DNA of 64,000 bases from Edaphobacter sp. 4G125 (GTDB lineage: Bacteria; Acidobacteriota; Terriglobia; Terriglobales; Acidobacteriaceae): the NCBI RefSeq assembly GCF_014274685.1, contig NZ_CP060393.1, positions 682,001 to 746,000 of the forward strand, given 5' to 3'. Position numbers and translations under genes: made by a program. This document shows, piece by piece, positions 1 to 64,000 of the stretch. Below the pieces are notes generated by a model. It was not told the origin of the DNA. It made no database searches and saw only the letters and a program-made list of their open reading frames with translations. How positions within the stretch are numbered: position 1 is the stretch's first letter; every line of letters starts with the position of its first letter.

Positions 1-94
1 TGTCGTGAGCGGTGTGGTCGTGCGCCATCTGCGTTTGGGCGAGGAGAGAAGAGGAGAGGAGGGTGATGGCGGCGGTTAATTTCATTGGCAGCAT
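1..94 (-). CDS. Exported protein, N-terminal fragment cut by the window edge
   Basis: Only about 31 codons are present, reading out of the window on the minus strand. They start at the ATG ending at 94, which has a GAGG six bases upstream; a second ATG sits three codons later. The translation begins MLPMKLTAAITLLSSSLLAQ, a short basic start, a hydrophobic core and a likely cleavage after the AQ, followed by a His-rich stretch (HDHTAHD). That is a plausible Sec signal peptide on an exported, possibly metal-binding protein, but the fragment is too short for a family call and the start is not certain. Confidence 0.45.
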   Translation of the reverse strand, partial: MLPMKLTAAITLLSSSLLAQTQMAHDHTAHD

Positions 95-104
95 GCTGTA
101 CCTC

Positions 105-160
105 AGCGGCTAAAGCCGCTTGCGGAGGATAAGTGTTTTCAGCACGGCTAAAGCCGTGCT
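105..160. repeat. Two GGCTAAAGCC palindromes
   Basis: Two perfect inverted repeats share the core GGCTAAAGCC: AGCGGCTAAAGCCGCT at 105-120 and AGCACGGCTAAAGCCGTGCT at 141-160. Dispersed palindromes with this core are a REP-like feature I associate with Terriglobia genomes; that association is from memory. They lie between the edge gene and the aminotransferase end, so they may also act as terminators or processing sites. Confidence 0.7.
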
Positions 161-206
161 CTTAAGCAAGGCAGTGCGCACTGCTGCGTGTGTCCTTTGT
201 TGAACC

Positions 207-246
207 GCAGATCCTTCGACTCCGCTACGCTCCGCTCAGGATGACA
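207..246. repeat. Intergenic repeat, 'atccttcgact...ctcaggatgaca' unit
   Basis: The segment reads gcagatccttcgactccgct followed by acgctccgctcaggatgaca. A shorter variant occurs at 1716-1744 and a diverged inverted one at 27959-27996. All three lie between genes, which suggests a dispersed short repeat family. Confidence 0.6.
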
Positions 247-291
247 CTTCTTCTTTGCATCACTGCTCCCTACCTTCGTAATGCATAACGG

Positions 292-1650
292 TTATGCAGT
301 CGTATGTTGTGGCAACAGGTCATCGGCGAGGACGAGGGCGCTGTCGAGTGCGGCGACTGCTTTGTCGATGTCGGCCTTCTCCACGATGAGCGGCGGGGCG
401 AGAACGAAGTGGCTCATCCAGGCCTGCATGACGACGCCTTCGGCCAGCATCTTCGCGGCGACCTGTTCGACGACCATTGGTTTGCCGTCGAGCTTCTCCT
501 GCCAAGTGTTGAAGGGAGTCTTTGCCTTCTGGTCTTTGACGAGTTCGACAGCCCAAAAGAGGCCGAGGCCGCGGACATCTCCAATGGAAGGGTGTTTTGG
601 CTTGAGGGCGTTGAGTTTTTCACCAAGATAGGCGCCGATCTCGTTGGCGCGTTCGACGAGGTTGAGACGGCGCATCTCCTGGATGGTGGCGACGGCAGGG
701 CCGAGGGTCATGGGATGCGCTTCGTAGGTGTGACCGTGAGCGAAGTAGTTCTCTTCAAAGAAGTCAGCGATCTTTTGCGTGGTGGCGCAGAGACCGAGAG
801 GAACGTAGGCCGAGGTGATTCCCTTGGCGGTGGTGAGGATGTCGGGTTTGAGATCCCAGTTGTCGACGGAGAACCACTTGCCGGTGCGTCCCCAGCCAGC
901 CATGACCTCGTCGGCGATGAGCAGGACACCATGTTTGTTGCAGACTTCACGGAGCTTTTTGAAATATCCCTGGGGCGGGATGAGGACTCCGTTGGTTCCG
1001 ACGACGGGTTCAACGAGGACAGCGGCGACGTCGCCTTCATTGGCAATCATGTAGTCAAGGTAGTCGGCGCAGGCGATGCCGCATTCAGGATAGGAATGCT
1101 TGAGGGGGCACTTATAGCAATTGACCTCGGGTGAGAAGAGGATGCCCTGGCCTTTGCCGCGGGGCTCCATTGGCCAGCGGCGCGGATCTCCAGTGGCGGC
1201 AACGGACATAGAGGTAGAGCCGTGATAGCTGCGGTAGCGCGAGATGATCTTGGTCTTACCGGTGTACATGCGCGCAATCTTGAAGGCCGCTTCGTTGGCA
1301 TCAGTGCCAGAGGTCGTGAAGAAGAACTTGGTAAGGCCTTCGGGAAGGACTTCGAGCAGGAGCTTCGATAGCTCGGCGCGCGCGGTAGTGGCGTAGAAGG
1401 GCGCAGCGTAGGCGAGAGTTTCGGCCTGTTTCTTGATGGAGTCGATGACGGCCTTGTTGTTGTGGCCGAGGTTGGAGCACATCAGCTGAGAAGAGAAGTC
1501 GAGGAAACGTTTGCCGTTGCCGTCGGTGAAGTAGCATCCATCCGCGGAGACGAGATGATTAGGATTCCAAAACTTCTGTTTGCGCCAAGTCCCAAAGTTG
1601 TGGTCTTTAGTGAGCTGGATGACTTGCTGCGAGGTGAGCTGGTCTGACAT
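292..1650 (-). CDS. Class III aminotransferase (omega-amino acid:pyruvate type)
   Basis: A PLP-dependent class III transaminase of 452 residues. The fold-type I signature is clear: a phosphate-binding TTSGTDANEA near residue 112, the cofactor aspartate in LLIADEV (Asp247), and the Schiff-base lysine in TTAKGITSAY (Lys276). It resembles taurine-, beta-alanine- and other omega-amino-acid:pyruvate transaminases, but the amino donor cannot be fixed from sequence. I chose the ATG at 1650 (MSDQLTSQQV) because the reading frame upstream of it does not look like the family and a GGAG lies about ten bases before it. It follows the GntR gene on the same strand after 112 bases and so probably belongs to the same regulon as the divergent uptake operon. 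Confidence 0.88.
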   Translation of the reverse strand: MSDQLTSQQVIQLTKDHNFGTWRKQKFWNPNHLVSADGCYFTDGNGKRFLDFSSQLMCSNLGHNNKAVIDSIKKQAETLAYAAPFYATTARAELSKLLLEVLPEGLTKFFFTTSGTDANEAAFKIARMYTGKTKIISRYRSYHGSTSMSVAATGDPRRWPMEPRGKGQGILFSPEVNCYKCPLKHSYPECGIACADYLDYMIANEGDVAAVLVEPVVGTNGVLIPPQGYFKKLREVCNKHGVLLIADEVMAGWGRTGKWFSVDNWDLKPDILTTAKGITSAYVPLGLCATTQKIADFFEENYFAHGHTYEAHPMTLGPAVATIQEMRRLNLVERANEIGAYLGEKLNALKPKHPSIGDVRGLGLFWAVELVKDQKAKTPFNTWQEKLDGKPMVVEQVAAKMLAEGVVMQAWMSHFVLAPPLIVEKADIDKAVAALDSALVLADDLLPQHTTA

Positions 1651-1715
1651 TGGAGGGCTCCGTGGTGGTGCAGGTTGAAGAGTGAGGCATTCAGGGGATA
1701 TTCGATTTATGAACT

Positions 1716-1744
1716 GCAGATCCTGCGACTCGCTCAGGATGACA
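1716..1744. repeat. Second copy of the 'gcagatcctgcgact...ctcaggatgaca' unit
   Basis: A shortened copy of the repeat at 207-246, missing about eleven bases in the middle. It lies between the aminotransferase start and the GntR stop. Confidence 0.5.
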
Positions 1745-1762
1745 ATATCTTCATCGCATGCT

Positions 1763-2488
1763 CTAAGTGCGACGGGCACGGGAGCGAGTGTTGGGGATGG
1801 TTCCATCGAGCGAGTTGCTGTTGGCATCGAAGACGGCCTCGCCGAAGCGGATGGCGCTCATCAACAGGCTGGCACTGCGCTCCATGGCCATTCGAATGTG
1901 CTCACTGGCACGACATCGCGCCTCCTGCCCATTCCGTTCGCAGATGGCATCGACGATGCGGATGTGTTCGGCGACAAGTGCAGGACCGTAGGAGTCAAAG
2001 GGTAGACCGAGGTAAAAGAAGCGCATCAGCCGGATGTGGATGTTCGAGACGACTTCGATCAGGCGCTTGTTGCGTGTGGATTGAGCGATAAGCGTGTGGA
2101 GCTGGTAGTTTTTCTGGATGAACTCGCGGTAGCTGGAGCGATCGCCAACGCGATATTCGTAGGTGGCGAGTTCTTTCATCTGGGCCAGCTCGTCGGAGTT
2201 GGCGCGCTCGGCGGCGAGGGCAGCTGCCTCGGGTTCAAAGATGAGCTGCATCTCTTCAAGGTCGTGGAATTCAGCGACAGAAAGCGGAGCGATCATGTAG
2301 CCGCGGAAGGGGATGATGCGAATGAGTCCTTCGTGCTCGAGGCGGCGGCAGGCTTCGCGGACGGGAGTGCGGCTCGCGTTATAGAGGCGTCCGAGCTCGG
2401 CTTCGGAGAAGGCGCGCCCGGGAGTGAGCTCGCACTCAACGATGTCCTGGCGGACGCTGCGGTAGAGAGGTTCGACGACGCTTTCCAT
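1763..2488 (-). CDS. GntR-family regulator with FCD domain
   Basis: A 241-residue FadR-subfamily repressor or activator. Residues 8-75 form the winged helix (SEAELGRLYNASRTPVREAC is the recognition region) and residues 80-220 form an all-helical FCD ligand domain, with acidic and histidine residues (NYQLHTLI, EHIRIVDAI, ASEHIRMAM) in the positions that bind a metal and a carboxylate ligand in this family. The gene is divergent from the TonB receptor across 220 bases and upstream of the aminotransferase, so it very likely controls both sides according to a small organic acid or amino acid from the substrate being imported. The last 20 residues are basic and low-complexity. Confidence 0.88.
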   Translation of the reverse strand: MESVVEPLYRSVRQDIVECELTPGRAFSEAELGRLYNASRTPVREACRRLEHEGLIRIIPFRGYMIAPLSVAEFHDLEEMQLIFEPEAAALAAERANSDELAQMKELATYEYRVGDRSSYREFIQKNYQLHTLIAQSTRNKRLIEVVSNIHIRLMRFFYLGLPFDSYGPALVAEHIRIVDAICERNGQEARCRASEHIRMAMERSASLLMSAIRFGEAVFDANSNSLDGTIPNTRSRARRT

Positions 2489-2584
2489 TGAGACTCCACA
2501 GGAAGAAGGTTTTAGGGTACGGCTAACTGAGCAAGAATATATGCGTCATGTGCGTGCAGACGTCGTATGGAATTTTTCGAGATT

Positions 2585-2626
2585 AGTATACAGATTGTTG
2601 ACAAGTATTCCATCTCCGTATATTGT
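2585..2626 (+). promoter_or_regulatory. Promoter and candidate GntR operator for the TonB receptor operon
   Basis: A -35 TTGACA at 2598-2603 and a -10 TATTGT at 2621-2626 are 17 bases apart. Just upstream lies agtatacaga (2585-2594) around the palindrome GTATAC, and further GTAT/ATAC words surround it (agtattcc at 2604). Such short AT-rich palindromes are typical of FCD GntR sites. The promoter is direct sequence evidence; the operator is inference. Confidence 0.55.
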
Positions 2627-2708
2627 CGCTCCAATCCCAGTCGTATAGCACCACGTTGTTTCGCAAGAAGCTACACCCTCTTTGTATCGATTGCCCTGGA
2701 GGTTGTTT

Positions 2709-5700
2709 ATGCGTGAGGCATTTGTGTTTCGTTCCCTAAGGTCTTCTTTGGCGGTGTTGGGCCGTCTTCTTCCTGTTCTGATGTTGCTGGGCTTGTGTGG
2801 GCCGCAAAAGATGTTTGCGCAGGCGACCGGCCAGGTGAGCGGCGTGGTTTCGGACCCCGGGGGGCAGGTGGTTCCTGGCGTGAAGATTGACCTGACCAAC
2901 GTTGCGACCGCGGATGTTCGCACGACGGCGACGGGCCAGGATGGAGCGTACGCGTTTCCGTTGGTGAATCCGGGAGCCTATCAAGTGAAGGCGACGGCCC
3001 AGGGGTTCAAGACGACGCTGGTTGATAAGGTCGTGGTCCAGGTGAATGGCACCACGCGCATCGACGTGCATCTCGCGGTCGGCGGGGTGGTGGAAGAGGT
3101 GACGGTGACGGGCTCGGCTCCGCTGGTGGAGACTGGCAACGCCACGCTCGGTACAGTGGTGGACCACCAGGCCGTGGTGGATCTTCCGTTGAATGGCCGC
3201 AACTTTGCGCAATTGGGTACGCTGATTCCGGGAGTGATTGCGGCTCCTTCAGCCCTGGGAGGAGCCGCGGGCAATGCTACTCCGGGAGGCTTCGGCAACA
3301 CGACGGGAAGCTTCAACGTGAACGGGATGCGGAACCAGTCGAATAGCTTTCTGCTGGATGGCGCACCGAACAATGATTCGTTCAACAGCGGATTTGTAAT
3401 GCGGCCTCCCCCGGACGCGATTCAGGAGTTCAAGATCATGACGCACTCCTACGACGCTCAGTATGGGCGAAGCGCAGGAGCGATTGTGAATGTGGTGACG
3501 CGCGCTGGCACGAACACATGGCATGGCAGCGTGTGGGAGTTCAACCGTGAGGCTGCGCTGGCGGCGAAAAACTACTTTACGCCTGCGAATAAACCGAATC
3601 CGAATTATCAGCAGAATCAGTTTGGTGGGGCTGCGGGCGGTAAGATTCTTCGTGATCGACTCTTCGTGTTTGGTTTTTATGAGGGATTCCGCCTGAAGGA
3701 TGCAACGAGCAATGTGCTGAACCAGAGAGTATTGACGGCAGCGGAGCGTAGTGGAGATTTTTATGCCGATTACGTTCAGGGACCAACTCTAGCGAATGGC
3801 CAGCCTAACCCAAATGCTGGCCAGCAGTGCACAGTTGTTAATCAACCGAATTGCATTAACAAAGTTGTTGATCCAATAAACGGAACCCAATTTGCTTACA
3901 ATGGGCGACCGAATGCGATCGATCCCTCGCGTATTAGCTCAGTTAGTCAATATCTGTTGAACAACTATATTCCAGCACCTAATGCGGCAGGAGGCTTTTA
4001 TTCCGCAGCACCTGCCAATATCGATAACCGCAATATGGCCGGGCTTCGATTGGATTTCAAAGTAGGAGCGCATTCGTTGCTCGGGCGGTACATGTACAAC
4101 CATACAAATCTTTATGGACCGATTACGCCCTCAAACTTTCCGGTGACAGGAAACCGCCAAATTATGACGTTGCAGGATGCGATGGCGTCGGACACCTGGC
4201 TGATTGGCTCCAACAAGATTAACGTAGTTCGATATGCACGACAGTGGATCTCCGGTAAGCCGAATCTGACCAGCGGTCTTGATCTGACATCGGCGGGTTA
4301 TGCATTCAACTCCACGAACGCCCTGGCGAGAGGATTACCCAACGTAACGATTACCAGCTATTTCACGCAGGGCGATGCACAGCAGCCGTTTGCTTCGCGC
4401 AACAACAGCGTCGATACGATTTCGGACGATTTCACCTGGACGAAGGGTAAGCATACATTCCAGTTTGGCGGAGAGGCGCGCCGTGACGGAATAGGCCTGC
4501 TCTATATCAATCGACCAAATGGAGCGTTCACGTTCAATTCGAACTTTACGGGATTTGCGCTGGCGGACTTTTACCTGGGATTGCCGTACATGTTCCAGCA
4601 GGGTTCGGGCGATCCGGCGATGAATGGAAAATCGTGGACATACTCGGGGTATGCGCAGGACCAGTTCCGCGTGAATCCGCACCTGACGCTAGTGATTGGC
4701 GGGCGCTATGAGGTCAACCAGCCTTACACCGAGGCGAAGGGACATCTGGCCGCGTTGCATCCGGGGCAGCAATCGACGGTGCAGCCGAATGCACCGGTGG
4801 GCCTGGTCTATCCGGGAGATAAGGACACACCAGCCGGAACTTACTATGCGGACACGAATAATGTTTCTCCTCGTCTGGCAGCGATCTTCGATCCTGTTGG
4901 CGATGGTAAGACGGTGCTACGCGCAGCGTGGGGAATTTATTTCGACAGCGTTCCGGGGCAGGGAGACTTCTTCCAGAACGGCACGCTGGCTCCGCCTTTC
5001 CAGCCGTTGCAGGAGATCGATTTCTACCAGCGCTCTGGATCTTCGGCGACGTCGCAGTGGTTTTCGAATCCCTATGCAGGGGTGACGGGTGGGGCCATCG
5101 GGTTTCCTCCGGGACTGACTTTTATTGGATGGGGCCTGCCACACTCGTATAAGACGCCGAACATTCAGCACTACAACCTAGGGATTGAGCACCAGTTTAC
5201 GCAGCAGATGGGCTTTGAGCTTGGATATGTAGGAACGCGTGCCAAGCAACTGCCGATCTTTATCGAGGTGAATCCGACGAATGTGCTTCCGGCAGCGGCC
5301 ACGTCGCCGAATGCCTATGCGGCGGGATCTCGCGCGGTCTTTCCGGCATTTGGTCTTACGCGCCCGACCTTTTCTGCGGCGAAGAGCTGGTATGACTCTC
5401 TGCAAGGGCAACTCACCTTGCGCAGCTGGCATCGTGCGACTGCAATGGCAGCTTATACGTGGAGCCGCGCCATCGACGACGTATCGGGTCTAAACATCGG
5501 CAACGATTCGCGGCCGGTTCTTCCGGTGACCATTGGAGACGATGCGTCGATCGAACGCGCAATGGTGCGGGAGCGTGGGAATGCATTGTTCGATACGCGC
5601 AACCGGTTTGTGCTGAGCTTTGCTTATGAACTGCCGCAGCTGCTGGGCAGGCCAGCGGCGGAGCGGTTACTGATCGGTGGCTGGCAGATCAACGGTATCT

Positions 5701-6140
5701 TCCAGGCGCAGTCGGGTAACCCGTTTACGGTGGTCAACTCGTCGACGACGGCGCAGTCTTTGACCTTCCGTCCAAACATGACCTGCAACCCCAATAACTA
5801 TGCGAAGCGGAATGTAGGAACGACTTCGACATTCTTCAATACAGCGTGCTTCGCGCTGCCGACGCTTGGCTCGAAGATCGATAACAGCCAGTCGGGCAAT
5901 GAATCGCGCGGAGTGGTTGTGGGACCGGGCTTCAACACGACGGACGCTTCGATCTTCAAGATCTTCCGGATTACGGAGAACCAGCATGCGGACTTTCGGT
6001 TCGAGGTCTTCAATGTCTTCAACGAGGCGCACTTTGCCCAGCCGGGGCTGACGTTTGGTACGTCGACGTTCGGCCGGATTACGTCGACGGTTGGCAACGA
6101 TTCGCGCGTGATTCAACTGGCGGTCAAGTACGGCTTCTAA
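2709..6140 (+). CDS. TonB-dependent receptor, Oar-like, with carboxypeptidase regulatory domain
   Basis: An outer-membrane receptor of 1143 residues. The chosen ATG at 2709 has GGAGG six bases upstream, which rejects an upstream TTG at 2682. A signal peptide runs to about residue 38 (MFAQ/A). A carboxypeptidase-regulatory or Cna-B-like domain follows (roughly 40-130), then the plug domain with the family-typical DLPLNGRNFAQL, and a long beta-barrel that ends in an aromatic residue (VKYGF), as expected for BAM-assembled barrels. This large architecture is expanded in Acidobacteriota. As the first gene of an operon with a deacylase, a symporter and an amidase, it is the likely outer-membrane entry for an oligomeric or acylated amino compound. 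Substrate unknown. Confidence 0.93.
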   Translation: MREAFVFRSLRSSLAVLGRLLPVLMLLGLCGPQKMFAQATGQVSGVVSDPGGQVVPGVKIDLTNVATADVRTTATGQDGAYAFPLVNPGAYQVKATAQGFKTTLVDKVVVQVNGTTRIDVHLAVGGVVEEVTVTGSAPLVETGNATLGTVVDHQAVVDLPLNGRNFAQLGTLIPGVIAAPSALGGAAGNATPGGFGNTTGSFNVNGMRNQSNSFLLDGAPNNDSFNSGFVMRPPPDAIQEFKIMTHSYDAQYGRSAGAIVNVVTRAGTNTWHGSVWEFNREAALAAKNYFTPANKPNPNYQQNQFGGAAGGKILRDRLFVFGFYEGFRLKDATSNVLNQRVLTAAERSGDFYADYVQGPTLANGQPNPNAGQQCTVVNQPNCINKVVDPINGTQFAYNGRPNAIDPSRISSVSQYLLNNYIPAPNAAGGFYSAAPANIDNRNMAGLRLDFKVGAHSLLGRYMYNHTNLYGPITPSNFPVTGNRQIMTLQDAMASDTWLIGSNKINVVRYARQWISGKPNLTSGLDLTSAGYAFNSTNALARGLPNVTITSYFTQGDAQQPFASRNNSVDTISDDFTWTKGKHTFQFGGEARRDGIGLLYINRPNGAFTFNSNFTGFALADFYLGLPYMFQQGSGDPAMNGKSWTYSGYAQDQFRVNPHLTLVIGGRYEVNQPYTEAKGHLAALHPGQQSTVQPNAPVGLVYPGDKDTPAGTYYADTNNVSPRLAAIFDPVGDGKTVLRAAWGIYFDSVPGQGDFFQNGTLAPPFQPLQEIDFYQRSGSSATSQWFSNPYAGVTGGAIGFPPGLTFIGWGLPHSYKTPNIQHYNLGIEHQFTQQMGFELGYVGTRAKQLPIFIEVNPTNVLPAAATSPNAYAAGSRAVFPAFGLTRPTFSAAKSWYDSLQGQLTLRSWHRATAMAAYTWSRAIDDVSGLNIGNDSRPVLPVTIGDDASIERAMVRERGNALFDTRNRFVLSFAYELPQLLGRPAAERLLIGGWQINGIFQAQSGNPFTVVNSSTTAQSLTFRPNMTCNPNNYAKRNVGTTSTFFNTACFALPTLGSKIDNSQSGNESRGVVVGPGFNTTDASIFKIFRITENQHADFRFEVFNVFNEAHFAQPGLTFGTSTFGRITSTVGNDSRVIQLAVKYGF

Positions 6141-6238
6141 TCCTGCTCGTCCGGGAGACGCACGATCTTTCTCGGGAGACACTAACATTTGTGGAGCGGC
6201 TGGTTGTGGTCCAGAGCGTTCCACCCGAGGTATCGAAG

Positions 6239-7522
6239 ATGGCAGCAGTATCGGCAAAGATTCAGGATGCAATTTGTAGTGGCGTGGACCAGATTCAGGA
6301 AGAGATGATTTTATTTCTTCAGGATCTGGTTCGCGTTCCAACGGTGAATCCGCCGGGTGAGGTGTATCGAGAAGGAGCCGAACTGATCGGCAATCAATTG
6401 AAGAAGTTTGGTTACGAGACGAATTTCATCACCGCTGAAGGACTGAAGGAGCATACAGCAGAGCATCCGCGGGTGAATGTATTTGGAAGAATGAAAGGAG
6501 CTACAGCGAGGCCATCACTTCACTTCAACGGGCACTTCGATGTGGTTCCGGTGGGAGAGGGGTGGACGCGCGATCCGTTCGCGGCAGTGATCGAAGACGG
6601 AAAGATGTATGGCCGTGGAGTTTCAGACCAGAAGGCGGGGATTGCCGCTTCGATCTTTGCAATCGAAGCAGTGAAACGTGCGGGGCTGAAGCTGCGGGGA
6701 ACGGTCGAGCAGAGCGGAAGCGTCGATGAAGAGAGCGGTGGATTCGCGGGCGTTGCGTATCTGGCACAGCAGGGATGGCTGGGCAAGGACAAGAACGACT
6801 ACGTCATCATTACCGAGCCGACGGACACACACCACATTTACCTTGGACATCGCGGCGTGTACTGGTTCAAGGTGACGACGCATGGAAGGATTGCTCACGG
6901 AAGCATGCCTTATCTGGGAGTAAGTGCGATCGATCATCTTGCAGATTTTCTTCATGGCGTGACGCATGATCTTAAGCCCCGGCTAGCGACACGGAAGACA
7001 GAGATCCCGGTGGAGCCGCCGAAATCGCGCTATGCGAGTATCAATGTGAATGCTGTCTTTGGCGGGCAGCCGGAAGAGGGAACGCAGACACCCTGTGTTG
7101 CGGATCGTTCGGGCGCGATCTTCGACAGGCGATTCTTGTCGGAAGAGCCGTTCGAAAAGGTGCGCGAAGAGATTGTGGAGATGCTGGAGGAGTATCGGTC
7201 CGCGAATCCAGAGTTCAAGTACACGCTGGAAGACCTGATGGTGGTGCATCCGGTACAAACGGATAGGAACTGCGATCTGGTACAGACGTTAGCGGGATGC
7301 ATTCAGCAGATCGCGGGCAAAGAGGCGGTGTTTGCGGCAAGTCCGGGCACTTATGATCAGAAGCATGTTGTTCGGATTGCGAATGTGGCGCAGTGTGTCG
7401 CCTACGGACCGGGGTTGCTGGCTCAGGCGCATCTACCTGATGAGTACTGCCGGATTGACGATATTGTGGCCTCGGCCAAGGTGATGGCGCTGGCCGCCGT
7501 GCAGCTACTGGGAGTGGAATAG
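6239..7522 (+). CDS. M20-family metallopeptidase / deacylase (ArgE/DapE type)
   Basis: A 427-residue di-metal hydrolase. The metal ligands are visible: His99 and Asp101 in HFNGHFDVVP, Asp130 in GRGVSDQKAG, and the catalytic Glu pair in SVDEESGG (about 164-165). The dimerisation lid occupies the middle. The ATG at 6239 has GAGG eight bases upstream; a GTG at 6191 is a weaker alternative. There is no signal peptide, so it acts in the cytoplasm. The family removes acyl groups from amino acids or splits dipeptides, including beta-Ala dipeptides. Its place between the receptor and the symporter fits processing of an imported amide. Confidence 0.88.
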   Translation: MAAVSAKIQDAICSGVDQIQEEMILFLQDLVRVPTVNPPGEVYREGAELIGNQLKKFGYETNFITAEGLKEHTAEHPRVNVFGRMKGATARPSLHFNGHFDVVPVGEGWTRDPFAAVIEDGKMYGRGVSDQKAGIAASIFAIEAVKRAGLKLRGTVEQSGSVDEESGGFAGVAYLAQQGWLGKDKNDYVIITEPTDTHHIYLGHRGVYWFKVTTHGRIAHGSMPYLGVSAIDHLADFLHGVTHDLKPRLATRKTEIPVEPPKSRYASINVNAVFGGQPEEGTQTPCVADRSGAIFDRRFLSEEPFEKVREEIVEMLEEYRSANPEFKYTLEDLMVVHPVQTDRNCDLVQTLAGCIQQIAGKEAVFAASPGTYDQKHVVRIANVAQCVAYGPGLLAQAHLPDEYCRIDDIVASAKVMALAAVQLLGVE

Positions 7523-7530
7523 GGTCCTGA

Positions 7531-8985
7531 ATGAATATCTATCTCATCGCACTGTTGTTGTACTCCATCTTTCTGATGGCGCTTGGCATTGTGATGAGCC
7601 GGCGAGTGAAGAACTCGTCAGACTTCCTGGTGGCGGGTCGGAGTCTGGGGCCGGGGCGGTTATTTGCCACGTTCCTGGCAGCAAACATTGGCGCTGGTTC
7701 GACGGTAGGGGCAACGGGTCTCGGTTATCGGATGGGAATGTCTGCCTGGTGGTGGGTGGGATCCGCCTGCATCGGCACATTTCTGCTCTCGCAGTTTCTA
7801 GGACCAAAGCTGTGGAGGATTGCAAAGGAGCATGGACTGGCGACTCTGCAGGATTATTTGGAGTTCCGCTATAACAAAGCGGTGAAGGCGATCATCTCGA
7901 TCCTGTTTTGGTTCGGAGCGCTGGCGATTCTTGCTGGTCAGCTGATCGCCATCTCGTGGATCCTCAATACAGTTGCCGGAATCCCGAAGTGGGAGGGATG
8001 CCTGATCGGCGGAATTGTAGCAATTGTGTACTGCACTGCCGGCGGGATGATGTCGTCGTCATTCGTAAATATGTTCGAGCTGGCGGTGACGATGTCGGGC
8101 TTGCTGCTGGCGGTGCCATTTGCGTTCCACGCGCTTGGGGGCTGGGCGCACATGCATGAGCTGGTGCTGGCTAACACGGGCAGCGCGGCGAAAACAAACG
8201 CGCTTTTCAGCATGACCGGAGCAGGTACAAAACAACTGCTGGCTTGGATCGCGATTCTTGTGCCGTCGTTTATGATCTCACCCGGACTAGTGCAGAAGGT
8301 CTATGGGGCACGCGATGTAAAGACAGTGCGGTGGGGCGTGGGGCTGAACTCGTTAGGACAGGCGATCTTTGCGTTTGTTCCTCCGGTACTGGGATTGTGT
8401 GCCTTTGCAGCCATGCCGCACTTGGCGAATGCCGAGCTGGCGCTTCCGACGGCAATGAAGACCCTGCTGCCGGAGTGGCTTGGAGTGTGGACGCTGGCCT
8501 CGATTTTTTCTGCAGAGCTGAGCGCGACGGACGCAATTCTGTTTATGCTATCGACCTCGTTGGCTGTCGATCTCTATAAGACCTTTCTGAATCCCGGGGT
8601 TTCACAACAGAAGATGTTGTGGGTGAGTCGCTTGTCCTCCATCGGCGCAGGAGTGGTGGGAATATTGTTGGCGGCGGTTTTGCCTTCTATTATTCAGGCT
8701 GTTTCGATCTTTTATGGGTTGATTGCTGTTGCGTTGTTTGTTCCGGTAGTGGCGGGGCTTTACTCGCGGCGGGTGCTTGCTCCTGCGGCGATGTGCAGTA
8801 TTGTTGCTGCACTTTCGGCAACGGTGTTGACGATTCGACTGACGCATGGTGCGGGCGTTGGCGTGCTGTCGCCCCAGGCCATTGGGATTGCGACGGCGGC
8901 GGTGGTAATGATTGGGTTTCGCGTGTTTGCTCCTTCTCGACCGACGACGGAGGTTTCTTCGTCGGTGCAAGGAGCCGTGTTGTAG
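7531..8985 (+). CDS. Sodium:solute symporter (SSS family)
   Basis: A polytopic inner-membrane protein of 484 residues with about 13 hydrophobic segments and SSS-family features: an early VAGRSLGPG loop after helix 1 and a glycine-rich ANIGAGSTVGATGLGY. The family couples sodium entry to uptake of sugars, amino acids, proline, pantothenate or other carboxylates. It begins eight bases after the M20 stop, so they are almost surely co-transcribed. It would carry into the cytoplasm what the receptor brings into the periplasm and the P1 amidase trims. Substrate cannot be read from sequence. Confidence 0.9.
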   Translation: MNIYLIALLLYSIFLMALGIVMSRRVKNSSDFLVAGRSLGPGRLFATFLAANIGAGSTVGATGLGYRMGMSAWWWVGSACIGTFLLSQFLGPKLWRIAKEHGLATLQDYLEFRYNKAVKAIISILFWFGALAILAGQLIAISWILNTVAGIPKWEGCLIGGIVAIVYCTAGGMMSSSFVNMFELAVTMSGLLLAVPFAFHALGGWAHMHELVLANTGSAAKTNALFSMTGAGTKQLLAWIAILVPSFMISPGLVQKVYGARDVKTVRWGVGLNSLGQAIFAFVPPVLGLCAFAAMPHLANAELALPTAMKTLLPEWLGVWTLASIFSAELSATDAILFMLSTSLAVDLYKTFLNPGVSQQKMLWVSRLSSIGAGVVGILLAAVLPSIIQAVSIFYGLIAVALFVPVVAGLYSRRVLAPAAMCSIVAALSATVLTIRLTHGAGVGVLSPQAIGIATAAVVMIGFRVFAPSRPTTEVSSSVQGAVL

Positions 8986-9006
8986 ATTTCTCTGTGAGGT
9001 TCGAAT

Positions 9007-10095
9007 ATGAAGCGCCGTGAGTTTACCCGAAATTTGCTTGGACTTCCTCTGGCCGCGGCTCTGCCCGCAGAGGCTGCATTTGCTCTTGCCCGAGAATCAT
9101 TTCCCTTGCCCGAGGGCGGATCAATCACTGATGTTCCCGGTCTTAAAGTAGGGCACCATACGCTGAGCACGCGACCGACAGGGTGCACGGTGCTGATCTG
9201 CGAGAAGGGCGCGACGGCGGGTGTCGATGTGCGTGGTTCGGCTCCGGGAACGCGAGAGACAGATCTGCTTTCGCCCATCAACTCTGTGCAGCAGGTGCAG
9301 GCGATCCTGCTTTCGGGAGGTAGCGCTTACGGGCTTGCAGCAGCGACGGGTGTGGTGCGCTGGCTGGAAGAGCATAACCTCGGATTCAAGATTGGCAAAG
9401 GTGTGGTGCCGATTGTGCCTGCGGCGATCCTGATGGACTTGGGAGTGGGCGACTTCAAGATTCGTCCGGGCGATGAAGATGGATACAAGGCGTGTGTCGC
9501 TGCTACAACAGAGCCGGTGGCTGAGGGTAATGTTGGCGCTGGTGCTGGCGCAACGATTGGGAAGATGTTTGGACCGAAATTTACGATGAAGTCTGGCCTG
9601 GGTACAGCGAGCGTGAAGATTGGCGACACCGGCATCGTTGTCGGGGCGCTGGTGGCCGTGAATGCAGTGGGGGATGTCGTCGATCCGCATTCAGGCAAAG
9701 TGGTTGCGGGTGCTCGATCGGAAGATGGTAAAGGGTATCGCGATTCGATGGACGCCATCATGAAGGGATATCGTGTGGTGGTGCAGAAGGGTGCGAATAC
9801 GACGATTGGTGTAGTCGCAACTAATGCTCCGTTTACCAAGACACAGATGACGAAGATTGCGCAGATGGCGCATGACGGCTACGCGCGCGCGATTAATCCC
9901 GTGCATACGATGGGGGATGGGGACACGATCTTTGCCATGTCGACCGGAACCACCGATGTGAAGGCAGATGTGACTGCAATTGGTGCGATCGCCGCGACAG
10001 TGATGTCGCGAGCGATTGTGAGAGCGGCGATGCAGGCGACTAGCCTGCCGGACCTCGGCTTGCCAGCATATCGCGACTACGTAGGCAAGGCTTAG
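9007..10095 (+). CDS. P1-family N-terminal-nucleophile amidase/aminopeptidase (DmpA/NylC type), Tat-exported
   Basis: A 362-residue member of MEROPS-type family P1 (peptidase S58). The N-terminus MKRREFTRNLLGLPLAAALP carries a twin-arginine motif, a hydrophobic stretch and alanine-rich cleavage region, so the folded enzyme is probably exported to the periplasm. The autocleavage region reads KGANTTIGVV; by analogy with NylC the cut would fall between Asn264 and Thr265, which becomes the nucleophile. Relatives hydrolyse N-terminal D- or beta-amino acids (DmpA, BapA) or nylon-type omega-amino acid oligomers (NylC). GAGG sits eight bases before the ATG. It is the last gene of the receptor operon. 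Confidence 0.88.
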   Translation: MKRREFTRNLLGLPLAAALPAEAAFALARESFPLPEGGSITDVPGLKVGHHTLSTRPTGCTVLICEKGATAGVDVRGSAPGTRETDLLSPINSVQQVQAILLSGGSAYGLAAATGVVRWLEEHNLGFKIGKGVVPIVPAAILMDLGVGDFKIRPGDEDGYKACVAATTEPVAEGNVGAGAGATIGKMFGPKFTMKSGLGTASVKIGDTGIVVGALVAVNAVGDVVDPHSGKVVAGARSEDGKGYRDSMDAIMKGYRVVVQKGANTTIGVVATNAPFTKTQMTKIAQMAHDGYARAINPVHTMGDGDTIFAMSTGTTDVKADVTAIGAIAATVMSRAIVRAAMQATSLPDLGLPAYRDYVGKA

Positions 10096-10124
10096 CGGGA
10101 CGCCTGGATTTCAGGCGTCCCGCT
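10094..10124. terminator. Bidirectional terminator hairpin over both stop codons
   Basis: Perfect 13-base arms AGCGGGACGCCTG and CAGGCGTCCCGCT flank a five-base loop. The left arm overlaps the P1 amidase stop (TAG, 10093-10095) and the right arm overlaps the minus-strand stop of the efflux pump gene (10111-10113). It lacks a strong T tract on either side (GTTTG on plus), so it may act mainly as a barrier or a 3' end protector between convergent operons. Confidence 0.7.
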
Positions 10125-13100
10125 GTTTGCCTTCAAACGTGGAGTAGACGACGGGTACCAGGATCAACGTCAGTAGCGTTGAGCTGAGCAAGCCGCCGAT
10201 GACGACGATGGCGAGTGGTCGCTGAATCTCAGAACCTGCACCATTCGAAAACAGGAAAGGAACCAGTCCGAGGGCCGCAACCGTGGCGGTCATCATAACG
10301 GGGCGGAAGCGCAGGCGAGCGCCCTCGCGGATGGCGTCCTCCTGCGAGCGTCCTTCTTCACGCAGCTTGCGGATATAAGAGACAAGAACGACTCCGTTGA
10401 GCACTGCGATTCCCCACAAAGCGATGAAGCCGACCGAGGCGGGAACAGAAAGGTATTCACCGGAGACGAAGAGTCCGATGACGCCGCCGATCGATGCAAG
10501 CGGCAGCACGGTGATGATAAGTGCGGCAAAGCGCACAGACTGGAAGAGGATAAAGAGCAGGAAGAAGATCGCGCCGATCGTGATGGGCACGATGATCATC
10601 AGGTGATGCATCGCGCGCTCCATATTGTGGAACTGCCCACCCCATTCGATGTAGTAACCGGCTGGTAGTTGAACCTGCTGCCCGACCTTCTGTTGCAGTT
10701 CAGAGACGTATCCGCCGAGGTCGCGGTCTTGTACGTTGATACCCACGACGATCCGTCGTTTGCCCATGCTGCGATTGATCAGCGCCGGGCCTTCCTTGAC
10801 ACTGACCTTAGCCAGATTTTCGAGGGGAATCCGTGGTCCATCTGGTGAGCTAATCTGTAGCTCGCGGATATCGGGTACGCTATCACGAAGATTCTGCGGA
10901 AGGCGAACTACGGCCTGAAAACGGCGCTCGCCCTCGTAGATCTCGGTTGCTGATTTGCCAGCGATTGCAGTTTCGATTACGTCGTTTACATCGGCTGCAT
11001 TGAGGCCATAGCGTGCAATGGCCCGGCGATCGATATCAATATTGAGATACTGTTGACCTCCGACACGGTCGACGCGGGTATCCTGCGTTCCGTGAATGCC
11101 GGTGGCGACGCGAGCGATCTGGCGGGCCTTCTCGACGAGAACATCCAGATCGTCACCATAGAGCATGACTGCAATGTCGGCGCGGACACCTGAAACCATC
11201 TCGTCGACACGGTCGGAAATGGGCTGCGACATGACGAGGTTGATGCCTGGAATGACGGCAAGCTTTTCACGCATCTGGTCTGCAATTTTTTCCTGGGTCA
11301 TGCCACTTGGCCGTTCGTCAATCGGGGTCAATGAGGCAAGGACGTCGGCTTCATTTGGACCTGCAGGGTCGGCAGGAGATTCGCCACGACCTACGCGGGA
11401 GACGACATTCTCCACGCCCGGGACGGTGAGCATAATCTTCTGCATCGACATCTCCATCCGCAGAGATTCATCGAGGGAGATATTGGGAACACGATCGGCA
11501 TTGGGTGAAAGTGTGCCTTCTGCCATCTCTGGGATGAATGCTGTGCCAAGGAAAGGGAAGAGGCAGAGCGCGAAGATGAAGAGGGCTACTACGCTCAACA
11601 CGGTCGTGCGACGGTGAGCCATTGCCCAATTCAGCAACGCATTGTAAGGACGTCGGATCAAACGTACGAGCCAGGTGTCATCTTCCGAACCCCCGCGCAG
11701 CATGTAAGTGCATAGTACCGGCGAGAGCGTGAGTGAGAGCAGAAGCGAGATGCCGAGCGCAATGGCAATCGTATAGGCCAGCGGAGCAAACATCTTTCCT
11801 TCCATGCCTTCAAGGGTCATTAGGGGAAGAAAGACGAGAATAATAATCGTGACGCCGAAGAGAACGGGTGTTGCAACCTCACCGACTGCATCGAGCACGA
11901 TGTGCATTTTGCCCTGGGCAGATTTGACCTCGTGTCCATGGTGGCGCGCATGGCTCAGTTTGGCGAAGACGTTTTCGACAACGACTACGGAGCCGTCGAC
12001 CATCAGGCCGATGGCAATCGCAAGACCGCCCAGCGACATCAGGTTCGCTGAGAGTCCGACTTTGTTCATTACCAGAAAAGTGAGTAGCGGGGTAAGCAGA
12101 AGGGTCGCGCTGACGATGAGGCTGGAGCGCAGGTCGCCAAGAAAGAGGACCAGCACGATGATGACAAAGACGATACCTTCGCCAAGAACTTCGGTAACGG
12201 TATGGATCGCAGCGTCGACCAGCTTTGAGCGGTCGTAGTAGGGCTTGATCTGGAGACCGCCGGGGATCATGTGCTTGGAGTTGATATCGGCGACGCGTTC
12301 CTTTACACGGCTGACAATCTCCTTGGCGTTCCCTCCAGTGGTCATCAGGACGACTCCGCCGACGGACTCGGTATAACCGTTTTTAATCATCGCGCCGTAA
12401 CGGACCTCGGTGCCGAGGCTCACGTCAGCGACGTCGCGGATGTAGATGGGAGTGGCGCCAGATTCTTTGAGGACGATTCCGCGGATATCGTCGAGATCGC
12501 GGATAAGGCCAACGGAACGGATGAGGTATTGCTCCGCATGTTGCGGAAGGATGCCGCCGCCTGCATTAGCGTTGTTGTGGGCTAGAGCATTGCGGACGTC
12601 CTGAATGGTGAGGTTGTAGTAGCGCAACTTTTGCGGATCGACCAAAGTTTCGTACTGCTTGACGAAGCCTCCAGTGGAGTTGATCTCGGCAACGCCGGAG
12701 ATCGAGCGCAGCAAGGGGCGTACGACCCAGTCTTGAATGGTGCGGCGTTCGATCAACTCTTCCTTGGTCAGTTGCCGTTTACCGTCATCGGATCGCTCGA
12801 GAGTGTACTGATAGACCTCGCCCAAGGCATTCGTAATAGGCCCAAGGACAGGCGTAACGCCTTCGGGCATACGGTCGCGCAGCTCGTTGAGGCGCTCCGA
12901 AACCATCTGGCGCTCGAGGTAGAGATTACGTCCATCTTCGAATACCAGGGTAATGAGCGACAGGCCAGGCTTGTTGAGAGAGCGCATGTCTGTCATACCC
13001 GGGAGTCCAGTCATGGCGATCTCGACAGGGATCGTGATGAAGCGTTCGACTTCTTCCGGGGACTTGCCAGGAGCTTCAGTGGCGATCTGAACCTGGACAT

Positions 13101-13230
13101 TGGTGACGTCAGGAAATGCATCGACGGAGAGATGCTGAGCAGCATTGATGCCGAAGCACATCAGAATAATGGCAACAACGACGAGAATGAGGCGATGCTT
13201 CAGTGCACCGTGAACGATGGACTGGAGCAT
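10111..13230 (-). CDS. czcA: Heavy-metal efflux RND permease, CzcA/CusA family
   Basis: An inner-membrane pump of 1039 residues driven by proton entry. The N-terminus (helix 1, then the periplasmic DAFPDVTNVQVQ) is typical of the metal (HME) branch of RND transporters. The helix-4 motif, LGGLAIAIGLMVDGSVVVVEN, keeps the conserved aspartate and the ..VEN end but is intermediate between CzcA-like and CusA-like forms, so the metal (Zn/Co/Cd/Ni or Cu/Ag) is left open. It is the third gene of the minus-strand operon, two bases after the adaptor. The cognate two-component system is divergent. The symbol is by family only. Confidence 0.9.
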   Translation of the reverse strand: MLQSIVHGALKHRLILVVVAIILMCFGINAAQHLSVDAFPDVTNVQVQIATEAPGKSPEEVERFITIPVEIAMTGLPGMTDMRSLNKPGLSLITLVFEDGRNLYLERQMVSERLNELRDRMPEGVTPVLGPITNALGEVYQYTLERSDDGKRQLTKEELIERRTIQDWVVRPLLRSISGVAEINSTGGFVKQYETLVDPQKLRYYNLTIQDVRNALAHNNANAGGGILPQHAEQYLIRSVGLIRDLDDIRGIVLKESGATPIYIRDVADVSLGTEVRYGAMIKNGYTESVGGVVLMTTGGNAKEIVSRVKERVADINSKHMIPGGLQIKPYYDRSKLVDAAIHTVTEVLGEGIVFVIIVLVLFLGDLRSSLIVSATLLLTPLLTFLVMNKVGLSANLMSLGGLAIAIGLMVDGSVVVVENVFAKLSHARHHGHEVKSAQGKMHIVLDAVGEVATPVLFGVTIIILVFLPLMTLEGMEGKMFAPLAYTIAIALGISLLLSLTLSPVLCTYMLRGGSEDDTWLVRLIRRPYNALLNWAMAHRRTTVLSVVALFIFALCLFPFLGTAFIPEMAEGTLSPNADRVPNISLDESLRMEMSMQKIMLTVPGVENVVSRVGRGESPADPAGPNEADVLASLTPIDERPSGMTQEKIADQMREKLAVIPGINLVMSQPISDRVDEMVSGVRADIAVMLYGDDLDVLVEKARQIARVATGIHGTQDTRVDRVGGQQYLNIDIDRRAIARYGLNAADVNDVIETAIAGKSATEIYEGERRFQAVVRLPQNLRDSVPDIRELQISSPDGPRIPLENLAKVSVKEGPALINRSMGKRRIVVGINVQDRDLGGYVSELQQKVGQQVQLPAGYYIEWGGQFHNMERAMHHLMIIVPITIGAIFFLLFILFQSVRFAALIITVLPLASIGGVIGLFVSGEYLSVPASVGFIALWGIAVLNGVVLVSYIRKLREEGRSQEDAIREGARLRFRPVMMTATVAALGLVPFLFSNGAGSEIQRPLAIVVIGGLLSSTLLTLILVPVVYSTFEGKQRDA

Positions 13231-13232
13231 GG

Positions 13233-14408
13233 TTACTGACCTCCCTTGATGGCATTCTGTTTGCGCTGATTATTGAGATGGAATGCTCCATCGAGAACGA
13301 TCTTTTCCCCGGGGCCGACTCCGCTTTCCAGTACGCGATCGTCTCCGTTTTCCAACCCGAGAGAGACCTCGCGCAGCATGAACTTCGTGGGCTCCACCTG
13401 GATAAAGACATAATCCTTATTCTCTTCGCGGACGACAGAGGTTGAGGGGACGGTCGTCTTCCGCTCGGTGTGTTCGAGGAAGGTCATTCCGGCGAGCATG
13501 GCAGGCTTGAAGATTCCGTGCGGGTTGGGCAGGTCCATGCGCACCTGAACGGTACGTGTGACGGGGTCGACGATGGGAGCAACATAAGAGAGCTTGCCTT
13601 CGACATGCTGATCGGGAAGTGCTGGGATTTTGACAATGACGTTCATTCCCTTGTGCAATCTGCCTGCACTCTCTTCCGGAACATCAGCGAGTACCCAGAC
13701 GTTAGAAAGATCGGCGACGAGGAAGGTAATTTCGGCGGGCTGCACGATCTGCCCGATGGTGACCTTGCGCTCAAGCACGGTGCCGCCGATGGTGGAGAGA
13801 ACGGGGTAGTCAGGGTTGAGCTGACGGGTGTTTTCAAGCTGGCGAATCGAGGTGTCCGACATGCCTAGGCCGCGAAGCTGAGTGCGGAACGCTGCGGCTT
13901 CGGCAGTGGCCTGCAGCAACTCGGCACGGCGGCGCTCCAACTCGGCACGTCCCATGACGTCGGCTTTTACAAGTTGTTCGGCCCGGTCTGTGGCCTGCTC
14001 TGCAAGTTTCTGCTGAGAGTATGCCTTGATGAAAGAGAACTGCGTATCGGAGAGTCCTGTGCTGTGCAGCGTCGCGAGCGTAGCGCCACGATGAACATTC
14101 TGGCCTTCGAGCGCGAGCAATTTAATGATGCGTCCGGCAACGGGCGATCCGATGCGGGCAATCCGGCTGGCATCGGTATCGATACGGGCAGCAACCTGCA
14201 ATGAGCCGGCGACTTCCTGCACTGTTGGCTCGCCAACCTTTAGCTGTCGCGCAAGGTCGGGCGTAACTGAGATGGTCGTCGGGTCCTGTTCTGTGGGGGC
14301 CTCAACCGGCGGCGGAACGTTCTTTTTGCAGCCAGTCAGGACAAGCAGAGTAAGGACGGAGGCCAGCGTAAAGGCCCTGAGAGATCTTGTATGCTTCACG
14401 GTCTTCAA
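13233..14408 (-). CDS. czcB: RND periplasmic adaptor lipoprotein, CzcB/CusB family
   Basis: A 391-residue membrane-fusion protein. The signal peptide ends in a lipobox (VLTGC, about residue 27), so it is lipid-anchored, most likely in the inner membrane. A lipoyl/barrel-sandwich half-motif (GSPVAGRIIKLLALEGQNVHRG) precedes an alpha-helical hairpin, the second lipoyl half (STIGGTVLERKVTIGQIVQ) and a beta-barrel domain. It links the RND pump to the outer-membrane channel. No His- or Met-rich metal-binding N-terminal extension is evident. Its start overlaps the stop of the channel gene by four bases, which indicates translational coupling. Confidence 0.9.
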   Translation of the reverse strand: MKTVKHTRSLRAFTLASVLTLLVLTGCKKNVPPPVEAPTEQDPTTISVTPDLARQLKVGEPTVQEVAGSLQVAARIDTDASRIARIGSPVAGRIIKLLALEGQNVHRGATLATLHSTGLSDTQFSFIKAYSQQKLAEQATDRAEQLVKADVMGRAELERRRAELLQATAEAAAFRTQLRGLGMSDTSIRQLENTRQLNPDYPVLSTIGGTVLERKVTIGQIVQPAEITFLVADLSNVWVLADVPEESAGRLHKGMNVIVKIPALPDQHVEGKLSYVAPIVDPVTRTVQVRMDLPNPHGIFKPAMLAGMTFLEHTERKTTVPSTSVVREENKDYVFIQVEPTKFMLREVSLGLENGDDRVLESGVGPGEKIVLDGAFHLNNQRKQNAIKGGQ

Positions 14409-15700
14409 TGCTTTTCTCCAGAGGGAACGACACCAAGTTCTTCAAGATCGACGAGAGCCGATTGACGAGCGAAACGGGCATCCAGCAGATCGCCTCGGAC
14501 ACTTTGTAGAACGCGCTGTGCATCGAGCACTTCAACGATGCCGCGCTCCCCGAAGCGATAGGCAGCCATGGCAGCGTCCACCGCGGTCTCGGCTTCGTGC
14601 AGAGAACCTGCCTGTAACGAGTTTGCCTGCTGATCGGCAAGCTGATAGCTTTCGTAGGCGCGCTCAAGCGCAGAGGTCAACTCTAGCTGGCGCTGATTCC
14701 GGATCGCAGCCGATTGTCGAACAGTAGCCTGAGCGTCGGAGATCTGGCCGCGTCGCTTGTCCCATAGAGGCAAGGGAACGTTGACTCCAAGTCGCCAGAA
14801 GGTGAGGTCGGGTTGATGTTCCCATTCCCCGTACAGAGTTGGTTGGGGAATACGTAATGAACGTTGATGATCCAGCTCAACCTCCGCCTGTTCGATTGCG
14901 GTATTGGCTCCGGCAATAACGGGATGACTTTTGAGGACAGCAACACGAAGTTCATTCAGCGGACCAAGACGGACATGCGGTTCCAGATCTCCTGTGGGTT
15001 CGATTGCCAGATCGGGAGGAGCAGCAATAGTGGCGCGAAGCACTGCGACAGCATTGGCAAGATTGATCTGCGCGCTACGGACAGCGAAGTTCGCTCGGGC
15101 AAGTTCGGCCTCTGCGCGAGTCAGTTCCAGTCGTCCTTTTTCGCCGACCCGGACTTCAACTTCAACGCGGTTGCGGAGGTCCTGGACAAGAGCGAGATTG
15201 GCGCGAGCCTGCGCGACCTCATGTTTCCAGCGCAGTGCGTTGTAGAACGCATGTTTTACATCGGCTTTGACGGATAACTGTTCCGTATCGCGTTGATAGC
15301 CCTGTCCGGCTCGCCCAAGATCGGCGGCCTGACGTCGCAGAGCACGTTCGCGGGGAATCTCAATCGTTTGTGAGCCGCCGTAGTGTTGCAGCAGGCCGGG
15401 AACGCCTGGAGTAGGGATATTGCGAGCGCTTTGCTTGCCGGCGTAGAACTCAACCTGAGGATTCGTATAGGCTCGCGCGGTTTGACTTGCTGCCGCGGCT
15501 CGGTCCATCAAGGCGTTGGCTACATGCAGGCGAGGGCTATTCTGCTCCGCCATTTTGAGGGCCTCGCCGAGAGTGAGAGGGGCCGAAGCGTGTTCTCCGG
15601 GCGAAGGAGAAGGCGGCAGAGAGTTTTCGTCTGCAGGCTGTTGCGCAGCCGCAAACCGGAAAGATACGAGTAGAACAATCAAAAACCATTGCAAGTGCAC
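14405..15700 (-). CDS. czcC: TolC-family outer-membrane channel, CzcC/CusC type
   Basis: A 431-residue outer-membrane factor. The signal peptide is LQWFLIVLLVSFRFAAAQ; then come two internally repeated OEP halves, with the typical LTLGEALKMAEQNSPRL and, in the second half, long amphipathic helices (AQATVRQSAAIRNQ). The start is a GTG at 15700 with no Shine-Dalgarno sequence; no in-frame ATG exists upstream before a stop. The predicted sigma-54 start point falls within a base or two of this GTG, so the message may be leaderless or start at the TTG at 15694. First gene of the efflux operon. Confidence 0.87.
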   Translation of the reverse strand: MHLQWFLIVLLVSFRFAAAQQPADENSLPPSPSPGEHASAPLTLGEALKMAEQNSPRLHVANALMDRAAAASQTARAYTNPQVEFYAGKQSARNIPTPGVPGLLQHYGGSQTIEIPRERALRRQAADLGRAGQGYQRDTEQLSVKADVKHAFYNALRWKHEVAQARANLALVQDLRNRVEVEVRVGEKGRLELTRAEAELARANFAVRSAQINLANAVAVLRATIAAPPDLAIEPTGDLEPHVRLGPLNELRVAVLKSHPVIAGANTAIEQAEVELDHQRSLRIPQPTLYGEWEHQPDLTFWRLGVNVPLPLWDKRRGQISDAQATVRQSAAIRNQRQLELTSALERAYESYQLADQQANSLQAGSLHEAETAVDAAMAAYRFGERGIVEVLDAQRVLQSVRGDLLDARFARQSALVDLEELGVVPSGEKH

Positions 15701-15711
15701 ATTCAGAGAAG

Positions 15712-15728
15712 AGCAATCGGAACGCCAA
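15712..15728 (-). promoter_or_regulatory. Sigma-54 promoter of the czcCBA operon
   Basis: Read on the minus strand the site is TTGGCGTTCCGATTGCT, matching the -24/-12 consensus TTGGCACG-N4-TTGCW at both conserved blocks, with GG and GC exactly twelve bases apart. It points at czcC, and the predicted start is near 15701. The divergent operon encodes a sigma-54 activator, which makes the match far more believable than a chance hit. Confidence 0.75.
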
Positions 15729-15741
15729 AGGCGAAACTGCT

Positions 15742-15785
15742 TGTAATTACAGGCTTATGGAGATAGAAGTGTCCCATTTGGTACA
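15742..15785. promoter_or_regulatory. Candidate upstream activator sites for the sigma-54 regulator
   Basis: A perfect palindrome TGTAATTACA lies at 15742-15751, and an imperfect one, TGTCCCATTTGGTACA (12 of 16 positions symmetric), lies at 15770-15785. Both begin TGT and end ACA. They lie 15-60 bases upstream of the -24 element, closer than many NtrC-type sites, and also just before the kinase gene, so they could serve autoregulation too. Confidence 0.4.
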
Positions 15786-15793
15786 GGTCTGCC

Positions 15794-17101
15794 ATGAGTT
15801 CTGTACCCTTTGAGGCAAAGGATGCCGGATTTCTAATGGTTGCAATAAGGGAAGAGATGGAGATCGAATTGCATCTTCTTCCGTCGATGCACTCCTGGTT
15901 TTCAGCAACGGTCACGATGACGAGACCCCCTTCCTTGATGGAGCAGGAACATCCGACCGCATGGGACAATAAGGAGATGGGGCTTGTAAGGGCGTCCTTA
16001 AGATTCTTGCGGACTCCGCAGGTAAAGGCTACGGCGATTGCGTTGTTGATCGTGCTGCTGGCCCTGACAACCTGGTTTACCTCGCCGCGTGCAGTCGCTC
16101 TCCATAACGTTCTGCATCACTTAAACTTCCTTCCGTTCATGATGGCCGGAATGCTCTTCGGATGGCGAGGAGCTGTAAAGGCTTTTGCGTTCGGAATCCT
16201 GATGCAGTCGCCCATTATTGCCAGGCACTGGTCGCATTGGCCGATGGATGCCCAGGATCAACTGTTGGAGCTGACCATCTTCGGAAGCGCGGGCATTATT
16301 GCAGGGTTGCTAGCGGATCGGGAGCGTGTGCAGCGTCTGAAGGTGGAATCTACAAAGCGCGAGCTGGAAGGTGTTTATACCGAGTTGCGCGAAAACGTTG
16401 AGAAGATGAAGCGAACAGAGCGGCTTTCGGCTGCGGGACAATTGTCGGCAAGCCTGGCGCACGAGATTCGCAATCCGTTGGCAAGTATTTCGGGGGCGGC
16501 GGGAATCCTGAAGCGCGGCAATGCCTCCCAGGAGAACAAGCAGGAGTGCCTGGGGATCTTGGAAAAAGAATCGCAGCGGCTCAATAAGTTGCTGACGAAC
16601 TTTCTTGATTTCGCTCGTCCACGACTACCTCGTTTTCAGAAGGTTGACGCGATCTCTCTGGTGAAATCGGTGACAGTGCTTGCGAAGCATGCGGCGATCC
16701 GTCAGCAGGTAGAGATTGTCGATGAGCTACCCGACAATCTTCCTCTGGTGAATTGTGATGCGGAGCAGATGAAGCAGGTGTTGTTAAATATCGTTCTGAA
16801 TGCGATTCAGGCCTCTCCAGGAGGAGGTCGCGTCGTGGTGCGAGCGTTCAAGATAGGAACGATTCTCTGTATTGATGTCTCCGACGAGGGCAGTGGCATG
16901 TCTCCCCAAGATCTCGATCGTATGTTTGAACCGTTTTTTACGACCAAGGAAAGCGGTACTGGGTTGGGGCTGGCGGTAGCTGCCAATATCGTGGAACAAC
17001 ATGGAGGCACGCTTCGAGCTGCCAATAACGCAGGTCGCGGAATGACATTTTGCGTGGAACTCCCGCTGGAACATACTCAAAAGGCGGTGGCGACGCTATG
17101 A
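15794..17101 (+). CDS. Membrane sensor histidine kinase of the metal-efflux system
   Basis: An HK of up to 435 residues. Two to four hydrophobic segments (roughly 78-180) include a short extracytoplasmic loop holding histidines (VALHNVLHHL). A HisKA domain follows, with the phosphorylated His223 in ASLAHEIRNPLASI, then the HATPase_c N-box (NIVLNAIQA) and G boxes (DEGSGMSP, GTGLGLAVA). It is of the NtrB/ZraS type that partners sigma-54 regulators. The gene ends in an ATGA overlap with the regulator. The start is uncertain: the first ATG at 15794 would give an unusual 60-residue leader, and internal ATGs at 15857, 15938 and 15977 are possible. Confidence 0.88.
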   Translation: MSSVPFEAKDAGFLMVAIREEMEIELHLLPSMHSWFSATVTMTRPPSLMEQEHPTAWDNKEMGLVRASLRFLRTPQVKATAIALLIVLLALTTWFTSPRAVALHNVLHHLNFLPFMMAGMLFGWRGAVKAFAFGILMQSPIIARHWSHWPMDAQDQLLELTIFGSAGIIAGLLADRERVQRLKVESTKRELEGVYTELRENVEKMKRTERLSAAGQLSASLAHEIRNPLASISGAAGILKRGNASQENKQECLGILEKESQRLNKLLTNFLDFARPRLPRFQKVDAISLVKSVTVLAKHAAIRQQVEIVDELPDNLPLVNCDAEQMKQVLLNIVLNAIQASPGGGRVVVRAFKIGTILCIDVSDEGSGMSPQDLDRMFEPFFTTKESGTGLGLAVAANIVEQHGGTLRAANNAGRGMTFCVELPLEHTQKAVATL

Positions 17102-18459
17102 GCGGGAAGCGCATCCTGGTTGTCGATGATGACAGCAGCCTTCGCAGCGTGATGAAGATGCAGTTGGAGGAGGCGGGTTATCAGGTTACGCTTGCTGCCG
17201 ATGGGGCCGAAGCCTATGACCTCATCCACGAGACGTGTCCGCAGTTAGTCATCAGCGATCTGAAGATGCCTACCAGCGGTCTGGAGCTGATGCGCCGTAT
17301 CGCAGAAGGAGACATCCAGCCTACTCTGATTATTGTGACTGCATTTGGCACAGTAGAGACTGCAGTGGAAGCGATGAAGCTGGGAGCATACGACTATGTG
17401 ACCAAGCCGCTGGACTTTGAAGAACTTGTGTTGGTGGTGCATCGCGCCATGGAGCGCCAGACTCTGCTGGACGAGGTAAGAAATCTTCGGTCGGCACTGG
17501 ATGAACGATATGGATTTGAAGGAATTGTGGGACGCGCGAAAGTATTTCTTCGCGTGCTCGATCAGGCTTCGCGGGTAGCGCAGCGCGACACGACGGTATT
17601 GATCCAGGGAGAGACTGGGACAGGCAAAGAGCTGATGGCGCGCGCGATCCATCAAAACAGTCCAAGAAAGAGCAAACCCTTTGTGACGATCAACTGCGGC
17701 TCCATTCCCAAAGAGCTTGTGGAGTCAGAGTTGTTTGGCTATACGCGAGGCGCTTTCACGGGTGCCAATGCCACGCGGCCAGGGAAGATTGAGCTTGCCG
17801 ATGGCGGGACGCTTTTTTTAGATGAAGTGGGCGAGCTTCCCTTGGATGCCCAGGTCAAACTGCTTCGTGTTTTACAGCAAGGTGAGATTGCTAAGATCGG
17901 TGCAGCCGAGGCACAAAAGGTCGATGTCCGCGTAGTTACAGCAACTCATCGCAACCTTCAGGCGATGATTGAAGATGGGACTTTTCGGGAAGATCTCTAC
18001 TACCGGCTGGCAGTAGTTCCATTGCTGCTGCCGCCGCTGCGAGAGCGAAGAGAAGATATTCCGGAACTGGTCAAACATCTCTTCAGCAAGGCGAAGCAGC
18101 GGCATGGCATGAAAGATGTGGAATTATCTTCGGAGGTGGTGCAACATCTCGCGCGATATCGCTGGCCAGGAAATGTGCGCGAGCTGGAGAATGTGCTGGA
18201 GAGGATGCTGGTTCTCAGTTCTTCAAATATGGTGACGGAGGCTGATCTTCCAGAAGAGATTCGTCGTGTGCCTGCCGACAACTCATTCTGGATTGACCTT
18301 CCAGAAGAAGGTGTCAGCCTGGAGGCCGTCGAGCGTGAGTTAATTATGCGAGCCCTGGAGCAGGCAAAAGGGAATCAGACGAAGGCCGCAAAGTATCTCG
18401 ACATCAGTCGAAGGACACTCATTTACCGTATGGAAAAGTATGGGCTGACCCAAGAGTGA
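17098..18459 (+). CDS. Sigma-54-dependent response regulator, NtrC/ZraR family
   Basis: A 453-residue activator. The receiver domain has Asp54 (VISDLKMP) and Lys103 (TKPLDF). The AAA+ domain carries Walker A GETGTGKE (171-178), the sigma-54 contact loop GAFTGA (218-223) and Walker [15 protein letters not shown] Fis-type helix-turn-helix ([20 protein letters not shown]) closes the protein. The ATG at 17098 overlaps the kinase stop (ATGA). With the kinase it should turn on the divergent czcCBA operon from the -24/-12 promoter when metal is in excess. Confidence 0.94.
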
Positions 18460-18575
18460 GCCTTTTGGCTGCTTTGCCATTGATGGCAGCAATACCTTTT
18501 GGCCTGTTGCGCATTTCATCTTCAGCTTCTGATTCCTTTTAGTTTTGTTCTTTTTCTCGTAACCTAGGCGACAGG

Positions 18576-18596
18576 GCATATCCTGTGCCGATATGC
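18576..18596. promoter_or_regulatory. Short palindrome upstream of the amidohydrolase
   Basis: GCATATC and GATATGC flank a seven-base spacer, about 75 bases before the amidohydrolase start. It could be an operator or a leader hairpin. Nothing else is evident in the 210 bases between the regulator gene and the next gene. Confidence 0.3.
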
Positions 18597-18670
18597 ATTG
18601 GCATTCGCTTTTCGTAGCTATGAAGGATCTTTTCGAAGGTTGATTTAGCGCAAACGAAGGAGCAGCGTTG

Positions 18671-21600
18671 ATGTCCGCAAGTCTTCTGGCTGCGAAGCCA
18701 GCCCATTTCTCCCTTGTCTTCTTTCTGTTGGGAACCGTCGCACATGCTGCTTCTGTCACTAAGGCCATTACGGTTAGTGAAGGAACTGATATGCAGGTTA
18801 CGGTTTCTCCTGATCGGAAAACCATCCTCGCTGACGTTCAAGGACTGATCTACGCGATTCCGTTCTCTGGCGGCGCGGGGCATCAGCTGACCCAGCCATT
18901 GCAGGAAGCATCTCATCCTGACTGGTCGCCGAAGGGCGATCTTGTTGCATTGCAATGCTACGCAGGCGGTACCTTCCACATCTGGACGATGAAGCCGGAC
19001 GGCAGCAGCCTGAAGCAGGTGACGACTGGACACGGCGACGATCGTGAGCCGCGAATCTCACCTGATGGAACAACGATTGCTTTTGCTTCTGATCGAGCCT
19101 TTCAAGGATCGTATGACATATGGACAGTGAAGACAGATGGAAGTGATCTGAAGCAGATTACGAATTCTGCTGCCGACGAGTTTGGACCGAGTTGGTCACC
19201 GGATGGTAAAAGACTCGTCTTCATTTCAGGAAGCGGTATTCAAGGGGCCTCGATCGAGACGATTGATCTTGCTTCTAATGAGAGATCGATCGTGCTGTCC
19301 GTCGATCCAACGAAACAGCGCCTCGAAGCGCCCAGCTTCTCTCCCGATGGTACAAAGATTTCTTTTGTGAACTTTGAAGTTCATGGGGCAGCGGTCAGCG
19401 AAGCTCATCTCACCGTTGTTTCTGCTTCAGACTCAACAACGGTCTACACCGGAAGATCCGAAGATGCCTTTCCTTTTCCGGCGGTTTGGCTCTCAAACTC
19501 TGAGCTAGTCTACTCTGCTGAAGGAAAAATTTTGCGCTTGAATCTGGCGACTTCTTCGGAGATACCCATTCCATTTACGGCGGCGATTCCAACTGTTCGC
19601 CCACGGTACATGCATAAACGCTATGATTTTGACGAGATAAAGCCGCATCCTGTCAAAGGCATCTACGCTCCTGTGCTTTCACCAGATGGCAAACAGGTGG
19701 CGTTCATCGCGTTGAACCAGCTTTATCTTATGACCATTGGCCAGAAGCCGGTCGCGCTGACCAACGACACCTTCTATAAACAGGGGCCAATCTTCTCTGC
19801 AGATGGCAAGTATCTCGCTTACGTCTCCGATCGCGATGGTATCGAGAACATTTATGTTCACGACCTTACCAACAGAGATACTTCTTCGGACAAACGGATT
19901 GCTCCCGGCCAGAATGCGCAGATTATGCCTGCATGGTCTCCTGATGGCAAGTTAATCGCTTTTCAGGATCAGACAGGAGCTACTCTACTCGCTGATGTAG
20001 CTACCGGCAAAGTGACGCCTCTCACGCCTTCGACGTTCTTTCCAGGGCGTGCCTCGTTCGCTCCTAATGGAAAGACCATAGCTATTGCCACCATTCATCC
20101 GTACACCAAGCGCTTCCGCGAAGGCACCAGCGATATTCTGACCGTTGACCTTGCTACCAAAGCGGCGAAGTTCTATTCACCCGCACCTTACAAATCCATT
20201 ACCACGCGTACGGAAGATGGCCCTATCTATGCTCCCAATGGAAGAGAGATCGCCTTTGTTTTGGAGGATCTTCTCTATACCATGCCGGTCGATGCAGAGG
20301 GCCATCCCTCCGGTCCAGCCGTGAAGCTGAACGATGAGATTACGGACACTCCGACATGGTCGGGCGATTCGTCTCACATTCTGTATCTATCGAATGGAAA
20401 GCTACGTCTCATCGATCGCGTCACGGGCCAGATTACTCCGGTGCCTGTCGATCTCACCTACACGCAAGCCAAGCCAACGCAGAAGCTGCTCATCCATGCT
20501 GGGCGCTTCTGGCCAGGAAAGGGAGCAACAGAGCAGAGCGATGTCGATATCCTTATCACCGACAATCGCATCACGAGTGTAACTCCTCATTCAGTTACAT
20601 CTCCTGCGGGCGTCACCCGTACTGTCGAGGCCCCGAACTCGACAGTGCTTCCCGGTCTTTTTGAGAACCACGTTCATGCCGACTCCGACAACGGGATCTA
20701 CTACGGCGATCGCATGGGACGGCTCTGGCTCATCTATGGCGTTACCGAGCTTCGTGGTATTGCCGATAACGCTTATCGCGCCGTAGAGCACAAAGAGGCG
20801 TATCTCTCCGGAACGGCAACCGGACCGCGCGTCTTCAATACCGGCGAAGCTGTTGACGGCGAGCGTGTCTACTACCCCATGATGATCGCGACGACCTCCG
20901 AAGAGCAGCTCCATCGCGAGTTCGATCGTCTCAATGCGCTCGATTTCGACTTCATTAAACTTTATGTTCGTCTGTCGTATGCATGGGCCAAAGAGGGAAT
21001 CGACTACGCTCATACGCGCATGGGCGTGGAGACTGCATCGCACTATCTCTTGCCTGCAGTGACGCTCGGAGAAGATGGAATGAGCCATATCTCCGCGACC
21101 GCACGAACCGGATGGGCTTATTCGCGTTCGCAACCAGGACGTTCCTACGGTGACGTCAGAGATCTTCTTGTCGACTCAGGCATGTGGACCATCTCTACGA
21201 CGTTTTCGCAGGTTCCTTATGCTGACGATCCCGGAATGGCAAGCGATCCGCGCCAGGCCGTGGCCCCTTCTTGGGAGAACAAACGCCTGCGCACTGCGGT
21301 TGAAACGGTAACTCACACCAACGTCGCACCCATGCTCCAGCGCCTCAAAGATGAGGAATCGACTGTGGCCGAAACCTACCGTCGAGGTGGTCTCATTCTT
21401 GCAGGAACCGATTCCCCACTTGATATTCCCGCCACCAGTCTTCATCTCAATCTTCGTGCGCAGGTTAAGCAGGGTGGGCTTGCGCCGTGGCAGGCGCTGG
21501 AGACAGTGACCAGTCTTCCGGCCAAGGCTTATGGTCTTAGTAAGGATCTTGGAACGCTTGAGCCCGGCCATCTGGCTGATCTCATCATTGTTGATGGAGA

Positions 21601-21733
21601 TCCGCTCAAAAACATCGACGATCTTGCGCGCGTGCAGTGTGTTGCTAAAAACGGCAAGTTGCAATCGGTTGCCTCGATTATGAAACCGTTTGCGAAGTCA
21701 GATATAGGTGAAACCATCTGCCCGTCTCATTGA
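18671..21733 (+). CDS. Exported TolB-propeller / amidohydrolase fusion
   Basis: A 1020-residue exported enzyme. The ATG at 18671 has AAGGAG eight bases upstream. A signal peptide runs to about residue 30 (TVAHAA). Residues 40-590 hold repeated PD40/TolB propeller blades, seen as recurrent SPDG and SPDGK words (SPDGTTIAFASDR, SPDGKRLVFIS, SPDGKLIAFQD). Residues 600-1020 form an amidohydrolase barrel with the metal-binding HVH in LPGLFENHVHADS, the lysine of FDFIKLYVRL, and the late aspartate of ILAGTDSP. The propeller may gate or present a peptide or amide substrate. Similar fusions are common in Acidobacteriota and Bacteroidota, but the substrate is unknown. Confidence 0.88.
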   Translation: MSASLLAAKPAHFSLVFFLLGTVAHAASVTKAITVSEGTDMQVTVSPDRKTILADVQGLIYAIPFSGGAGHQLTQPLQEASHPDWSPKGDLVALQCYAGGTFHIWTMKPDGSSLKQVTTGHGDDREPRISPDGTTIAFASDRAFQGSYDIWTVKTDGSDLKQITNSAADEFGPSWSPDGKRLVFISGSGIQGASIETIDLASNERSIVLSVDPTKQRLEAPSFSPDGTKISFVNFEVHGAAVSEAHLTVVSASDSTTVYTGRSEDAFPFPAVWLSNSELVYSAEGKILRLNLATSSEIPIPFTAAIPTVRPRYMHKRYDFDEIKPHPVKGIYAPVLSPDGKQVAFIALNQLYLMTIGQKPVALTNDTFYKQGPIFSADGKYLAYVSDRDGIENIYVHDLTNRDTSSDKRIAPGQNAQIMPAWSPDGKLIAFQDQTGATLLADVATGKVTPLTPSTFFPGRASFAPNGKTIAIATIHPYTKRFREGTSDILTVDLATKAAKFYSPAPYKSITTRTEDGPIYAPNGREIAFVLEDLLYTMPVDAEGHPSGPAVKLNDEITDTPTWSGDSSHILYLSNGKLRLIDRVTGQITPVPVDLTYTQAKPTQKLLIHAGRFWPGKGATEQSDVDILITDNRITSVTPHSVTSPAGVTRTVEAPNSTVLPGLFENHVHADSDNGIYYGDRMGRLWLIYGVTELRGIADNAYRAVEHKEAYLSGTATGPRVFNTGEAVDGERVYYPMMIATTSEEQLHREFDRLNALDFDFIKLYVRLSYAWAKEGIDYAHTRMGVETASHYLLPAVTLGEDGMSHISATARTGWAYSRSQPGRSYGDVRDLLVDSGMWTISTTFSQVPYADDPGMASDPRQAVAPSWENKRLRTAVETVTHTNVAPMLQRLKDEESTVAETYRRGGLILAGTDSPLDIPATSLHLNLRAQVKQGGLAPWQALETVTSLPAKAYGLSKDLGTLEPGHLADLIIVDGDPLKNIDDLARVQCVAKNGKLQSVASIMKPFAKSDIGETICPSH

Positions 21734-21763
21734 GGCTTCCCCGTTGATACTGGCTTTTCCACT

Positions 21764-23683
21764 TTGAGCGAGACCAAAAGGAAGACCAGCATCTCCCCTC
21801 AGTCAAAGCGGCATGAAACAATCGTTCTATCCCCTGTGCCTGCCTGGACTCCATTGCCGTTGCATCTCCGCACATTGGCTGCAACTTCGTCGAACGCTGT
21901 CTTACTCGAGACCTCACGTTACGACGAGCACAATCGGCGCAGCTATCTCTTTCTTGAGCCAGTGGAGATCGTCGCTGCTCACACGATGGATGATCTACCC
22001 GCACTCTTTGACCACATCGAATCCGCGCGCAGTAACGGACTTCACCTCGCTGGCTACTTTCACTATGAATGCGGATATTTTTTTGAACGTAATCATTTTC
22101 AGCAATCCAATATGTCTCCCGGACCCATCGCCTGGTTCGGAGCTTATTCTGAGCCCATCGTCTTCGACCATCTCGACGGGGTCTTTCTGACAACTCCTCC
22201 TTCATCGGTTGATGTCGAACCCACTCCTGCGAGCTTTGCCACATATGCAGCACTCAGTATTCCGCAAGGAGAGTACGAAGAGAAAATTGACCGCATTCAG
22301 CGCTACATCGCATCCGGTGATACTTACCAGGTCAATTTCACCGATCGCGTCGCGGTCTATTCACAACATTCGGCTGCGGCGTCCTTTGCCGCGCTTGTTG
22401 CAGCACAGCCCGTCGCGTATAGCGCGCTGATTCATCACGATAATCGCCATATTCTTTCGCTTTCGCCCGAGCTCTTCTTTCGCATCGAAGGAAACCGCAT
22501 CATCACGCGACCAATGAAAGGAACCATGCCACGCGGCCTCGATCTTGCCGAAGACGAGCAACAGGTGGCGCGCTTGCAAGCCGATGAAAAGAACCGCAGC
22601 GAGCATGTAATGATCGTTGATCTTCTTCGAAACGATCTCGGCCGCATCTGCCGTTCCGGCTCAGTTCATGTGGAGGACCTCTTCTCTGTTGAGCGTTATC
22701 AAACGCTTTTGCAGATGACCTCAACCATTTCAGGAGAGCCCCGTTCCGGGCTCGCTTTTTACGATATTTTTCGCGCGCTCTTTCCCTCTGGCTCCATCAC
22801 CGGAGCTCCCAAGCTTCGCACTATGCAGATTATTCAGGAGCTCGAGCGCAGTCCGCGTGGTGTCTATACGGGTGCCATCGGGTATATTGCTCCTTCGGGA
22901 GACACAACCTTCAATGTTGCCATCCGCACCGTTGTGCTTCGTGACGGTATTGCGAACATGGGTGTTGGAGGAGGTATTGTCGCTGACTCCAATCCTTCAT
23001 CGGAGTATCGCGAGTGCCAGCTCAAGGCGTCATTCTTGACCCGACAGCATCAGAAGTTCCAGCTCATTGAGACGATGCTCTTTGATGGAACCACTGTTCC
23101 ATACCTTGCACTGCATCTCGATCGTCTCTCTGCCTCTGCACAGTACTTCGACTATTCTTGCGATCATAATGCTATCGCTTCTCGTATCTCTTCTTTCGCT
23201 TCCACGCTACCAGCTGCGCGCCATAGCATTCGTTTACTGCTCTCTTCTGATGGTGAATTTACACTTACCTCTTCGGCGCTGGCGCCGGATGCTCCTGCGA
23301 TCGCTGTACGTATTTCTCCGCATCGTACGTATAGCGGAGATGTTTTCCTTCGTCACAAAACAACACAGCGCGATCTCTACAACTCCGAACTGTCTCGCGC
23401 CCGCGCTGAAGGCTTCGATGAAGTTCTCTTTCTGAATGAGCGAGGAGAGCTTACGGAGGGTGCCATCAGCAATCTTTTCATCCGTCGCGATTGTCATCTG
23501 CTTACTCCGCCTCTTCCCTCTGGAGTTCTTCCCGGTATTTTGCGTCGCCACATTCTAACCACCGACCCAACTGCTTGCGAACAAATCCTAGTGCTCGAAG
23601 ATCTCAACCGAGCCGATGCGATCTATCTTGGCAATTCCGTCCGCGGTCTTCGGCAGGTCACTCGTCTGGAAACAAACAGTTAG
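21764..23683 (+). CDS. pabBC: Fused aminodeoxychorismate synthase component I / aminodeoxychorismate lyase
   Basis: A bifunctional folate-pathway enzyme of up to 639 residues. The first 440 residues are the chorismate-binding PabB domain with the hallmarks ITRPMKGTMPRG and SGSITGAPKLRTMQII. The C-terminal 190 residues are a class IV PLP aminotransferase fold (PabC), with ERGELTEGAISNLF and a LPSGVLPGILR-type end. Together they turn chorismate into 4-aminobenzoate, given a PabA glutaminase elsewhere. The start is unclear: the frame opens with a TTG at 21764 and has no convincing ribosome site; a GTG near 21837 is another option. Confidence 0.92.
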   Translation: MSETKRKTSISPQSKRHETIVLSPVPAWTPLPLHLRTLAATSSNAVLLETSRYDEHNRRSYLFLEPVEIVAAHTMDDLPALFDHIESARSNGLHLAGYFHYECGYFFERNHFQQSNMSPGPIAWFGAYSEPIVFDHLDGVFLTTPPSSVDVEPTPASFATYAALSIPQGEYEEKIDRIQRYIASGDTYQVNFTDRVAVYSQHSAAASFAALVAAQPVAYSALIHHDNRHILSLSPELFFRIEGNRIITRPMKGTMPRGLDLAEDEQQVARLQADEKNRSEHVMIVDLLRNDLGRICRSGSVHVEDLFSVERYQTLLQMTSTISGEPRSGLAFYDIFRALFPSGSITGAPKLRTMQIIQELERSPRGVYTGAIGYIAPSGDTTFNVAIRTVVLRDGIANMGVGGGIVADSNPSSEYRECQLKASFLTRQHQKFQLIETMLFDGTTVPYLALHLDRLSASAQYFDYSCDHNAIASRISSFASTLPAARHSIRLLLSSDGEFTLTSSALAPDAPAIAVRISPHRTYSGDVFLRHKTTQRDLYNSELSRARAEGFDEVLFLNERGELTEGAISNLFIRRDCHLLTPPLPSGVLPGILRRHILTTDPTACEQILVLEDLNRADAIYLGNSVRGLRQVTRLETNS

Positions 23684-23720
23684 CCTTGCAGCACACGAAA
23701 GTGAGTACCTATTTGCACAA

Positions 23721-23779
23721 TTGACTCCCTTTGATGATGATGGATAACCGCGCCCCCACGACGTGGCGCAGGGAGTCAA
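23721..23779 (+). promoter_or_regulatory. Leader inverted repeat that covers the hglS ribosome site
   Basis: Perfect ten-base arms TTGACTCCCT (23721-23730) and AGGGAGTCAA (23770-23779) enclose a smaller hairpin (GCGCC..CCAC gac GTGGCGC). The right arm contains the GGGAG Shine-Dalgarno sequence of the next gene (ATG at 23783), so folding would hide it. An alternative reading is a promoter with TTGACT as -35 and GATAAC at 23743 as -10; then the left arm would not be transcribed and the repeat would be a DNA operator. Confidence 0.5.
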
Positions 23780-23782
23780 ATC

Positions 23783-24814
23783 ATGAACTCACAAAACGGA
23801 ATCCTCCGGCAGCTTCTTGAGACTCTTATCGGAGCTGAAAGAACCGACCACCTTTTTCGTGCCCTTATCATCCATTCCGACCTGTCTTCCAATCCAGGTC
23901 CGCACGTCTCTCGCGCTGTCCTTGCCCAGGCGCTTAACATGCTTCTCTTCGAAGATCTTCTTGAGCGAGTTCCAGCTGCTGAGCAATATGTTCAGCGCTG
24001 CCTCGATCAGAACCGCACCGTCATGCACGATCATGGCGCCGTTCGTACCGTGGCACTCGAAGGAATGGGAGCTCTGCCCGCCGGTCAAGAGGCCATCACC
24101 CGCATCCTGCGTCCTTTGGGGTATGCACTCAATGGGACTTATCCTCTCGAACGGCTCCGCATGACCGGCCGATCCTACGCGCAGGCCGATTATCCGGAAG
24201 ATATCGCACAGTTCTTCATTTCCGAGCTGCATCCCGAGCGCTTCTCGCGTCCATTCCAGGAGGCGGTACTTCGCGTCACGGAGCAATCCAAAGACCCTGT
24301 TACCCCCGAGGCGGCTGCGCTCCTGAAAAAAATCGAGGCCGAAGGATCACTCTCGCTGGAAGATTCGGCAAAACTTCTTCCTGTACTCGTACAGGTCTTC
24401 GATCGCCAGCATCCGGAGTTATCTCTCCTCGATTACGAAGTTCTCCTGGCTGAATCGCCGGAGATGGCCTGGATCTCGACAGAAGGCAATGCTTTTAACC
24501 ATGCTACCGATCGCGTACCCGATGTTGACCAGCTCTCAGCCGAACAAAAGGCACTTAAGCAGCCTATTAAAGACGTTGTTGAAAAGTCTCAGTCCGGGCG
24601 GGTGCGGCAGACTGCTTTTCACGCCGCTCGTGTTCAGCGCAGCTTCCGTGGCGCTGACGGGAAGATGGTTACGAAAGAGGTGCCGGGTTCCTTCTATGAG
24701 TTCATCACGCGCCTGCCCATGCCGGAAGAGAAGGAAGGCAAACGCAAGTTGGATCTCAGTTTCGACAGCTCAAAGGCGCAGGCCATCTTCAAAATGACGG
24801 CGAATTCCACGTGA
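23783..24814 (+). CDS. hglS: 2-oxoadipate dioxygenase/decarboxylase, HglS-like (DUF1338)
   Basis: A 343-residue DUF1338 protein. In characterised members (HglS of Pseudomonas) this non-heme iron enzyme converts 2-oxoadipate plus oxygen into D-2-hydroxyglutarate in lysine breakdown. The expected metal triad is visible: His84 in HDHGAVRTV, His240 in NAFNHATDR and Glu306 in GSFYEFITR, with the substrate-binding arginine Arg88. The start ATG has GGGAG upstream within an inverted repeat. The next gene downstream encodes a D-2-hydroxyglutarate dehydrogenase, the following step, which strongly supports the call. Confidence 0.88.
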   Translation: MNSQNGILRQLLETLIGAERTDHLFRALIIHSDLSSNPGPHVSRAVLAQALNMLLFEDLLERVPAAEQYVQRCLDQNRTVMHDHGAVRTVALEGMGALPAGQEAITRILRPLGYALNGTYPLERLRMTGRSYAQADYPEDIAQFFISELHPERFSRPFQEAVLRVTEQSKDPVTPEAAALLKKIEAEGSLSLEDSAKLLPVLVQVFDRQHPELSLLDYEVLLAESPEMAWISTEGNAFNHATDRVPDVDQLSAEQKALKQPIKDVVEKSQSGRVRQTAFHAARVQRSFRGADGKMVTKEVPGSFYEFITRLPMPEEKEGKRKLDLSFDSSKAQAIFKMTANST

Positions 24815-24986
24815 ATATATGATCCCACCGATCGACGGGATTACACACACTTAGCGAAAATATGGAAAGGGCAACTCCGTTAGAGGGATCTACTTTCCGC
24901 GCGGATGGAACCCGTTCATTCCACAGTTTCAACATGTTATGTAGGGGCTTCATGGCACAAAGCACTACAATAACTCGCATCCGACA

Positions 24987-27959
24987 ATGTCTACGACAAC
25001 CCCTACCTCCGCTACGCCCTTTACCATTCTTCCCAGCTCACACGCCCGTGCGCACGAGACCTTTCCTCAAGCTGTGCAGCTTGAGCAGGCACTTCGCCAG
25101 AAGGTTCGGGGCGAGGTGCGCTTCGATGAAGCCTCCCGCGCTCTCTATGCGACCGATGCTTCCAACTATCGACATATCCCGATCGGCCTCGTCATCCCTC
25201 GCGATGAAGAGGATGTCATCGCTGCCGTTTCTGTTTGCCGTGAGTTTAAGGCTCCCATCCTCTCGCGCGGCGGAGGGACATCGCTCGCCGGTCAGTGCAC
25301 GAACTTTGCCGTCATTTTTGATTTTTCGAAGTACATGAACAAGATGGGACCGGTTGATCCGGTTACTCGGACGGTGCGCGTGCAACCCGGTATTGTGCTT
25401 GATCGTGTGCGCGAAGCGGCAGAGAAGCATGCTCTTACGTATGCTCCCGACCCGGCCACACACTCGCGCTGCACCATCGGCGGCATGATTGGGAATAACT
25501 CGTGCGGCGTCCACGCACTGATGGGTGGAAAGACTGTTGACAACATCCATTCGCTCGACATCCTTTTATACGATGGAACACGCCTTACTGTGGGACAGAC
25601 TCCTGATCGTGAGATCGCCGGTCATATTCAATCAGGCGGCAGAATTGGCGGCATCTATTCTTCGCTCAAAATCCTTCGCGATACCTACGGTAACCTCGTC
25701 CGCCAGAAGTTTCCCAACATTCCGCGTCGTGTCTCGGGATTCAACCTGGATGAGCTGCTTCCAGAGAACAACTTTAACCTCGCGCGCGCCCTGGTCGGAA
25801 GCGAAGGAACCTGTGCCATCATTCTTGGAGCGACGCTCAATCTCGTCGAATCTCCACAGTTCCGCACATTGGTTGGCGTGGGGTTTGAAGATGTCTTCAT
25901 TGCTGCCGATCATGTTCCGCTCGTCTTGACCCACAAGCCCATTGGTCTTGAAGGTATGGATGGCCTTCTACTCGATTCACTGCGCGCTAAACAGAAAGCG
26001 CTCGACGATATTCCTCTGCTGCCCGAGGGGCGAGGCTTTCTCCTTGCCGAGTTCGGCGGCAATTCGCAGGTCGAATCCGATCAACGCGCCCATGACTTCG
26101 CTGTTGCGATGAATGGAGTGGCCGAGGCACGCATCTATAGCCATGCTGAAGCGCATCGTGTCTGGGCCATTCGTGAATCAGGCCTCGGTGCCACAGCCTT
26201 CGTTCCCGGCAAGCGCACGGGGTGGGAGGGTTGGGAGGACGCCGCGGTTGCACCCGAACAGCTTGGCTCCTACCTGCGCTCGCTGTACAGGCTGATGGAG
26301 CAGTACGGCTATTGGAGCCCGATGTATGGACACTTCGGCCAGGGCTGTGTCCATATGCGGCTTAGTTTCGATCTCGAGACAGAAAAAGGTATTCTCGATT
26401 TTCGCCGCTTCATGGATGAGGCTGCTGATATCGCTATCGCTCATGGTGGTTCGCTCTCTGGCGAGCACGGTGATGGGCAGGCCCGCGGCGCTCTTCTGCC
26501 CAAGATGTTCGGCCCCGAACTGATGGAAGCTTTCCGCACCTTTAAGCGCATCTGGGACCCCGACAACAAACTCAATCCCAACAAGATGATTGATGGTCAT
26601 GAGATCCATGAAGATCTCCGCCTCGGAGCGGACTATGCTCCATGGGAGCCGGAGACGCACTTCGCCTTCGCTTCGGATAATGGTTCCTTCGCTCGTGCAA
26701 CATTGCGTTGCGTCGGTGTTGGAGCGTGTCGCAAGGCCGATGCCGGAACCATGTGCCCCAGCTACATGGCAACCGGGGAGGAGCAGCACTCCACACGTGG
26801 ACGCGCTCATATGCTTTGGGAGCTCATGCAGCGCGAAGTGCTCCCGAAGGACTGGGCTAACGAACAAGTTCGCGAGTCGCTCGATCTTTGTCTTTCCTGC
26901 AAGGCCTGTCGTTCTGAGTGTCCTGTAAGCGTCGATATGGCTACCTACAAAGCCGAGTTTCTTTCGCACCATTACGAGCATCACTCGCGTCCGCTTGCGC
27001 ATTATGCTTTCGGCCGGATCGATCGCTTCGCCCGCCTGGCCTCCATCGCTCCTGGAATCGTCAATTTCATCAATGGACTTCCCGGTATCTCGCACCTGAT
27101 GAAGGAAGTGCTACACATCCACCCCAGCCGCAAGTTTCCGCGTTTCTCGCGTCCATTTACGCCGGATCGTCGCATGGCCCGTGACGCCAGCCGCCTGCGC
27201 GGAGATCGCCGCACTGCTGCATCTGCTGAAGCGCCGAGGGTCTTTCTCTGGGCCGATACCTTCAACAACTACTTCCATCCGGTTACCATGCGAGCGGCCT
27301 ACAAGGTTCTTACCGATGCCGGTTTCCAGATCACGGTTCCTAATCGCCATCTCTGCTGCGGACGACCACTCTACGACTTTGGCATGCTGGATACTGCAAA
27401 GCAGTATCTGGAGAAGGTGCTCGATGCTCTTACTCCTCAGATTGAAGCTGGGACTCCCGTTGTCGTGCTCGAGCCCAGTTGCGCCTCTGTCTTTCGCGAT
27501 GAGCTTACAAACCTCATCCCCAACGATCCCCGCGCTCAGAAGCTCCGCTCACAGGTCTATCTTCTTAGCGAGTTCCTGGTGAAGTTCGCACCGGATTATC
27601 AGCCCCCGCGTGTCGACCAAAAGATCGTCGTTCACGGCCACTGCCATCACAAAGCTATGACCGGTATTGGCGAGCATGGCATGACTGATGAGATCAAATT
27701 GCTCCGCGCAACCGGCGCTGATGTCCAGGTGCTCGATTCCGGTTGCTGCGGTATGGCTGGACCCTTTGGGTTCGAAAAAGACAAGTATGAGGTCTCGCAG
27801 AATTTAGGTGAGCGTGTTCTACTTCCAGCGGTTCGCAATAATCCCGAGGCAATCATCGTTTCTGACGGCTTCAGCTGCTGTGAGCAAATTACACAGAACA
27901 CCAATGCGAGACCGAAGCATTTAGCTGAAGTGTTAGCCGGTAACGACAACCATCGCTGA
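24987..27959 (+). CDS. ydiJ: D-2-hydroxyglutarate dehydrogenase, YdiJ-like FAD/4Fe-4S/CCG fusion
   Basis: A 990-residue flavo-iron-sulphur enzyme. The N-terminal half is the FAD-binding (PCMH) domain with SRGGGTSLAGQCTN and a FAD-oxidase C domain (SGEHGDGQARGALLPKMFG). A ferredoxin-like cluster region follows (CRKADAGTMCPSY and CLSCKACRSECP), then two CCG domains (HLCCGRPLYD and SGCCGMAGPFG). This order and length match YdiJ (about 1018 residues), which oxidises D-2-hydroxyglutarate to 2-oxoglutarate. It lies 172 bases after hglS on the same strand, so the pair would carry 2-oxoadipate to 2-oxoglutarate. Confidence 0.88.
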   Translation: MSTTTPTSATPFTILPSSHARAHETFPQAVQLEQALRQKVRGEVRFDEASRALYATDASNYRHIPIGLVIPRDEEDVIAAVSVCREFKAPILSRGGGTSLAGQCTNFAVIFDFSKYMNKMGPVDPVTRTVRVQPGIVLDRVREAAEKHALTYAPDPATHSRCTIGGMIGNNSCGVHALMGGKTVDNIHSLDILLYDGTRLTVGQTPDREIAGHIQSGGRIGGIYSSLKILRDTYGNLVRQKFPNIPRRVSGFNLDELLPENNFNLARALVGSEGTCAIILGATLNLVESPQFRTLVGVGFEDVFIAADHVPLVLTHKPIGLEGMDGLLLDSLRAKQKALDDIPLLPEGRGFLLAEFGGNSQVESDQRAHDFAVAMNGVAEARIYSHAEAHRVWAIRESGLGATAFVPGKRTGWEGWEDAAVAPEQLGSYLRSLYRLMEQYGYWSPMYGHFGQGCVHMRLSFDLETEKGILDFRRFMDEAADIAIAHGGSLSGEHGDGQARGALLPKMFGPELMEAFRTFKRIWDPDNKLNPNKMIDGHEIHEDLRLGADYAPWEPETHFAFASDNGSFARATLRCVGVGACRKADAGTMCPSYMATGEEQHSTRGRAHMLWELMQREVLPKDWANEQVRESLDLCLSCKACRSECPVSVDMATYKAEFLSHHYEHHSRPLAHYAFGRIDRFARLASIAPGIVNFINGLPGISHLMKEVLHIHPSRKFPRFSRPFTPDRRMARDASRLRGDRRTAASAEAPRVFLWADTFNNYFHPVTMRAAYKVLTDAGFQITVPNRHLCCGRPLYDFGMLDTAKQYLEKVLDALTPQIEAGTPVVVLEPSCASVFRDELTNLIPNDPRAQKLRSQVYLLSEFLVKFAPDYQPPRVDQKIVVHGHCHHKAMTGIGEHGMTDEIKLLRATGADVQVLDSGCCGMAGPFGFEKDKYEVSQNLGERVLLPAVRNNPEAIIVSDGFSCCEQITQNTNARPKHLAEVLAGNDNHR

Positions 27960-27996
27960 CATTGTCATCTTGAGCGAAGTACAGCGGAGAGTCTGC
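27959..27996. repeat. Diverged inverted copy of the 'gtcat..gagcgaag' repeat
   Basis: The segment cattgtcatcttgagcgaag tacagcggagagtctgcc is related in reverse orientation to the unit at 207-246. It begins directly at the ydiJ stop codon. Confidence 0.4.
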
Positions 27997-28054
27997 CCTG
28001 GGCGAGCCGAATGGGAAGGACCTGCATTGTGGTTGTAGCAAGCAGACCTCACAC

Positions 28055-28386
28055 AAAAGCGAAGGGCGGTCACCCTTACGGATGGCCGCCCTCATCTTCC
28101 GATTTTCGAAGATCCGGTTCGGCACCGAACCCGAGCGACCTGTTCTCTTAGTTCCGTCTGGTACTTGCGAACCGAAGTCCGCCTTTCCCAACCGTTCCTA
28201 CGATTACCGTCACTCAAAGAACTCTCTCGGCTCTATCGTCCTGCAACCAGCGTCCTGGCTACTTGACTCGATTCCTTCTGGCTGGTTCCCTCTAGCTTCC
28301 CTTGCGGGCCGCCTGAATTTTCCTTCCAGATCCTCGCGGATAGTTCCTTGTTTGTCCTCTCCTGCTGGAGGATTGCTCCCCCGGTG
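28055..28386 (-). ncRNA. Candidate structured non-coding RNA downstream of relA/spoT
   Basis: About 330 bases with no credible protein in any frame but a complete transcription unit on the minus strand. The promoter is TTGCCT (28415-28420) and TAATAT (28393-28398), 16 bases apart. Strong stems follow: AACCAGC pairing with GCTGGTT, GGTTCGG with CCGAACC (28116-28131) closing a tight loop, and ATCTTC with GAAGAT. The unit ends in the hairpin GGGCGGCCA...TGACCGCCC (28064-28091) followed by TTCGCTTTTGTG, a terminator-like end. I do not recognise the family: it lacks the conserved words of RNase P RNA, tmRNA, 6S and SRP RNA. It is convergent with ydiJ. Confidence 0.5.
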
Positions 28387-28392
28387 AAAGTG

Positions 28393-28420
28393 ATATTACT
28401 CCCGAATGAATTTGAGGCAA
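28393..28420 (-). promoter_or_regulatory. Promoter of the candidate ncRNA
   Basis: On the minus strand TTGCCT and TAATAT are separated by 16 bases, with a start expected near 28386. No open reading frame follows, which is why the transcript is read as RNA. Confidence 0.5.
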
Positions 28421-28514
28421 GAGCTATTTGCATGTGGAAATACGCGGGTTTTGTGGGAGATGTGGATATTTTTGATCGTTTGCTCCATGCGTGGTGCAAA
28501 CAGTTGGGAAGAGA

Positions 28515-30923
28515 TCAAATCTTCTGCACTCTCTGAACCTCACGCACTCCAGGGACGCGGCGAAGGCGTTCGACCAGGCGGTTCAGATGACGCACATCTG
28601 TCGCTTCAATCACGAAGTCGACCATAGCCTGTCCATCAGGAAGCGGCTTTGTATCCACGCTTCGAATATTCGTTCCGTCGTCAGAGATGATGGCCGTGAA
28701 CTCTTTCAACATTCCGGTGCGGTCTTCGCAGAAGACGGTTAGTTTCACCGGATAGGTCTGGGCTTTGATCGAACCGGATTCTGTCGGCATTGGTGCCCAT
28801 TCCACCTGAATCCGGCGGTCGGACTCATAGAGCAGGTTCTGGACGTTGGGACAGCTTCGTGCATGGACCGCGACACCTTTGCCGCGAGTGACGTAGCCGA
28901 TAATCTCCTCACCGCGGATCGGGTTACAACATCTTGCCCGGTAGACCAGCAGGTCGTCCTGTCCTTCCACCTGCAGGGACTCCGAACCTCGGCTGAAGAA
29001 GACGCGCTTGACGGCTTCCGACATCTGCCCCACTGCGTTGCCGACTATTCCTGGTTCAGCCTGCGTAGTTTCGACGGCAGCCGTTGAGCCTGGCTCGAGC
29101 TTATTCAGTACTTGTCGCGCGGAGTATTTGCCGAAGCCCACAGCGGCCAGCAGCTCAGCTTCGCTGGTCATGCCATACTCTCCGGCCACGCGATCGTAGT
29201 CAGCACTCGAGTAGTGGCTCAGGGCGATCTTGTATTTGCGTGCTTCGCGATCCAGCAGCTTGCGGCCAATCTCCATCGCGCGTTGGCGCTGATGTTCATT
29301 AAGCCAGTGCTTGATCTTGTTGCGCGCCTTGGAGCTCTTGGTAAAGCTCAGCCAGTCGCGGCTTGGAGTATGTCCGGTCTGCGTCGTGATCTCGACGATA
29401 TCGCCGTTCTTCAGCCGAGTCCGCAGGGGAACGATTCGGCCATTTACCTTCGCGCCGACTGTAGTGTTTCCAACCTCGGTATGAATCGAATAGGCAAAAT
29501 CGATCGGGCTGGCATCCTTCGGCAGAACGACGACCTTACCCTTCGGTGTAAAGGTGTAGACCTCTTCCGGGTACAGGTCGATCTTCAGCGTCGACATGAA
29601 CTCGTTGGGGTCGGTCATTTCGCGCTGCCACTCCATCAGCTGACGAACCCAGGCGAGCCTCTGCTCGTCCTTTGCACTGACGTTGTCATCTGCCTTGTAC
29701 TTCCAGTGTGCCGCGATGCCCTCTTCGGCCACGCGATGCATGTCTTCGGTGCGGATCTGTACCTCAAACTGATGTCCGCCTTCTGCGATCAGCGTGGTAT
29801 GCAGCGACTGATAGAGGTTCGGTCGCGGCATCGCGATAAAGTCCTTGATGCGCCCCGGTACCGGCCGCCAGATCGAGTGCAGCAAGCCTAGCAGGGCGTA
29901 GCAATCCTGCACGGTCTTAGTAATCACGCGAACCGCCAGCAAGTCGTATACCTGATCGACAGGGATTCTTTGGTCCTGCAGTTTTTGCTGGATCGAATAG
30001 AGTCGCTTGATACGCCACTCTACGCGGCCTTCGATCTTAAACTCGCGCAGCTTATCTTCCAGTCGTGCGACGATCTTCTTCAGGAACTCCTCACCCGCTC
30101 CACGCAACGCATCGACTTCAGTCGAAACCTGCTCATAGGTGAACGGATCGGTATAGCGGAAGGCCAGATCTTCAAGCTCGCCACGCAGTTTGCCCATGCC
30201 GAGCCGGTGCGCCAGAGGAGCAAAGATCTCCAGCGTCTCGCGTGCGATCTTCTGCTGTTTCTCCGGCTTCAGGTGCTCAAGCGTCCGCATATTGTGTAGG
30301 CGGTCGGCCAATTTGATGATGACCACGCGAACATCGGTGACCATGGCCAGCAGCATTTTGCGGATGTTTTCGGCTTGGTGGTCCTCGCGGTTGGCAAACT
30401 TGATCTTGTCTAGCTTGGTAACGCCTTCGACGATGTGGGCGACCTGTTCACCGAAACGTTTGGCGATTTCGGCGGAAGTGACATCCGTATCTTCGACTGC
30501 ATCGTGCAGCAGACCGGCGGCGATGGCCGTGGAGTCCATCTTCAGCTCGGCCAGCACCTGACCAACTTCAAGCGGATGAATCACATAGGGCTCGCCGCTG
30601 GCTCGTTTCTGTCCCTCATGTTGTTGCAGGCAGAAATCCCATGCCTTTCGGATAATCCCCAGATCATCCGCAGGACGGTTCTGGTGAACCGTGTCCAGAA
30701 GCTTTTGGAACTTTTCATCGATCGTGTGGATCTCTTCGGTTGCGAATCCCTGAAGATGCGAGGCAGACGACGGTGTGGTCAAGCCGCCGGAGGAAACTCC
30801 CGCCAACGGAGCAGCCTTGGGCTCAACGTTTGCAGGGCTATCTGGAGTCTCCGGGTGGCCGTTCGAGTCATGCGAGTCTGGCTCGGAGCCGGCCTGCTTG
30901 GGGGCCGGATTAGCGATTGCCAT
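28515..30923 (-). CDS. relA: Bifunctional (p)ppGpp synthetase/hydrolase (RelA/SpoT, Rel type)
   Basis: An 802-residue stringent-response enzyme. After a 65-residue disordered start come the HD hydrolase domain (AAGLLHDAVEDTDVT), the synthetase domain with the RIKD signature (PGRIKDFIAMPRPNLYQS) typical of bifunctional Rel/SpoT rather than RelA-only enzymes, a TGS domain (YTFTPKGKVVVLPKDASPID), a zinc-finger/helical region (RCCNPIRGEEIIGYV) and a C-terminal ACT domain. It makes and degrades (p)ppGpp on ribosomes and in the cytosol. It stands alone, divergent from the FecR gene. Whether it is the only long RSH gene cannot be told here. Confidence 0.95.
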   Translation of the reverse strand: MAIANPAPKQAGSEPDSHDSNGHPETPDSPANVEPKAAPLAGVSSGGLTTPSSASHLQGFATEEIHTIDEKFQKLLDTVHQNRPADDLGIIRKAWDFCLQQHEGQKRASGEPYVIHPLEVGQVLAELKMDSTAIAAGLLHDAVEDTDVTSAEIAKRFGEQVAHIVEGVTKLDKIKFANREDHQAENIRKMLLAMVTDVRVVIIKLADRLHNMRTLEHLKPEKQQKIARETLEIFAPLAHRLGMGKLRGELEDLAFRYTDPFTYEQVSTEVDALRGAGEEFLKKIVARLEDKLREFKIEGRVEWRIKRLYSIQQKLQDQRIPVDQVYDLLAVRVITKTVQDCYALLGLLHSIWRPVPGRIKDFIAMPRPNLYQSLHTTLIAEGGHQFEVQIRTEDMHRVAEEGIAAHWKYKADDNVSAKDEQRLAWVRQLMEWQREMTDPNEFMSTLKIDLYPEEVYTFTPKGKVVVLPKDASPIDFAYSIHTEVGNTTVGAKVNGRIVPLRTRLKNGDIVEITTQTGHTPSRDWLSFTKSSKARNKIKHWLNEHQRQRAMEIGRKLLDREARKYKIALSHYSSADYDRVAGEYGMTSEAELLAAVGFGKYSARQVLNKLEPGSTAAVETTQAEPGIVGNAVGQMSEAVKRVFFSRGSESLQVEGQDDLLVYRARCCNPIRGEEIIGYVTRGKGVAVHARSCPNVQNLLYESDRRIQVEWAPMPTESGSIKAQTYPVKLTVFCEDRTGMLKEFTAIISDDGTNIRSVDTKPLPDGQAMVDFVIEATDVRHLNRLVERLRRVPGVREVQRVQKI

Positions 30924-31086
30924 AGGTCATTATAGGCCGTATGTGCAAGCATTTCCCAATAGCCAGCTAACGGAGAGGTTCTAGCTACTCAAAAGAACCT
31001 TCCAAAGAGCATCTTTCTTGAAAGACCAAATATCTAAACTGGGAGTATACTTTCTCCGCCTGCCGAGTCGGCAAGCCAGGTGCTCT

Positions 31087-32811
31087 ATGCGAGGGAACTG
31101 GATCGCGGCCGCAATTTTCGTTGGGTTGTCGACTGGACTCGTTGCCCAGGAGAAGATCTCAACCTCCGCAAATAGCGTAGAGACAAAGTTTTCTGACACC
31201 CCCAGCCAGACCCATCCTGTACAAACACCGCAAAACCCTGTCGCTACTTCGAATACAACAACCTCTCCTGGCGATTCCTATGTACGCATGGTGCGGCTAA
31301 GTCAGGCACAGGGAAAAATTGGATTTGATCGCGGCAATGGCAAGGTCGAGGGGGCCGTGCCGAATATGCCTCTTGTGCAGAATGCTCGGCTGGCGACCTT
31401 TGATGGTTATGCTGAAGTCGAGTTTGAAGACGGTAGCTCTCTACGGGTTCCAGAAAACTCGCAGGTGAACTTCCCGCAGCTTATTCGGCATAGCAGCGGA
31501 GCCACGGCAACAACTGTTCAACTGCTGAAGGGGACGATGTACCTCAGTCTTGAGAAGACAAAAGGAAACGAGTTCACGATTAAGGCAAACGGCACAACCG
31601 TGAACGTCGAACCCGGGACGCACCTTCGCCTTGAGACGGAAGGGAAAAAGACGACCCTGGCTGTCTTCAGTGGTAAAGCTGCAATGCAGGCGGGCTCATG
31701 GTCCACAACAGTGAGCAAGAAACAAACCGCCGTTTATGACCCCGCTGTTTCGCCGGAAAAGATCGAGGTCACCAAGAAGATCGAAGAAGCTTCTTACGAC
31801 GATTGGGACAAGGACTCGATCAAATATCACGATCGCTATGCGAAGGCCAAAGCCTTTACCGGATCGTCGTACATGTACGGTGTCTCCGATATGAACTACT
31901 ACGGGGCCTTCATGAACGTCGGAGGCTGTGGGTCATTCTGGCGACCATACTTTGCCAATGCGGCCTGGGACCCTTATGGCAACGGGGTGTGGGCGTGGTA
32001 TCAGGGTGCCGGTTACTCCTGGGTCTCACCTTACCCATGGGGATGGCTTCCTTATCACTCCGGCTCCTGGGCCTTCTGCCCTGGAGTGGGCTGGGGCTGG
32101 CAACCGGGTTCATCCTGGATAGGGTTGGCGAATGGAACGCCGCTGATTGCTGGAAGACCGATTCCCAGTAAGCCTGGAACACCGCAAACGTCACGCGGAG
32201 GGATAACTCTTAGACCGCCCGGACCGGTACGCCCTGGCACGACACCGAAAGATACGCTACTTCCTGCGAACCGCACTCCACTGGTCTTTTCAAGGGTGGA
32301 TCGTCCCGGTAACTTCGTTTTCGAGAAAAACTCAGCAGGTCTTGGTGTTCCGCGAGGTACCTGGGGAGGCCTGCACGGCATCTCCAGTCATGTCGAGCAC
32401 AGAGGATTCGTCAACCGTGAGGTCTATATGCCGCCTGCGGCTCCGCAAGGTGTGCCAAATCGTGAGACTGCAGCGAACCGCATAGCCACACCCGGTGTTG
32501 TGCATCCGGGATTACCGAACGGATCTCATCAAAACGCACAGTCCTGGCGATCTGAATCGAATAACCCATCCAACTCGTTCCGCAATGAACACGCAGGAAA
32601 TGCTCCATCTGGATCATGGCATGGAGGAGCTTCTGCTTCTGGAGGTGGAGGGTTCCGTGGCGGAAACGGCGGCTCAATGGATAGCGGAAGCGGCTTCCAC
32701 GGAGGTGGTGGCTCAGTGGGTGGCGCAGGCGGTTTCCATGGTGGTGGTGGTGGCGGAGGCGGTGTACCCAGCGGCGGTTCAAGCAGCAATAGTGCTGGCG
32801 GGCACAAGTAA
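31087..32811 (+). CDS. FecR-domain exported protein with Trp/Gly-rich middle
   Basis: A 574-residue exported protein starting at the ATG at 31087 (MRGNWIAAAIFVGLSTGLVAQ is a signal peptide). A FecR domain spans about 80-225 (VEFEDGSSLRVPENSQV, GTMYLSLEKTKGNEFTIKA). A Trp/Tyr/Pro/Gly-rich section follows, with repeated WVSPYPWGWLPYHSGSW-like words as in the DUF6600 family. The last 100 residues are a glycine/serine-rich tail. Here FecR is not paired with an ECF sigma factor, so it is more likely a cell-envelope or surface protein than an anti-sigma regulator. The gene is divergent from relA/spoT. Confidence 0.8.
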   Translation: MRGNWIAAAIFVGLSTGLVAQEKISTSANSVETKFSDTPSQTHPVQTPQNPVATSNTTTSPGDSYVRMVRLSQAQGKIGFDRGNGKVEGAVPNMPLVQNARLATFDGYAEVEFEDGSSLRVPENSQVNFPQLIRHSSGATATTVQLLKGTMYLSLEKTKGNEFTIKANGTTVNVEPGTHLRLETEGKKTTLAVFSGKAAMQAGSWSTTVSKKQTAVYDPAVSPEKIEVTKKIEEASYDDWDKDSIKYHDRYAKAKAFTGSSYMYGVSDMNYYGAFMNVGGCGSFWRPYFANAAWDPYGNGVWAWYQGAGYSWVSPYPWGWLPYHSGSWAFCPGVGWGWQPGSSWIGLANGTPLIAGRPIPSKPGTPQTSRGGITLRPPGPVRPGTTPKDTLLPANRTPLVFSRVDRPGNFVFEKNSAGLGVPRGTWGGLHGISSHVEHRGFVNREVYMPPAAPQGVPNRETAANRIATPGVVHPGLPNGSHQNAQSWRSESNNPSNSFRNEHAGNAPSGSWHGGASASGGGGFRGGNGGSMDSGSGFHGGGGSVGGAGGFHGGGGGGGGVPSGGSSSNSAGGHK

Positions 32812-32909
32812 TACTTTCTACGGCGAAAATCGCGATTGAACATAAAGAGCGCTGCAGATAGTGCTCATCTCTGAGGCAGCTGCGTAAAGCCCAAGCCTCA
32901 TCTTTTCGG

Positions 32910-32939
32910 TTGACATGCAACCATTTGGTTGCCTATTGT
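32910..32939 (+). promoter_or_regulatory. Promoter with embedded ArsR operator
   Basis: TTGACA (32910-32915) and TATTGT (32934-32939) are 18 bases apart. The spacer holds GCAACCATTTGGTTGC (32917-32932), two seven-base arms around TT, exactly where a repressor would block polymerase. The start would fall at about 32946, two bases before the ATG at 32948, so the message is probably leaderless or nearly so. Confidence 0.75.
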
Positions 32940-32947
32940 CTATAGCA

Positions 32948-33271
32948 ATGGATGCGGATCTCGTCTTCCGGGCTTTAGCAGACCCAACCCGTAGGCAACT
33001 GCTGGATCGGTTGTTTGAACAGAACGGCCAAACGTTGAATGAGCTGTGTGCGGAGATGGAGATGACGCGGCAGGCAGTCTCCAAGCATCTGGCCTTGCTG
33101 GAAGAAGCAAACCTTATCGTTACGCGCAAACACGGACGCGACAAGCTGCATTACCTGAATCCTGTTCCGATCCATGAGATCGCAGATCGCTGGATCGGGA
33201 AGTATGAACGGGCACGGCTCGATGTACTGAGCGAACTGAAGAAGAAGCTGGAAGGAGAAGAGCATGGCTGA
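32948..33271 (+). CDS. ArsR-family winged-helix repressor
   Basis: A 107-residue regulator beginning MDADLVFRALADPTRRQLLD, the usual start of the ArsR subgroup paired with AHSA1 proteins. An ATG at 32915 is ruled out because it lies in the -35 box. The recognition helix is in MTRQAVSKHLALLEEANLI. No metal-binding cysteine motif is present (the only cysteine precedes the helix-turn-helix), so it is not a classical arsenic sensor. It overlaps the AHSA1 gene by eight bases and probably represses both from the palindrome in its promoter. Confidence 0.92.
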   Translation: MDADLVFRALADPTRRQLLDRLFEQNGQTLNELCAEMEMTRQAVSKHLALLEEANLIVTRKHGRDKLHYLNPVPIHEIADRWIGKYERARLDVLSELKKKLEGEEHG

Positions 33272-33740
33272 GCCAATCACAAAAGGCGAACGTTTTGTTT
33301 ATGTCATCTGCATCCGCACCACAGCCGAGAAACTGTGGGACGCACTGACGAAGCCGGAATTTACACGCAGATACTGGGCCGAGACTTGGCAAGACTCCGC
33401 TTGGGAGAAGGGATCGTCCTGGAAGCTGATGATTCCCGATGGTCGTGTGGGAGACAGCGGAGAAGTCGTCGAGATCGATCGGCCGCGCCGACTGGTATTG
33501 AACTGGCAGAATCAGTTCATTCCCGAGATGAAGGCCGAAGGCGTTTCGCGCTGCAGCTTCGAGCTGGAGCAACAGGGCGATATGGTCAAACTCACGGTAG
33601 CTCACTCCATTGAGGTCCCTGGATCAAAGCTGCTGGGAGCTGTCTCGACCGGTTGGCCGTCGATTCTTTCAAGCCTCAAGAGCATGCTCGAAACCGGCGA
33701 GCCGCTTGAAGCAACGACGAAGTGGCCAAAGGGAATGTAG
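33264..33740 (+). CDS. SRPBCC / AHSA1-like protein
   Basis: A 158-residue START-like domain protein of the bacterial AHSA1 (DUF/Polyketide_cyc-related) group. Typical features are the opening ...VYVICIRTTAEKLWDALTKPEF, WEKGSSWKL in the sheet region and the C-terminal helix GWPSILSSLKSMLETGE. The fold makes a deep hydrophobic pocket; the ligand is unknown. Encoded with its ArsR partner in overlapping frames, the usual arrangement for this pair. Confidence 0.9.
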   Translation: MAEPITKGERFVYVICIRTTAEKLWDALTKPEFTRRYWAETWQDSAWEKGSSWKLMIPDGRVGDSGEVVEIDRPRRLVLNWQNQFIPEMKAEGVSRCSFELEQQGDMVKLTVAHSIEVPGSKLLGAVSTGWPSILSSLKSMLETGEPLEATTKWPKGM

Positions 33741-33747
33741 AAACAAG

Positions 33748-33779
33748 GCGAGATGGAGATGCGGTGCATTCCATCTCGC
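33748..33779 (+). terminator. Hairpin after the AHSA1 gene
   Basis: GCGAGATGGA and TCCATCTCGC flank a 12-base loop, starting eight bases after the stop codon, followed by TTCTCT. It is a probable intrinsic or partly Rho-assisted terminator. Confidence 0.55.
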
Positions 33780-33820
33780 TTCTCTATGGCGGCTGTTGTG
33801 AATTGATTTTGGCTTGATCT

Positions 33821-33852
33821 TATAGTCGAATACCGATATAGTCGTAATCCGA
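33821..33852. repeat. Tandem 16-base direct repeat upstream of the alpha/beta hydrolase
   Basis: TATAGTCGAATACCGA is followed at once by TATAGTCGTAATCCGA, with 13 of 16 positions equal. Tandem half-sites 85-115 bases before a coding start are a common arrangement for response-regulator or activator binding. Confidence 0.4.
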
Positions 33853-34000
33853 TCAATAAACGCCACAAGCCCAACGCGCTTTGACAGCTGTTTCTTTGCA
33901 ATTCGGTTGGATTGAACTCGTGAGAATGAGGTGATGTCTGGATATCGACTACGTTGTTTCTCCGGCAATTATCCTGCTTGTTGGAATTCTTATCATTTGG

Positions 34001-35068
34001 TTGATTCTTCGTCGCATGCGCTCTCTCTTAACGAAGAGTGTCCCGCGATGGAGAAAAATTATCGAGTGCATTATGTTGTGCTTGATTCTTCTTGTTACAG
34101 CGGCGATCGCAGGGAGCAGCTCGTTTAACGCAATTGCGATCCGCCATTTCTGGTCGTCACACCCGCCTTCTGGACAGTTCGTCCAGGTAAACGGGCGCAG
34201 AATGTACATCAATTGCACTGGTAGCGGATCCCCCACTGTCATCCTTGATGCTGGCCTGGGGAATGACTCTACAACTTGGGGAGAAATCCAGCCAGTACTT
34301 TCAAAGACTACCCGCGTTTGCTCTTATGACCGCGCGGGATTCGGTTGGAGCGATCCACAGCTAGTGCCTCGCGACGCAGATCACATCGCAGATGAGTTGC
34401 ACCAAATGCTATTTCAGGCCGATGTTACTGGCCCGATCATCCTCATGGGACATTCCATCGCCGGGCTTTATGTGCGTGACTATGCCACGCGCTATCCAGA
34501 TAATGTAGTTGGAATGGTATTGATCGATGTATCGACGCCATTGCAGGATCAGAATCCTGCTTTCAATACTGGGTCAAAAGGACCTCCGTCATGGCTTTAT
34601 AGAGCAGCAATGATAGCCGGCATTCCACGTCTCATTGGAATGTGTTCGCCTTCGGCGCAAGGTGCGAATGCTGATTTCAGAAAATTGCGGGCTGAAGACA
34701 TCTGCCGAATGCATTACAGCGCTATGTCCGGAGAGCTGGACAGTTTCCAGGCATCTGGGGAAGAGACAGTCCATACCGGGCCTTATGGCTCCCTTCCAAT
34801 TCTGATCATCTCGCATGATCCTGCCAAAGTGCTGGTTAAATCGCATTCCACGAAACAAGAGATTGATAGGCAAGATGCGTGGACTCAGATGCAGGAAGAC
34901 CTGAAAAAACTCTCAACAAGAAGTCAAAGAATTATCGCGAAAGACAGTACGCATAACGTAATGATTGACCGTCCGGACTTAATCGAGAACAAGGTGACTC
35001 TGTTCATCGAAGAGGTCCGTGGCCACGCTCTACAGCTTACAAAATACGGTGATACAACAACGGAGTGA
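34001..35068 (+). CDS. Membrane-anchored alpha/beta hydrolase
   Basis: A hydrolase of about 355 residues with the nucleophile Ser152 in LMGHSIAG, the oxyanion-region SYDRAGFGWSD and a late histidine in AKDSTHNVMID. One transmembrane helix (about residues 22-38) places the enzyme outside the inner membrane. The start is doubtful: the TTG at 34001 and the ATG at 34016 lack a ribosome site. The frame stays open upstream to a stop at 33932, and from a CTG at 33938, preceded by GAGGTGAT, it would encode a second hydrophobic helix (SPAIILLVGILIIWLILRRM). Substrate unknown. Confidence 0.8.
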   Translation: MILRRMRSLLTKSVPRWRKIIECIMLCLILLVTAAIAGSSSFNAIAIRHFWSSHPPSGQFVQVNGRRMYINCTGSGSPTVILDAGLGNDSTTWGEIQPVLSKTTRVCSYDRAGFGWSDPQLVPRDADHIADELHQMLFQADVTGPIILMGHSIAGLYVRDYATRYPDNVVGMVLIDVSTPLQDQNPAFNTGSKGPPSWLYRAAMIAGIPRLIGMCSPSAQGANADFRKLRAEDICRMHYSAMSGELDSFQASGEETVHTGPYGSLPILIISHDPAKVLVKSHSTKQEIDRQDAWTQMQEDLKKLSTRSQRIIAKDSTHNVMIDRPDLIENKVTLFIEEVRGHALQLTKYGDTTTE

Positions 35069-35914
35069 TCAGGTAGGTAGGTAGGAGTGGATACCAAAGA
35101 CGATTAGCGCTGTCACGGCTCCCATCAAGACATCGAGTGCATAGTGATAGCGTCCGACGACAGCTCCGAGAGAGATCAGCACCGCGATCACCAGAAAGAT
35201 CGCTCCGAGCCATAGAGAGTGATGGAGCAGCACAAGCGCGATGGCAAAGGCCGAAGCTACGTGTGCGCTGGGAAACGAGATGGCATGGATGCTTCCGTGC
35301 TTCAGGATCCAGCGATTAAAGACGCGGCCTTTATTTGCCTCTTGGCCTCGTTCCGCAGACATCGGTGGCTCGCCTGAAGGCGCGCGCGGCGGAAATGCTG
35401 GAACCAGGGGCGTGATCGCGTAACAAAGATAGGTCGAGATAAGAAGTACAAACCAGAATTCGTCGATCTTCTCACGCAGCCCAGCAGCATAAACAGCGAT
35501 GAGCGCGAGCGGAACCAGCGGATAGCAGGAGAGGTATGCCATCTCCAGAACAAAGCCGATCGAGTTGCGCTTCGTGCCAGATCGTGAAGAGATATTGGGC
35601 AGCAGCCAACGATCGAAGGCTTCGAGCCGGTTCTGGACCTGCGGATTCGGCCCAAGAAAGAACTGCCCGGTCTGCCAGTAGGGAACAAGAAAGAGCGCGC
35701 CGGTAACAACGTCGAGTAGGGTTAGAAAACTGTCGTGCGATAGATGCGGTTCTGCGAGATGCACAAAGGCGATGACAAGGAACGCCACAACCGCAAGCGC
35801 AGAGACTTTCCATCTGCGGCTCATAGGTAAAGGTCGAGGCGTAAATGCCGTTGCCCAGGCTGCAACCGTAAAGACAGCGGCAAAGCCGATTTGAATCCAC
35901 TCGGAGGTGCGCAT
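35069..35914 (-). CDS. PAP2-family membrane phosphatase
   Basis: A 281-residue polytopic inner-membrane protein with six or more helices. The phosphatase motifs are visible: FPSAHVASAFA (motif 2, the PSAH histidine) and GRYHYALDVLMG (motif 3, R-x-H-Y-x-x-D). The family acts on lipid phosphates such as phosphatidate or undecaprenyl diphosphate; the N-terminal extension and YAITPLVPAFPPRAP loop resemble inositol-phosphorylceramide-synthase-like members. The start at 35914 (MRTSEWIQI) has an AAGGAG twelve bases before it; an ATG at 35959 with AAGGGA is an alternative. The open frame continues far beyond, antisense to asnS, but that part is not protein-like. Confidence 0.85.
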   Translation of the reverse strand: MRTSEWIQIGFAAVFTVAAWATAFTPRPLPMSRRWKVSALAVVAFLVIAFVHLAEPHLSHDSFLTLLDVVTGALFLVPYWQTGQFFLGPNPQVQNRLEAFDRWLLPNISSRSGTKRNSIGFVLEMAYLSCYPLVPLALIAVYAAGLREKIDEFWFVLLISTYLCYAITPLVPAFPPRAPSGEPPMSAERGQEANKGRVFNRWILKHGSIHAISFPSAHVASAFAIALVLLHHSLWLGAIFLVIAVLISLGAVVGRYHYALDVLMGAVTALIVFGIHSYLPT

Positions 35915-36001
35915 GCAGAGAATTCGCTCCTTGATTCCGATTCTGGCGGGCGAAGCCATTATCCCTTGTAACTGGGACTTCCGAGTAAACTCAATATTGC
36001 T

Positions 36002-37351
36002 ATGTCCAGTGAAGTCGCTACGGTACCTGTTGTCACTATCGCCACTATCGGCCAGCATGAGGGCCAGACCATCACCCTGCGAGGATGGCTGTACAACATC
36101 CGTTCCTCGGGCAAGTTGCTCTTCCCCACCTTCCGGGACGGCACGGGAACGATCCAGGGCATCGTACCCAAAGCTGCTGTGCCCGAAGAGGTCTTCAATA
36201 CCCTGAAAGAGCTGCAGCTTGAATCCTCGTTGACCGTCACTGGTAAGGTGCGGGCTGATTCGCGCGCGCCCTCCGGTTACGAGCTCGACGTCGAAGACAT
36301 CCACGTCATCTCACCCGTTTCCGCTGACGATCCCTTTCCGATCACGCTCAAGGAGCACGGCGTCGACTTCCTGATGGAGCATCGTCACCTCTGGCTGCGT
36401 ACTCCGCGCCAGTCCGCCATCCTGCGCGTGCGCGCCACCATCATGCGCGCAGCGGCCGAGTACTTCGACACCAACGGCTTCATCCGCACCGATCCGCCGA
36501 TCCTGACGCCGAATGCATGCGAAGGCACCAGCGAGCTCTTCGAGATGGACTACTTCGACGACGACAAGGCCTACCTCACCCAGTCCGGCCAGCTCTACAT
36601 CGAAGCTACCGCGCTTGCGCTCGGCAAGGTTTATAGCTTTGGCCCCACATTCCGCGCCGAGAAGTCGAAGACCCGCCGCCACCTCACCGAGTTCTGGATG
36701 ATCGAGCCTGAGGTTGCGCACCTCGAACTCAGCGGACTGATGGACCTCGCCGAGAGCTTCATCACGCACATCGTTACTCGTGTGCTCGAATCGCATCGCG
36801 CTGATTTGAAGGTTATCGGCCGCGACGTCTCGAAGCTGGAAGCTATCACTGCGCTCGGGCCGTTTCCGCGTCTGTCGTATGAAGAAGCGCACGCGATGCT
36901 GGAGAAGGCCTACGCCGAGGGCAAGCTGGAGAATCCGCACAAGGACGGCGACGACTTCGGCAGCCCCGACGAGACGTACATCTCAAGCCAATTCGATAAG
37001 CCGGTGATGGTGCATCGCTACCCCGCGGCTATCAAGGCCTTCTACATGCAGCCCGACCCTGCCGACCCCACCAAGGCCCTCTGCCTCGACGTCCTCGCCC
37101 CCGAGGGCTACGGCGAGATCATCGGCGGCTCCCAGCGGGTCGACAACTACGACCTCCTCAAAAGCCGCATCGAAGAACACAATCTCCCACTGGCCGCCTT
37201 CCAGTGGTATCTCGACCTGCGCAAGTACGGCAGCGTCCCCCACGCCGGCTTCGGCATGGGCATCGAACGAGCCGTAGCCTGGATCTGCGGCCTGGACCAT
37301 GTAAGAGAAACGATTCCATTCGCAAGAACATTGAACAGAATTTATCCGTAA
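36002..37351 (+). CDS. asnS: Asparaginyl-tRNA synthetase
   Basis: A 449-residue class IIb aminoacyl-tRNA synthetase. The N-terminal OB fold ([25 protein letters not shown]) binds the anticodon. Catalytic motif 2 is [20 protein letters not shown] and motif 3 is [20 protein letters not shown]. Features of AsnRS rather than AspRS are the short catalytic insertion and the overall length. It charges tRNA-Asn in the cytoplasm. It stands alone, divergent from the PAP2 gene with 87 bases between, and has no evident Shine-Dalgarno sequence. Confidence 0.96.
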
Positions 37352-37678
37352 GGCTTAGGACTTGGTGGATATTTTGAACTCTTTCGTATGCAAGATGGTC
37401 GTCGACAATGGGGGCGCACCATGCATCGCAGATAAGAGGCTTTCCTTGCTATTTGGAAACCGATCATTCGAACCAAGGCTACAAAGGATGACTGGATTTT
37501 TGGTTTCTCTGGAAAGACCCTTGCCAAAAAGGGTATAAATGCGGGAGATGTTCTCACGCGTGGGTACGACGTAACTCACTGTGGGAGAGCCAAAGGTTTG
37601 TCCAAGCTCCAAATCTCCTTATTGGAACAAACCGCGCAAGCTCAAAATCAAGGCATCATAGCCACGATCTTTCAAATT
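37352..37678. other. Intergenic stretch without a recognisable gene
   Basis: Between asnS and the tRNA-like gene. A minus-strand frame of 85 codons is open here (37355-37612) but has no ribosome site and no protein-like character. No repeat or strong hairpin was found. Confidence 0.5.
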
Positions 37679-37770
37679 TGGCGGAGAGAGGGGGATTCAC
37701 ACCCCCGACTGTGTACTAGCACAGTGCCGTGGTTTTGCAGACCACCCCATTTTTACTCTGGCATCTCTCC
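37679..37770 (-). tRNA. Aberrant class-II-shaped tRNA with Cys anticodon (GCA)
   Basis: A 92-base cloverleaf including an encoded CCA. Read on the minus strand: acceptor GGAGAGA/TCTCTCC, discriminator G, D stem CCA/TGG, anticodon stem GTGGT/ACCAC with loop CTGCAAA (anticodon GCA), a 22-base variable region with a six-pair stem (ACTGTG/CACAGT), and T stem GGGGG/CCCCC. U8-A14 and G15-C48 are kept. Oddities: the D loop (GAGTAAAAA) lacks G18G19 and the T loop is TGTGAAT instead of TTCRANY. The long arm, G73 and CCA are serine-like, whereas the anticodon arm is cysteine-like. It may be an allo-tRNA-like or decaying gene. Confidence 0.7.
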
Positions 37771-37780
37771 GTTGAAGGGT

Positions 37781-37820
37781 GCAGGCAGGGAACCCGCCTC
37801 AGAAACGACTCCCTGCCTGC
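37781..37820 (-). terminator. Hairpin between the small unknown gene and the tRNA
   Basis: Perfect 11-base arms GCAGGCAGGGA and TCCCTGCCTGC with an 18-base loop. It lies 38 bases after the stop of the gene at 37859 and just upstream of the tRNA, so it may end that message. There is no T tract. Confidence 0.45.
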
Positions 37821-37858
37821 GCTGCTACACCGGAATATCAAACCCTCCCCGTAAAACT

Positions 37859-38302
37859 CTAAAAAGGTATGTCGTCAGATTTTTCAATCCAGCGGTAAAA
37901 CACTTTTCCGTCCTCTTCTTTTTCGCGAAGGATTTCTGGCGTACTGCTGCCCGCCAAACGAGCAAGTATCTTGTAAATAGAAGCCATAGGCGCAGACAAC
38001 GTACTCATATCGAAGCCTTTTTCGCGCAGCTCGTCATGCACATCCTTGGGAGCCATTCGCTCCTTCGATTTCTCCATCACCCATCGAATTGCGTCTGTAA
38101 TCCCCAAGGTTGCGAGATTCTCTTTTGCAGGAACACCTGCAAGCGGAGCGAGATGGCTCATGATTTCGTTGAGATGCCCGATCTGGGTGTTTATATCGCT
38201 GAGCTCGGCCTCAAGAGTCGCTCTGCGATCCGTGAGCTCCACCTTCTTCATGAACACATTTTTCCAAGTTTCGGCGTAATCAATGTCAGTCGTATCTGCC
38301 AT
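37859..38302 (-). CDS. Small coiled-coil plus winged-helix protein, unknown function
   Basis: A 147-residue protein starting MADTTDIDYAETWKNVFMKK. Residues 20-55 form a heptad-like coiled coil (VELTDRRATLEAELSDINTQ); residues 75-147 look like a winged helix (ITDAIRWVMEKSKERMAPKDV ... MASIYKILARL ... GKVFYRWIEK), reminiscent of HARE-HTH or restriction-system specificity domains. It may bind DNA, but I do not recognise a family. The gene stands alone next to the tRNA and an AT-rich, repeat-bearing region. An in-frame upstream ATG (38377) is less likely. Confidence 0.65.
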   Translation of the reverse strand: MADTTDIDYAETWKNVFMKKVELTDRRATLEAELSDINTQIGHLNEIMSHLAPLAGVPAKENLATLGITDAIRWVMEKSKERMAPKDVHDELREKGFDMSTLSAPMASIYKILARLAGSSTPEILREKEEDGKVFYRWIEKSDDIPF

Positions 38303-38557
38303 GCCTAGGAGAATACACATGTCAGTAGACACTGTAAAGACAAATGCGATTAAGCATCTCGTGAAGGCCATAGACATGACTTGGCAGCGTCTAATGATAG
38401 ACGCCGAATAAGATCTCCAATCACGCAGATAGATATCTAACCGACTTCGTAAGCCTAGTTATTTCTCAAATAAGTACTAGACAGTCAAATCCTCGTCCCC
38501 AAGACTATGAGGTAGACAATGTAGATTTCTTGGGCAGAAGAATGGATATTTGGGCAT

Positions 38558-38695
38558 GGGGGAGATATCGGGCAAAGCCACATGAATATCGGTAAGCTGT
38601 TTGTTTGCAATATTTTAAAGATAAGCCATTTATTTTGTATATTTTGCGGAAAAAAAGGGAGATCGAACGTGAATACCGTTCTCGGCACAGACAGG
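38558..38695 (+). repeat. Direct repeat copy A
   Basis: This AT-rich segment is about three-quarters identical to 39361-39515: both have tgggggaga, then catg...atcggtaag, then caatatttt, an AT-rich core, atattttgc, cgtgaatacc or cgtgaaatacc, and end in tggcacag or cggcacag. The two copies are in the same orientation about 800 bases apart and enclose a broken gene. Confidence 0.65.
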
Positions 38696-38805
38696 CGGGG
38701 TGCCCCACATCTAACCAAACCTACACAATCGGGTGCCCCATCTTCGGCGCCAACGCCGGCTAAGGTGGGTATTCGCGTGAAAGCGCAAACCGCCTTCAGC
38801 CCCCA

Positions 38806-39158
38806 CTAAAAACTAGCCCGCATCTCAACCCGTTCGGCCACCGGCTCCACAATCTTCTCTCGTCCATGCCCCGGATTGATCTCCTTTCGCGTTCTGAGAG
38901 CACCCACTCGCACCAGCTTCAGCACATCCTGCCGCACCGACTTCGGATCGCGCTTCAGGACTGTAGCTAATCCCGTAACGGACAAAGCCTGCTTCCTCGG
39001 AAGCGTTCGACCGTCAGCACCTTTCTCATCTCCAGCGCCGACTCGAAGTTGATCGTCTTCTCCGCAACAACCTTTTCCCCGCGTGCAAGCTTTCCCGCAC
39101 GCTCCTGCGCACGCTTCGCTTACCCCTCAAATCCATCGGTCCGCACCGACAATTTCAT
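38806..39158 (-). pseudogene. Decayed DNA-binding (HVO_A0114-like winged-helix) protein
   Basis: Read on the minus strand from the ATG at 39158, codon 13 is a TAA (39120-39122). The same frame goes on as AKRAQERAGKLARGEKVV...FESALEMRKVL, then loses register near 38990-39005; another frame resumes as ALSVTGLATVLKRDPKSVRQ DVLKLVRVGALRTR and ends ERVEMRASF at the stop 38806. The pieces join into one winged-helix regulator of the type found next to toxin genes. One nonsense and one frameshift mutation make it inactive. No toxin partner remains. It lies between two direct repeats. Confidence 0.7.
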
Positions 39159-39360
39159 GGCCGCTTCTCCAAGAGGAACGCGAGAATATCACAGCACGGG
39201 CATAACATGACCCACCTGCTCAACCCGCCGCGACCAAATTGTTGTCAAGCCCCCGCAAATTCAATCATCCGAATAAAGCCCTCTAAATCAAGCACTTGAA
39301 CAATAAAATAAAGGCTTCAAAACCGACGATGAGTTTCCACCAATTCTCTAAACTTAAAAC

Positions 39361-39515
39361 TGGGGGAGAACTGCCAAACGTCGCATTCAAAGGACATGCA
39401 GAATCGGTAAGTCGTTTATTTACAATATTTTACAAATAAACCATTTGTTTTGAATATTTTGCAGCAAAACAGGGGGAGGGGGTCACACGTGAAATACCAT
39501 TCTTGGCACAGCCAG
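39361..39515 (+). repeat. Direct repeat copy B
   Basis: Second copy of the element at 38558-38695. This copy holds a perfect eight-base inverted repeat, GTTTATTT and AAATAAAC around a 12-base spacer (39414-39441 region), that is degraded in copy A. It ends about 55 bases before the DUF1080 start and may contain its promoter. Confidence 0.65.
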
Positions 39516-39569
39516 CAACCACACACACGCACAAACGTAAGCCGCTCTCACGCGTTACCATTAGTCCCC

Positions 39570-40310
39570 ATGCGCACCCGAACCCTCCTAGCCCTCACTC
39601 TGGCCGCCACCCTCCCTGCCATCGCGCAAGCCCCCAACACCCTCACCGCAGCCGAAAAGGCCCAGGGCTGGCATCTCCTCTTTGATGGCAAGACCTCTAA
39701 CGGCTGGCGCGGCGACCACAGCCCCACCTTCCCCTCCACCGGTTGGGAGGTCAAGGATGGCATGATCTCCGTCACCGAGCATGGCGGCGAAGAGGGCGGC
39801 AACGCCGGGGACATCATCACCACACGCAAGTACGCCAACTTCGAGCTGCTCGTCGACTTCCGCATCACCTCCGGAGCCAACAGCGGCATCAAGTACTTCG
39901 TCGACCCTGACCTCAACAAAGGCCCCGGTTCGGCCATCGGCTTCGAGTACCAGATCCTCGACGACGCCGTGCACCCCGACGCGAAGAAGGGCGTCAACGG
40001 CGACCGCACCCTCGCCTCGCTCTACGACATGATTCCCGCCGCGGCCAACAAGCCCGTCAAGCCCATCGGCGAGTGGAACACCGCGCGCATCGTCGTGCGC
40101 GGAGCCCACGGCGAGCACTGGCTCAACGGCGTGAAGGTCGTCGAGTACGAACGCTTCACCCCCGAGTTCCGCAAGCTCGTCGCCGACAGCAAATATCACG
40201 TCTGGCCCGGCTTCGGCGAGAAGCATGATGGCTATATTCTGCTGCAAGACCACGGCTTTCCCGTCTCCTTTCGGAATATCAAGATTCGCGAGCTTCCTCC
40301 AACCCCATAA
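39570..40310 (+). CDS. DUF1080 (3-keto-disaccharide hydrolase-like) exported protein
   Basis: A 246-residue exported beta-sandwich protein. The signal peptide [20 protein letters not shown] starts at the ATG at 39570; the longer upstream frame lies in the repeat. The DUF1080 hallmarks are [14 protein letters not shown], the [20 protein letters not shown] block and NSGIKYFV. Characterised members of the family act on 3-keto-glycosides or resemble concanavalin-type glucanases. It stands alone after the repeat region. GC content and codon use are clearly higher than in the AT-rich repeats before it. Confidence 0.88.
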
Positions 40311-40403
40311 GCCTTTCTTCATCTTCTGGGACACTTGGCTGGTATAAGCTAACGTCGCCGACACGGCGCAAGACCAAACTGCTCCCTCTGAAAGGCACGC
40401 ATC

Positions 40404-41687
40404 ATGCCGACTCCGCAGAAGAGCCTCCCCGCCAAGAAGCAACCGAAGCCTCCAACCAAGCCGAAGCCCGGGAACCCGAAGACTCCCCCAAGTCTTCCAA
40501 AGACAAGCAATCCGATCTTTGGCCAGCCTGCGCCATCACCAGATCCGACTGGATTTAAAAATCCTGTCACCGACCAGAAGGATGTCGGGCTACAGGTTGT
40601 CGAAGCTGTTCCTCAACCGGTCAACGGTGCCGTCGAGCCTGTCCTGACACTGGCGCAAGTCTACGGCTCCCAGGGAACAACGATTGTCTCGAACATCCAG
40701 AAGGCCGGCCAGATCGTCTTCCACTCAGTGGGCGACACCGGCAGCGCCAAAGGCCCCGCCACCCAGTCGCTTGTAGCAGATAAGATGGTGACGGACTTCA
40801 GCGAGACCAACTCCGCCGATGTTCCCTCGTTCTTCTTCCATCTCGGCGATCTCGTCTATTACTTCGGGGAATCCAGCTACTACTACGATCAATTCTTCGA
40901 GCCCTACCGACTCTATCCCGCGCCTATCGTCGCAATCCCCGGCAATCACGATGGCGTCGTTTACGCTACTGATCCCGAAGCCACACTTACAGCCTTTCTA
41001 CGCAACTTTTGTGCGCCGTCGTTTGGGCTTTCTCCCGATGCAGGTGGCCTGTTACGCAGCACCATGATCCAACCCGGGGTGTACTTCACCTTTGACTGCC
41101 CCTTCGTTCGCATTCTGGGTCTCTACAGCAATGTTCTGGAAGACCCAGGCGTCATCTCCGACCAGAGCGGCACTTATAAGACGTTGGATTCGCGGCAGGT
41201 TGACTTCCTCACCGCCGCTCTCAAGCGCGTGAAGTCCGACAACTTCACCGGCGCCGTTATTATCGCCGTGCATCATCCTCCGTTTACGGGCGGCTCCGTG
41301 CACGGAGGAAGCCCGCAGATGCTCGCTGACATCGACTCAGCCTGCAAGAGCGCAGGTGTATGGCCGCACGCCGTCTTCTCCGGCCATGCGCACAACTACC
41401 AGCGCTTCACCAGGACGATTAACAACCTGCAGATTCCTTTCCTTGTCGCGGGCAGCGGAGGACATTCGCCGCTCTCCAACATGCGCTCCGCCTATCGCAC
41501 TCCCTACAAGATCGACAACACGTTGACGCTTGAGAACTACAACACCATCGAATACGGTTACATGCGCGTTGTCGTCAATGCGACGACACTTCGTATAGAG
41601 TTCCACACAGCCGCCAGCACTGGAGTCGGCAAGACTCCTATTGATTCAGTCTCGATCGATCTCGCAACGCACATCATCGCCGGCTAA
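40404..41687 (+). CDS. Calcineurin-like metallophosphoesterase
   Basis: A 427-residue phosphoesterase. A lysine/proline-rich start of about 50 residues precedes the metal motifs: GDTGSA, HLGDLVYY, IPGNHDGV, VHHPPFTGG and SGHAHNYQRF, the full set of the purple-acid-phosphatase-like fold. There is no clear signal peptide, although many relatives are exported. AAAGG lies about ten bases before the ATG. Substrate unknown. The gap to the DUF1080 gene is 93 bases, so the two may share a transcript. Confidence 0.9.
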   Translation: MPTPQKSLPAKKQPKPPTKPKPGNPKTPPSLPKTSNPIFGQPAPSPDPTGFKNPVTDQKDVGLQVVEAVPQPVNGAVEPVLTLAQVYGSQGTTIVSNIQKAGQIVFHSVGDTGSAKGPATQSLVADKMVTDFSETNSADVPSFFFHLGDLVYYFGESSYYYDQFFEPYRLYPAPIVAIPGNHDGVVYATDPEATLTAFLRNFCAPSFGLSPDAGGLLRSTMIQPGVYFTFDCPFVRILGLYSNVLEDPGVISDQSGTYKTLDSRQVDFLTAALKRVKSDNFTGAVIIAVHHPPFTGGSVHGGSPQMLADIDSACKSAGVWPHAVFSGHAHNYQRFTRTINNLQIPFLVAGSGGHSPLSNMRSAYRTPYKIDNTLTLENYNTIEYGYMRVVVNATTLRIEFHTAASTGVGKTPIDSVSIDLATHIIAG

Positions 41688-41750
41688 CCTGCATGACAAC
41701 AACGGCAGCAGTTCATCCAGGCTCTGATGCCGTTGTTCTCTGTCCTTTTT

Positions 41751-43250
41751 CTAGTTCGAGCCGATCGCCGGAGGAATCCAATCCCCGTCGAGCACAACCT
41801 GATCCGGCATATACAACCGCAGAAACGCAATGTAACCGCTCTTCGGTGGTGTAGGCAACCAGTTACACTTCTGCTGGACATTCGTTGGTGTAGTTGGCTG
41901 CAGGTAGATATCCAGCGAGCCATCGCTGTTCGGGCACGCTGGATGATTCTGCACCATCGGTATTCCTACGGCATTCCATTCCACCGTCGAATCAGGACTC
42001 GGCACGAGCTTGCCGTTCGCGTCGTAGATCGTCAGCGACCAGAATGCCTTCGAGCTTACCGGCGGAATCCCCTGATTCAGCCCCGGCTTTTTAAAGTGAA
42101 TGACATAGTTCTTGCTGCCGTTTAGCGCATTCCCACTACCGTCGGTCTGGGTATAGCCGTACACCGCATCGACAGCGCGATTGGCGCCTAACGCATCTTT
42201 AGCTACCTCGGCGCGTAGCAAATAGCGAACGCCATAGTTCCCCACATCCAAAGACACGGTCCATCCTGTTCTGGTAGGTCTGGTCGCGATGTTCGTGTCC
42301 AGAATCTTCTTTGCAAGAATGAGCCCCTGCTGGATGCTGTTCAGCTTATCGTCCCGTAGCGTTGTGCAATCAAAGGGTTGTCCTGCAACCACACCCAGCC
42401 TCTTCAGCGCCAGGACTGCGAGGTCATCCTGCTGTTTCACTGGAGGGTTGTAGTACAGCATCGATGCAAGATTGCCGAAGAATGCGCATGCTTCCATGGC
42501 ATCAACTTGCCGTACCGGCGGTGTCACAACATCGCCATAAGGCTGCGTCGACAGTGTGTCCGGGGGAGTGTATGGCTCGCCCTGTTTGTACTTGCTCCAC
42601 GGCGTTAACGTCAGGCCTGGGTAGATGCTGCTCTTGATGTAGTTGATATCTGAATCCGAACCGCTCGTGTAGATACGTCCGATGATCCACATCGAGCTGG
42701 TTGGCATCCTGATGACGTCCACAAAATTGCCTGTAATCAAGGGCTGTTTGTAGGCTCCGCAGTCCGGCCCTACCAGCACATAATCACCTTCCATGCTGCC
42801 CAATCGGGTGCCAGGCGACTGTGCGCTCACTTCGGTCCATCCATCCAGCATCTGCAGGATGAAGAAGCGGCCGCTCATATTCGGAATATGAAGAATGACC
42901 GGCTCCTGACACAGATTCAGAAACGACGAAGCATAAAGTGTAGACGTGCTGGGAAGCACAACTGCAGCAAACGTGGCATCTGGCAGAACCATTTCTTTAC
43001 CGAACTGGTTAAGAGGAGCGCCGCCTAATTTTGTCATTGCATCGGGGACGTTGTTTCCAATCCGCCCGGTGACCCCGAACATCATCAGCGGATAGCCATA
43101 GATGTAGCCCAGCGCGGTGTCTGCAACCACACCCGGAGCAAGGCGCTGAACATCATCCAGGATCGTCGCCTGTCCGAAGGCTCTGAGGCAGGTAACTGTA
43201 GTGGAAAGCGCGATGGCGAAGGTACAAACTGCTTTACACAGTCTGTTCAT
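41751..43250 (-). CDS. DUF1254/DUF1214 exported protein
   Basis: A 499-residue exported protein. The start is the ATG at 43250 (MNRLCKAVCTFAIAL), because GGAG lies six bases before it and the three upstream in-frame codons overlap this ribosome site. The signal peptide ends near residue 27 (RAFGQ). An N-terminal DUF1254 domain (ALGYIYGYPLMMFGVTGR ... ASSFLNLCQEPVILHIPNM) and a C-terminal DUF1214 domain (AFWSLTIYDANGKLVP) are recognisable. The family is widespread and often called a putative membrane or periplasmic enzyme, with no agreed reaction. Confidence 0.88.
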   Translation of the reverse strand: MNRLCKAVCTFAIALSTTVTCLRAFGQATILDDVQRLAPGVVADTALGYIYGYPLMMFGVTGRIGNNVPDAMTKLGGAPLNQFGKEMVLPDATFAAVVLPSTSTLYASSFLNLCQEPVILHIPNMSGRFFILQMLDGWTEVSAQSPGTRLGSMEGDYVLVGPDCGAYKQPLITGNFVDVIRMPTSSMWIIGRIYTSGSDSDINYIKSSIYPGLTLTPWSKYKQGEPYTPPDTLSTQPYGDVVTPPVRQVDAMEACAFFGNLASMLYYNPPVKQQDDLAVLALKRLGVVAGQPFDCTTLRDDKLNSIQQGLILAKKILDTNIATRPTRTGWTVSLDVGNYGVRYLLRAEVAKDALGANRAVDAVYGYTQTDGSGNALNGSKNYVIHFKKPGLNQGIPPVSSKAFWSLTIYDANGKLVPSPDSTVEWNAVGIPMVQNHPACPNSDGSLDIYLQPTTPTNVQQKCNWLPTPPKSGYIAFLRLYMPDQVVLDGDWIPPAIGSN

Positions 43251-43603
43251 ATGCATCTCCATTCTTCAAACATGGATCGATTGAACGCATAGCCCTGTAA
43301 AGCTGTATCGGAGGCCGATCACGAAGGCAGATCCTTGAAAACAGCCCAGAGTAGAACGGGCGTCATCAAGCTGCTTCGTCTGACTAGCGGAGTACCTTGC
43401 AGTCGTGGCTGCAGGCGTATCCATGGCCGGAAGAGGCCCGAGAAATACATGGGAGCCAGGGAAACGAGCCCAAAGGGGAGATGGTGGGAACCGGATATCA
43501 ATCTAGCCCATACCTGCTCGAACGTCCAGTCATGTTTTGGCCGCGGCTGCCGTGACATGACAAATCGCTCGTAAAAGCGTCCAATAGTACTGGAGTTAAA
43601 AGC
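43251..43603. other. Intergenic stretch between two divergent genes
   Basis: About 350 bases between the DUF1254 gene and the Bax-inhibitor-like gene. Open frames of 79 codons exist on both strands (plus 43335-43574, minus 43319-43558) but neither has a ribosome site or looks like a protein family. The promoter of the downstream gene must lie near the right end. Confidence 0.5.
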
Positions 43604-44281
43604 ATGGCAATGAACGACTATCGTATGGACCAGTACCGCGGTTACCCTACCGTCATCGATGCCCCGCGCGAGGAAGCGACCTCGTTGCTGGCAAAGGTGC
43701 TTGGCATTACCGCGCTCGGTTTTCTGATTACTGCTTTTGGTGTGGCCACTGCACCACCATGGGGAACCTTTGTCGGGTTTATCGCTGTTATCGGCCTGAT
43801 TTTCGCCATCAACCTTACGCGCCGCCAGAGCCCTGCGGTTGCGCTCGGCCTCTTCCTCTTTCTCGCTTACTTCATGGGATGGGAGATCGGTCCGCTGATC
43901 CAGCGCTATATCCGCACTTTCGGCAGCGGTATGGTCTTCAATGCTGCTGCGACAACTGGTTGCGGTATGGCGGTGATGGGCTGCATCTCGTATCTGTTCA
44001 GTATCAACTACCGCCGCATCGCGGGCATTGGATTCGCCGCGTTGATTCTGCTGATCATCGCCGGTATCGCCAGCATGTTCTTCCACTTCCTTACGCCGGA
44101 TACCTACTCCTGGTTGACACTCGGTGTCTTCACCCTGCTGACAGTGGGAGACTTCGCGCGCATTCGCGCAGGTGGCGACGGAGCTTCGGCCACCATGCTT
44201 GCGCTGTCGATCTATCTCGATGCCATCAACATCTTCCTCGCTGTGTTGCAGCTGATGGGTGGGCGCCGCAGTCGTGACTAA
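43604..44281 (+). CDS. Bax inhibitor-1 / YccA-family membrane protein
   Basis: A 225-residue inner-membrane protein with seven hydrophobic segments, the BI-1 pattern. The early TSLLAKVLGITALGFLITAF and the terminal helix SIYLDAINIFLAVLQLMGGR match bacterial BI-1 homologues such as YccA and YbhL, including the acidic residue (YLDAINIF) in the last helix that is linked to pH-gated calcium leak in this family. In bacteria YccA modulates FtsH. The gene stands alone. Confidence 0.9.
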   Translation: MAMNDYRMDQYRGYPTVIDAPREEATSLLAKVLGITALGFLITAFGVATAPPWGTFVGFIAVIGLIFAINLTRRQSPAVALGLFLFLAYFMGWEIGPLIQRYIRTFGSGMVFNAAATTGCGMAVMGCISYLFSINYRRIAGIGFAALILLIIAGIASMFFHFLTPDTYSWLTLGVFTLLTVGDFARIRAGGDGASATMLALSIYLDAINIFLAVLQLMGGRRSRD

Positions 44282-44332
44282 TATTGGGAACATGACTTCC
44301 GCAAACACGCTTCATGGTGTCATGCTTAAACC

Positions 44333-44791
44333 ATGAAGCGTGTTTTCCTTTTAGGCTCCATCGCCGCCCTCCTTCTCGCGCCTCTTGTGCTGGCAGCCCA
44401 GGAATTAGGTTATTGGCGAGCCGCGAGCAACACAGCGAAGAGCATTACCGGCGATATCGTGCTTGCCGAAGAGAAATTGACCATCAACTTCTACACCACC
44501 ACTATGTCTCGGATTCGTGATATGAATGCAGCCGAGGTGAGTGCAGTCTTCGATACCGATTCGAACAGCGGTGGTGCTGGCAGTCTCTACCGCCTGAATG
44601 TTCCTGCGGCGAAAACATTCCTGCACAAGAACAACCTATGTGGAAGCGAAAACGTTCAGTGGATGGTCACGTATGCGTCCGGAAATACTCTTCAGCTGGC
44701 TTTCTTCTCGGGGGCCAAACCTCCGGTCTTTACCTTTGATGCTATCTCGAACTCCACTGATAAATGTGGAACCTTCACATATGTGAGGTAG
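44333..44791 (+). CDS. Small exported protein of unknown function
   Basis: A 152-residue protein with a clear signal peptide (MKRVFLLGSIAALLLAPLVLA). The mature part has two cysteines (LCGSENV and DKCGTFTY) that could form a disulphide, and alternates beta-strand-like stretches (KLTINFYTTTM, VQWMVTYASGNTLQLAFFSG). I recognise no family. The start is 51 bases after the Bax-inhibitor gene, so they may be co-transcribed. Confidence 0.7.
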   Translation: MKRVFLLGSIAALLLAPLVLAAQELGYWRAASNTAKSITGDIVLAEEKLTINFYTTTMSRIRDMNAAEVSAVFDTDSNSGGAGSLYRLNVPAAKTFLHKNNLCGSENVQWMVTYASGNTLQLAFFSGAKPPVFTFDAISNSTDKCGTFTYVR

Positions 44792-44892
44792 TTCGGTATA
44801 CCGCGCAATAGGATTTTCATTTCACCAGAATCTGCTCCGCAACCCACGGCGCAGTCTTGCGTCTTAATCCATCAGGGGGCGTCGCCGGTTTT

Positions 44893-46059
44893 ATGAGGAG
44901 TAAGAGTTCATCGGCGGAGATCCTCCATGCCCTCGCGCCAGTCCGCCGGCCTGAACTGGATGCTCTACGCGGCCTCTTTCTGGTTTGGATGACACTCACT
45001 CATCTGCCAACACGGATGAGCGAGTTGGTGAATACTCCCTTCGGCTATGTCACCTCGGCGGACGGCTTCGTCCTGCTTTCGGCCATGCTGGTAAGCCAGA
45101 TCTACTTGCGCAGAGCTGCGGGCGATCCTGAACGTCTCCGCGCCTCCTTGTGGAAGCGCGCTTTCCGGCTTTATCAGTACCACCTGTTCATGCTCACCGT
45201 GGCTTTTACGGTAGTGGCGGCGATTGCTGTTCGGCACCATCGGATTGCTCTGACGAATCTATTGGACTTCTATCTGGCACACCCGGTTGTCGCCATTATC
45301 GGCTCGCTGTTACTGATCTATTGCCCGCCATTGCTGGACATCCTGCCGATGTATGTCCTGTTTCTGCTGCTGACCCCGTTTATTCTTTACCTTGCTCTGC
45401 GGAGGGGATGGACGCCGATCGTTCTCTCGAGCTTCACTATCTGGGTGCTGGCGCAGTTTGGTCTGCGTGTGTTGGTGCACGACATCATCGTAAAGGTAAC
45501 GCACCTTCCCATTCCGCTGCAGCAGACAGGGGCCTTCGACCTCTTCAGCTGGCAGTGGCTCTGGGTTGCGGGGCTGTGGATCGGCGCACGCTCTGATGAG
45601 GGCGAAAATCCGCTTCGACATATCCGAGGCGGGTGGGTGGCATTGTGCGCTGTGCTTTGCGTCTTCTTTGTTGCCTTGCGACACCAGTGGCTTGGGCCGC
45701 ACGTGACACCACAGGCCTTTGGCTACTCATTGGATAAGTGGCGCATCGGGCCACTCCGGATGGTGAATCTCGTGGCCTGCGCCGGGGTGCTTTATTGGTC
45801 GCGAAGGTACGTCAAACGCATCGTCTCCCGCGAGCCTTTCCTGACACTGGGAGCCGCCTCGATGGAGGTCTTCTGCACACATCTGCTCTTTGTTTTCGTC
45901 GGATTGGCGATGCTCTATAACGAGGTACCGGAGCTGCACGGTATTTACGCTCTGCTTCTATTGATCGGAACATTTATTGGCCTGATCTTCGTTGCCAGCC
46001 GGCAAGTGCGACGCAAACAGAAGGAACGAGGTATGCGGAGCGCGCGTGCTGCCACTTGA
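44893..46059 (+). CDS. OpgC-domain integral membrane protein
   Basis: A 388-residue polytopic membrane protein with about ten helices, opening RRPELDALRGLFLVWMTLTH, the OpgC signature (the DALRG word is shared with acyltransferase-3 proteins). OpgC succinylates osmoregulated periplasmic glucans in proteobacteria; here no glucan genes are nearby, so another acylation is possible. I chose the ATG at 44893 over the TTG at 44857; a purine-rich AGGGGG lies some 13 bases before it. The C-terminus is strongly basic. Confidence 0.85.
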   Translation: MRSKSSSAEILHALAPVRRPELDALRGLFLVWMTLTHLPTRMSELVNTPFGYVTSADGFVLLSAMLVSQIYLRRAAGDPERLRASLWKRAFRLYQYHLFMLTVAFTVVAAIAVRHHRIALTNLLDFYLAHPVVAIIGSLLLIYCPPLLDILPMYVLFLLLTPFILYLALRRGWTPIVLSSFTIWVLAQFGLRVLVHDIIVKVTHLPIPLQQTGAFDLFSWQWLWVAGLWIGARSDEGENPLRHIRGGWVALCAVLCVFFVALRHQWLGPHVTPQAFGYSLDKWRIGPLRMVNLVACAGVLYWSRRYVKRIVSREPFLTLGAASMEVFCTHLLFVFVGLAMLYNEVPELHGIYALLLLIGTFIGLIFVASRQVRRKQKERGMRSARAAT

Positions 46060-46158
46060 AACATTATTTCCCTGTAGGAGTAGTTTCGATGGGTCAAACT
46101 TTTATAATTCTGTTCACGCGCAACTCGAATCCCGGTAAAGTACTCTAACCATTTCGTT

Positions 46159-46332
46159 ATGTTTGATACCGACATTGAACTTCTCGTAAAGACTCTTCGG
46201 GCCAAAGGTCACAACGTCAACGGTGTTCATCATGTTCCGGATAATGCGGGCGAGTATGGATTGATCGTCGATGGCAGCGGGGTCAGCCTCGAAGAGGCCC
46301 GTGAGCTCCTGGAGCGGGACGAGCCAAAATAA
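46159..46332 (+). CDS. 57-residue acidic protein, unknown function
   Basis: A short open frame: ATG at 46159, stop TAA at 46330-46332. It reads MFDTDIELLVKTLRAKGHNV then NGVHHVPDNAGEYGLIVDGS and ends ELLERDEPK. Codon third positions are G/C-biased as in the neighbouring genes, and the sequence has the balanced composition of a small alpha/beta protein. There is no clear ribosome site. It sits 54 bases before the epimerase gene on the same strand. Real gene status is likely but not certain. Confidence 0.6.
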   Translation: MFDTDIELLVKTLRAKGHNVNGVHHVPDNAGEYGLIVDGSGVSLEEARELLERDEPK

Positions 46333-46386
46333 TCTCTTTTCTGCTGCGGCTCCCCATGAGCCACAAAGCGTGGGAGAATAGCGCCC

Positions 46387-47325
46387 ATGAGAATTCTTCT
46401 TGCCGGCGCATCTGGAGCTATGGGACGAACACTCCTCCCTATGCTGGTTCAGCAGCAGCACGAAGTCTTCGGAGCCTTTCGTAATCCTGCACATCGCGAC
46501 CTCGTACAGTCTCTTGGAGCGACACCGGTTGTTCTGGATGCCCTGGATGCAGATGCCGTTCAGGCCCGCATGGCCGAGATCAAGCCACAGGCAGTTCTTC
46601 ACCAGCTCACAGCGATTCCCGCTCGTCTCGATCTTCGTCACTTTGAGCGTGAGTTTGAGATGACCAATCGGCTTCGCACCGAAGGCACGCGCAACCTTGC
46701 CACCGCCGCAGCGCGGACAGGAGTGGAGCGGTTCATTGCACAGAGCTTTGCGGGTTGGCCTTATGCACGCAGAGGAATCACCCTTAAGACAGAAGAGGAC
46801 AATCTCGATCCCACTCCTCCTCCTCAGATGAAGAGCACGCTGGATGCCATCGAAACCCTTGAACATACGGTTCTTCGCGAGCAGGGATTTACCGGCATTG
46901 TGCTTCGCTACGGCCCCTTCTATGGCCCGCACAGTTCCATTGCCCAGGATGGCGCTATGGTGGATGAAATTCGTAAACACAAAGTTCCAATCGTGGGTCA
47001 GGGAACTGGAGTGTGGTCTTTCATCCACCTTCATGATGCTGCAACAGCGACTCTGGCTGCGCTCAGCCATGCACAACGAGGCATCTACAACATCGTTGAT
47101 GACGATCCCGCGCCTGTTGTGGACTGGCTGCCGTTTCTTGCCCAATGTGTCGGTGCACAGCCGCCGCGGCATCTTGCCAACTGGCTGGCAAAGATCGTTG
47201 TCGGAGAACATGCTATAGCGCTGATGAACGATATTCGCGGCGTCTCGAATGCCAAGGCGAAGACGGAACTCCATTGGACCCCGAGATGGAGCAGTTGGCG
47301 GGAAGGTTTTCGCGAAGCGTTGTAG
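46387..47325 (+). CDS. NAD(P)-dependent epimerase/dehydratase (extended SDR)
   Basis: A 312-residue short-chain dehydrogenase relative. The Rossmann start MRILLAGASGAMGRTLLPML binds NAD(P). The usual Tyr-x-x-x-Lys dyad is not evident: the segment SFAGWPYARRGITLKTE at the expected place has no lysine four residues after its tyrosine, so this may be an atypical SDR. Members act on nucleotide sugars or small carbonyl compounds. The context does not name a pathway. Confidence 0.85.
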   Translation: MRILLAGASGAMGRTLLPMLVQQQHEVFGAFRNPAHRDLVQSLGATPVVLDALDADAVQARMAEIKPQAVLHQLTAIPARLDLRHFEREFEMTNRLRTEGTRNLATAAARTGVERFIAQSFAGWPYARRGITLKTEEDNLDPTPPPQMKSTLDAIETLEHTVLREQGFTGIVLRYGPFYGPHSSIAQDGAMVDEIRKHKVPIVGQGTGVWSFIHLHDAATATLAALSHAQRGIYNIVDDDPAPVVDWLPFLAQCVGAQPPRHLANWLAKIVVGEHAIALMNDIRGVSNAKAKTELHWTPRWSSWREGFREAL

Positions 47326-47350
47326 TGAGTTTCTATTGCGGCATGAAAAA

Positions 47351-47372
47351 GGCCAGCCGTAAAAGGCTGGCC
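47351..47372 (-). terminator. Intrinsic terminator of trxB
   Basis: GGCCAGCC and GGCTGGCC flank a six-base loop. On the minus strand the stem is followed by TTTTTC, a classic Rho-independent terminator 25 bases after the trxB stop. On the plus strand it also lies just after the epimerase gene. Confidence 0.85.
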
Positions 47373-47396
47373 CGGTGAGTCTGTACAGTGGAGCGA

Positions 47397-48350
47397 TCAG
47401 TGACCGTGTTCCTCGAGGTACTTCTCGACCTCGAGCGCAGCCATGCAGCCTGATCCAGCTGCGGTGATCGCCTGACGATAACGGCGGTCCTGAATGTCTC
47501 CGCAGGCAAAAACGCCTGGAATGATCTCGCCATTCTTCGTCGTGAAGACGTTGTTCTTGGTGAGGATGTAGCCGTCGTTATCGAGGTCCAGCATTCCTGT
47601 AAATGCCCTGGCATTCGGCTCGTGACCGATACCAAGAAACATCGCAGAGACGGGAAGGGTCGATTCTTCTCCGTTGACTCTGTTCTTCAGGCGCAGTCCT
47701 TTGACGTCCTTCTCCTCTACACCGAGGACCTCTTCCACTACGGTGTTGGTGAGGAACTTGATCTGTGGATGAGCCACCGCTCGATCAAGCATGATCTTCG
47801 AAGCGCGGAAGTGCTCACTGCGATTGATCAGGGTGACCTTTGTGGCAAAGCGCGTCAGAAAGAGAGCCTCTTCCATCGCCGAATCACCACCGCCGATGAC
47901 GGCAATCTCCTTGCCGGAGAAGAAAAAGCCATCACAGGTCGCGCACGAGCTGACGCCGTGTCCGATCAGGGCCTGCTCGCTGGGAAGGTTCAACCAGCGA
48001 GCGCTTGCACCCGAGGCGATGATCACGGTTCGGGTATGGATCGTCTCCTTGCCAATGCTCAACGTAAAGGGACGCTTGGTCAGATCGATGGAGTTCAGGT
48101 GTGCCATCTTTAGTTCAGCACCAAAGCGGACAGCTTGCTTCTTCATGTTCTCGATCAGTTCCGGGCCCTGGATACCCTCCGGCCAGCCGGGGAAGTTCTC
48201 CACTAGGGTCGTGATCGAGAGTTGACCGCCAGGTTCATGTCCTTCCAGCACCAGGGGCTTCAGATTGGCCCGGGCCGTATAGATAGCAGCAGTAAGCCCC
48301 GAGCATCCGGAGCCGAGGATGACAGTATCGCGAGTCGTGTTTTCGCTCAT
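47397..48350 (-). CDS. trxB: Thioredoxin reductase
   Basis: A 317-residue flavoprotein that passes electrons from NADPH to thioredoxin. FAD binding: ILGSGCSGLTAAIYTARA; redox-active disulphide C136-A-T-C139 in SSCATCDGFFF; NADPH binding: AVIGGGDSAMEEALFL; second FAD motif: PGVFACGDIQD. I chose the ATG at 48350 (MSENTTRDTV); the frame extends 11 codons further but without support. The gene stands alone, with a strong terminator behind it, and is divergent from a small gene. Confidence 0.94.
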   Translation of the reverse strand: MSENTTRDTVILGSGCSGLTAAIYTARANLKPLVLEGHEPGGQLSITTLVENFPGWPEGIQGPELIENMKKQAVRFGAELKMAHLNSIDLTKRPFTLSIGKETIHTRTVIIASGASARWLNLPSEQALIGHGVSSCATCDGFFFSGKEIAVIGGGDSAMEEALFLTRFATKVTLINRSEHFRASKIMLDRAVAHPQIKFLTNTVVEEVLGVEEKDVKGLRLKNRVNGEESTLPVSAMFLGIGHEPNARAFTGMLDLDNDGYILTKNNVFTTKNGEIIPGVFACGDIQDRRYRQAITAAGSGCMAALEVEKYLEEHGH

Positions 48351-48440
48351 AAGCCTTCTTAGTGTAAATGCGCGGGAAGCCAAAAAGATGCAGATCTCTG
48401 ATCTCGCCGTGGGTTCCTGGGCCGCATCTACAATAAAACT

Positions 48441-48641
48441 ATGGCAAATCTGACACTGGTCTATGGAATGAGGCTTTTACCCGCCGATGAGATCGCCCGC
48501 GTGGGAGATGCTCCGATCGAACTGAAGAATGGTAATCAGGCGCAGGTGACGATGCACGTCCTTGAGGGAAGCCGCGAGCAGATCGAAGCGCAACTCCGCA
48601 TGAGCCTCGACGCTTTTTTCGACTTCTACCCCGAAATTTAG
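48441..48641 (+). CDS. 66-residue protein of unknown function
   Basis: A small soluble protein, MANLTLVYGMRLLPADEIAR... ending MSLDAFFDFYPEI, with a beta-strand, helix and amphipathic C-terminal helix pattern. No Shine-Dalgarno sequence is seen before the ATG. The length, GC-rich third positions and neat spacing between trxB and the diguanylate cyclase suggest a real gene. Family not recognised. Confidence 0.65.
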   Translation: MANLTLVYGMRLLPADEIARVGDAPIELKNGNQAQVTMHVLEGSREQIEAQLRMSLDAFFDFYPEI

Positions 48642-48656
48642 AGTTACCTCACCGTT

Positions 48657-49925
48657 TCAGGCATAGGTAAGAGGCACCTGACGTTTCTGTTGATACATTC
48701 GCTGGTCTGCCAGTCGCCGCAGCAGGACCTCATCCGTGGTGTCGTCTGGATAGAGCGAAACACCCACGCTTCCTCCAACTGTGAATGTCTCTCCTCCGGT
48801 ATGAAAGGGCCGTTCGATTGCCTCGAGGATGCGGGAGGTCGTCATCTCTACGATCTGTTCAGATGGCATATCTTTCGGAAGATCTGTGGCGATGACGATG
48901 AACTCGTCGCCACCCAACCTCGCCAGAGTGTCAGTGGAACGAATCACGCGGCGTAGATGATGTGCGACATGCTGCAACAACCGGTCCCCGATCTCGTGTC
49001 CATACGTGTCATTGATGATTTTGAAGCCATTCAGGTCAATCATCAGGACTGCAATCCGCATCCCGGTGCGCTGAGATTGTAGAACCGCCTCATCCAGCTT
49101 GTTTTCGAAGTAGCGCCGGTTTGGCAGACCGGTCAGCTGATCGTGTAGCGCAAACCACTCGTTGCTGGCGACCTGGCGTTCCAACATCACCAGCAGCATG
49201 CCAATCGTTACCAGGAACTTCTGCCAGTCCCATATCTCGGAAGCGAAATCGATGTATTGGGGGCGGTTCGAGACCCAGGAATGAAACAAGAAGACTAGCG
49301 ACCAGACTACAAATCCCAGAACGATCGCGATCCTGCCCAGACTTCCTCGAGGTAGGCTAAGGCCGAAGACGATGGCCGTTACAAGATAAAGCAGAAACAG
49401 CGCAGTGTACGCCGCGTCTCGAAACATCAGGTTTGATGCATAGGTCCAAACCGAAACCCACAGTACGATCTGAGCGAAGACCAACCACCACGCCTTGCTC
49501 AGTCGTAGACCGCGGCACAGGAAGACCGGCGTTGCCAGACCGATGATCAAACCGCCGACCGCAATCACCTGGTATGGAACCGGACGGCGCACATCCAGCG
49601 CATAGGTCGTCTGAAGCGCTGCCAGCGCCAGAGTATTGGCGACCAGATAGATCAGGGTCGCCCGGCGAGGGAAAAGCTCTTTCGATGCTGCCCAGAGAAA
49701 GATGATGCCTGCGGCTAGATAGGAATCGAGGGCGATGATATGCGACGGGATATGCCGTGGTCCCGAAACCGTATAAAAAGCATGAGCAAGTGCTTCCAGA
49801 AAGATAAAAAGCAGGCCGACAAACCACAGCCCGACGCCTTCCTGGAGATGGCGTCGTCGCAAAAAATACAAAATCGCCAGTAACGTGGCCATTGCTGCCA
49901 GGTCAGGCAGAAGATTAATATTCAT
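48657..49925 (-). CDS. Membrane diguanylate cyclase (GGDEF)
   Basis: A 422-residue inner-membrane enzyme that makes cyclic di-GMP from GTP. About seven N-terminal helices (residues 5-240) form a membrane sensor of the 7TM/MHYT-like kind; the GGDEF domain follows (LTGLPNRRYFENKLDEAV ... ARLGGDEFIVIA). The intact GGDEF motif indicates activity, and RSTD five residues before it is an I-site for product inhibition. No EAL domain is present. A palindrome lies 20-35 bases before the start codon. Signal unknown. Confidence 0.93.
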   Translation of the reverse strand: MNINLLPDLAAMATLLAILYFLRRRHLQEGVGLWFVGLLFIFLEALAHAFYTVSGPRHIPSHIIALDSYLAAGIIFLWAASKELFPRRATLIYLVANTLALAALQTTYALDVRRPVPYQVIAVGGLIIGLATPVFLCRGLRLSKAWWLVFAQIVLWVSVWTYASNLMFRDAAYTALFLLYLVTAIVFGLSLPRGSLGRIAIVLGFVVWSLVFLFHSWVSNRPQYIDFASEIWDWQKFLVTIGMLLVMLERQVASNEWFALHDQLTGLPNRRYFENKLDEAVLQSQRTGMRIAVLMIDLNGFKIINDTYGHEIGDRLLQHVAHHLRRVIRSTDTLARLGGDEFIVIATDLPKDMPSEQIVEMTTSRILEAIERPFHTGGETFTVGGSVGVSLYPDDTTDEVLLRRLADQRMYQQKRQVPLTYA

Positions 49926-49944
49926 CGCCCCTCTTTCAGGCGTA

Positions 49945-49960
49945 AGACGATCTATCGTCT
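49945..49960 (-). promoter_or_regulatory. Palindrome in the leader of the diguanylate cyclase gene
   Basis: AGACGAT and ATCGTCT flank CT, a near-perfect 16-base dyad, with further partial symmetry outside (TTCAGGCGTA ... TGAAGGC). It could be an operator next to the start or a leader hairpin. Confidence 0.45.
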
Positions 49961-50072
49961 GAAGGCCCAGATTCCTGAATTAAAACGATCAATGTATGCA
50001 GTAACAGCATCATGTGGGCGCATGGATTGTCAACGACTGGAGTCACTCTCCACGCAGGGCGAAGCTTTTCTG

Positions 50073-51518
50073 CTACTCCACGCCGAAGGGTTTGAGTTGC
50101 TGCGAGTCTGGCGCGGTGGTTGTTAGGCTCACTGCGACCAGGCAGATCAGCGAGGCGACTAATGCTGGAAAGATCGCATCCCGATGTCCGATTGCGGCAG
50201 GTAGATGGGGAGACACAAACTCCCACGAAACCGTAACTACCGTTCCAACTGCAATACTGGCCACTGCAGCTGCTGCCGTCGCGCGACGCCAGAAGAATGC
50301 TGCCAGGATCACCGGGGTCAGCGCTGCCGAGTAGATCGTATAGGCGTAGAGCGCCTTCTTCAGCACCGATTCCGTTCCCAGGGATTGAAACAGTGCCCAG
50401 ACACCAAGCAGAACAACCATCAATCGGCTTACGATCAAGATCTTTTTATTGGAAGCCTTTGGATTCACATAACGGACGTAGATATCGTTGACCAGATTTG
50501 TTGCAGGCGAGAAGAGCCAATTGTTCGCCGTCGAGATAATCTTGGCGAAGATTGCTCCCATCAGCAGCGCCCCAAGAAGGCGCAGAGCAGGGGAGGCATC
50601 TCCGAAACCGTGCATTCCGCAGTAAGCCAGAATCTCTCGCGGTGCCTTGCTAACTTCGCCGGTCGGAAACAGGGCCGACCCGGTGACAGCAATTGCGACA
50701 ATCACCGTTTCCAGAATCACCGTTCCGATGATCCATCCCACGACGGCAGTCCGTGCGTCCTTCTCCGATTTCGCCGAAAAGAACTTCTGGTACATCGACT
50801 GATTACCCAGTAGCAGCAGGCAAGTAGGCAGGAAAAGCTCCATACATTGGATAAAGCTGAGATCACCCAGAACCTGAAAGTGCGTCTCTGGCAAGGCTGC
50901 ATGGACTGCCGGCCATCCGCCAGCCCGATGAATCAACACCGGCAGTGCAAGGCACATCGTCGCTGTTGCCAGCAATCCGATGAACAAGTCCATATAAGCC
51001 ACCGAAGACATTCCCGCGATCATCGTGAAGACGATCACAAAGGCCGCAAGAATATATCGGCCAAGAATCGGAGTGACGAGATCGGGAAAGATCAGGTGCA
51101 GGATGTCGCCGCCGCCGATGAACTGATAGCTCGTAATCGCCGTGTAGGTCAGTAGGATTGCAATCACTCCCAACACGCGAGCAGTCTGGTTATAACGTGC
51201 CTCCAGCAGGTCGGGAATCGTGAACTGGGCAAACTTCCGTGCGCGAGGAGCGATGAAGTAGATCAGCAGCAGACCTGCCCATCCTCCACCAGCCTGCCAC
51301 AAGGCAACAAAGCCGTGGTTATAGGCGTTTTCTGCGCCTCCAAGCAGCGATCCGGAGCCGATCCACGACGACAGTAGTGTAAAGATCAGCACAAAGGCCG
51401 GCAGGGATCGCCCGGCAACGAGGTAGTCTGCCTTGGTCTTCACCTTGCCCAGGCGGGCCAGCGAAACGGTAAGCAGAGTAAAGACAATGACTGCAAGAAC
51501 AGAGACGTAGAGATTCAT
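50073..51518 (-). CDS. Sodium:solute symporter (SSS family), second copy
   Basis: A 481-residue polytopic transporter starting MNLYVSVLAVIVFTLLTVSL. SSS features are KADYLVAGRSLPAFVLIF and the SWIGSGSLLGGAENAYNHGF segment. It differs from the symporter at 7531 in length and loops, so it is a different subfamily, closer to the group with GNQSMYQKFFSAKSEKDARTA. Substrate unknown. It lies 147 bases upstream of the diguanylate cyclase on the same strand. Confidence 0.88.
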   Translation of the reverse strand: MNLYVSVLAVIVFTLLTVSLARLGKVKTKADYLVAGRSLPAFVLIFTLLSSWIGSGSLLGGAENAYNHGFVALWQAGGGWAGLLLIYFIAPRARKFAQFTIPDLLEARYNQTARVLGVIAILLTYTAITSYQFIGGGDILHLIFPDLVTPILGRYILAAFVIVFTMIAGMSSVAYMDLFIGLLATATMCLALPVLIHRAGGWPAVHAALPETHFQVLGDLSFIQCMELFLPTCLLLLGNQSMYQKFFSAKSEKDARTAVVGWIIGTVILETVIVAIAVTGSALFPTGEVSKAPREILAYCGMHGFGDASPALRLLGALLMGAIFAKIISTANNWLFSPATNLVNDIYVRYVNPKASNKKILIVSRLMVVLLGVWALFQSLGTESVLKKALYAYTIYSAALTPVILAAFFWRRATAAAAVASIAVGTVVTVSWEFVSPHLPAAIGHRDAIFPALVASLICLVAVSLTTTAPDSQQLKPFGVE

Positions 51519-51854
51519 GAAGTACCGTGAAGATTGTAGTCCTTCTTCGCGGTCAGGCTCTTTTCTGCCGTAGCCGTCTCAATGTACACCGGACGATCAC
51601 TGCTGGCGGAACCCATTCAAGGCTCCACAGTGATCGCAGTGGCGATTGTGAAACGTAATCCCAAATCCGCTGTTGCAGCGGACCAGAGGAATTCTCAGAG
51701 AGGGGATTTACGGAAGCGATGGTTAGTTCCTCATCTTTTGATGTGCTTGCAATATCTCCTCGAAAATAAGATGTAGGATTTCCTCGGGAATCATAAATGT
51801 GGCGAGAAGCTTTGCAGGTCGCATCTCATCGACGATGAGGGACGTCTAATAAAA
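51519..51854. other. Intergenic region with two inverted repeats
   Basis: About 330 bases between divergent genes. CGATCACTG (51594-51602) and CAGTGATCG (51628-51636) are perfect nine-base inverted arms 25 bases apart. A shorter palindrome, CTCATCG-a-CGATGAG (51825-51839), lies just before the MBL gene start. A 64-codon plus frame (51582-51776) is open but not protein-like. Confidence 0.45.
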
Positions 51855-52772
51855 GTGAGTCCGCAACAAGGAACCGTAAGCAGGTTATGGCGGCGAAGAC
51901 CCTTTGCCGTTACGAAAGCGGGGCAGCTCTGGCGTCTGGTTCGAGAGAGCCATCAACAGCCTTTGCAGGGAGAATCGAAGCCTGTTTCTCTCGTGACTCC
52001 ACAAGAGCTGGGCATTACCTTCATAGGTCACTCTTCCTTCTTTCTCCAGATCGGCGGTCGAAACATATTGATCGACCCGGTCTTTGCCACCAATCTTGTG
52101 GTGCTGCGCCGCCAGCGTCGCCCCGGAGTTCTTCCCGAGCAGCTTCCTGCCATTGATTTGGTTCTGATTACCCATGCACACATGGATCACCTCAACATCG
52201 CTTCACTGCGAAAGGTGATCCGTGCCACGCGCCGTCTTAGAGGCCGTGGCCCCGAGGTTGTTGTTCCGCATGGTGTCGATGACCTCGTCTCTCAACTTGG
52301 CTTCCGCCATACCTACACCATGAAGTGGTGGCAGCAGATTGAAGCTGCTGGTCTTCGTATCACCATGACACCTTGTCGCCACTGGGGCGCGCGAATGTTT
52401 AATGACACCCACCGGGGCTATGGCGGCTACGTGCTTCAGAAGGACAGCCATTCGGTCTACCACTCTGGCGATACCGCCTACTTCAACGGCTTTGCCGAGA
52501 TCGGTAGCCGCCTGGCGCCTGCGGTCGCTCTTCTGCCGATTGGAGCTTACTTTCCGGACACTTACCGGACTGTTCACACCTCGCCGGAAGAGGCCGTGCG
52601 CGGATTCGTCGAGATGGGTTCACACTGGATGGTCCCCATGCACTATGGCACCTTCCGGCTGGGTCGCGAGCCGATGGACGAGCCGCTTCAACGCCTTCAG
52701 GCCGAAGCCGCTCGCCTCGGAATCAGCGATAAAATTCGCGTCTTAGCTGAGGGCGAAACTATGCACCTCTAG
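51855..52772 (+). CDS. MBL-fold metallohydrolase (UlaG / NAPE-PLD-like)
   Basis: A 305-residue zinc hydrolase. The metal motif HAHMDH (His107, His109, Asp111, His112) is intact, with later ligands in CRHWGARM and VYHSGDTAY. The pattern (GHSSFFLQIGGRNILIDPVF, then MTPCRHWGARMFNDTHRGYGGY) matches the NAPE-PLD-like branch. It starts with a GTG at 51855; GAGGGA lies about twelve bases upstream. No signal peptide. Substrate unknown. Confidence 0.86.
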   Translation: MSPQQGTVSRLWRRRPFAVTKAGQLWRLVRESHQQPLQGESKPVSLVTPQELGITFIGHSSFFLQIGGRNILIDPVFATNLVVLRRQRRPGVLPEQLPAIDLVLITHAHMDHLNIASLRKVIRATRRLRGRGPEVVVPHGVDDLVSQLGFRHTYTMKWWQQIEAAGLRITMTPCRHWGARMFNDTHRGYGGYVLQKDSHSVYHSGDTAYFNGFAEIGSRLAPAVALLPIGAYFPDTYRTVHTSPEEAVRGFVEMGSHWMVPMHYGTFRLGREPMDEPLQRLQAEAARLGISDKIRVLAEGETMHL

Positions 52773-52812
52773 CCCTCATAATCGTTCGAACGATGGAGTG
52801 CATCCAATCTCT

Positions 52813-53688
52813 ATGGCTACTCAAAAAGCTGCGGCAAACGCAAAGGCAAGTGGAACCTTTCAGCTTGGCGGCGATCTGCCCATCCATCGTCTCGGATTCG
52901 GAGCTATGCGCATCACCGGCAAAGGGATCTGGGGTGAACCGCAGGATCCGGAGAATGCGAAAAAGGTTCTTCGTCGAGCGGTCGAACTCGGTGTGAACTT
53001 TATCGATACGGCGGATTCCTATGGTCCGGAGGTCAGCGAGCGTCTCATCGGCGAGGCACTTGCGCCCTATGCGAAGGGAGTCGTCATCGCCACCAAGGCC
53101 GGTCTTACCCGCCAGGGACCTGATCGCTGGCTCCCTGTCGGTCGTCCCGAATACCTGCAGCAAGAGGTCGAGATGAGTCTGCGTCGACTCAAGGTCGAAC
53201 GTATCGATCTATGGCAGCTTCATCGCATCGACCCCAAAGTTCCAGTAGAGGAGTCGCTTGGAGTCATCAAGCAGCTTCAGGAGCAAGGTAAGATTCGCCA
53301 CGTTGGTCTCAGTGAGGTCAAGCCGCACGAGATCGATCAGGCTCGCAAGGTGATTGAGATCATCAGCGTGCAGAACCTCTACAATCTCTCCGACCGCAAA
53401 CACGAAGATGTGGTGAACTACTGCGAGAAAAACGACATCGCTTTTATCCCCTGGTTCCCCGTCGCAGCCGGTAAGCTGACGCAGCCCGGCGGAGCGCTCG
53501 CGGCCGCAGCAAAACGTCATAACGCTACCGTCTCTCAACTCTCGATCGCTTGGCTGCTCCACCGCTCGCCCGTCATCCTTCCAATTCCCGGAACTTCTTC
53601 GTTGGAGCACCTTGAAGAAAACATCGGCGCGGGTAACGTGAAGCTCAGCGCAGAGGAGTGGAAAGAGATCGAAGATGCCGCAAAGTAA
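52813..53688 (+). CDS. Aldo/keto reductase
   Basis: A 291-residue NADPH-dependent AKR. The catalytic residues are visible: Asp65 and Tyr70 in NFIDTADSYG, the lysine in VVIATKAGL and the histidine in LWQLHRID. The late cofactor loop is PIPGTSSLEHLEENI. I chose the ATG at 52813; the frame also contains a GTG at 52798 just after GGAG. Close relatives reduce small aldehydes and ketones. It starts 40 bases after the MBL gene and may be co-transcribed. Confidence 0.9.
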   Translation: MATQKAAANAKASGTFQLGGDLPIHRLGFGAMRITGKGIWGEPQDPENAKKVLRRAVELGVNFIDTADSYGPEVSERLIGEALAPYAKGVVIATKAGLTRQGPDRWLPVGRPEYLQQEVEMSLRRLKVERIDLWQLHRIDPKVPVEESLGVIKQLQEQGKIRHVGLSEVKPHEIDQARKVIEIISVQNLYNLSDRKHEDVVNYCEKNDIAFIPWFPVAAGKLTQPGGALAAAAKRHNATVSQLSIAWLLHRSPVILPIPGTSSLEHLEENIGAGNVKLSAEEWKEIEDAAK

Positions 53689-53725
53689 TTCTCGATACCT
53701 GCTTTGGCGTGCAGTGCGAATTCGA

Positions 53726-54355
53726 CTAGATCTCAGCTCGAAAGGTTTTGCCTAGTTCACGTCCGAGTCCAAAATAATGCCGGAAGTTATAGATCAGCGG
53801 CTGCCACCGATCAGGTGCAATGTAGTTGTCGTGCAGCACCAGGTCTTCCCGGACATGGACTCGAACCACTTTAACCTCAACAGCAGCAGCGCCGCCTAAT
53901 TCAATCAGACGTTCCTCTCCATCTAGAACGTGAATCTTCCGCAACTTTGCTTCCATCTGCACAGGGCACTCCTTCACGCGTGGGACTGAAACCATCTCCG
54001 ATGGCAGCGATGTAAAGAATCCCGCGGCAAATTTGTCAGGCTCGTATTGGAATTTTGCTCGCTTCTTCTCCGGAACCGGATTCAGGCCGGTGAGAGGAGC
54101 CAGACGCTCGACCTGCTCCCACATCTCCGGTGTCGGCAGATTAATCACGCAGTCGGATTGCCGCTCAAAATTCCGCAGCGTCTGAGTATCGTTCAGCAAT
54201 CCCAGCGTCACAGTCCATCCCAGTGCCCAGAAAGATGAGATCGGTGCCAGGTTTGCGGAACCGTCATCGTTCACTGTGCTGATGAGCGCGACTGGTGTCC
54301 CGAAGTACAGGATTTTAGGAGAGATTGTGACAAAGGGGAGTTCATGATTCGGCAT
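53726..54355 (-). CDS. Flavin reductase-like FMN-binding protein
   Basis: A 209-residue split-barrel flavoprotein. The family core is the segment TPVALISTVNDDGSANLAPI followed by SSFWALGWTVTLGL, then DCVINLPTP. Members reduce FMN for partner monooxygenases or act as oxidoreductases themselves. It starts five bases after the ArsR-type gene on the same strand, so the two form one transcript and the regulator probably controls it. Confidence 0.88.
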   Translation of the reverse strand: MPNHELPFVTISPKILYFGTPVALISTVNDDGSANLAPISSFWALGWTVTLGLLNDTQTLRNFERQSDCVINLPTPEMWEQVERLAPLTGLNPVPEKKRAKFQYEPDKFAAGFFTSLPSEMVSVPRVKECPVQMEAKLRKIHVLDGEERLIELGGAAAVEVKVVRVHVREDLVLHDNYIAPDRWQPLIYNFRHYFGLGRELGKTFRAEI

Positions 54356-54360
54356 TGCGC

Positions 54361-55089
54361 CTATCTCCTGTCGGAGGAACGATTACCCACGCGCAGGATG
54401 GTTTCCTCAGAACCGTTTTGTAGGAACAATGGCTCAAGGTTCCGTACCCCAAGCGCGGTAAGGCGCACGGCGCGGCTACTGCCTTCCTGAACGATCCAGC
54501 GTGAGGAAAGCAATCTCTGACAGATTGCCTCGCCCAGCGCGCCTGCAACGTGATCGCGCCTCTCTGTCCAGTCCAGGCATCGGCGCACAAGGACCCTGCG
54601 ACCGGTCCGAAGTTGCTGTACGTTAATCTTCCAGCTTTCAAAGAACTCTTCTCCGGCAGAGGTCACCTCAAAATCGTTTTCCTGAGTCCGCGTGAGCCAC
54701 TTTTTCTCTTCGAGAACTCCGGTCAGCTTTACCGCCAGAAAACCGGCAAGGTGGTCGTAACAGGTTCGCGCATATCGAATAGGATCGTGGTTTCGCGCAG
54801 GTTTCTGATTTGGCGCCAGTGCAATACAGCCCAGGGCTTCCATGGCGTGAGCCACTTCTGGCGAGGCAATGCGGTAATAACGATGGCGCCCCTGCGCATC
54901 GACCGACACCAGATTGCCATGGAGCAACTGGGCCAGATGCATACTCGCTGACTGGGCCGAGATATTCGCAGCCTTGGCCAGTTCGCCTGCTGAAAATGCT
55001 CGCCCTTCCAGAAGAGCCGATAACATCGCCGCTCGTGATGGGTCGGCAAGCAGAGCCGCAATCGACGCAATCGAATACTTTTCGTTCAC
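54361..55089 (-). CDS. ArsR-type regulator with a long C-terminal domain
   Basis: A 242-residue regulator. Residues 5-90 form an ArsR winged helix (LADPSRAAMLSALLEGRAFS, AANISAQSASMHLAQL). About 150 further residues include two conserved helices with CYDHLAGFLAVKLTG, seen in a group of ArsR-like regulators that sit next to flavin reductases or transporters. That region may bind a small ligand. A strong inverted repeat 32-53 bases before the start (55121-55142) is a plausible autoregulatory operator. Confidence 0.87.
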   Translation of the reverse strand: MNEKYSIASIAALLADPSRAAMLSALLEGRAFSAGELAKAANISAQSASMHLAQLLHGNLVSVDAQGRHRYYRIASPEVAHAMEALGCIALAPNQKPARNHDPIRYARTCYDHLAGFLAVKLTGVLEEKKWLTRTQENDFEVTSAGEEFFESWKINVQQLRTGRRVLVRRCLDWTERRDHVAGALGEAICQRLLSSRWIVQEGSSRAVRLTALGVRNLEPLFLQNGSEETILRVGNRSSDRR

Positions 55090-55120
55090 CCTTAAAGCCT
55101 ATCGCTCTGTCGGCCAACGA

Positions 55121-55142
55121 TATTTCAGAATTGATTGAAATA
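55121..55142 (-). promoter_or_regulatory. Candidate ArsR operator
   Basis: TATTTCA and TGAAATA are perfect seven-base arms around GAATTGAT, a 22-base dyad of the size and AT-rich kind ArsR proteins bind. Confidence 0.5.
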
Positions 55143-55155
55143 AAGCCGCTCGACA

Positions 55156-57757
<2,602 letters not shown>

Positions 57758-57793
57758 CTATCCAGCATAGCGAAAACAGATTTACTGCTGGAT

Positions 57794-58132
57794 TTATTGC
57801 GCATGCGTTTCGAGACGGGCCAGATGAACACGTCCCCAGGCGCAGATCTGTTCCAATACCGGAAGCAGGGTCATGCCGTAATCAGAGATGGAATAGAGCA
57901 CGTGGCGTCCGCCCTGTTCTTCGGTCCGCACCAGGATGCCATCGCGTACCAGCTCCTGTAGGTGCCGGATCAGCATCCGCTCCGTGATCTGAGGAATGCT
58001 TCGTCCTAGCTCGGCGGTGCGCATCGGTCCATCCAGGAGTCGCCAAAGGATAGTGCCCTTCCAGCGGCCATCGATCACCGAGAGCATGGCATCGATCGGG
58101 CACGGAGAGATCTCTTTTTTGGATACCGGCAT
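57794..58132 (-). CDS. HxlR-family transcriptional regulator
   Basis: A 112-residue winged-helix protein. The HxlR hallmarks are CPIDAMLSVIDGRWKGTILW followed by LLDGPMRTAELGRSIPQITERM, and a C-terminal segment ending LLPVLEQICAWGRVHLA. The single cysteine near the N-terminus (SPCPIDA) matches the redox- or electrophile-sensing Cys of YodB/HypR-like members. It is divergent from a DUF1772 gene, and a perfect palindrome lies between, 20 bases before its own start codon. Confidence 0.92.
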   Translation of the reverse strand: MPVSKKEISPCPIDAMLSVIDGRWKGTILWRLLDGPMRTAELGRSIPQITERMLIRHLQELVRDGILVRTEEQGGRHVLYSISDYGMTLLPVLEQICAWGRVHLARLETHAQ

Positions 58133-58152
58133 CTGTTCCTATCCCTTCTACA

Positions 58153-58164
58153 GACAAATTTGTC
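58153..58164. promoter_or_regulatory. HxlR operator candidate
   Basis: GACAAATTTGTC is a perfect 12-base palindrome in the 105 bases between the divergent HxlR and DUF1772 genes. It is well placed to control both. Confidence 0.65.
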
Positions 58165-58237
58165 AGCCTGTCTTTATGCGTCATCTTGCACAGGCCGCGA
58201 CTCTCAAGAGAGAACACATTCCAGGAGGCTTGATGTT

Positions 58238-58687
58238 ATGCATCTTCTCGACATCTTCACTATTGTCTTCGCCGGATTGCTGGCCGGCAACGAGCTGACC
58301 GTATCGCTCTTTATCAATCCCGTGATGCGAAAGCTGGACGCAACCGCCCAGACGCGCGCCCAGAGCCTCTTTGCGGGCCTGCTGGGCTGGGTGATGCCAT
58401 TCTGGTATATCCTCTGCCTCGTTCTCTTCGCGGCAGAGACCTTTGTTCATCGCGGTCGAGCAGTATTTTCCCTTTTGTTGGCGGCGACGATTCTCTGGGT
58501 CTTCATCATCGTCATGTCGATCTTTGCATTGGTTCCCATCGCTAAGCGCATTGCTGCGCTCAGAGAAGACGCTCCGCTTGAGAGATGGCTTCCAGAGAGC
58601 ACGCGGTGGGAGCGCCTGCATCGTGTACGCATCGCCTTAGTGCTGGTTTCGTGGATTCTGGTGATCTACTCCCTGCTAGTTTCCTAG
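58238..58687 (+). CDS. DUF1772 membrane protein
   Basis: A 149-residue inner-membrane protein with four helices. The start is the ATG at 58238, nine bases after AGGAGG; upstream codons are not family-like. DUF1772 traits are the early GLLAGNELTVSLFINP and the late WERLHRVRIALVLVSWILV. The family is often found next to HxlR or other regulators and has no proven function. Confidence 0.88.
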   Translation: MHLLDIFTIVFAGLLAGNELTVSLFINPVMRKLDATAQTRAQSLFAGLLGWVMPFWYILCLVLFAAETFVHRGRAVFSLLLAATILWVFIIVMSIFALVPIAKRIAALREDAPLERWLPESTRWERLHRVRIALVLVSWILVIYSLLVS

Positions 58688-58711
58688 CCGCCGCGATATG
58701 CTGGAATCCTC

Positions 58712-59782
58712 ATGGACCCTGTCACGCACTTTATGACCGGCGCTGTTCTCTCCCGTGCCGGATTCAATCGGAAGGCTGCATATGCAACGCTGGCCATGAC
58801 GCTCGCCGCCGAAGCTCCCGATCTGGATGTCCTCTGGGGGGGCAAAGGACCGGTTGCAGCATTTGAGCATCATCGTGGGTGGACCCACACGCTGGTGGGT
58901 ATTCCCTTTGAAGCCGCGGTCGTGGTGGGCGTCATCTGGGGCGGCCACAGGCTACTTCGGCGATGGCGTTCGTCGCGTGGGGCCGCTGTCGGGCGGGCAT
59001 CGAACCTTGCGCCTGTTCGCTGGGGGCTGCTATACCTCTTTTCCGTTATCGCTCTGCTTTCGCACATTCTGCTCGACTGGACCAACAACTATGGTGTGCG
59101 TCTGTTCTTCCCCTTCAATCCGCGTTGGTATGCAGGTTCATTCGTCTTCATCATCGAACCAGTCATCCTTCTTCTTCTGCTGATTGCACTGGTGGCTCCG
59201 GCGCTATTCGGACTGGTCAGTAGTGAGGTGGGGGTTCGTCGCAGACCTTATCGGGGACGAGGATGGGCGATCGCAGCTCTTGTCGGCATCGTCGCGTTCT
59301 GGGGTTGGCGAGTCATCGAGCGCCAGAAGGCCATCGAACTGACCCGTGAAGCTACTACCGATCCAATCGTGCGGATTACGGCCGATCCTTATCCCATCAA
59401 TCCGTTCCTCTGGCAGACATTGGTTGAGACGCCTCTCATGTATCAGGTCTCGACGGTCAACCTGTTCAACGGTGAGATTCGCTCCTCGCCCGAGGCCGAT
59501 GTCTTCCGTAAGCCACCCACGACGCTTTCCACCCTCGTGGCCAAGCGAAGCTGGTTTGGCCGGATCTATCTGGATTGGTCGCAGTATCCGTTGGTGAACG
59601 ATATGGGGGCCGATTCCGATGGCATGACGACGGTCCTCTTCCGCGATCTTCGCTTCGTCTACAACACGCCCATCTTTGGCCGCGACCTTGACCGCAGGCA
59701 GACACCTCTCTCCGGGACGGTGATCGTCAACGACGATCGTAGGGTCGAACGCATGGAGATGGATGGAAAGGTCCAGCAGTAG
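58712..59782 (+). CDS. Membrane-bound YdjM-like metal-dependent hydrolase
   Basis: A 356-residue protein opening MDPVTHFMTGAVLSRAGF, then APDLDVLWGGKGPVAAFEHHRGWTHT; the His and Asp words (THF, PDLD, HHRGWTH) form the putative metal site of the YdjM/DUF457 group. Five or six transmembrane helices lie in the first 210 residues, and the last 140 residues form a soluble beta-rich domain with YPINPFLWQTLVETP. Function unknown. It starts 24 bases after DUF1772. Confidence 0.82.
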   Translation: MDPVTHFMTGAVLSRAGFNRKAAYATLAMTLAAEAPDLDVLWGGKGPVAAFEHHRGWTHTLVGIPFEAAVVVGVIWGGHRLLRRWRSSRGAAVGRASNLAPVRWGLLYLFSVIALLSHILLDWTNNYGVRLFFPFNPRWYAGSFVFIIEPVILLLLLIALVAPALFGLVSSEVGVRRRPYRGRGWAIAALVGIVAFWGWRVIERQKAIELTREATTDPIVRITADPYPINPFLWQTLVETPLMYQVSTVNLFNGEIRSSPEADVFRKPPTTLSTLVAKRSWFGRIYLDWSQYPLVNDMGADSDGMTTVLFRDLRFVYNTPIFGRDLDRRQTPLSGTVIVNDDRRVERMEMDGKVQQ

Positions 59783-59845
59783 CTTTTGTGAGCAGCTATA
59801 CGCATCTGGGCCTTCGCTCGGCTAAAATGAGAGACCGAGGTTTTT

Positions 59846-60397
59846 ATGAGCGCCTACTTTGCACTTTTCATCGCCATCCTGAGCCGGATTCTGCCCCATA
59901 TGTTCCTGACCACCAGCGTGGGCTTTACCGCTGTCGGTGGTGGACTGCTCTATTTTGGTGCGCGGCGCGGTCGCTGGCATACCGTAGCTGCGGTGCTTGC
60001 GCTGATGGTGACGGACTACTACCTCACCACCTCTGTCTATAACTACCCCTTCCATGTCAGCGCATATCTCGCCACATGGGTGTGGTATGCGGCGGTGATC
60101 CTGCTTGGCCACCAGGCGCTGGCTGGCAAGTCGACGTTCCTCCGCGTCGCCGGAGCAGTGTTGGCAACCTCGACCTCATTCTTCCTACTGAGCAACTTTG
60201 CAGTCTGGGCAGGTAGCATGATGTATCCACACACAGCGGCTGGACTCGGCGCCTGCTACGTTGCAGGAATTCCGTTCTATGCCAATGACCTGATGTCGAC
60301 CGCGATCACGGCAGGTGCGTTCTTTGGACTTCCTGCCCTGGCCCGCGATATCGCTGCCACGGTTCGTGAAGGACTTCATAGCCAGCGACCAGCGTAA
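59846..60397 (+). CDS. DUF6580-like membrane protein
   Basis: A 183-residue inner-membrane protein with five or six helices and family words FGARRGRWHTVAAVLALMVT DYYLTT and LLSNFAVWAGSMMYPHTAAG, which match the DUF6580/putative transport group (energy-coupling-factor S-component-like). Substrate unknown. A strong terminator lies right behind it. Confidence 0.82.
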   Translation: MSAYFALFIAILSRILPHMFLTTSVGFTAVGGGLLYFGARRGRWHTVAAVLALMVTDYYLTTSVYNYPFHVSAYLATWVWYAAVILLGHQALAGKSTFLRVAGAVLATSTSFFLLSNFAVWAGSMMYPHTAAGLGACYVAGIPFYANDLMSTAITAGAFFGLPALARDIAATVREGLHSQRPA

Positions 60398-60417
60398 TCT
60401 TCTAGAGAGATTAATGG

Positions 60418-60444
60418 GGGCTGTGGCGATTGCCACAGCCCTTT
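60418..60444 (+). terminator. Intrinsic terminator after the DUF6580 gene
   Basis: GGGCTGTGGC and GCCACAGCCC, perfect ten-base arms around GATT, followed by TTTGTTCTT. Confidence 0.85.
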
Positions 60445-60926
60445 GTTCTTGGAGGAAGTCGGTCATGTCCCCCCCCCCCCCCCATTTTGGCGCAAAGTAT
60501 TCTATCGATTTGACTTAGCCCTGGACTTCTATGCCAAAGGTTCTCTCGATCGGTGCATAAGAAAAGCTCCGAATCATCCGGAGCCTATTTCTAAGGACCT
60601 GCTACTTCTGCTTAATTCTTTCTATTTCTATTGTAGCGAATGCAGACGGGACAATTTGCAGTTGAGATCTATTTCGAAATGAGTAACTTAGCCCGATTTT
60701 GGGCTTGACAAGGGTTTCGTCCTGGGAACCTCTCGAATGACACGAGTGGGGAGAAGCAAAGGTTGTCTCGTCGGCCAGCAAGAATTTCTGGCGGTCGGGA
60801 ATTTTCTGCCCGAGGTCTCATGACTTCATAAACTGGAACCCACAGACAGCCAATGACTTGCAGTTTCAGTAACTTGGAACCGAACGTGCTTTTTGCCATG
60901 GAAGGAAGCGTCTCTGGAGGCACGTC
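60445..60926. other. Intergenic region with a C15 tract and a hairpin
   Basis: A run of 15 C (60469-60483) lies just after GGAGG-N9-ATG (ATG at 60465), a 17-codon frame MSPPPPHFGAKYSIDLT. Further on, GCTCCG and CGGAGC (about 60565-60584) make a hairpin. Otherwise no gene is seen; a long minus frame (60669-61364) is a shadow of the next gene. The C run could be an assembly artefact. Confidence 0.5.
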
Positions 60927-61781
60927 ATGGAAGATTCCCTTATGACTGGGGCTGCGCCGATTGCGAAGCGCGTGGCCCCTTATATCGTTGCATTGGTTAT
61001 CGCGGGAACAGGCATTGGCTACGCGGTACATGAGCACCACAGCGCGCAGAGTTTGGCAGCACAAGCGCAAACCCTGGAAGCACAGAATAGTCAGGTAACC
61101 GCCCAACTCAGCGCCACGAAGGGCCAGATGGATGCGCTTACCGCAAAGGTAAATGCGCTTGCCGTAAGCAACGAAGCAAAGGCTGCACCTTCCGTCGCGG
61201 CAACGACCGGCCGTCCTCGTGCAGCTCATACTGCCAGTGCCCAGGACGTCCGCTTCAAAAAGCTGCAATCGCAGCTCGATGCCCAAGGCAAGGAGATCGA
61301 GGATACCCGCAATAATCTGGCCAGCACGAGCACGGAGCTGACCGGATCGATTGCGCGCACCCATGATGAGCTTGTCGTGCTGGAGAAGAAGGGCGAGCGC
61401 AATTACTCTGAGTTTGATCTCCAGAAATCCAAGCAGTTCCAGCGCGAAGGCCCGCTTAGCATCAGCCTAAGAAAGGCGAACACCAAGCACCAGTATGCCG
61501 ATCTGCAGTTAATGGTGGACGATCGCAACCTGTCTCAGAAGCATGTCAATCTCTACCAGCCCGTGATGTTCTATCAGCCCGACAGCCAGCGCCCAGTTGA
61601 GATCATTATCAATAGCATCACCAAGGATCATGTCCACGGATATGTCAGCTCGCCAAAGTATTTGCAGTCGGATCTGACTGCGATGGCCAATGGAGGCAAT
61701 AACTCTGCGCCAGCCACGAACCAGGCTGCGAACTCGAACGCGCAGCCTTCATCCCGGCAAAGACTCCCTCTGCCCCGATAG
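60927..61781 (+). CDS. Membrane-anchored coiled-coil protein, unknown function
   Basis: A 284-residue protein starting at an ATG with GGAGG seven bases upstream. One transmembrane helix (about 16-35) is followed by a long coiled coil (residues 40-150, rich in QAQTLEAQNSQVTAQLSATK heptads, with an Ala/Pro break) and a beta-rich C-terminal domain (LQLMVDDRNLSQKHVNLYQP VMFYQPD). The tail is Asn/Gln/Pro-rich. It probably projects into the periplasm as a spacer or scaffold. I do not recognise a named family. Confidence 0.8.
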   Translation: MEDSLMTGAAPIAKRVAPYIVALVIAGTGIGYAVHEHHSAQSLAAQAQTLEAQNSQVTAQLSATKGQMDALTAKVNALAVSNEAKAAPSVAATTGRPRAAHTASAQDVRFKKLQSQLDAQGKEIEDTRNNLASTSTELTGSIARTHDELVVLEKKGERNYSEFDLQKSKQFQREGPLSISLRKANTKHQYADLQLMVDDRNLSQKHVNLYQPVMFYQPDSQRPVEIIINSITKDHVHGYVSSPKYLQSDLTAMANGGNNSAPATNQAANSNAQPSSRQRLPLPR

Positions 61782-61839
61782 TGCACTAATCGTCAGTAGT
61801 GAAGAACTGTCTCCTAGCGGCGGCAGACTGGTGTTCGGG

Positions 61840-61879
61840 GCAATGAAAAGCCTCAGTTTTTACTGAGGCTTTTCATTGC
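61840..61879. terminator. Long bidirectional terminator
   Basis: Perfect 17-base arms GCAATGAAAAGCCTCAG and CTGAGGCTTTTCATTGC around a six-base loop (TTTTTA), between the coiled-coil gene and the convergent DedA gene. The A and T runs in the arms (AAAAG/CTTTT) allow termination in both directions. Confidence 0.9.
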
Positions 61880-61944
61880 TCTTCTGTTCACATCGTGAGT
61901 GCAGTGGTATCTGAGCGATGTTTCTGTTCGACTCTCTTGAGGCC

Positions 61945-62607
61945 TTAGTCGGGAATATCGTTTTCTTCTTCGATTGGAAGCGGGACGCCTTTACGCCGGT
62001 CGAAGATCTTGCGGGTGACCCAGATGGCAATCAGGCCGACCATGATGCCGGCGACGATCAGGACATATCCCAGGTGATCGTGCATGGCCGCGCTGATCGT
62101 GCTGACGATCTTGGGGCCGTACAGGATGGTGATGATGCCCCAGACCATGAAGCGGAGGAACTTGCCAAGCAGGATGGCACAGAAGAACCAGACGGTCTTC
62201 ATTTCGAAGACACCGGCGGCGAACTCGAAGAGCTTAACCGGCATCGGCGGAGGCATCATGGCCGGAATCATGATGGCCAGGAATTCTTGGCGTTCGAAGC
62301 GGTCGCGAAGCTCCTCATAACGTTGGCGGTTGATCCGCTTGAGCAGGAAGAGCTCCCCTCCGGCTCGTCCCAGGAAGAAAGGCAACAAACTGCCGATGGC
62401 AGAACCCAGTGCTGCCATAAAGCAGTAAAGAACAACGCGAGCATGGTCGTGGGCGATGTAGTCGATGACCAGCGCATCGATCGGCATCGGGATTGCGGCG
62501 GAATCGATGATTGAGATCGCACCGATGCCCCAGGCGCCGAATGGGGCCATGGCTGCCAGCATGGCAGCGTTCCACTTATGAAAGAGAGCAACCGGGGAGA
62601 TCTTCAC
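61945..62607 (-). CDS. DedA/VTT-family membrane protein
   Basis: A 220-residue inner-membrane protein of the DedA/SNARE-associated (VTT) fold. Traits are the re-entrant loop segment DSAAIPMPIDALVIDYIAHD, ALGSAIGSLLPFFLGRAGGE and MIPAMMPPPMPVKLFEFAAG. DedA proteins support lipid-carrier recycling and proton-dependent transport. It is convergent with the coiled-coil gene and starts nine bases after the mogA/moaB stop on the same strand, so they are likely co-transcribed. Confidence 0.9.
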   Translation of the reverse strand: MKISPVALFHKWNAAMLAAMAPFGAWGIGAISIIDSAAIPMPIDALVIDYIAHDHARVVLYCFMAALGSAIGSLLPFFLGRAGGELFLLKRINRQRYEELRDRFERQEFLAIMIPAMMPPPMPVKLFEFAAGVFEMKTVWFFCAILLGKFLRFMVWGIITILYGPKIVSTISAAMHDHLGYVLIVAGIMVGLIAIWVTRKIFDRRKGVPLPIEEENDIPD

Positions 62608-62616
62608 GGGATTCTT

Positions 62617-63138
62617 CTATTTTACCTGTGATGCCTGGGTATGGTCGTGCGCGGTCCGTCCATTGAGGAGATCGAGCGCATGAGGCAGCAGCGGCAGGAT
62701 GGCTTCGAGAGAGCTCTGCGCTCCGGCAGGACTTCCCGGGAGATTGACGATCAGGGTGCTGCCTCGCGTACCGCAAACGGCACGGCTTAGAGCTGCCAAA
62801 GGAGTCTGTTTGGCTCCCTCGGCCCGCATCCGCTCTGCCAGCCCTTCAATAATGCGGTCGCAGACCAGGCGGGTGGCCTCCGGAGTCACATCGCGGGCTG
62901 TAAGCCCCGTGCCTCCCGTCGTGACGATCAGGTTGGCTCCTTCCGCAGCTTTTTGCAGGGCTTTGGAGATGGTTTCGACTTCATCCGGTACGATCCCCCG
63001 TTCGATGGCTGCAATTCCGGCCCGTTCCAGCAAATCGAGGACAGCAGGGCCGGAGAGATCTTTCTGAGTGCCTTGAAAGCATCGGTCACTGACGGTGAGA
63101 ACCAGCGCCTTCGTCTCCGGGGAGAATCCTGTGCTCAT
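62617..63138 (-). CDS. moaB: Molybdenum cofactor biosynthesis protein, MogA/MoaB fold
   Basis: A 173-residue MoCF-fold protein. The family words are [20 protein letters not shown] (N-terminal) and [20 protein letters not shown], the molybdopterin-binding loop. MogA adenylates molybdopterin before MoeA inserts molybdate; MoaB is a close relative of less certain role. No other cofactor gene is nearby. The ATG at 63138 leads a possible two-gene transcript with the DedA gene. Confidence 0.9.
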
Positions 63139-63151
63139 CCAGCCAGTCTAG

Positions 63152-63262
63152 GGCAATTCCCCTGTCATTGTAATGTCCTGAAGCATTCGCAAATGCCGTT
63201 TTTCGTGAGGAAAAACGGCGTGAACGGTCTATCTTCCGCTCTCCCCCTACAGGGAAATTGCC
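63152..63262. mobile_element. MITE-like inverted-repeat element
   Basis: Terminal arms GGCAATTCCCCTGT (63152-63165) and ACAGGGAAATTGCC (63249-63262) are inverted repeats with 13 of 14 positions matching, 111 bases end to end, each with a TA one base outside. The middle holds a ten-base hairpin, GCCGTTTTTC and GAAAAACGGC (63195-63219). No coding capacity. The size, arms and TA flanks resemble a miniature IS630/mariner-type element; it may also simply be a stem in the leader of a neighbouring gene. Confidence 0.45.
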
Positions 63263-63434
63263 ATAACGAAATCCTTTGAAATCTTTTGATATCTCAAGGC
63301 AGAAGGGCTGTAGGGAGTTTGTAAATAATGAGAAAATAATAGAGAGAACCGTCTGGCCCCGTGGGAGGCCGGGGAAGCATCTGTTTGAGTAACAGAAACT
63401 TTAGCGTTCACCAGCCGTCTGACCAGATAACCCG
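63263..63434 (+). other. Leader region of the TonB-like gene
   Basis: An AT-rich part (63305-63340, tgtaaataatgagaaaataa) is followed by two small hairpins, CCCCG...CGGGG (63357-63376 region) and CTGTTtgagtAACAG. The promoter is probably in the AT-rich part. I see no known riboswitch consensus. Confidence 0.35.
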
Positions 63435-64000
63435 ATGCCATCTCTCGAGACCCCGCCCAACGCCGCTCCGCCGACTCCTCCGACCCGGGTGCGGACGAAC
63501 CGCTATGGTGACCTCGAAGAGCATGAGCTGATTCATCTTCTGGATGCGCTGGATGACGAACGCGCCCGCGCGCGGTTCCGTGAAGCTGTCTACATCTCGA
63601 TCATTATCTGGCTGGCGATTGGGTGGTTCGTCCTCTATGGCCCGCAGGTGATCTTCCATCAACCGAGACTCATCAATCCGGTGGATGTCCTGAAGGAGCG
63701 CGACAAGCAGCTCACTTATCTGGATATGCCGAAGGACATCAGTAAGCAGGTTCCGAAGAAGCCGAGCAACGTCATCAGCGACAAGGACCGCGTCCAGCAG
63801 ACCACGAAACCGACCATCGATCGCAAGACGCTGGAACAATTGCAAGCGATGCGTAAGGCTGGATCTCCCGGAGCGACAACAGCTCCTCCTGCTCCCGTAC
63901 CGCAGCCGCAGCCGCAACAACAGGTCCAGCAACAGCCTCAACCTCCAGCACCGCAGCCTCTGCCGCAGCATCCTCCGCAGCAGGCTGTTGTGGAAGCTCC
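63435..64000 (+). CDS. TonB-type energy transducer, N-terminal part
   Basis: An open frame from the ATG at 63435 running off the window end; at least 188 residues. It starts MPSLETPPNAAPPTPPTRVR, then a charged linker (DLEEHELIHLLDALDDERAR), one transmembrane helix at about 50-68 (AVYISIIIWLAIGWFVLYG), a periplasmic part with LTYLDMPKDISKQVPKKPSN and a long Pro/Gln-rich stretch (PQPQPQQQVQQQPQPPAP) expected of a TonB-like spacer. The C-terminal TonB domain would lie beyond the end. It could energise receptors such as the one at 2709. Confidence 0.75.
   Translation, partial: MPSLETPPNAAPPTPPTRVRTNRYGDLEEHELIHLLDALDDERARARFREAVYISIIIWLAIGWFVLYGPQVIFHQPRLINPVDVLKERDKQLTYLDMPKDISKQVPKKPSNVISDKDRVQQTTKPTIDRKTLEQLQAMRKAGSPGATTAPPAPVPQPQPQQQVQQQPQPPAPQPLPQHPPQQAVVEA

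Follow-up and report, generated by a model that had tools for sequence, protein, structure and literature searches.

We propose a putative origin for an unusual tRNA gene in Edaphobacter sp. 4G125. Within the 64,000-nucleotide stretch analysed here (the window; contig NZ_CP060393.1), the gene at 37679–37770 is probably the cargo of a transposon, of which a degenerate and immobile copy persists downstream of asnS. Taken jointly with the serine-missense function that we propose for the tRNA, this reading has a probability of about 0.6. The sequence support for the cassette origin consists of an extra segment of DNA, an intact gene for a protein with an SSB-like tip, a broken zinc-ribbon gene, one likely terminal repeat and the occurrence of the same cassette in bounded elements elsewhere. 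We read the locus as the relic of a transposon because another genome of the class (G367) carries the same gene order, anticodon and tRNA body type in an element with ends, a 9-bp duplication and a transposase. Compared with the initial annotation, what is new is that the tRNA probably originated as cargo of a transposon, next to a conserved protein with an SSB tip.

The tRNA gene is real and looks intact. ARAGORN called a tRNA-Cys(gca) at exactly 37679–37770 on the minus strand, the sole tRNA that it reported in the window, with the anticodon GCA at 37736–37738. The serine-type class-II body and complete cloverleaf originally described were recovered: the stems have 7, 3, 5, 6 (variable arm) and 5 bp, 26 of 26 pairs are Watson-Crick, and the long variable arm is accompanied by G73, an encoded CCA and an anticodon loop that retains U33 and A37. 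The fold beat those of 198 of 200 dinucleotide shuffles (z −3.1). By position numbers that we assigned by hand, the D loop (GAGTAAAAA) carries A18A19 instead of G18G19 and the T loop (TGTGAAT) carries G55 and U56 instead of T55C56, as the annotation had read them; the change at 19-56 leaves an A-U pair possible. All four bases of the reported U8-A14 and G15-C48 contacts are also present. Rfam returned no family at the gathering score across the whole window, and the best match of the tRNA, to tRNA-Sec (RF01852), reached 32.4 bits, below the cut-off of 47.

According to Table 1 of PMC9976931, the bacterial serine determinants are G73, C72, G2-C71, R4-Y69, C11-G24, a large variable region and G30-C40, and 7 of 7 are found in the window tRNA with the hand-assigned positions. 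Of the cysteine determinants named in that source, GCA and G2-C71 are present, with G73 and A3-U70 standing in place of U73 and C3-G70. The molecule is not a tRNA-Cys in the sense of U73 with GCA, and the predicted breach of the U73 rule is borne out; nor does it have a serine anticodon, as GCA reads UGC and UGU. SerRS does not read the anticodon. From these features, we predict a seryl acceptor that would decode the Cys codons UGC and UGU.

Acidobacterial allo-tRNAs had been named as the nearest known kind, and we agree. They are reported to have 8/4 or 9/3 acceptor branches and to be able to insert serine in E. coli (PMC7609411, on Mukai et al. 2017). Similar to the allo-tRNAs described there, the window tRNA joins serine determinants and a long variable arm to a non-serine anticodon in the Acidobacteria. 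However, its branch is 7/5 rather than the 12 bp of 8/4 or 9/3, both of its loops are altered, and in the present case we can name the element, its ends and a partner protein. The window tRNA is thus allo-tRNA-like, but it is no allo-tRNA by the acceptor branch. The selC* tRNA-Cys of the same source also has a GCA anticodon and a long variable arm, but it carries U73 and a bulged 8/4 branch, whereas the window tRNA has G73 and 7/5.

The host genome (4.25 Mb, single contig) has 47 RF00005 matches, and the window tRNA lies outside them. The initial annotation would have been refuted had the window gene been the sole tRNA-Cys of the genome; a check for others found two ordinary tRNA-Cys(gca) genes with U73, so this refuting condition does not hold. 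The highest overall similarity to the window tRNA (72%) is that of the host tRNA-Ser(gct), whose acceptor and T stems are identical to those of the window tRNA; the other arms depart from it with pairing kept. Searching 100 genomes, its own included, with the 89-nt tRNA DNA returned, beyond itself, only tRNA-Ser ends at 3 places, and in 62 genus genomes the DNA at 37352–38420 matched, apart from itself, tRNA-Ser ends at three sites (its own genome, G038 and G057). A class-II Cys pattern occurred in one of the 62 genus genomes, that of the window. Across the class, this Ser-acceptor/Cys-anticodon pattern matched 17 of 399 genomes, and among the 18 places ARAGORN saw a tRNA only in the window and G367. 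The class-II Cys pattern also matched 96 viral stretches, with no tRNA at the match in the 80 loci checked (L103–L182). Separately, a further tRNA-Glu(ttc) (L042, G000:C1:2762096-2762170) differs from the genome's other tRNA-Glu genes in a D loop that is rich in C and unusually long.

The surroundings of the tRNA gene point to an insertion. Blastn of the corresponding locus of the congener G046 (L074) against the window indicated that a segment of about 1.45 kb (37353–38805) is missing there, because asnS in G046 is followed by 14 nt and then by DNA resembling window 38806. In G036, different DNA lies between asnS and the homolog of 38761–39159. Within the segment, a frameshifted zinc-ribbon remnant occupies 37525–37658 on the plus strand, in two frames (37525–37578 and 37578–37658; tblastn with the intact ORF of the G367 locus, L256, E 9.5e-14). 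The tRNA lies downstream of, and on the same strand as, an intact winged-helix protein gene of 147 aa (37859–38302, minus strand) that ends KSDDIPF; its start codon was picked by homology, and the open frame reaches 38377. Folding of the spacer revealed a hairpin between the stop codon of this gene and the tRNA (37781–37820, minus strand). A 30-aa ORF at 38319–38411 (plus strand) is probably a truncated form of the small coiled-coil ORF of related elements; its match to the small ORF of L202 is weak (E 0.017). The motif TTGGGCAG (38530–38537, plus strand) also occurs near both ends of the G367 element, and a probable right element end, GGGCAAAGCCAC (38570–38581, plus strand), is identical to the right end of that element. 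A left end and a target duplication were not found; of the ends of the G367 SWIM/DDE type, the window shows a probable right one, by a post hoc end search. Nor was a transposase of its own recognized at 36000–41000 with the four transposases tested (best E 0.095). As no transposase is recognisable, the left end is missing and two small ORFs are broken, the intact state of the window tRNA may be luck.

Two further observations concern the neighbouring DNA. A 75-nt direct repeat (38588–38662 and 39403–39477, 83% identical) has its first copy a few bases past the right element end; when the genome was searched with that copy, the matches listed included a single further place, a partial one at 1091374, and not the second copy. 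In about two dozen of the 62 genus genomes (e.g., G041, G039 and G023), the AsnRS match is split near residue 285 into two pieces, both of them in a single longer open frame, which suggests a lineage-specific insertion in AsnRS.

The element of G367 provides the closest comparison. It contains, in order, a SWIM/DDE transposase, a zinc-ribbon ORF, a Ser-type GCA tRNA, a second odd tRNA, a winged-helix protein and a small ORF. Its boundaries are GGCTTTGCCCA repeats (L256 positions 2004 and 4991), with a target duplication of 9 bp, ACGAAGTGT. Its winged-helix protein ends DEDIPF and is 32% identical to that of the window. By our reading, its Ser-type tRNA has an 8/4 acceptor branch, together with an ordinary T loop (TTCGACT). 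The second odd tRNA (L256 4087–4163, minus strand; 45.8 bits to RF00005) has the anticodon loop CUUUAAA and, with the anticodon UUA, would read the stop codon UAA. The ends of L256 are a post hoc finding, because they were found only after the shared motif had been noticed; a strict end search recovered ends for L258 and L259 and none for L256, L261, the window or L264. The last of these, in G385, holds at 2611–2687 (minus strand) a class-I tRNA with C73 and G at −1, which are His marks, and the Thr anticodon UGU, beside a cassette protein and an IS1-like transposase.

Related cassettes also occur in IS1595-family (ISXO2-like) elements. The elements of the congeners G026 and G049 (2,065 and 2,059 bp) have inverted repeats alike at 17 of 20 and 20 of 20 bases and 8-bp target duplications (GTTTAGTT and AACTCTTT, respectively), and each contains a transposase, a small coil ORF, a winged-helix protein and a class-II tRNA of 88 nt, which has A73 and the anticodon UGC. 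The transposase of G026, in which the domain was tested, is a DDE_Tnp_IS1595. These elements resemble the IS1595 family in transposase, terminal repeats and duplications but differ from it in carrying the tRNA and SSB-tip winged-helix genes as passengers; the window copy, which lacks a transposase, is nearer to the G367 SWIM/DDE type. Similar UGC tRNAs adjoin the protein in G304, G126 and one viral contig. By the table of PMC9976931, the UGC tRNAs show the Leu features A73, A20a and a long arm but not the G3-U70 pair of Ala. Among the four distinct Leu-type sequences, 97.9% of cells were paired and 9 of 24 pairs had changed on both sides; the observed value was reached by none of 500 shuffles in four of five measures and by 9 of 500 in the fifth. 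The G026 and G049 tRNAs are identical (88/88) in elements that are 85.7% identical, which is a weak sign of selection because a stretch elsewhere in the element reaches 87/88. A Leu-type D-arm pattern occurred in 20 of 399 genomes, where 4 of 20 places were tRNAs, all already known.

These relatives bear on the loops of the window tRNA. The initial annotation had suggested co-change of 18/55 and 19/56, which does not hold as a general rule: G367 has an ordinary T loop, and in all four Leu-type tRNAs the D loop retains GG and the one difference is at 55 (C55 instead of T55). As far as these sequences go, the loop rewiring is particular to the window copy.

The 147-aa protein had 86 database matches, itself included, and its organism-named homologs belong to Terracidiphilus or other Terriglobia. 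Among the C-termini of the 86 proteins, PF ends 82, IPF 72 and [DEN][DEN]IPF 69. The three host SSBs end DDDVPF, GITDDDIPF and DEDIPF; the cassette protein of G026 ends GITDDDIPF, the same as the host SSB L278. In PMC5872125, DDDIPF is given as the SSB tip. The window protein resembles bacterial SSB in its DDIPF end but differs in its modelled fold, which has a long helix and a winged helix and no OB fold. The AlphaFold2 model (68 rows, mean pLDDT 90.5) places the helix at residues 9–55, followed by a winged-helix-like part, and Foldseek returned nothing at E 0.001, the best matches being Fur-type regulators (1.4e-3). The protein is present in 5 of 62 genus genomes and in 41 of 399 class genomes (54 among the matches listed). 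No cassette protein was found in plasmids and phages at E 1e-3. Viral contigs gave two loci, and a second scan with closer alignment gave one, already known. A search of genome contigs gave one locus, L201 (CAJCHZ010000060.1), labelled Betaproteobacteria; the label is probably a binning error because L201 is identical over 4530 bases to a contig (L257) of G304, which belongs to the class of the window.

Pairing of protein and tRNA was assessed at 32 distinct protein loci, comprising 30 of the 54 class matches listed and two viral loci. A tRNA follows within 160 nt on the same strand in nine (the window, L204, and L202, L205, L206, L208, L217, L219, L220 and L230), against an expectation of about 0.0009 per locus; ARAGORN found no tRNA at the downstream place in the other 23. 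Body and anticodon clash in seven of the nine, as Ser/Cys in two loci and Leu/Ala in five (four distinct sequences). The tRNA of L208, with C73, G at −1 and anticodon UGU, was kept out of these seven and is, less certainly, a His/Thr mismatch; in L220, body and anticodon both fit Cys, and this tRNA gene may be an ordinary one. A tRNA beside L226 was left out of the count, as it lies upstream of the protein on the other strand, and at L203 the protein occurs with an IS1-like transposase and without a tRNA. An SSB-like tip, counting the variants DDENPF and DDDILF as two of six, goes with a tRNA at 6 of 6 loci, compared with 3 of 26 others (Fisher 9e-5, for groups defined once the data had been seen). 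A hairpin separates protein and tRNA in eight of the nine pairs; in L217 and L219, it is followed by a T run and may end transcription. Our own strict cloverleaf scan of the 800 nt downstream of the protein at 33 loci, the window gene included, found eight structures, missing two ARAGORN-visible tRNAs. The same scan was empty on the opposite strand, upstream and in five shuffles per stretch. Rfam, run on 20 loci for cassette tRNAs missed by ARAGORN, gave one tRNA, that of L220, already known.

Under the transposon-cargo reading, the window tRNA would be made with or behind the winged-helix message and charged with serine by SerRS, and serine would be delivered at UGC and UGU codons at a low level, in competition with the two ordinary tRNA-Cys. 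More speculatively, the winged-helix protein might bind element DNA while its SSB-like tail contacts proteins of host replication or repair. The mismatched tRNA might be a host-affecting passenger, through mistranslation or as a tRNA-pool decoy, that favours persistence of the element. We also considered whether the elements recode their own genes and found no support for this: missense decoding is not needed for them because TGC and GCA are used at ordinary positions in the sampled element genes.

The main rival holds that the tRNA worked in a mobile element and is now a pseudogene, with the loss of G18G19 and T55C56 as the first stage of decay. We regard this as somewhat improbable, yet decay is a live rival because the window copy is degenerate and the loop changes are not common to the G367 tRNA, whose T loop is normal. 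The frameshifted zinc ribbon, the short coil ORF, the missing transposase and end, and the restriction of the class-II Cys pattern in the genus to the window's own genome all fit such decay, and the tRNA may be on its way out. However, every stem pair is still Watson-Crick, the adjoining protein ORF is uninterrupted and still has its tip, none of the listed serine determinants has been lost and 19-56 has changed to another pair.

The altered elbow also raises the idea of an RNA that stays off the ribosome and acts in regulation, e.g., bound by the winged-helix protein; the constant place behind that gene and the altered position 55 in the Leu-type relatives agree with it. We consider this unlikely, as the window tRNA retains its CCA, serine determinants and U33/A37 anticodon loop, GG is conserved in the D loop of the relatives, the G367 T loop is normal, and odd-structured allo-tRNAs can insert serine in E. 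coli according to PMC7609411. An ordinary host gene unrelated to any element, either a tRNA-Ser with a changed anticodon or a third tRNA-Cys, would account for the acceptor and T stems shared with tRNA-Ser(gct). This explanation was already disfavoured and is very improbable, since the other arms are unlike tRNA-Ser(gct) with pairing kept, the gene lies inside the segment missing in G046, and G367 has the same cassette with a Ser-type GCA tRNA.

Beyond the window, we suggest, with more doubt than confidence, a recurrent transposon cassette in soil Acidobacteria that combines an SSB-tail-mimicking DNA-binding protein with a tRNA of clashing charging identity and anticodon (Ser/Cys, Leu/Ala and perhaps His/Thr), so that mobile elements spread missense tRNAs. 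Among the titles listed in our literature search, which covered few subscription papers, none concerned transposons carrying such tRNA genes; on the genomic home of the odd acidobacterial allo-tRNAs, PMC7609411, so far as it covers the matter, offers only one pseudogene, which overlaps a gene related to transposons. A tRNA and an SSB-tip protein recurring together in bounded elements would give allo-tRNAs a genomic home and a partner protein, and through them the spread of missense tRNAs by transposons would become directly testable. If the proposal is true, mobile elements spread and maintain missense tRNAs that alter host decoding, as offensive, addictive or stress-adaptive cargo.
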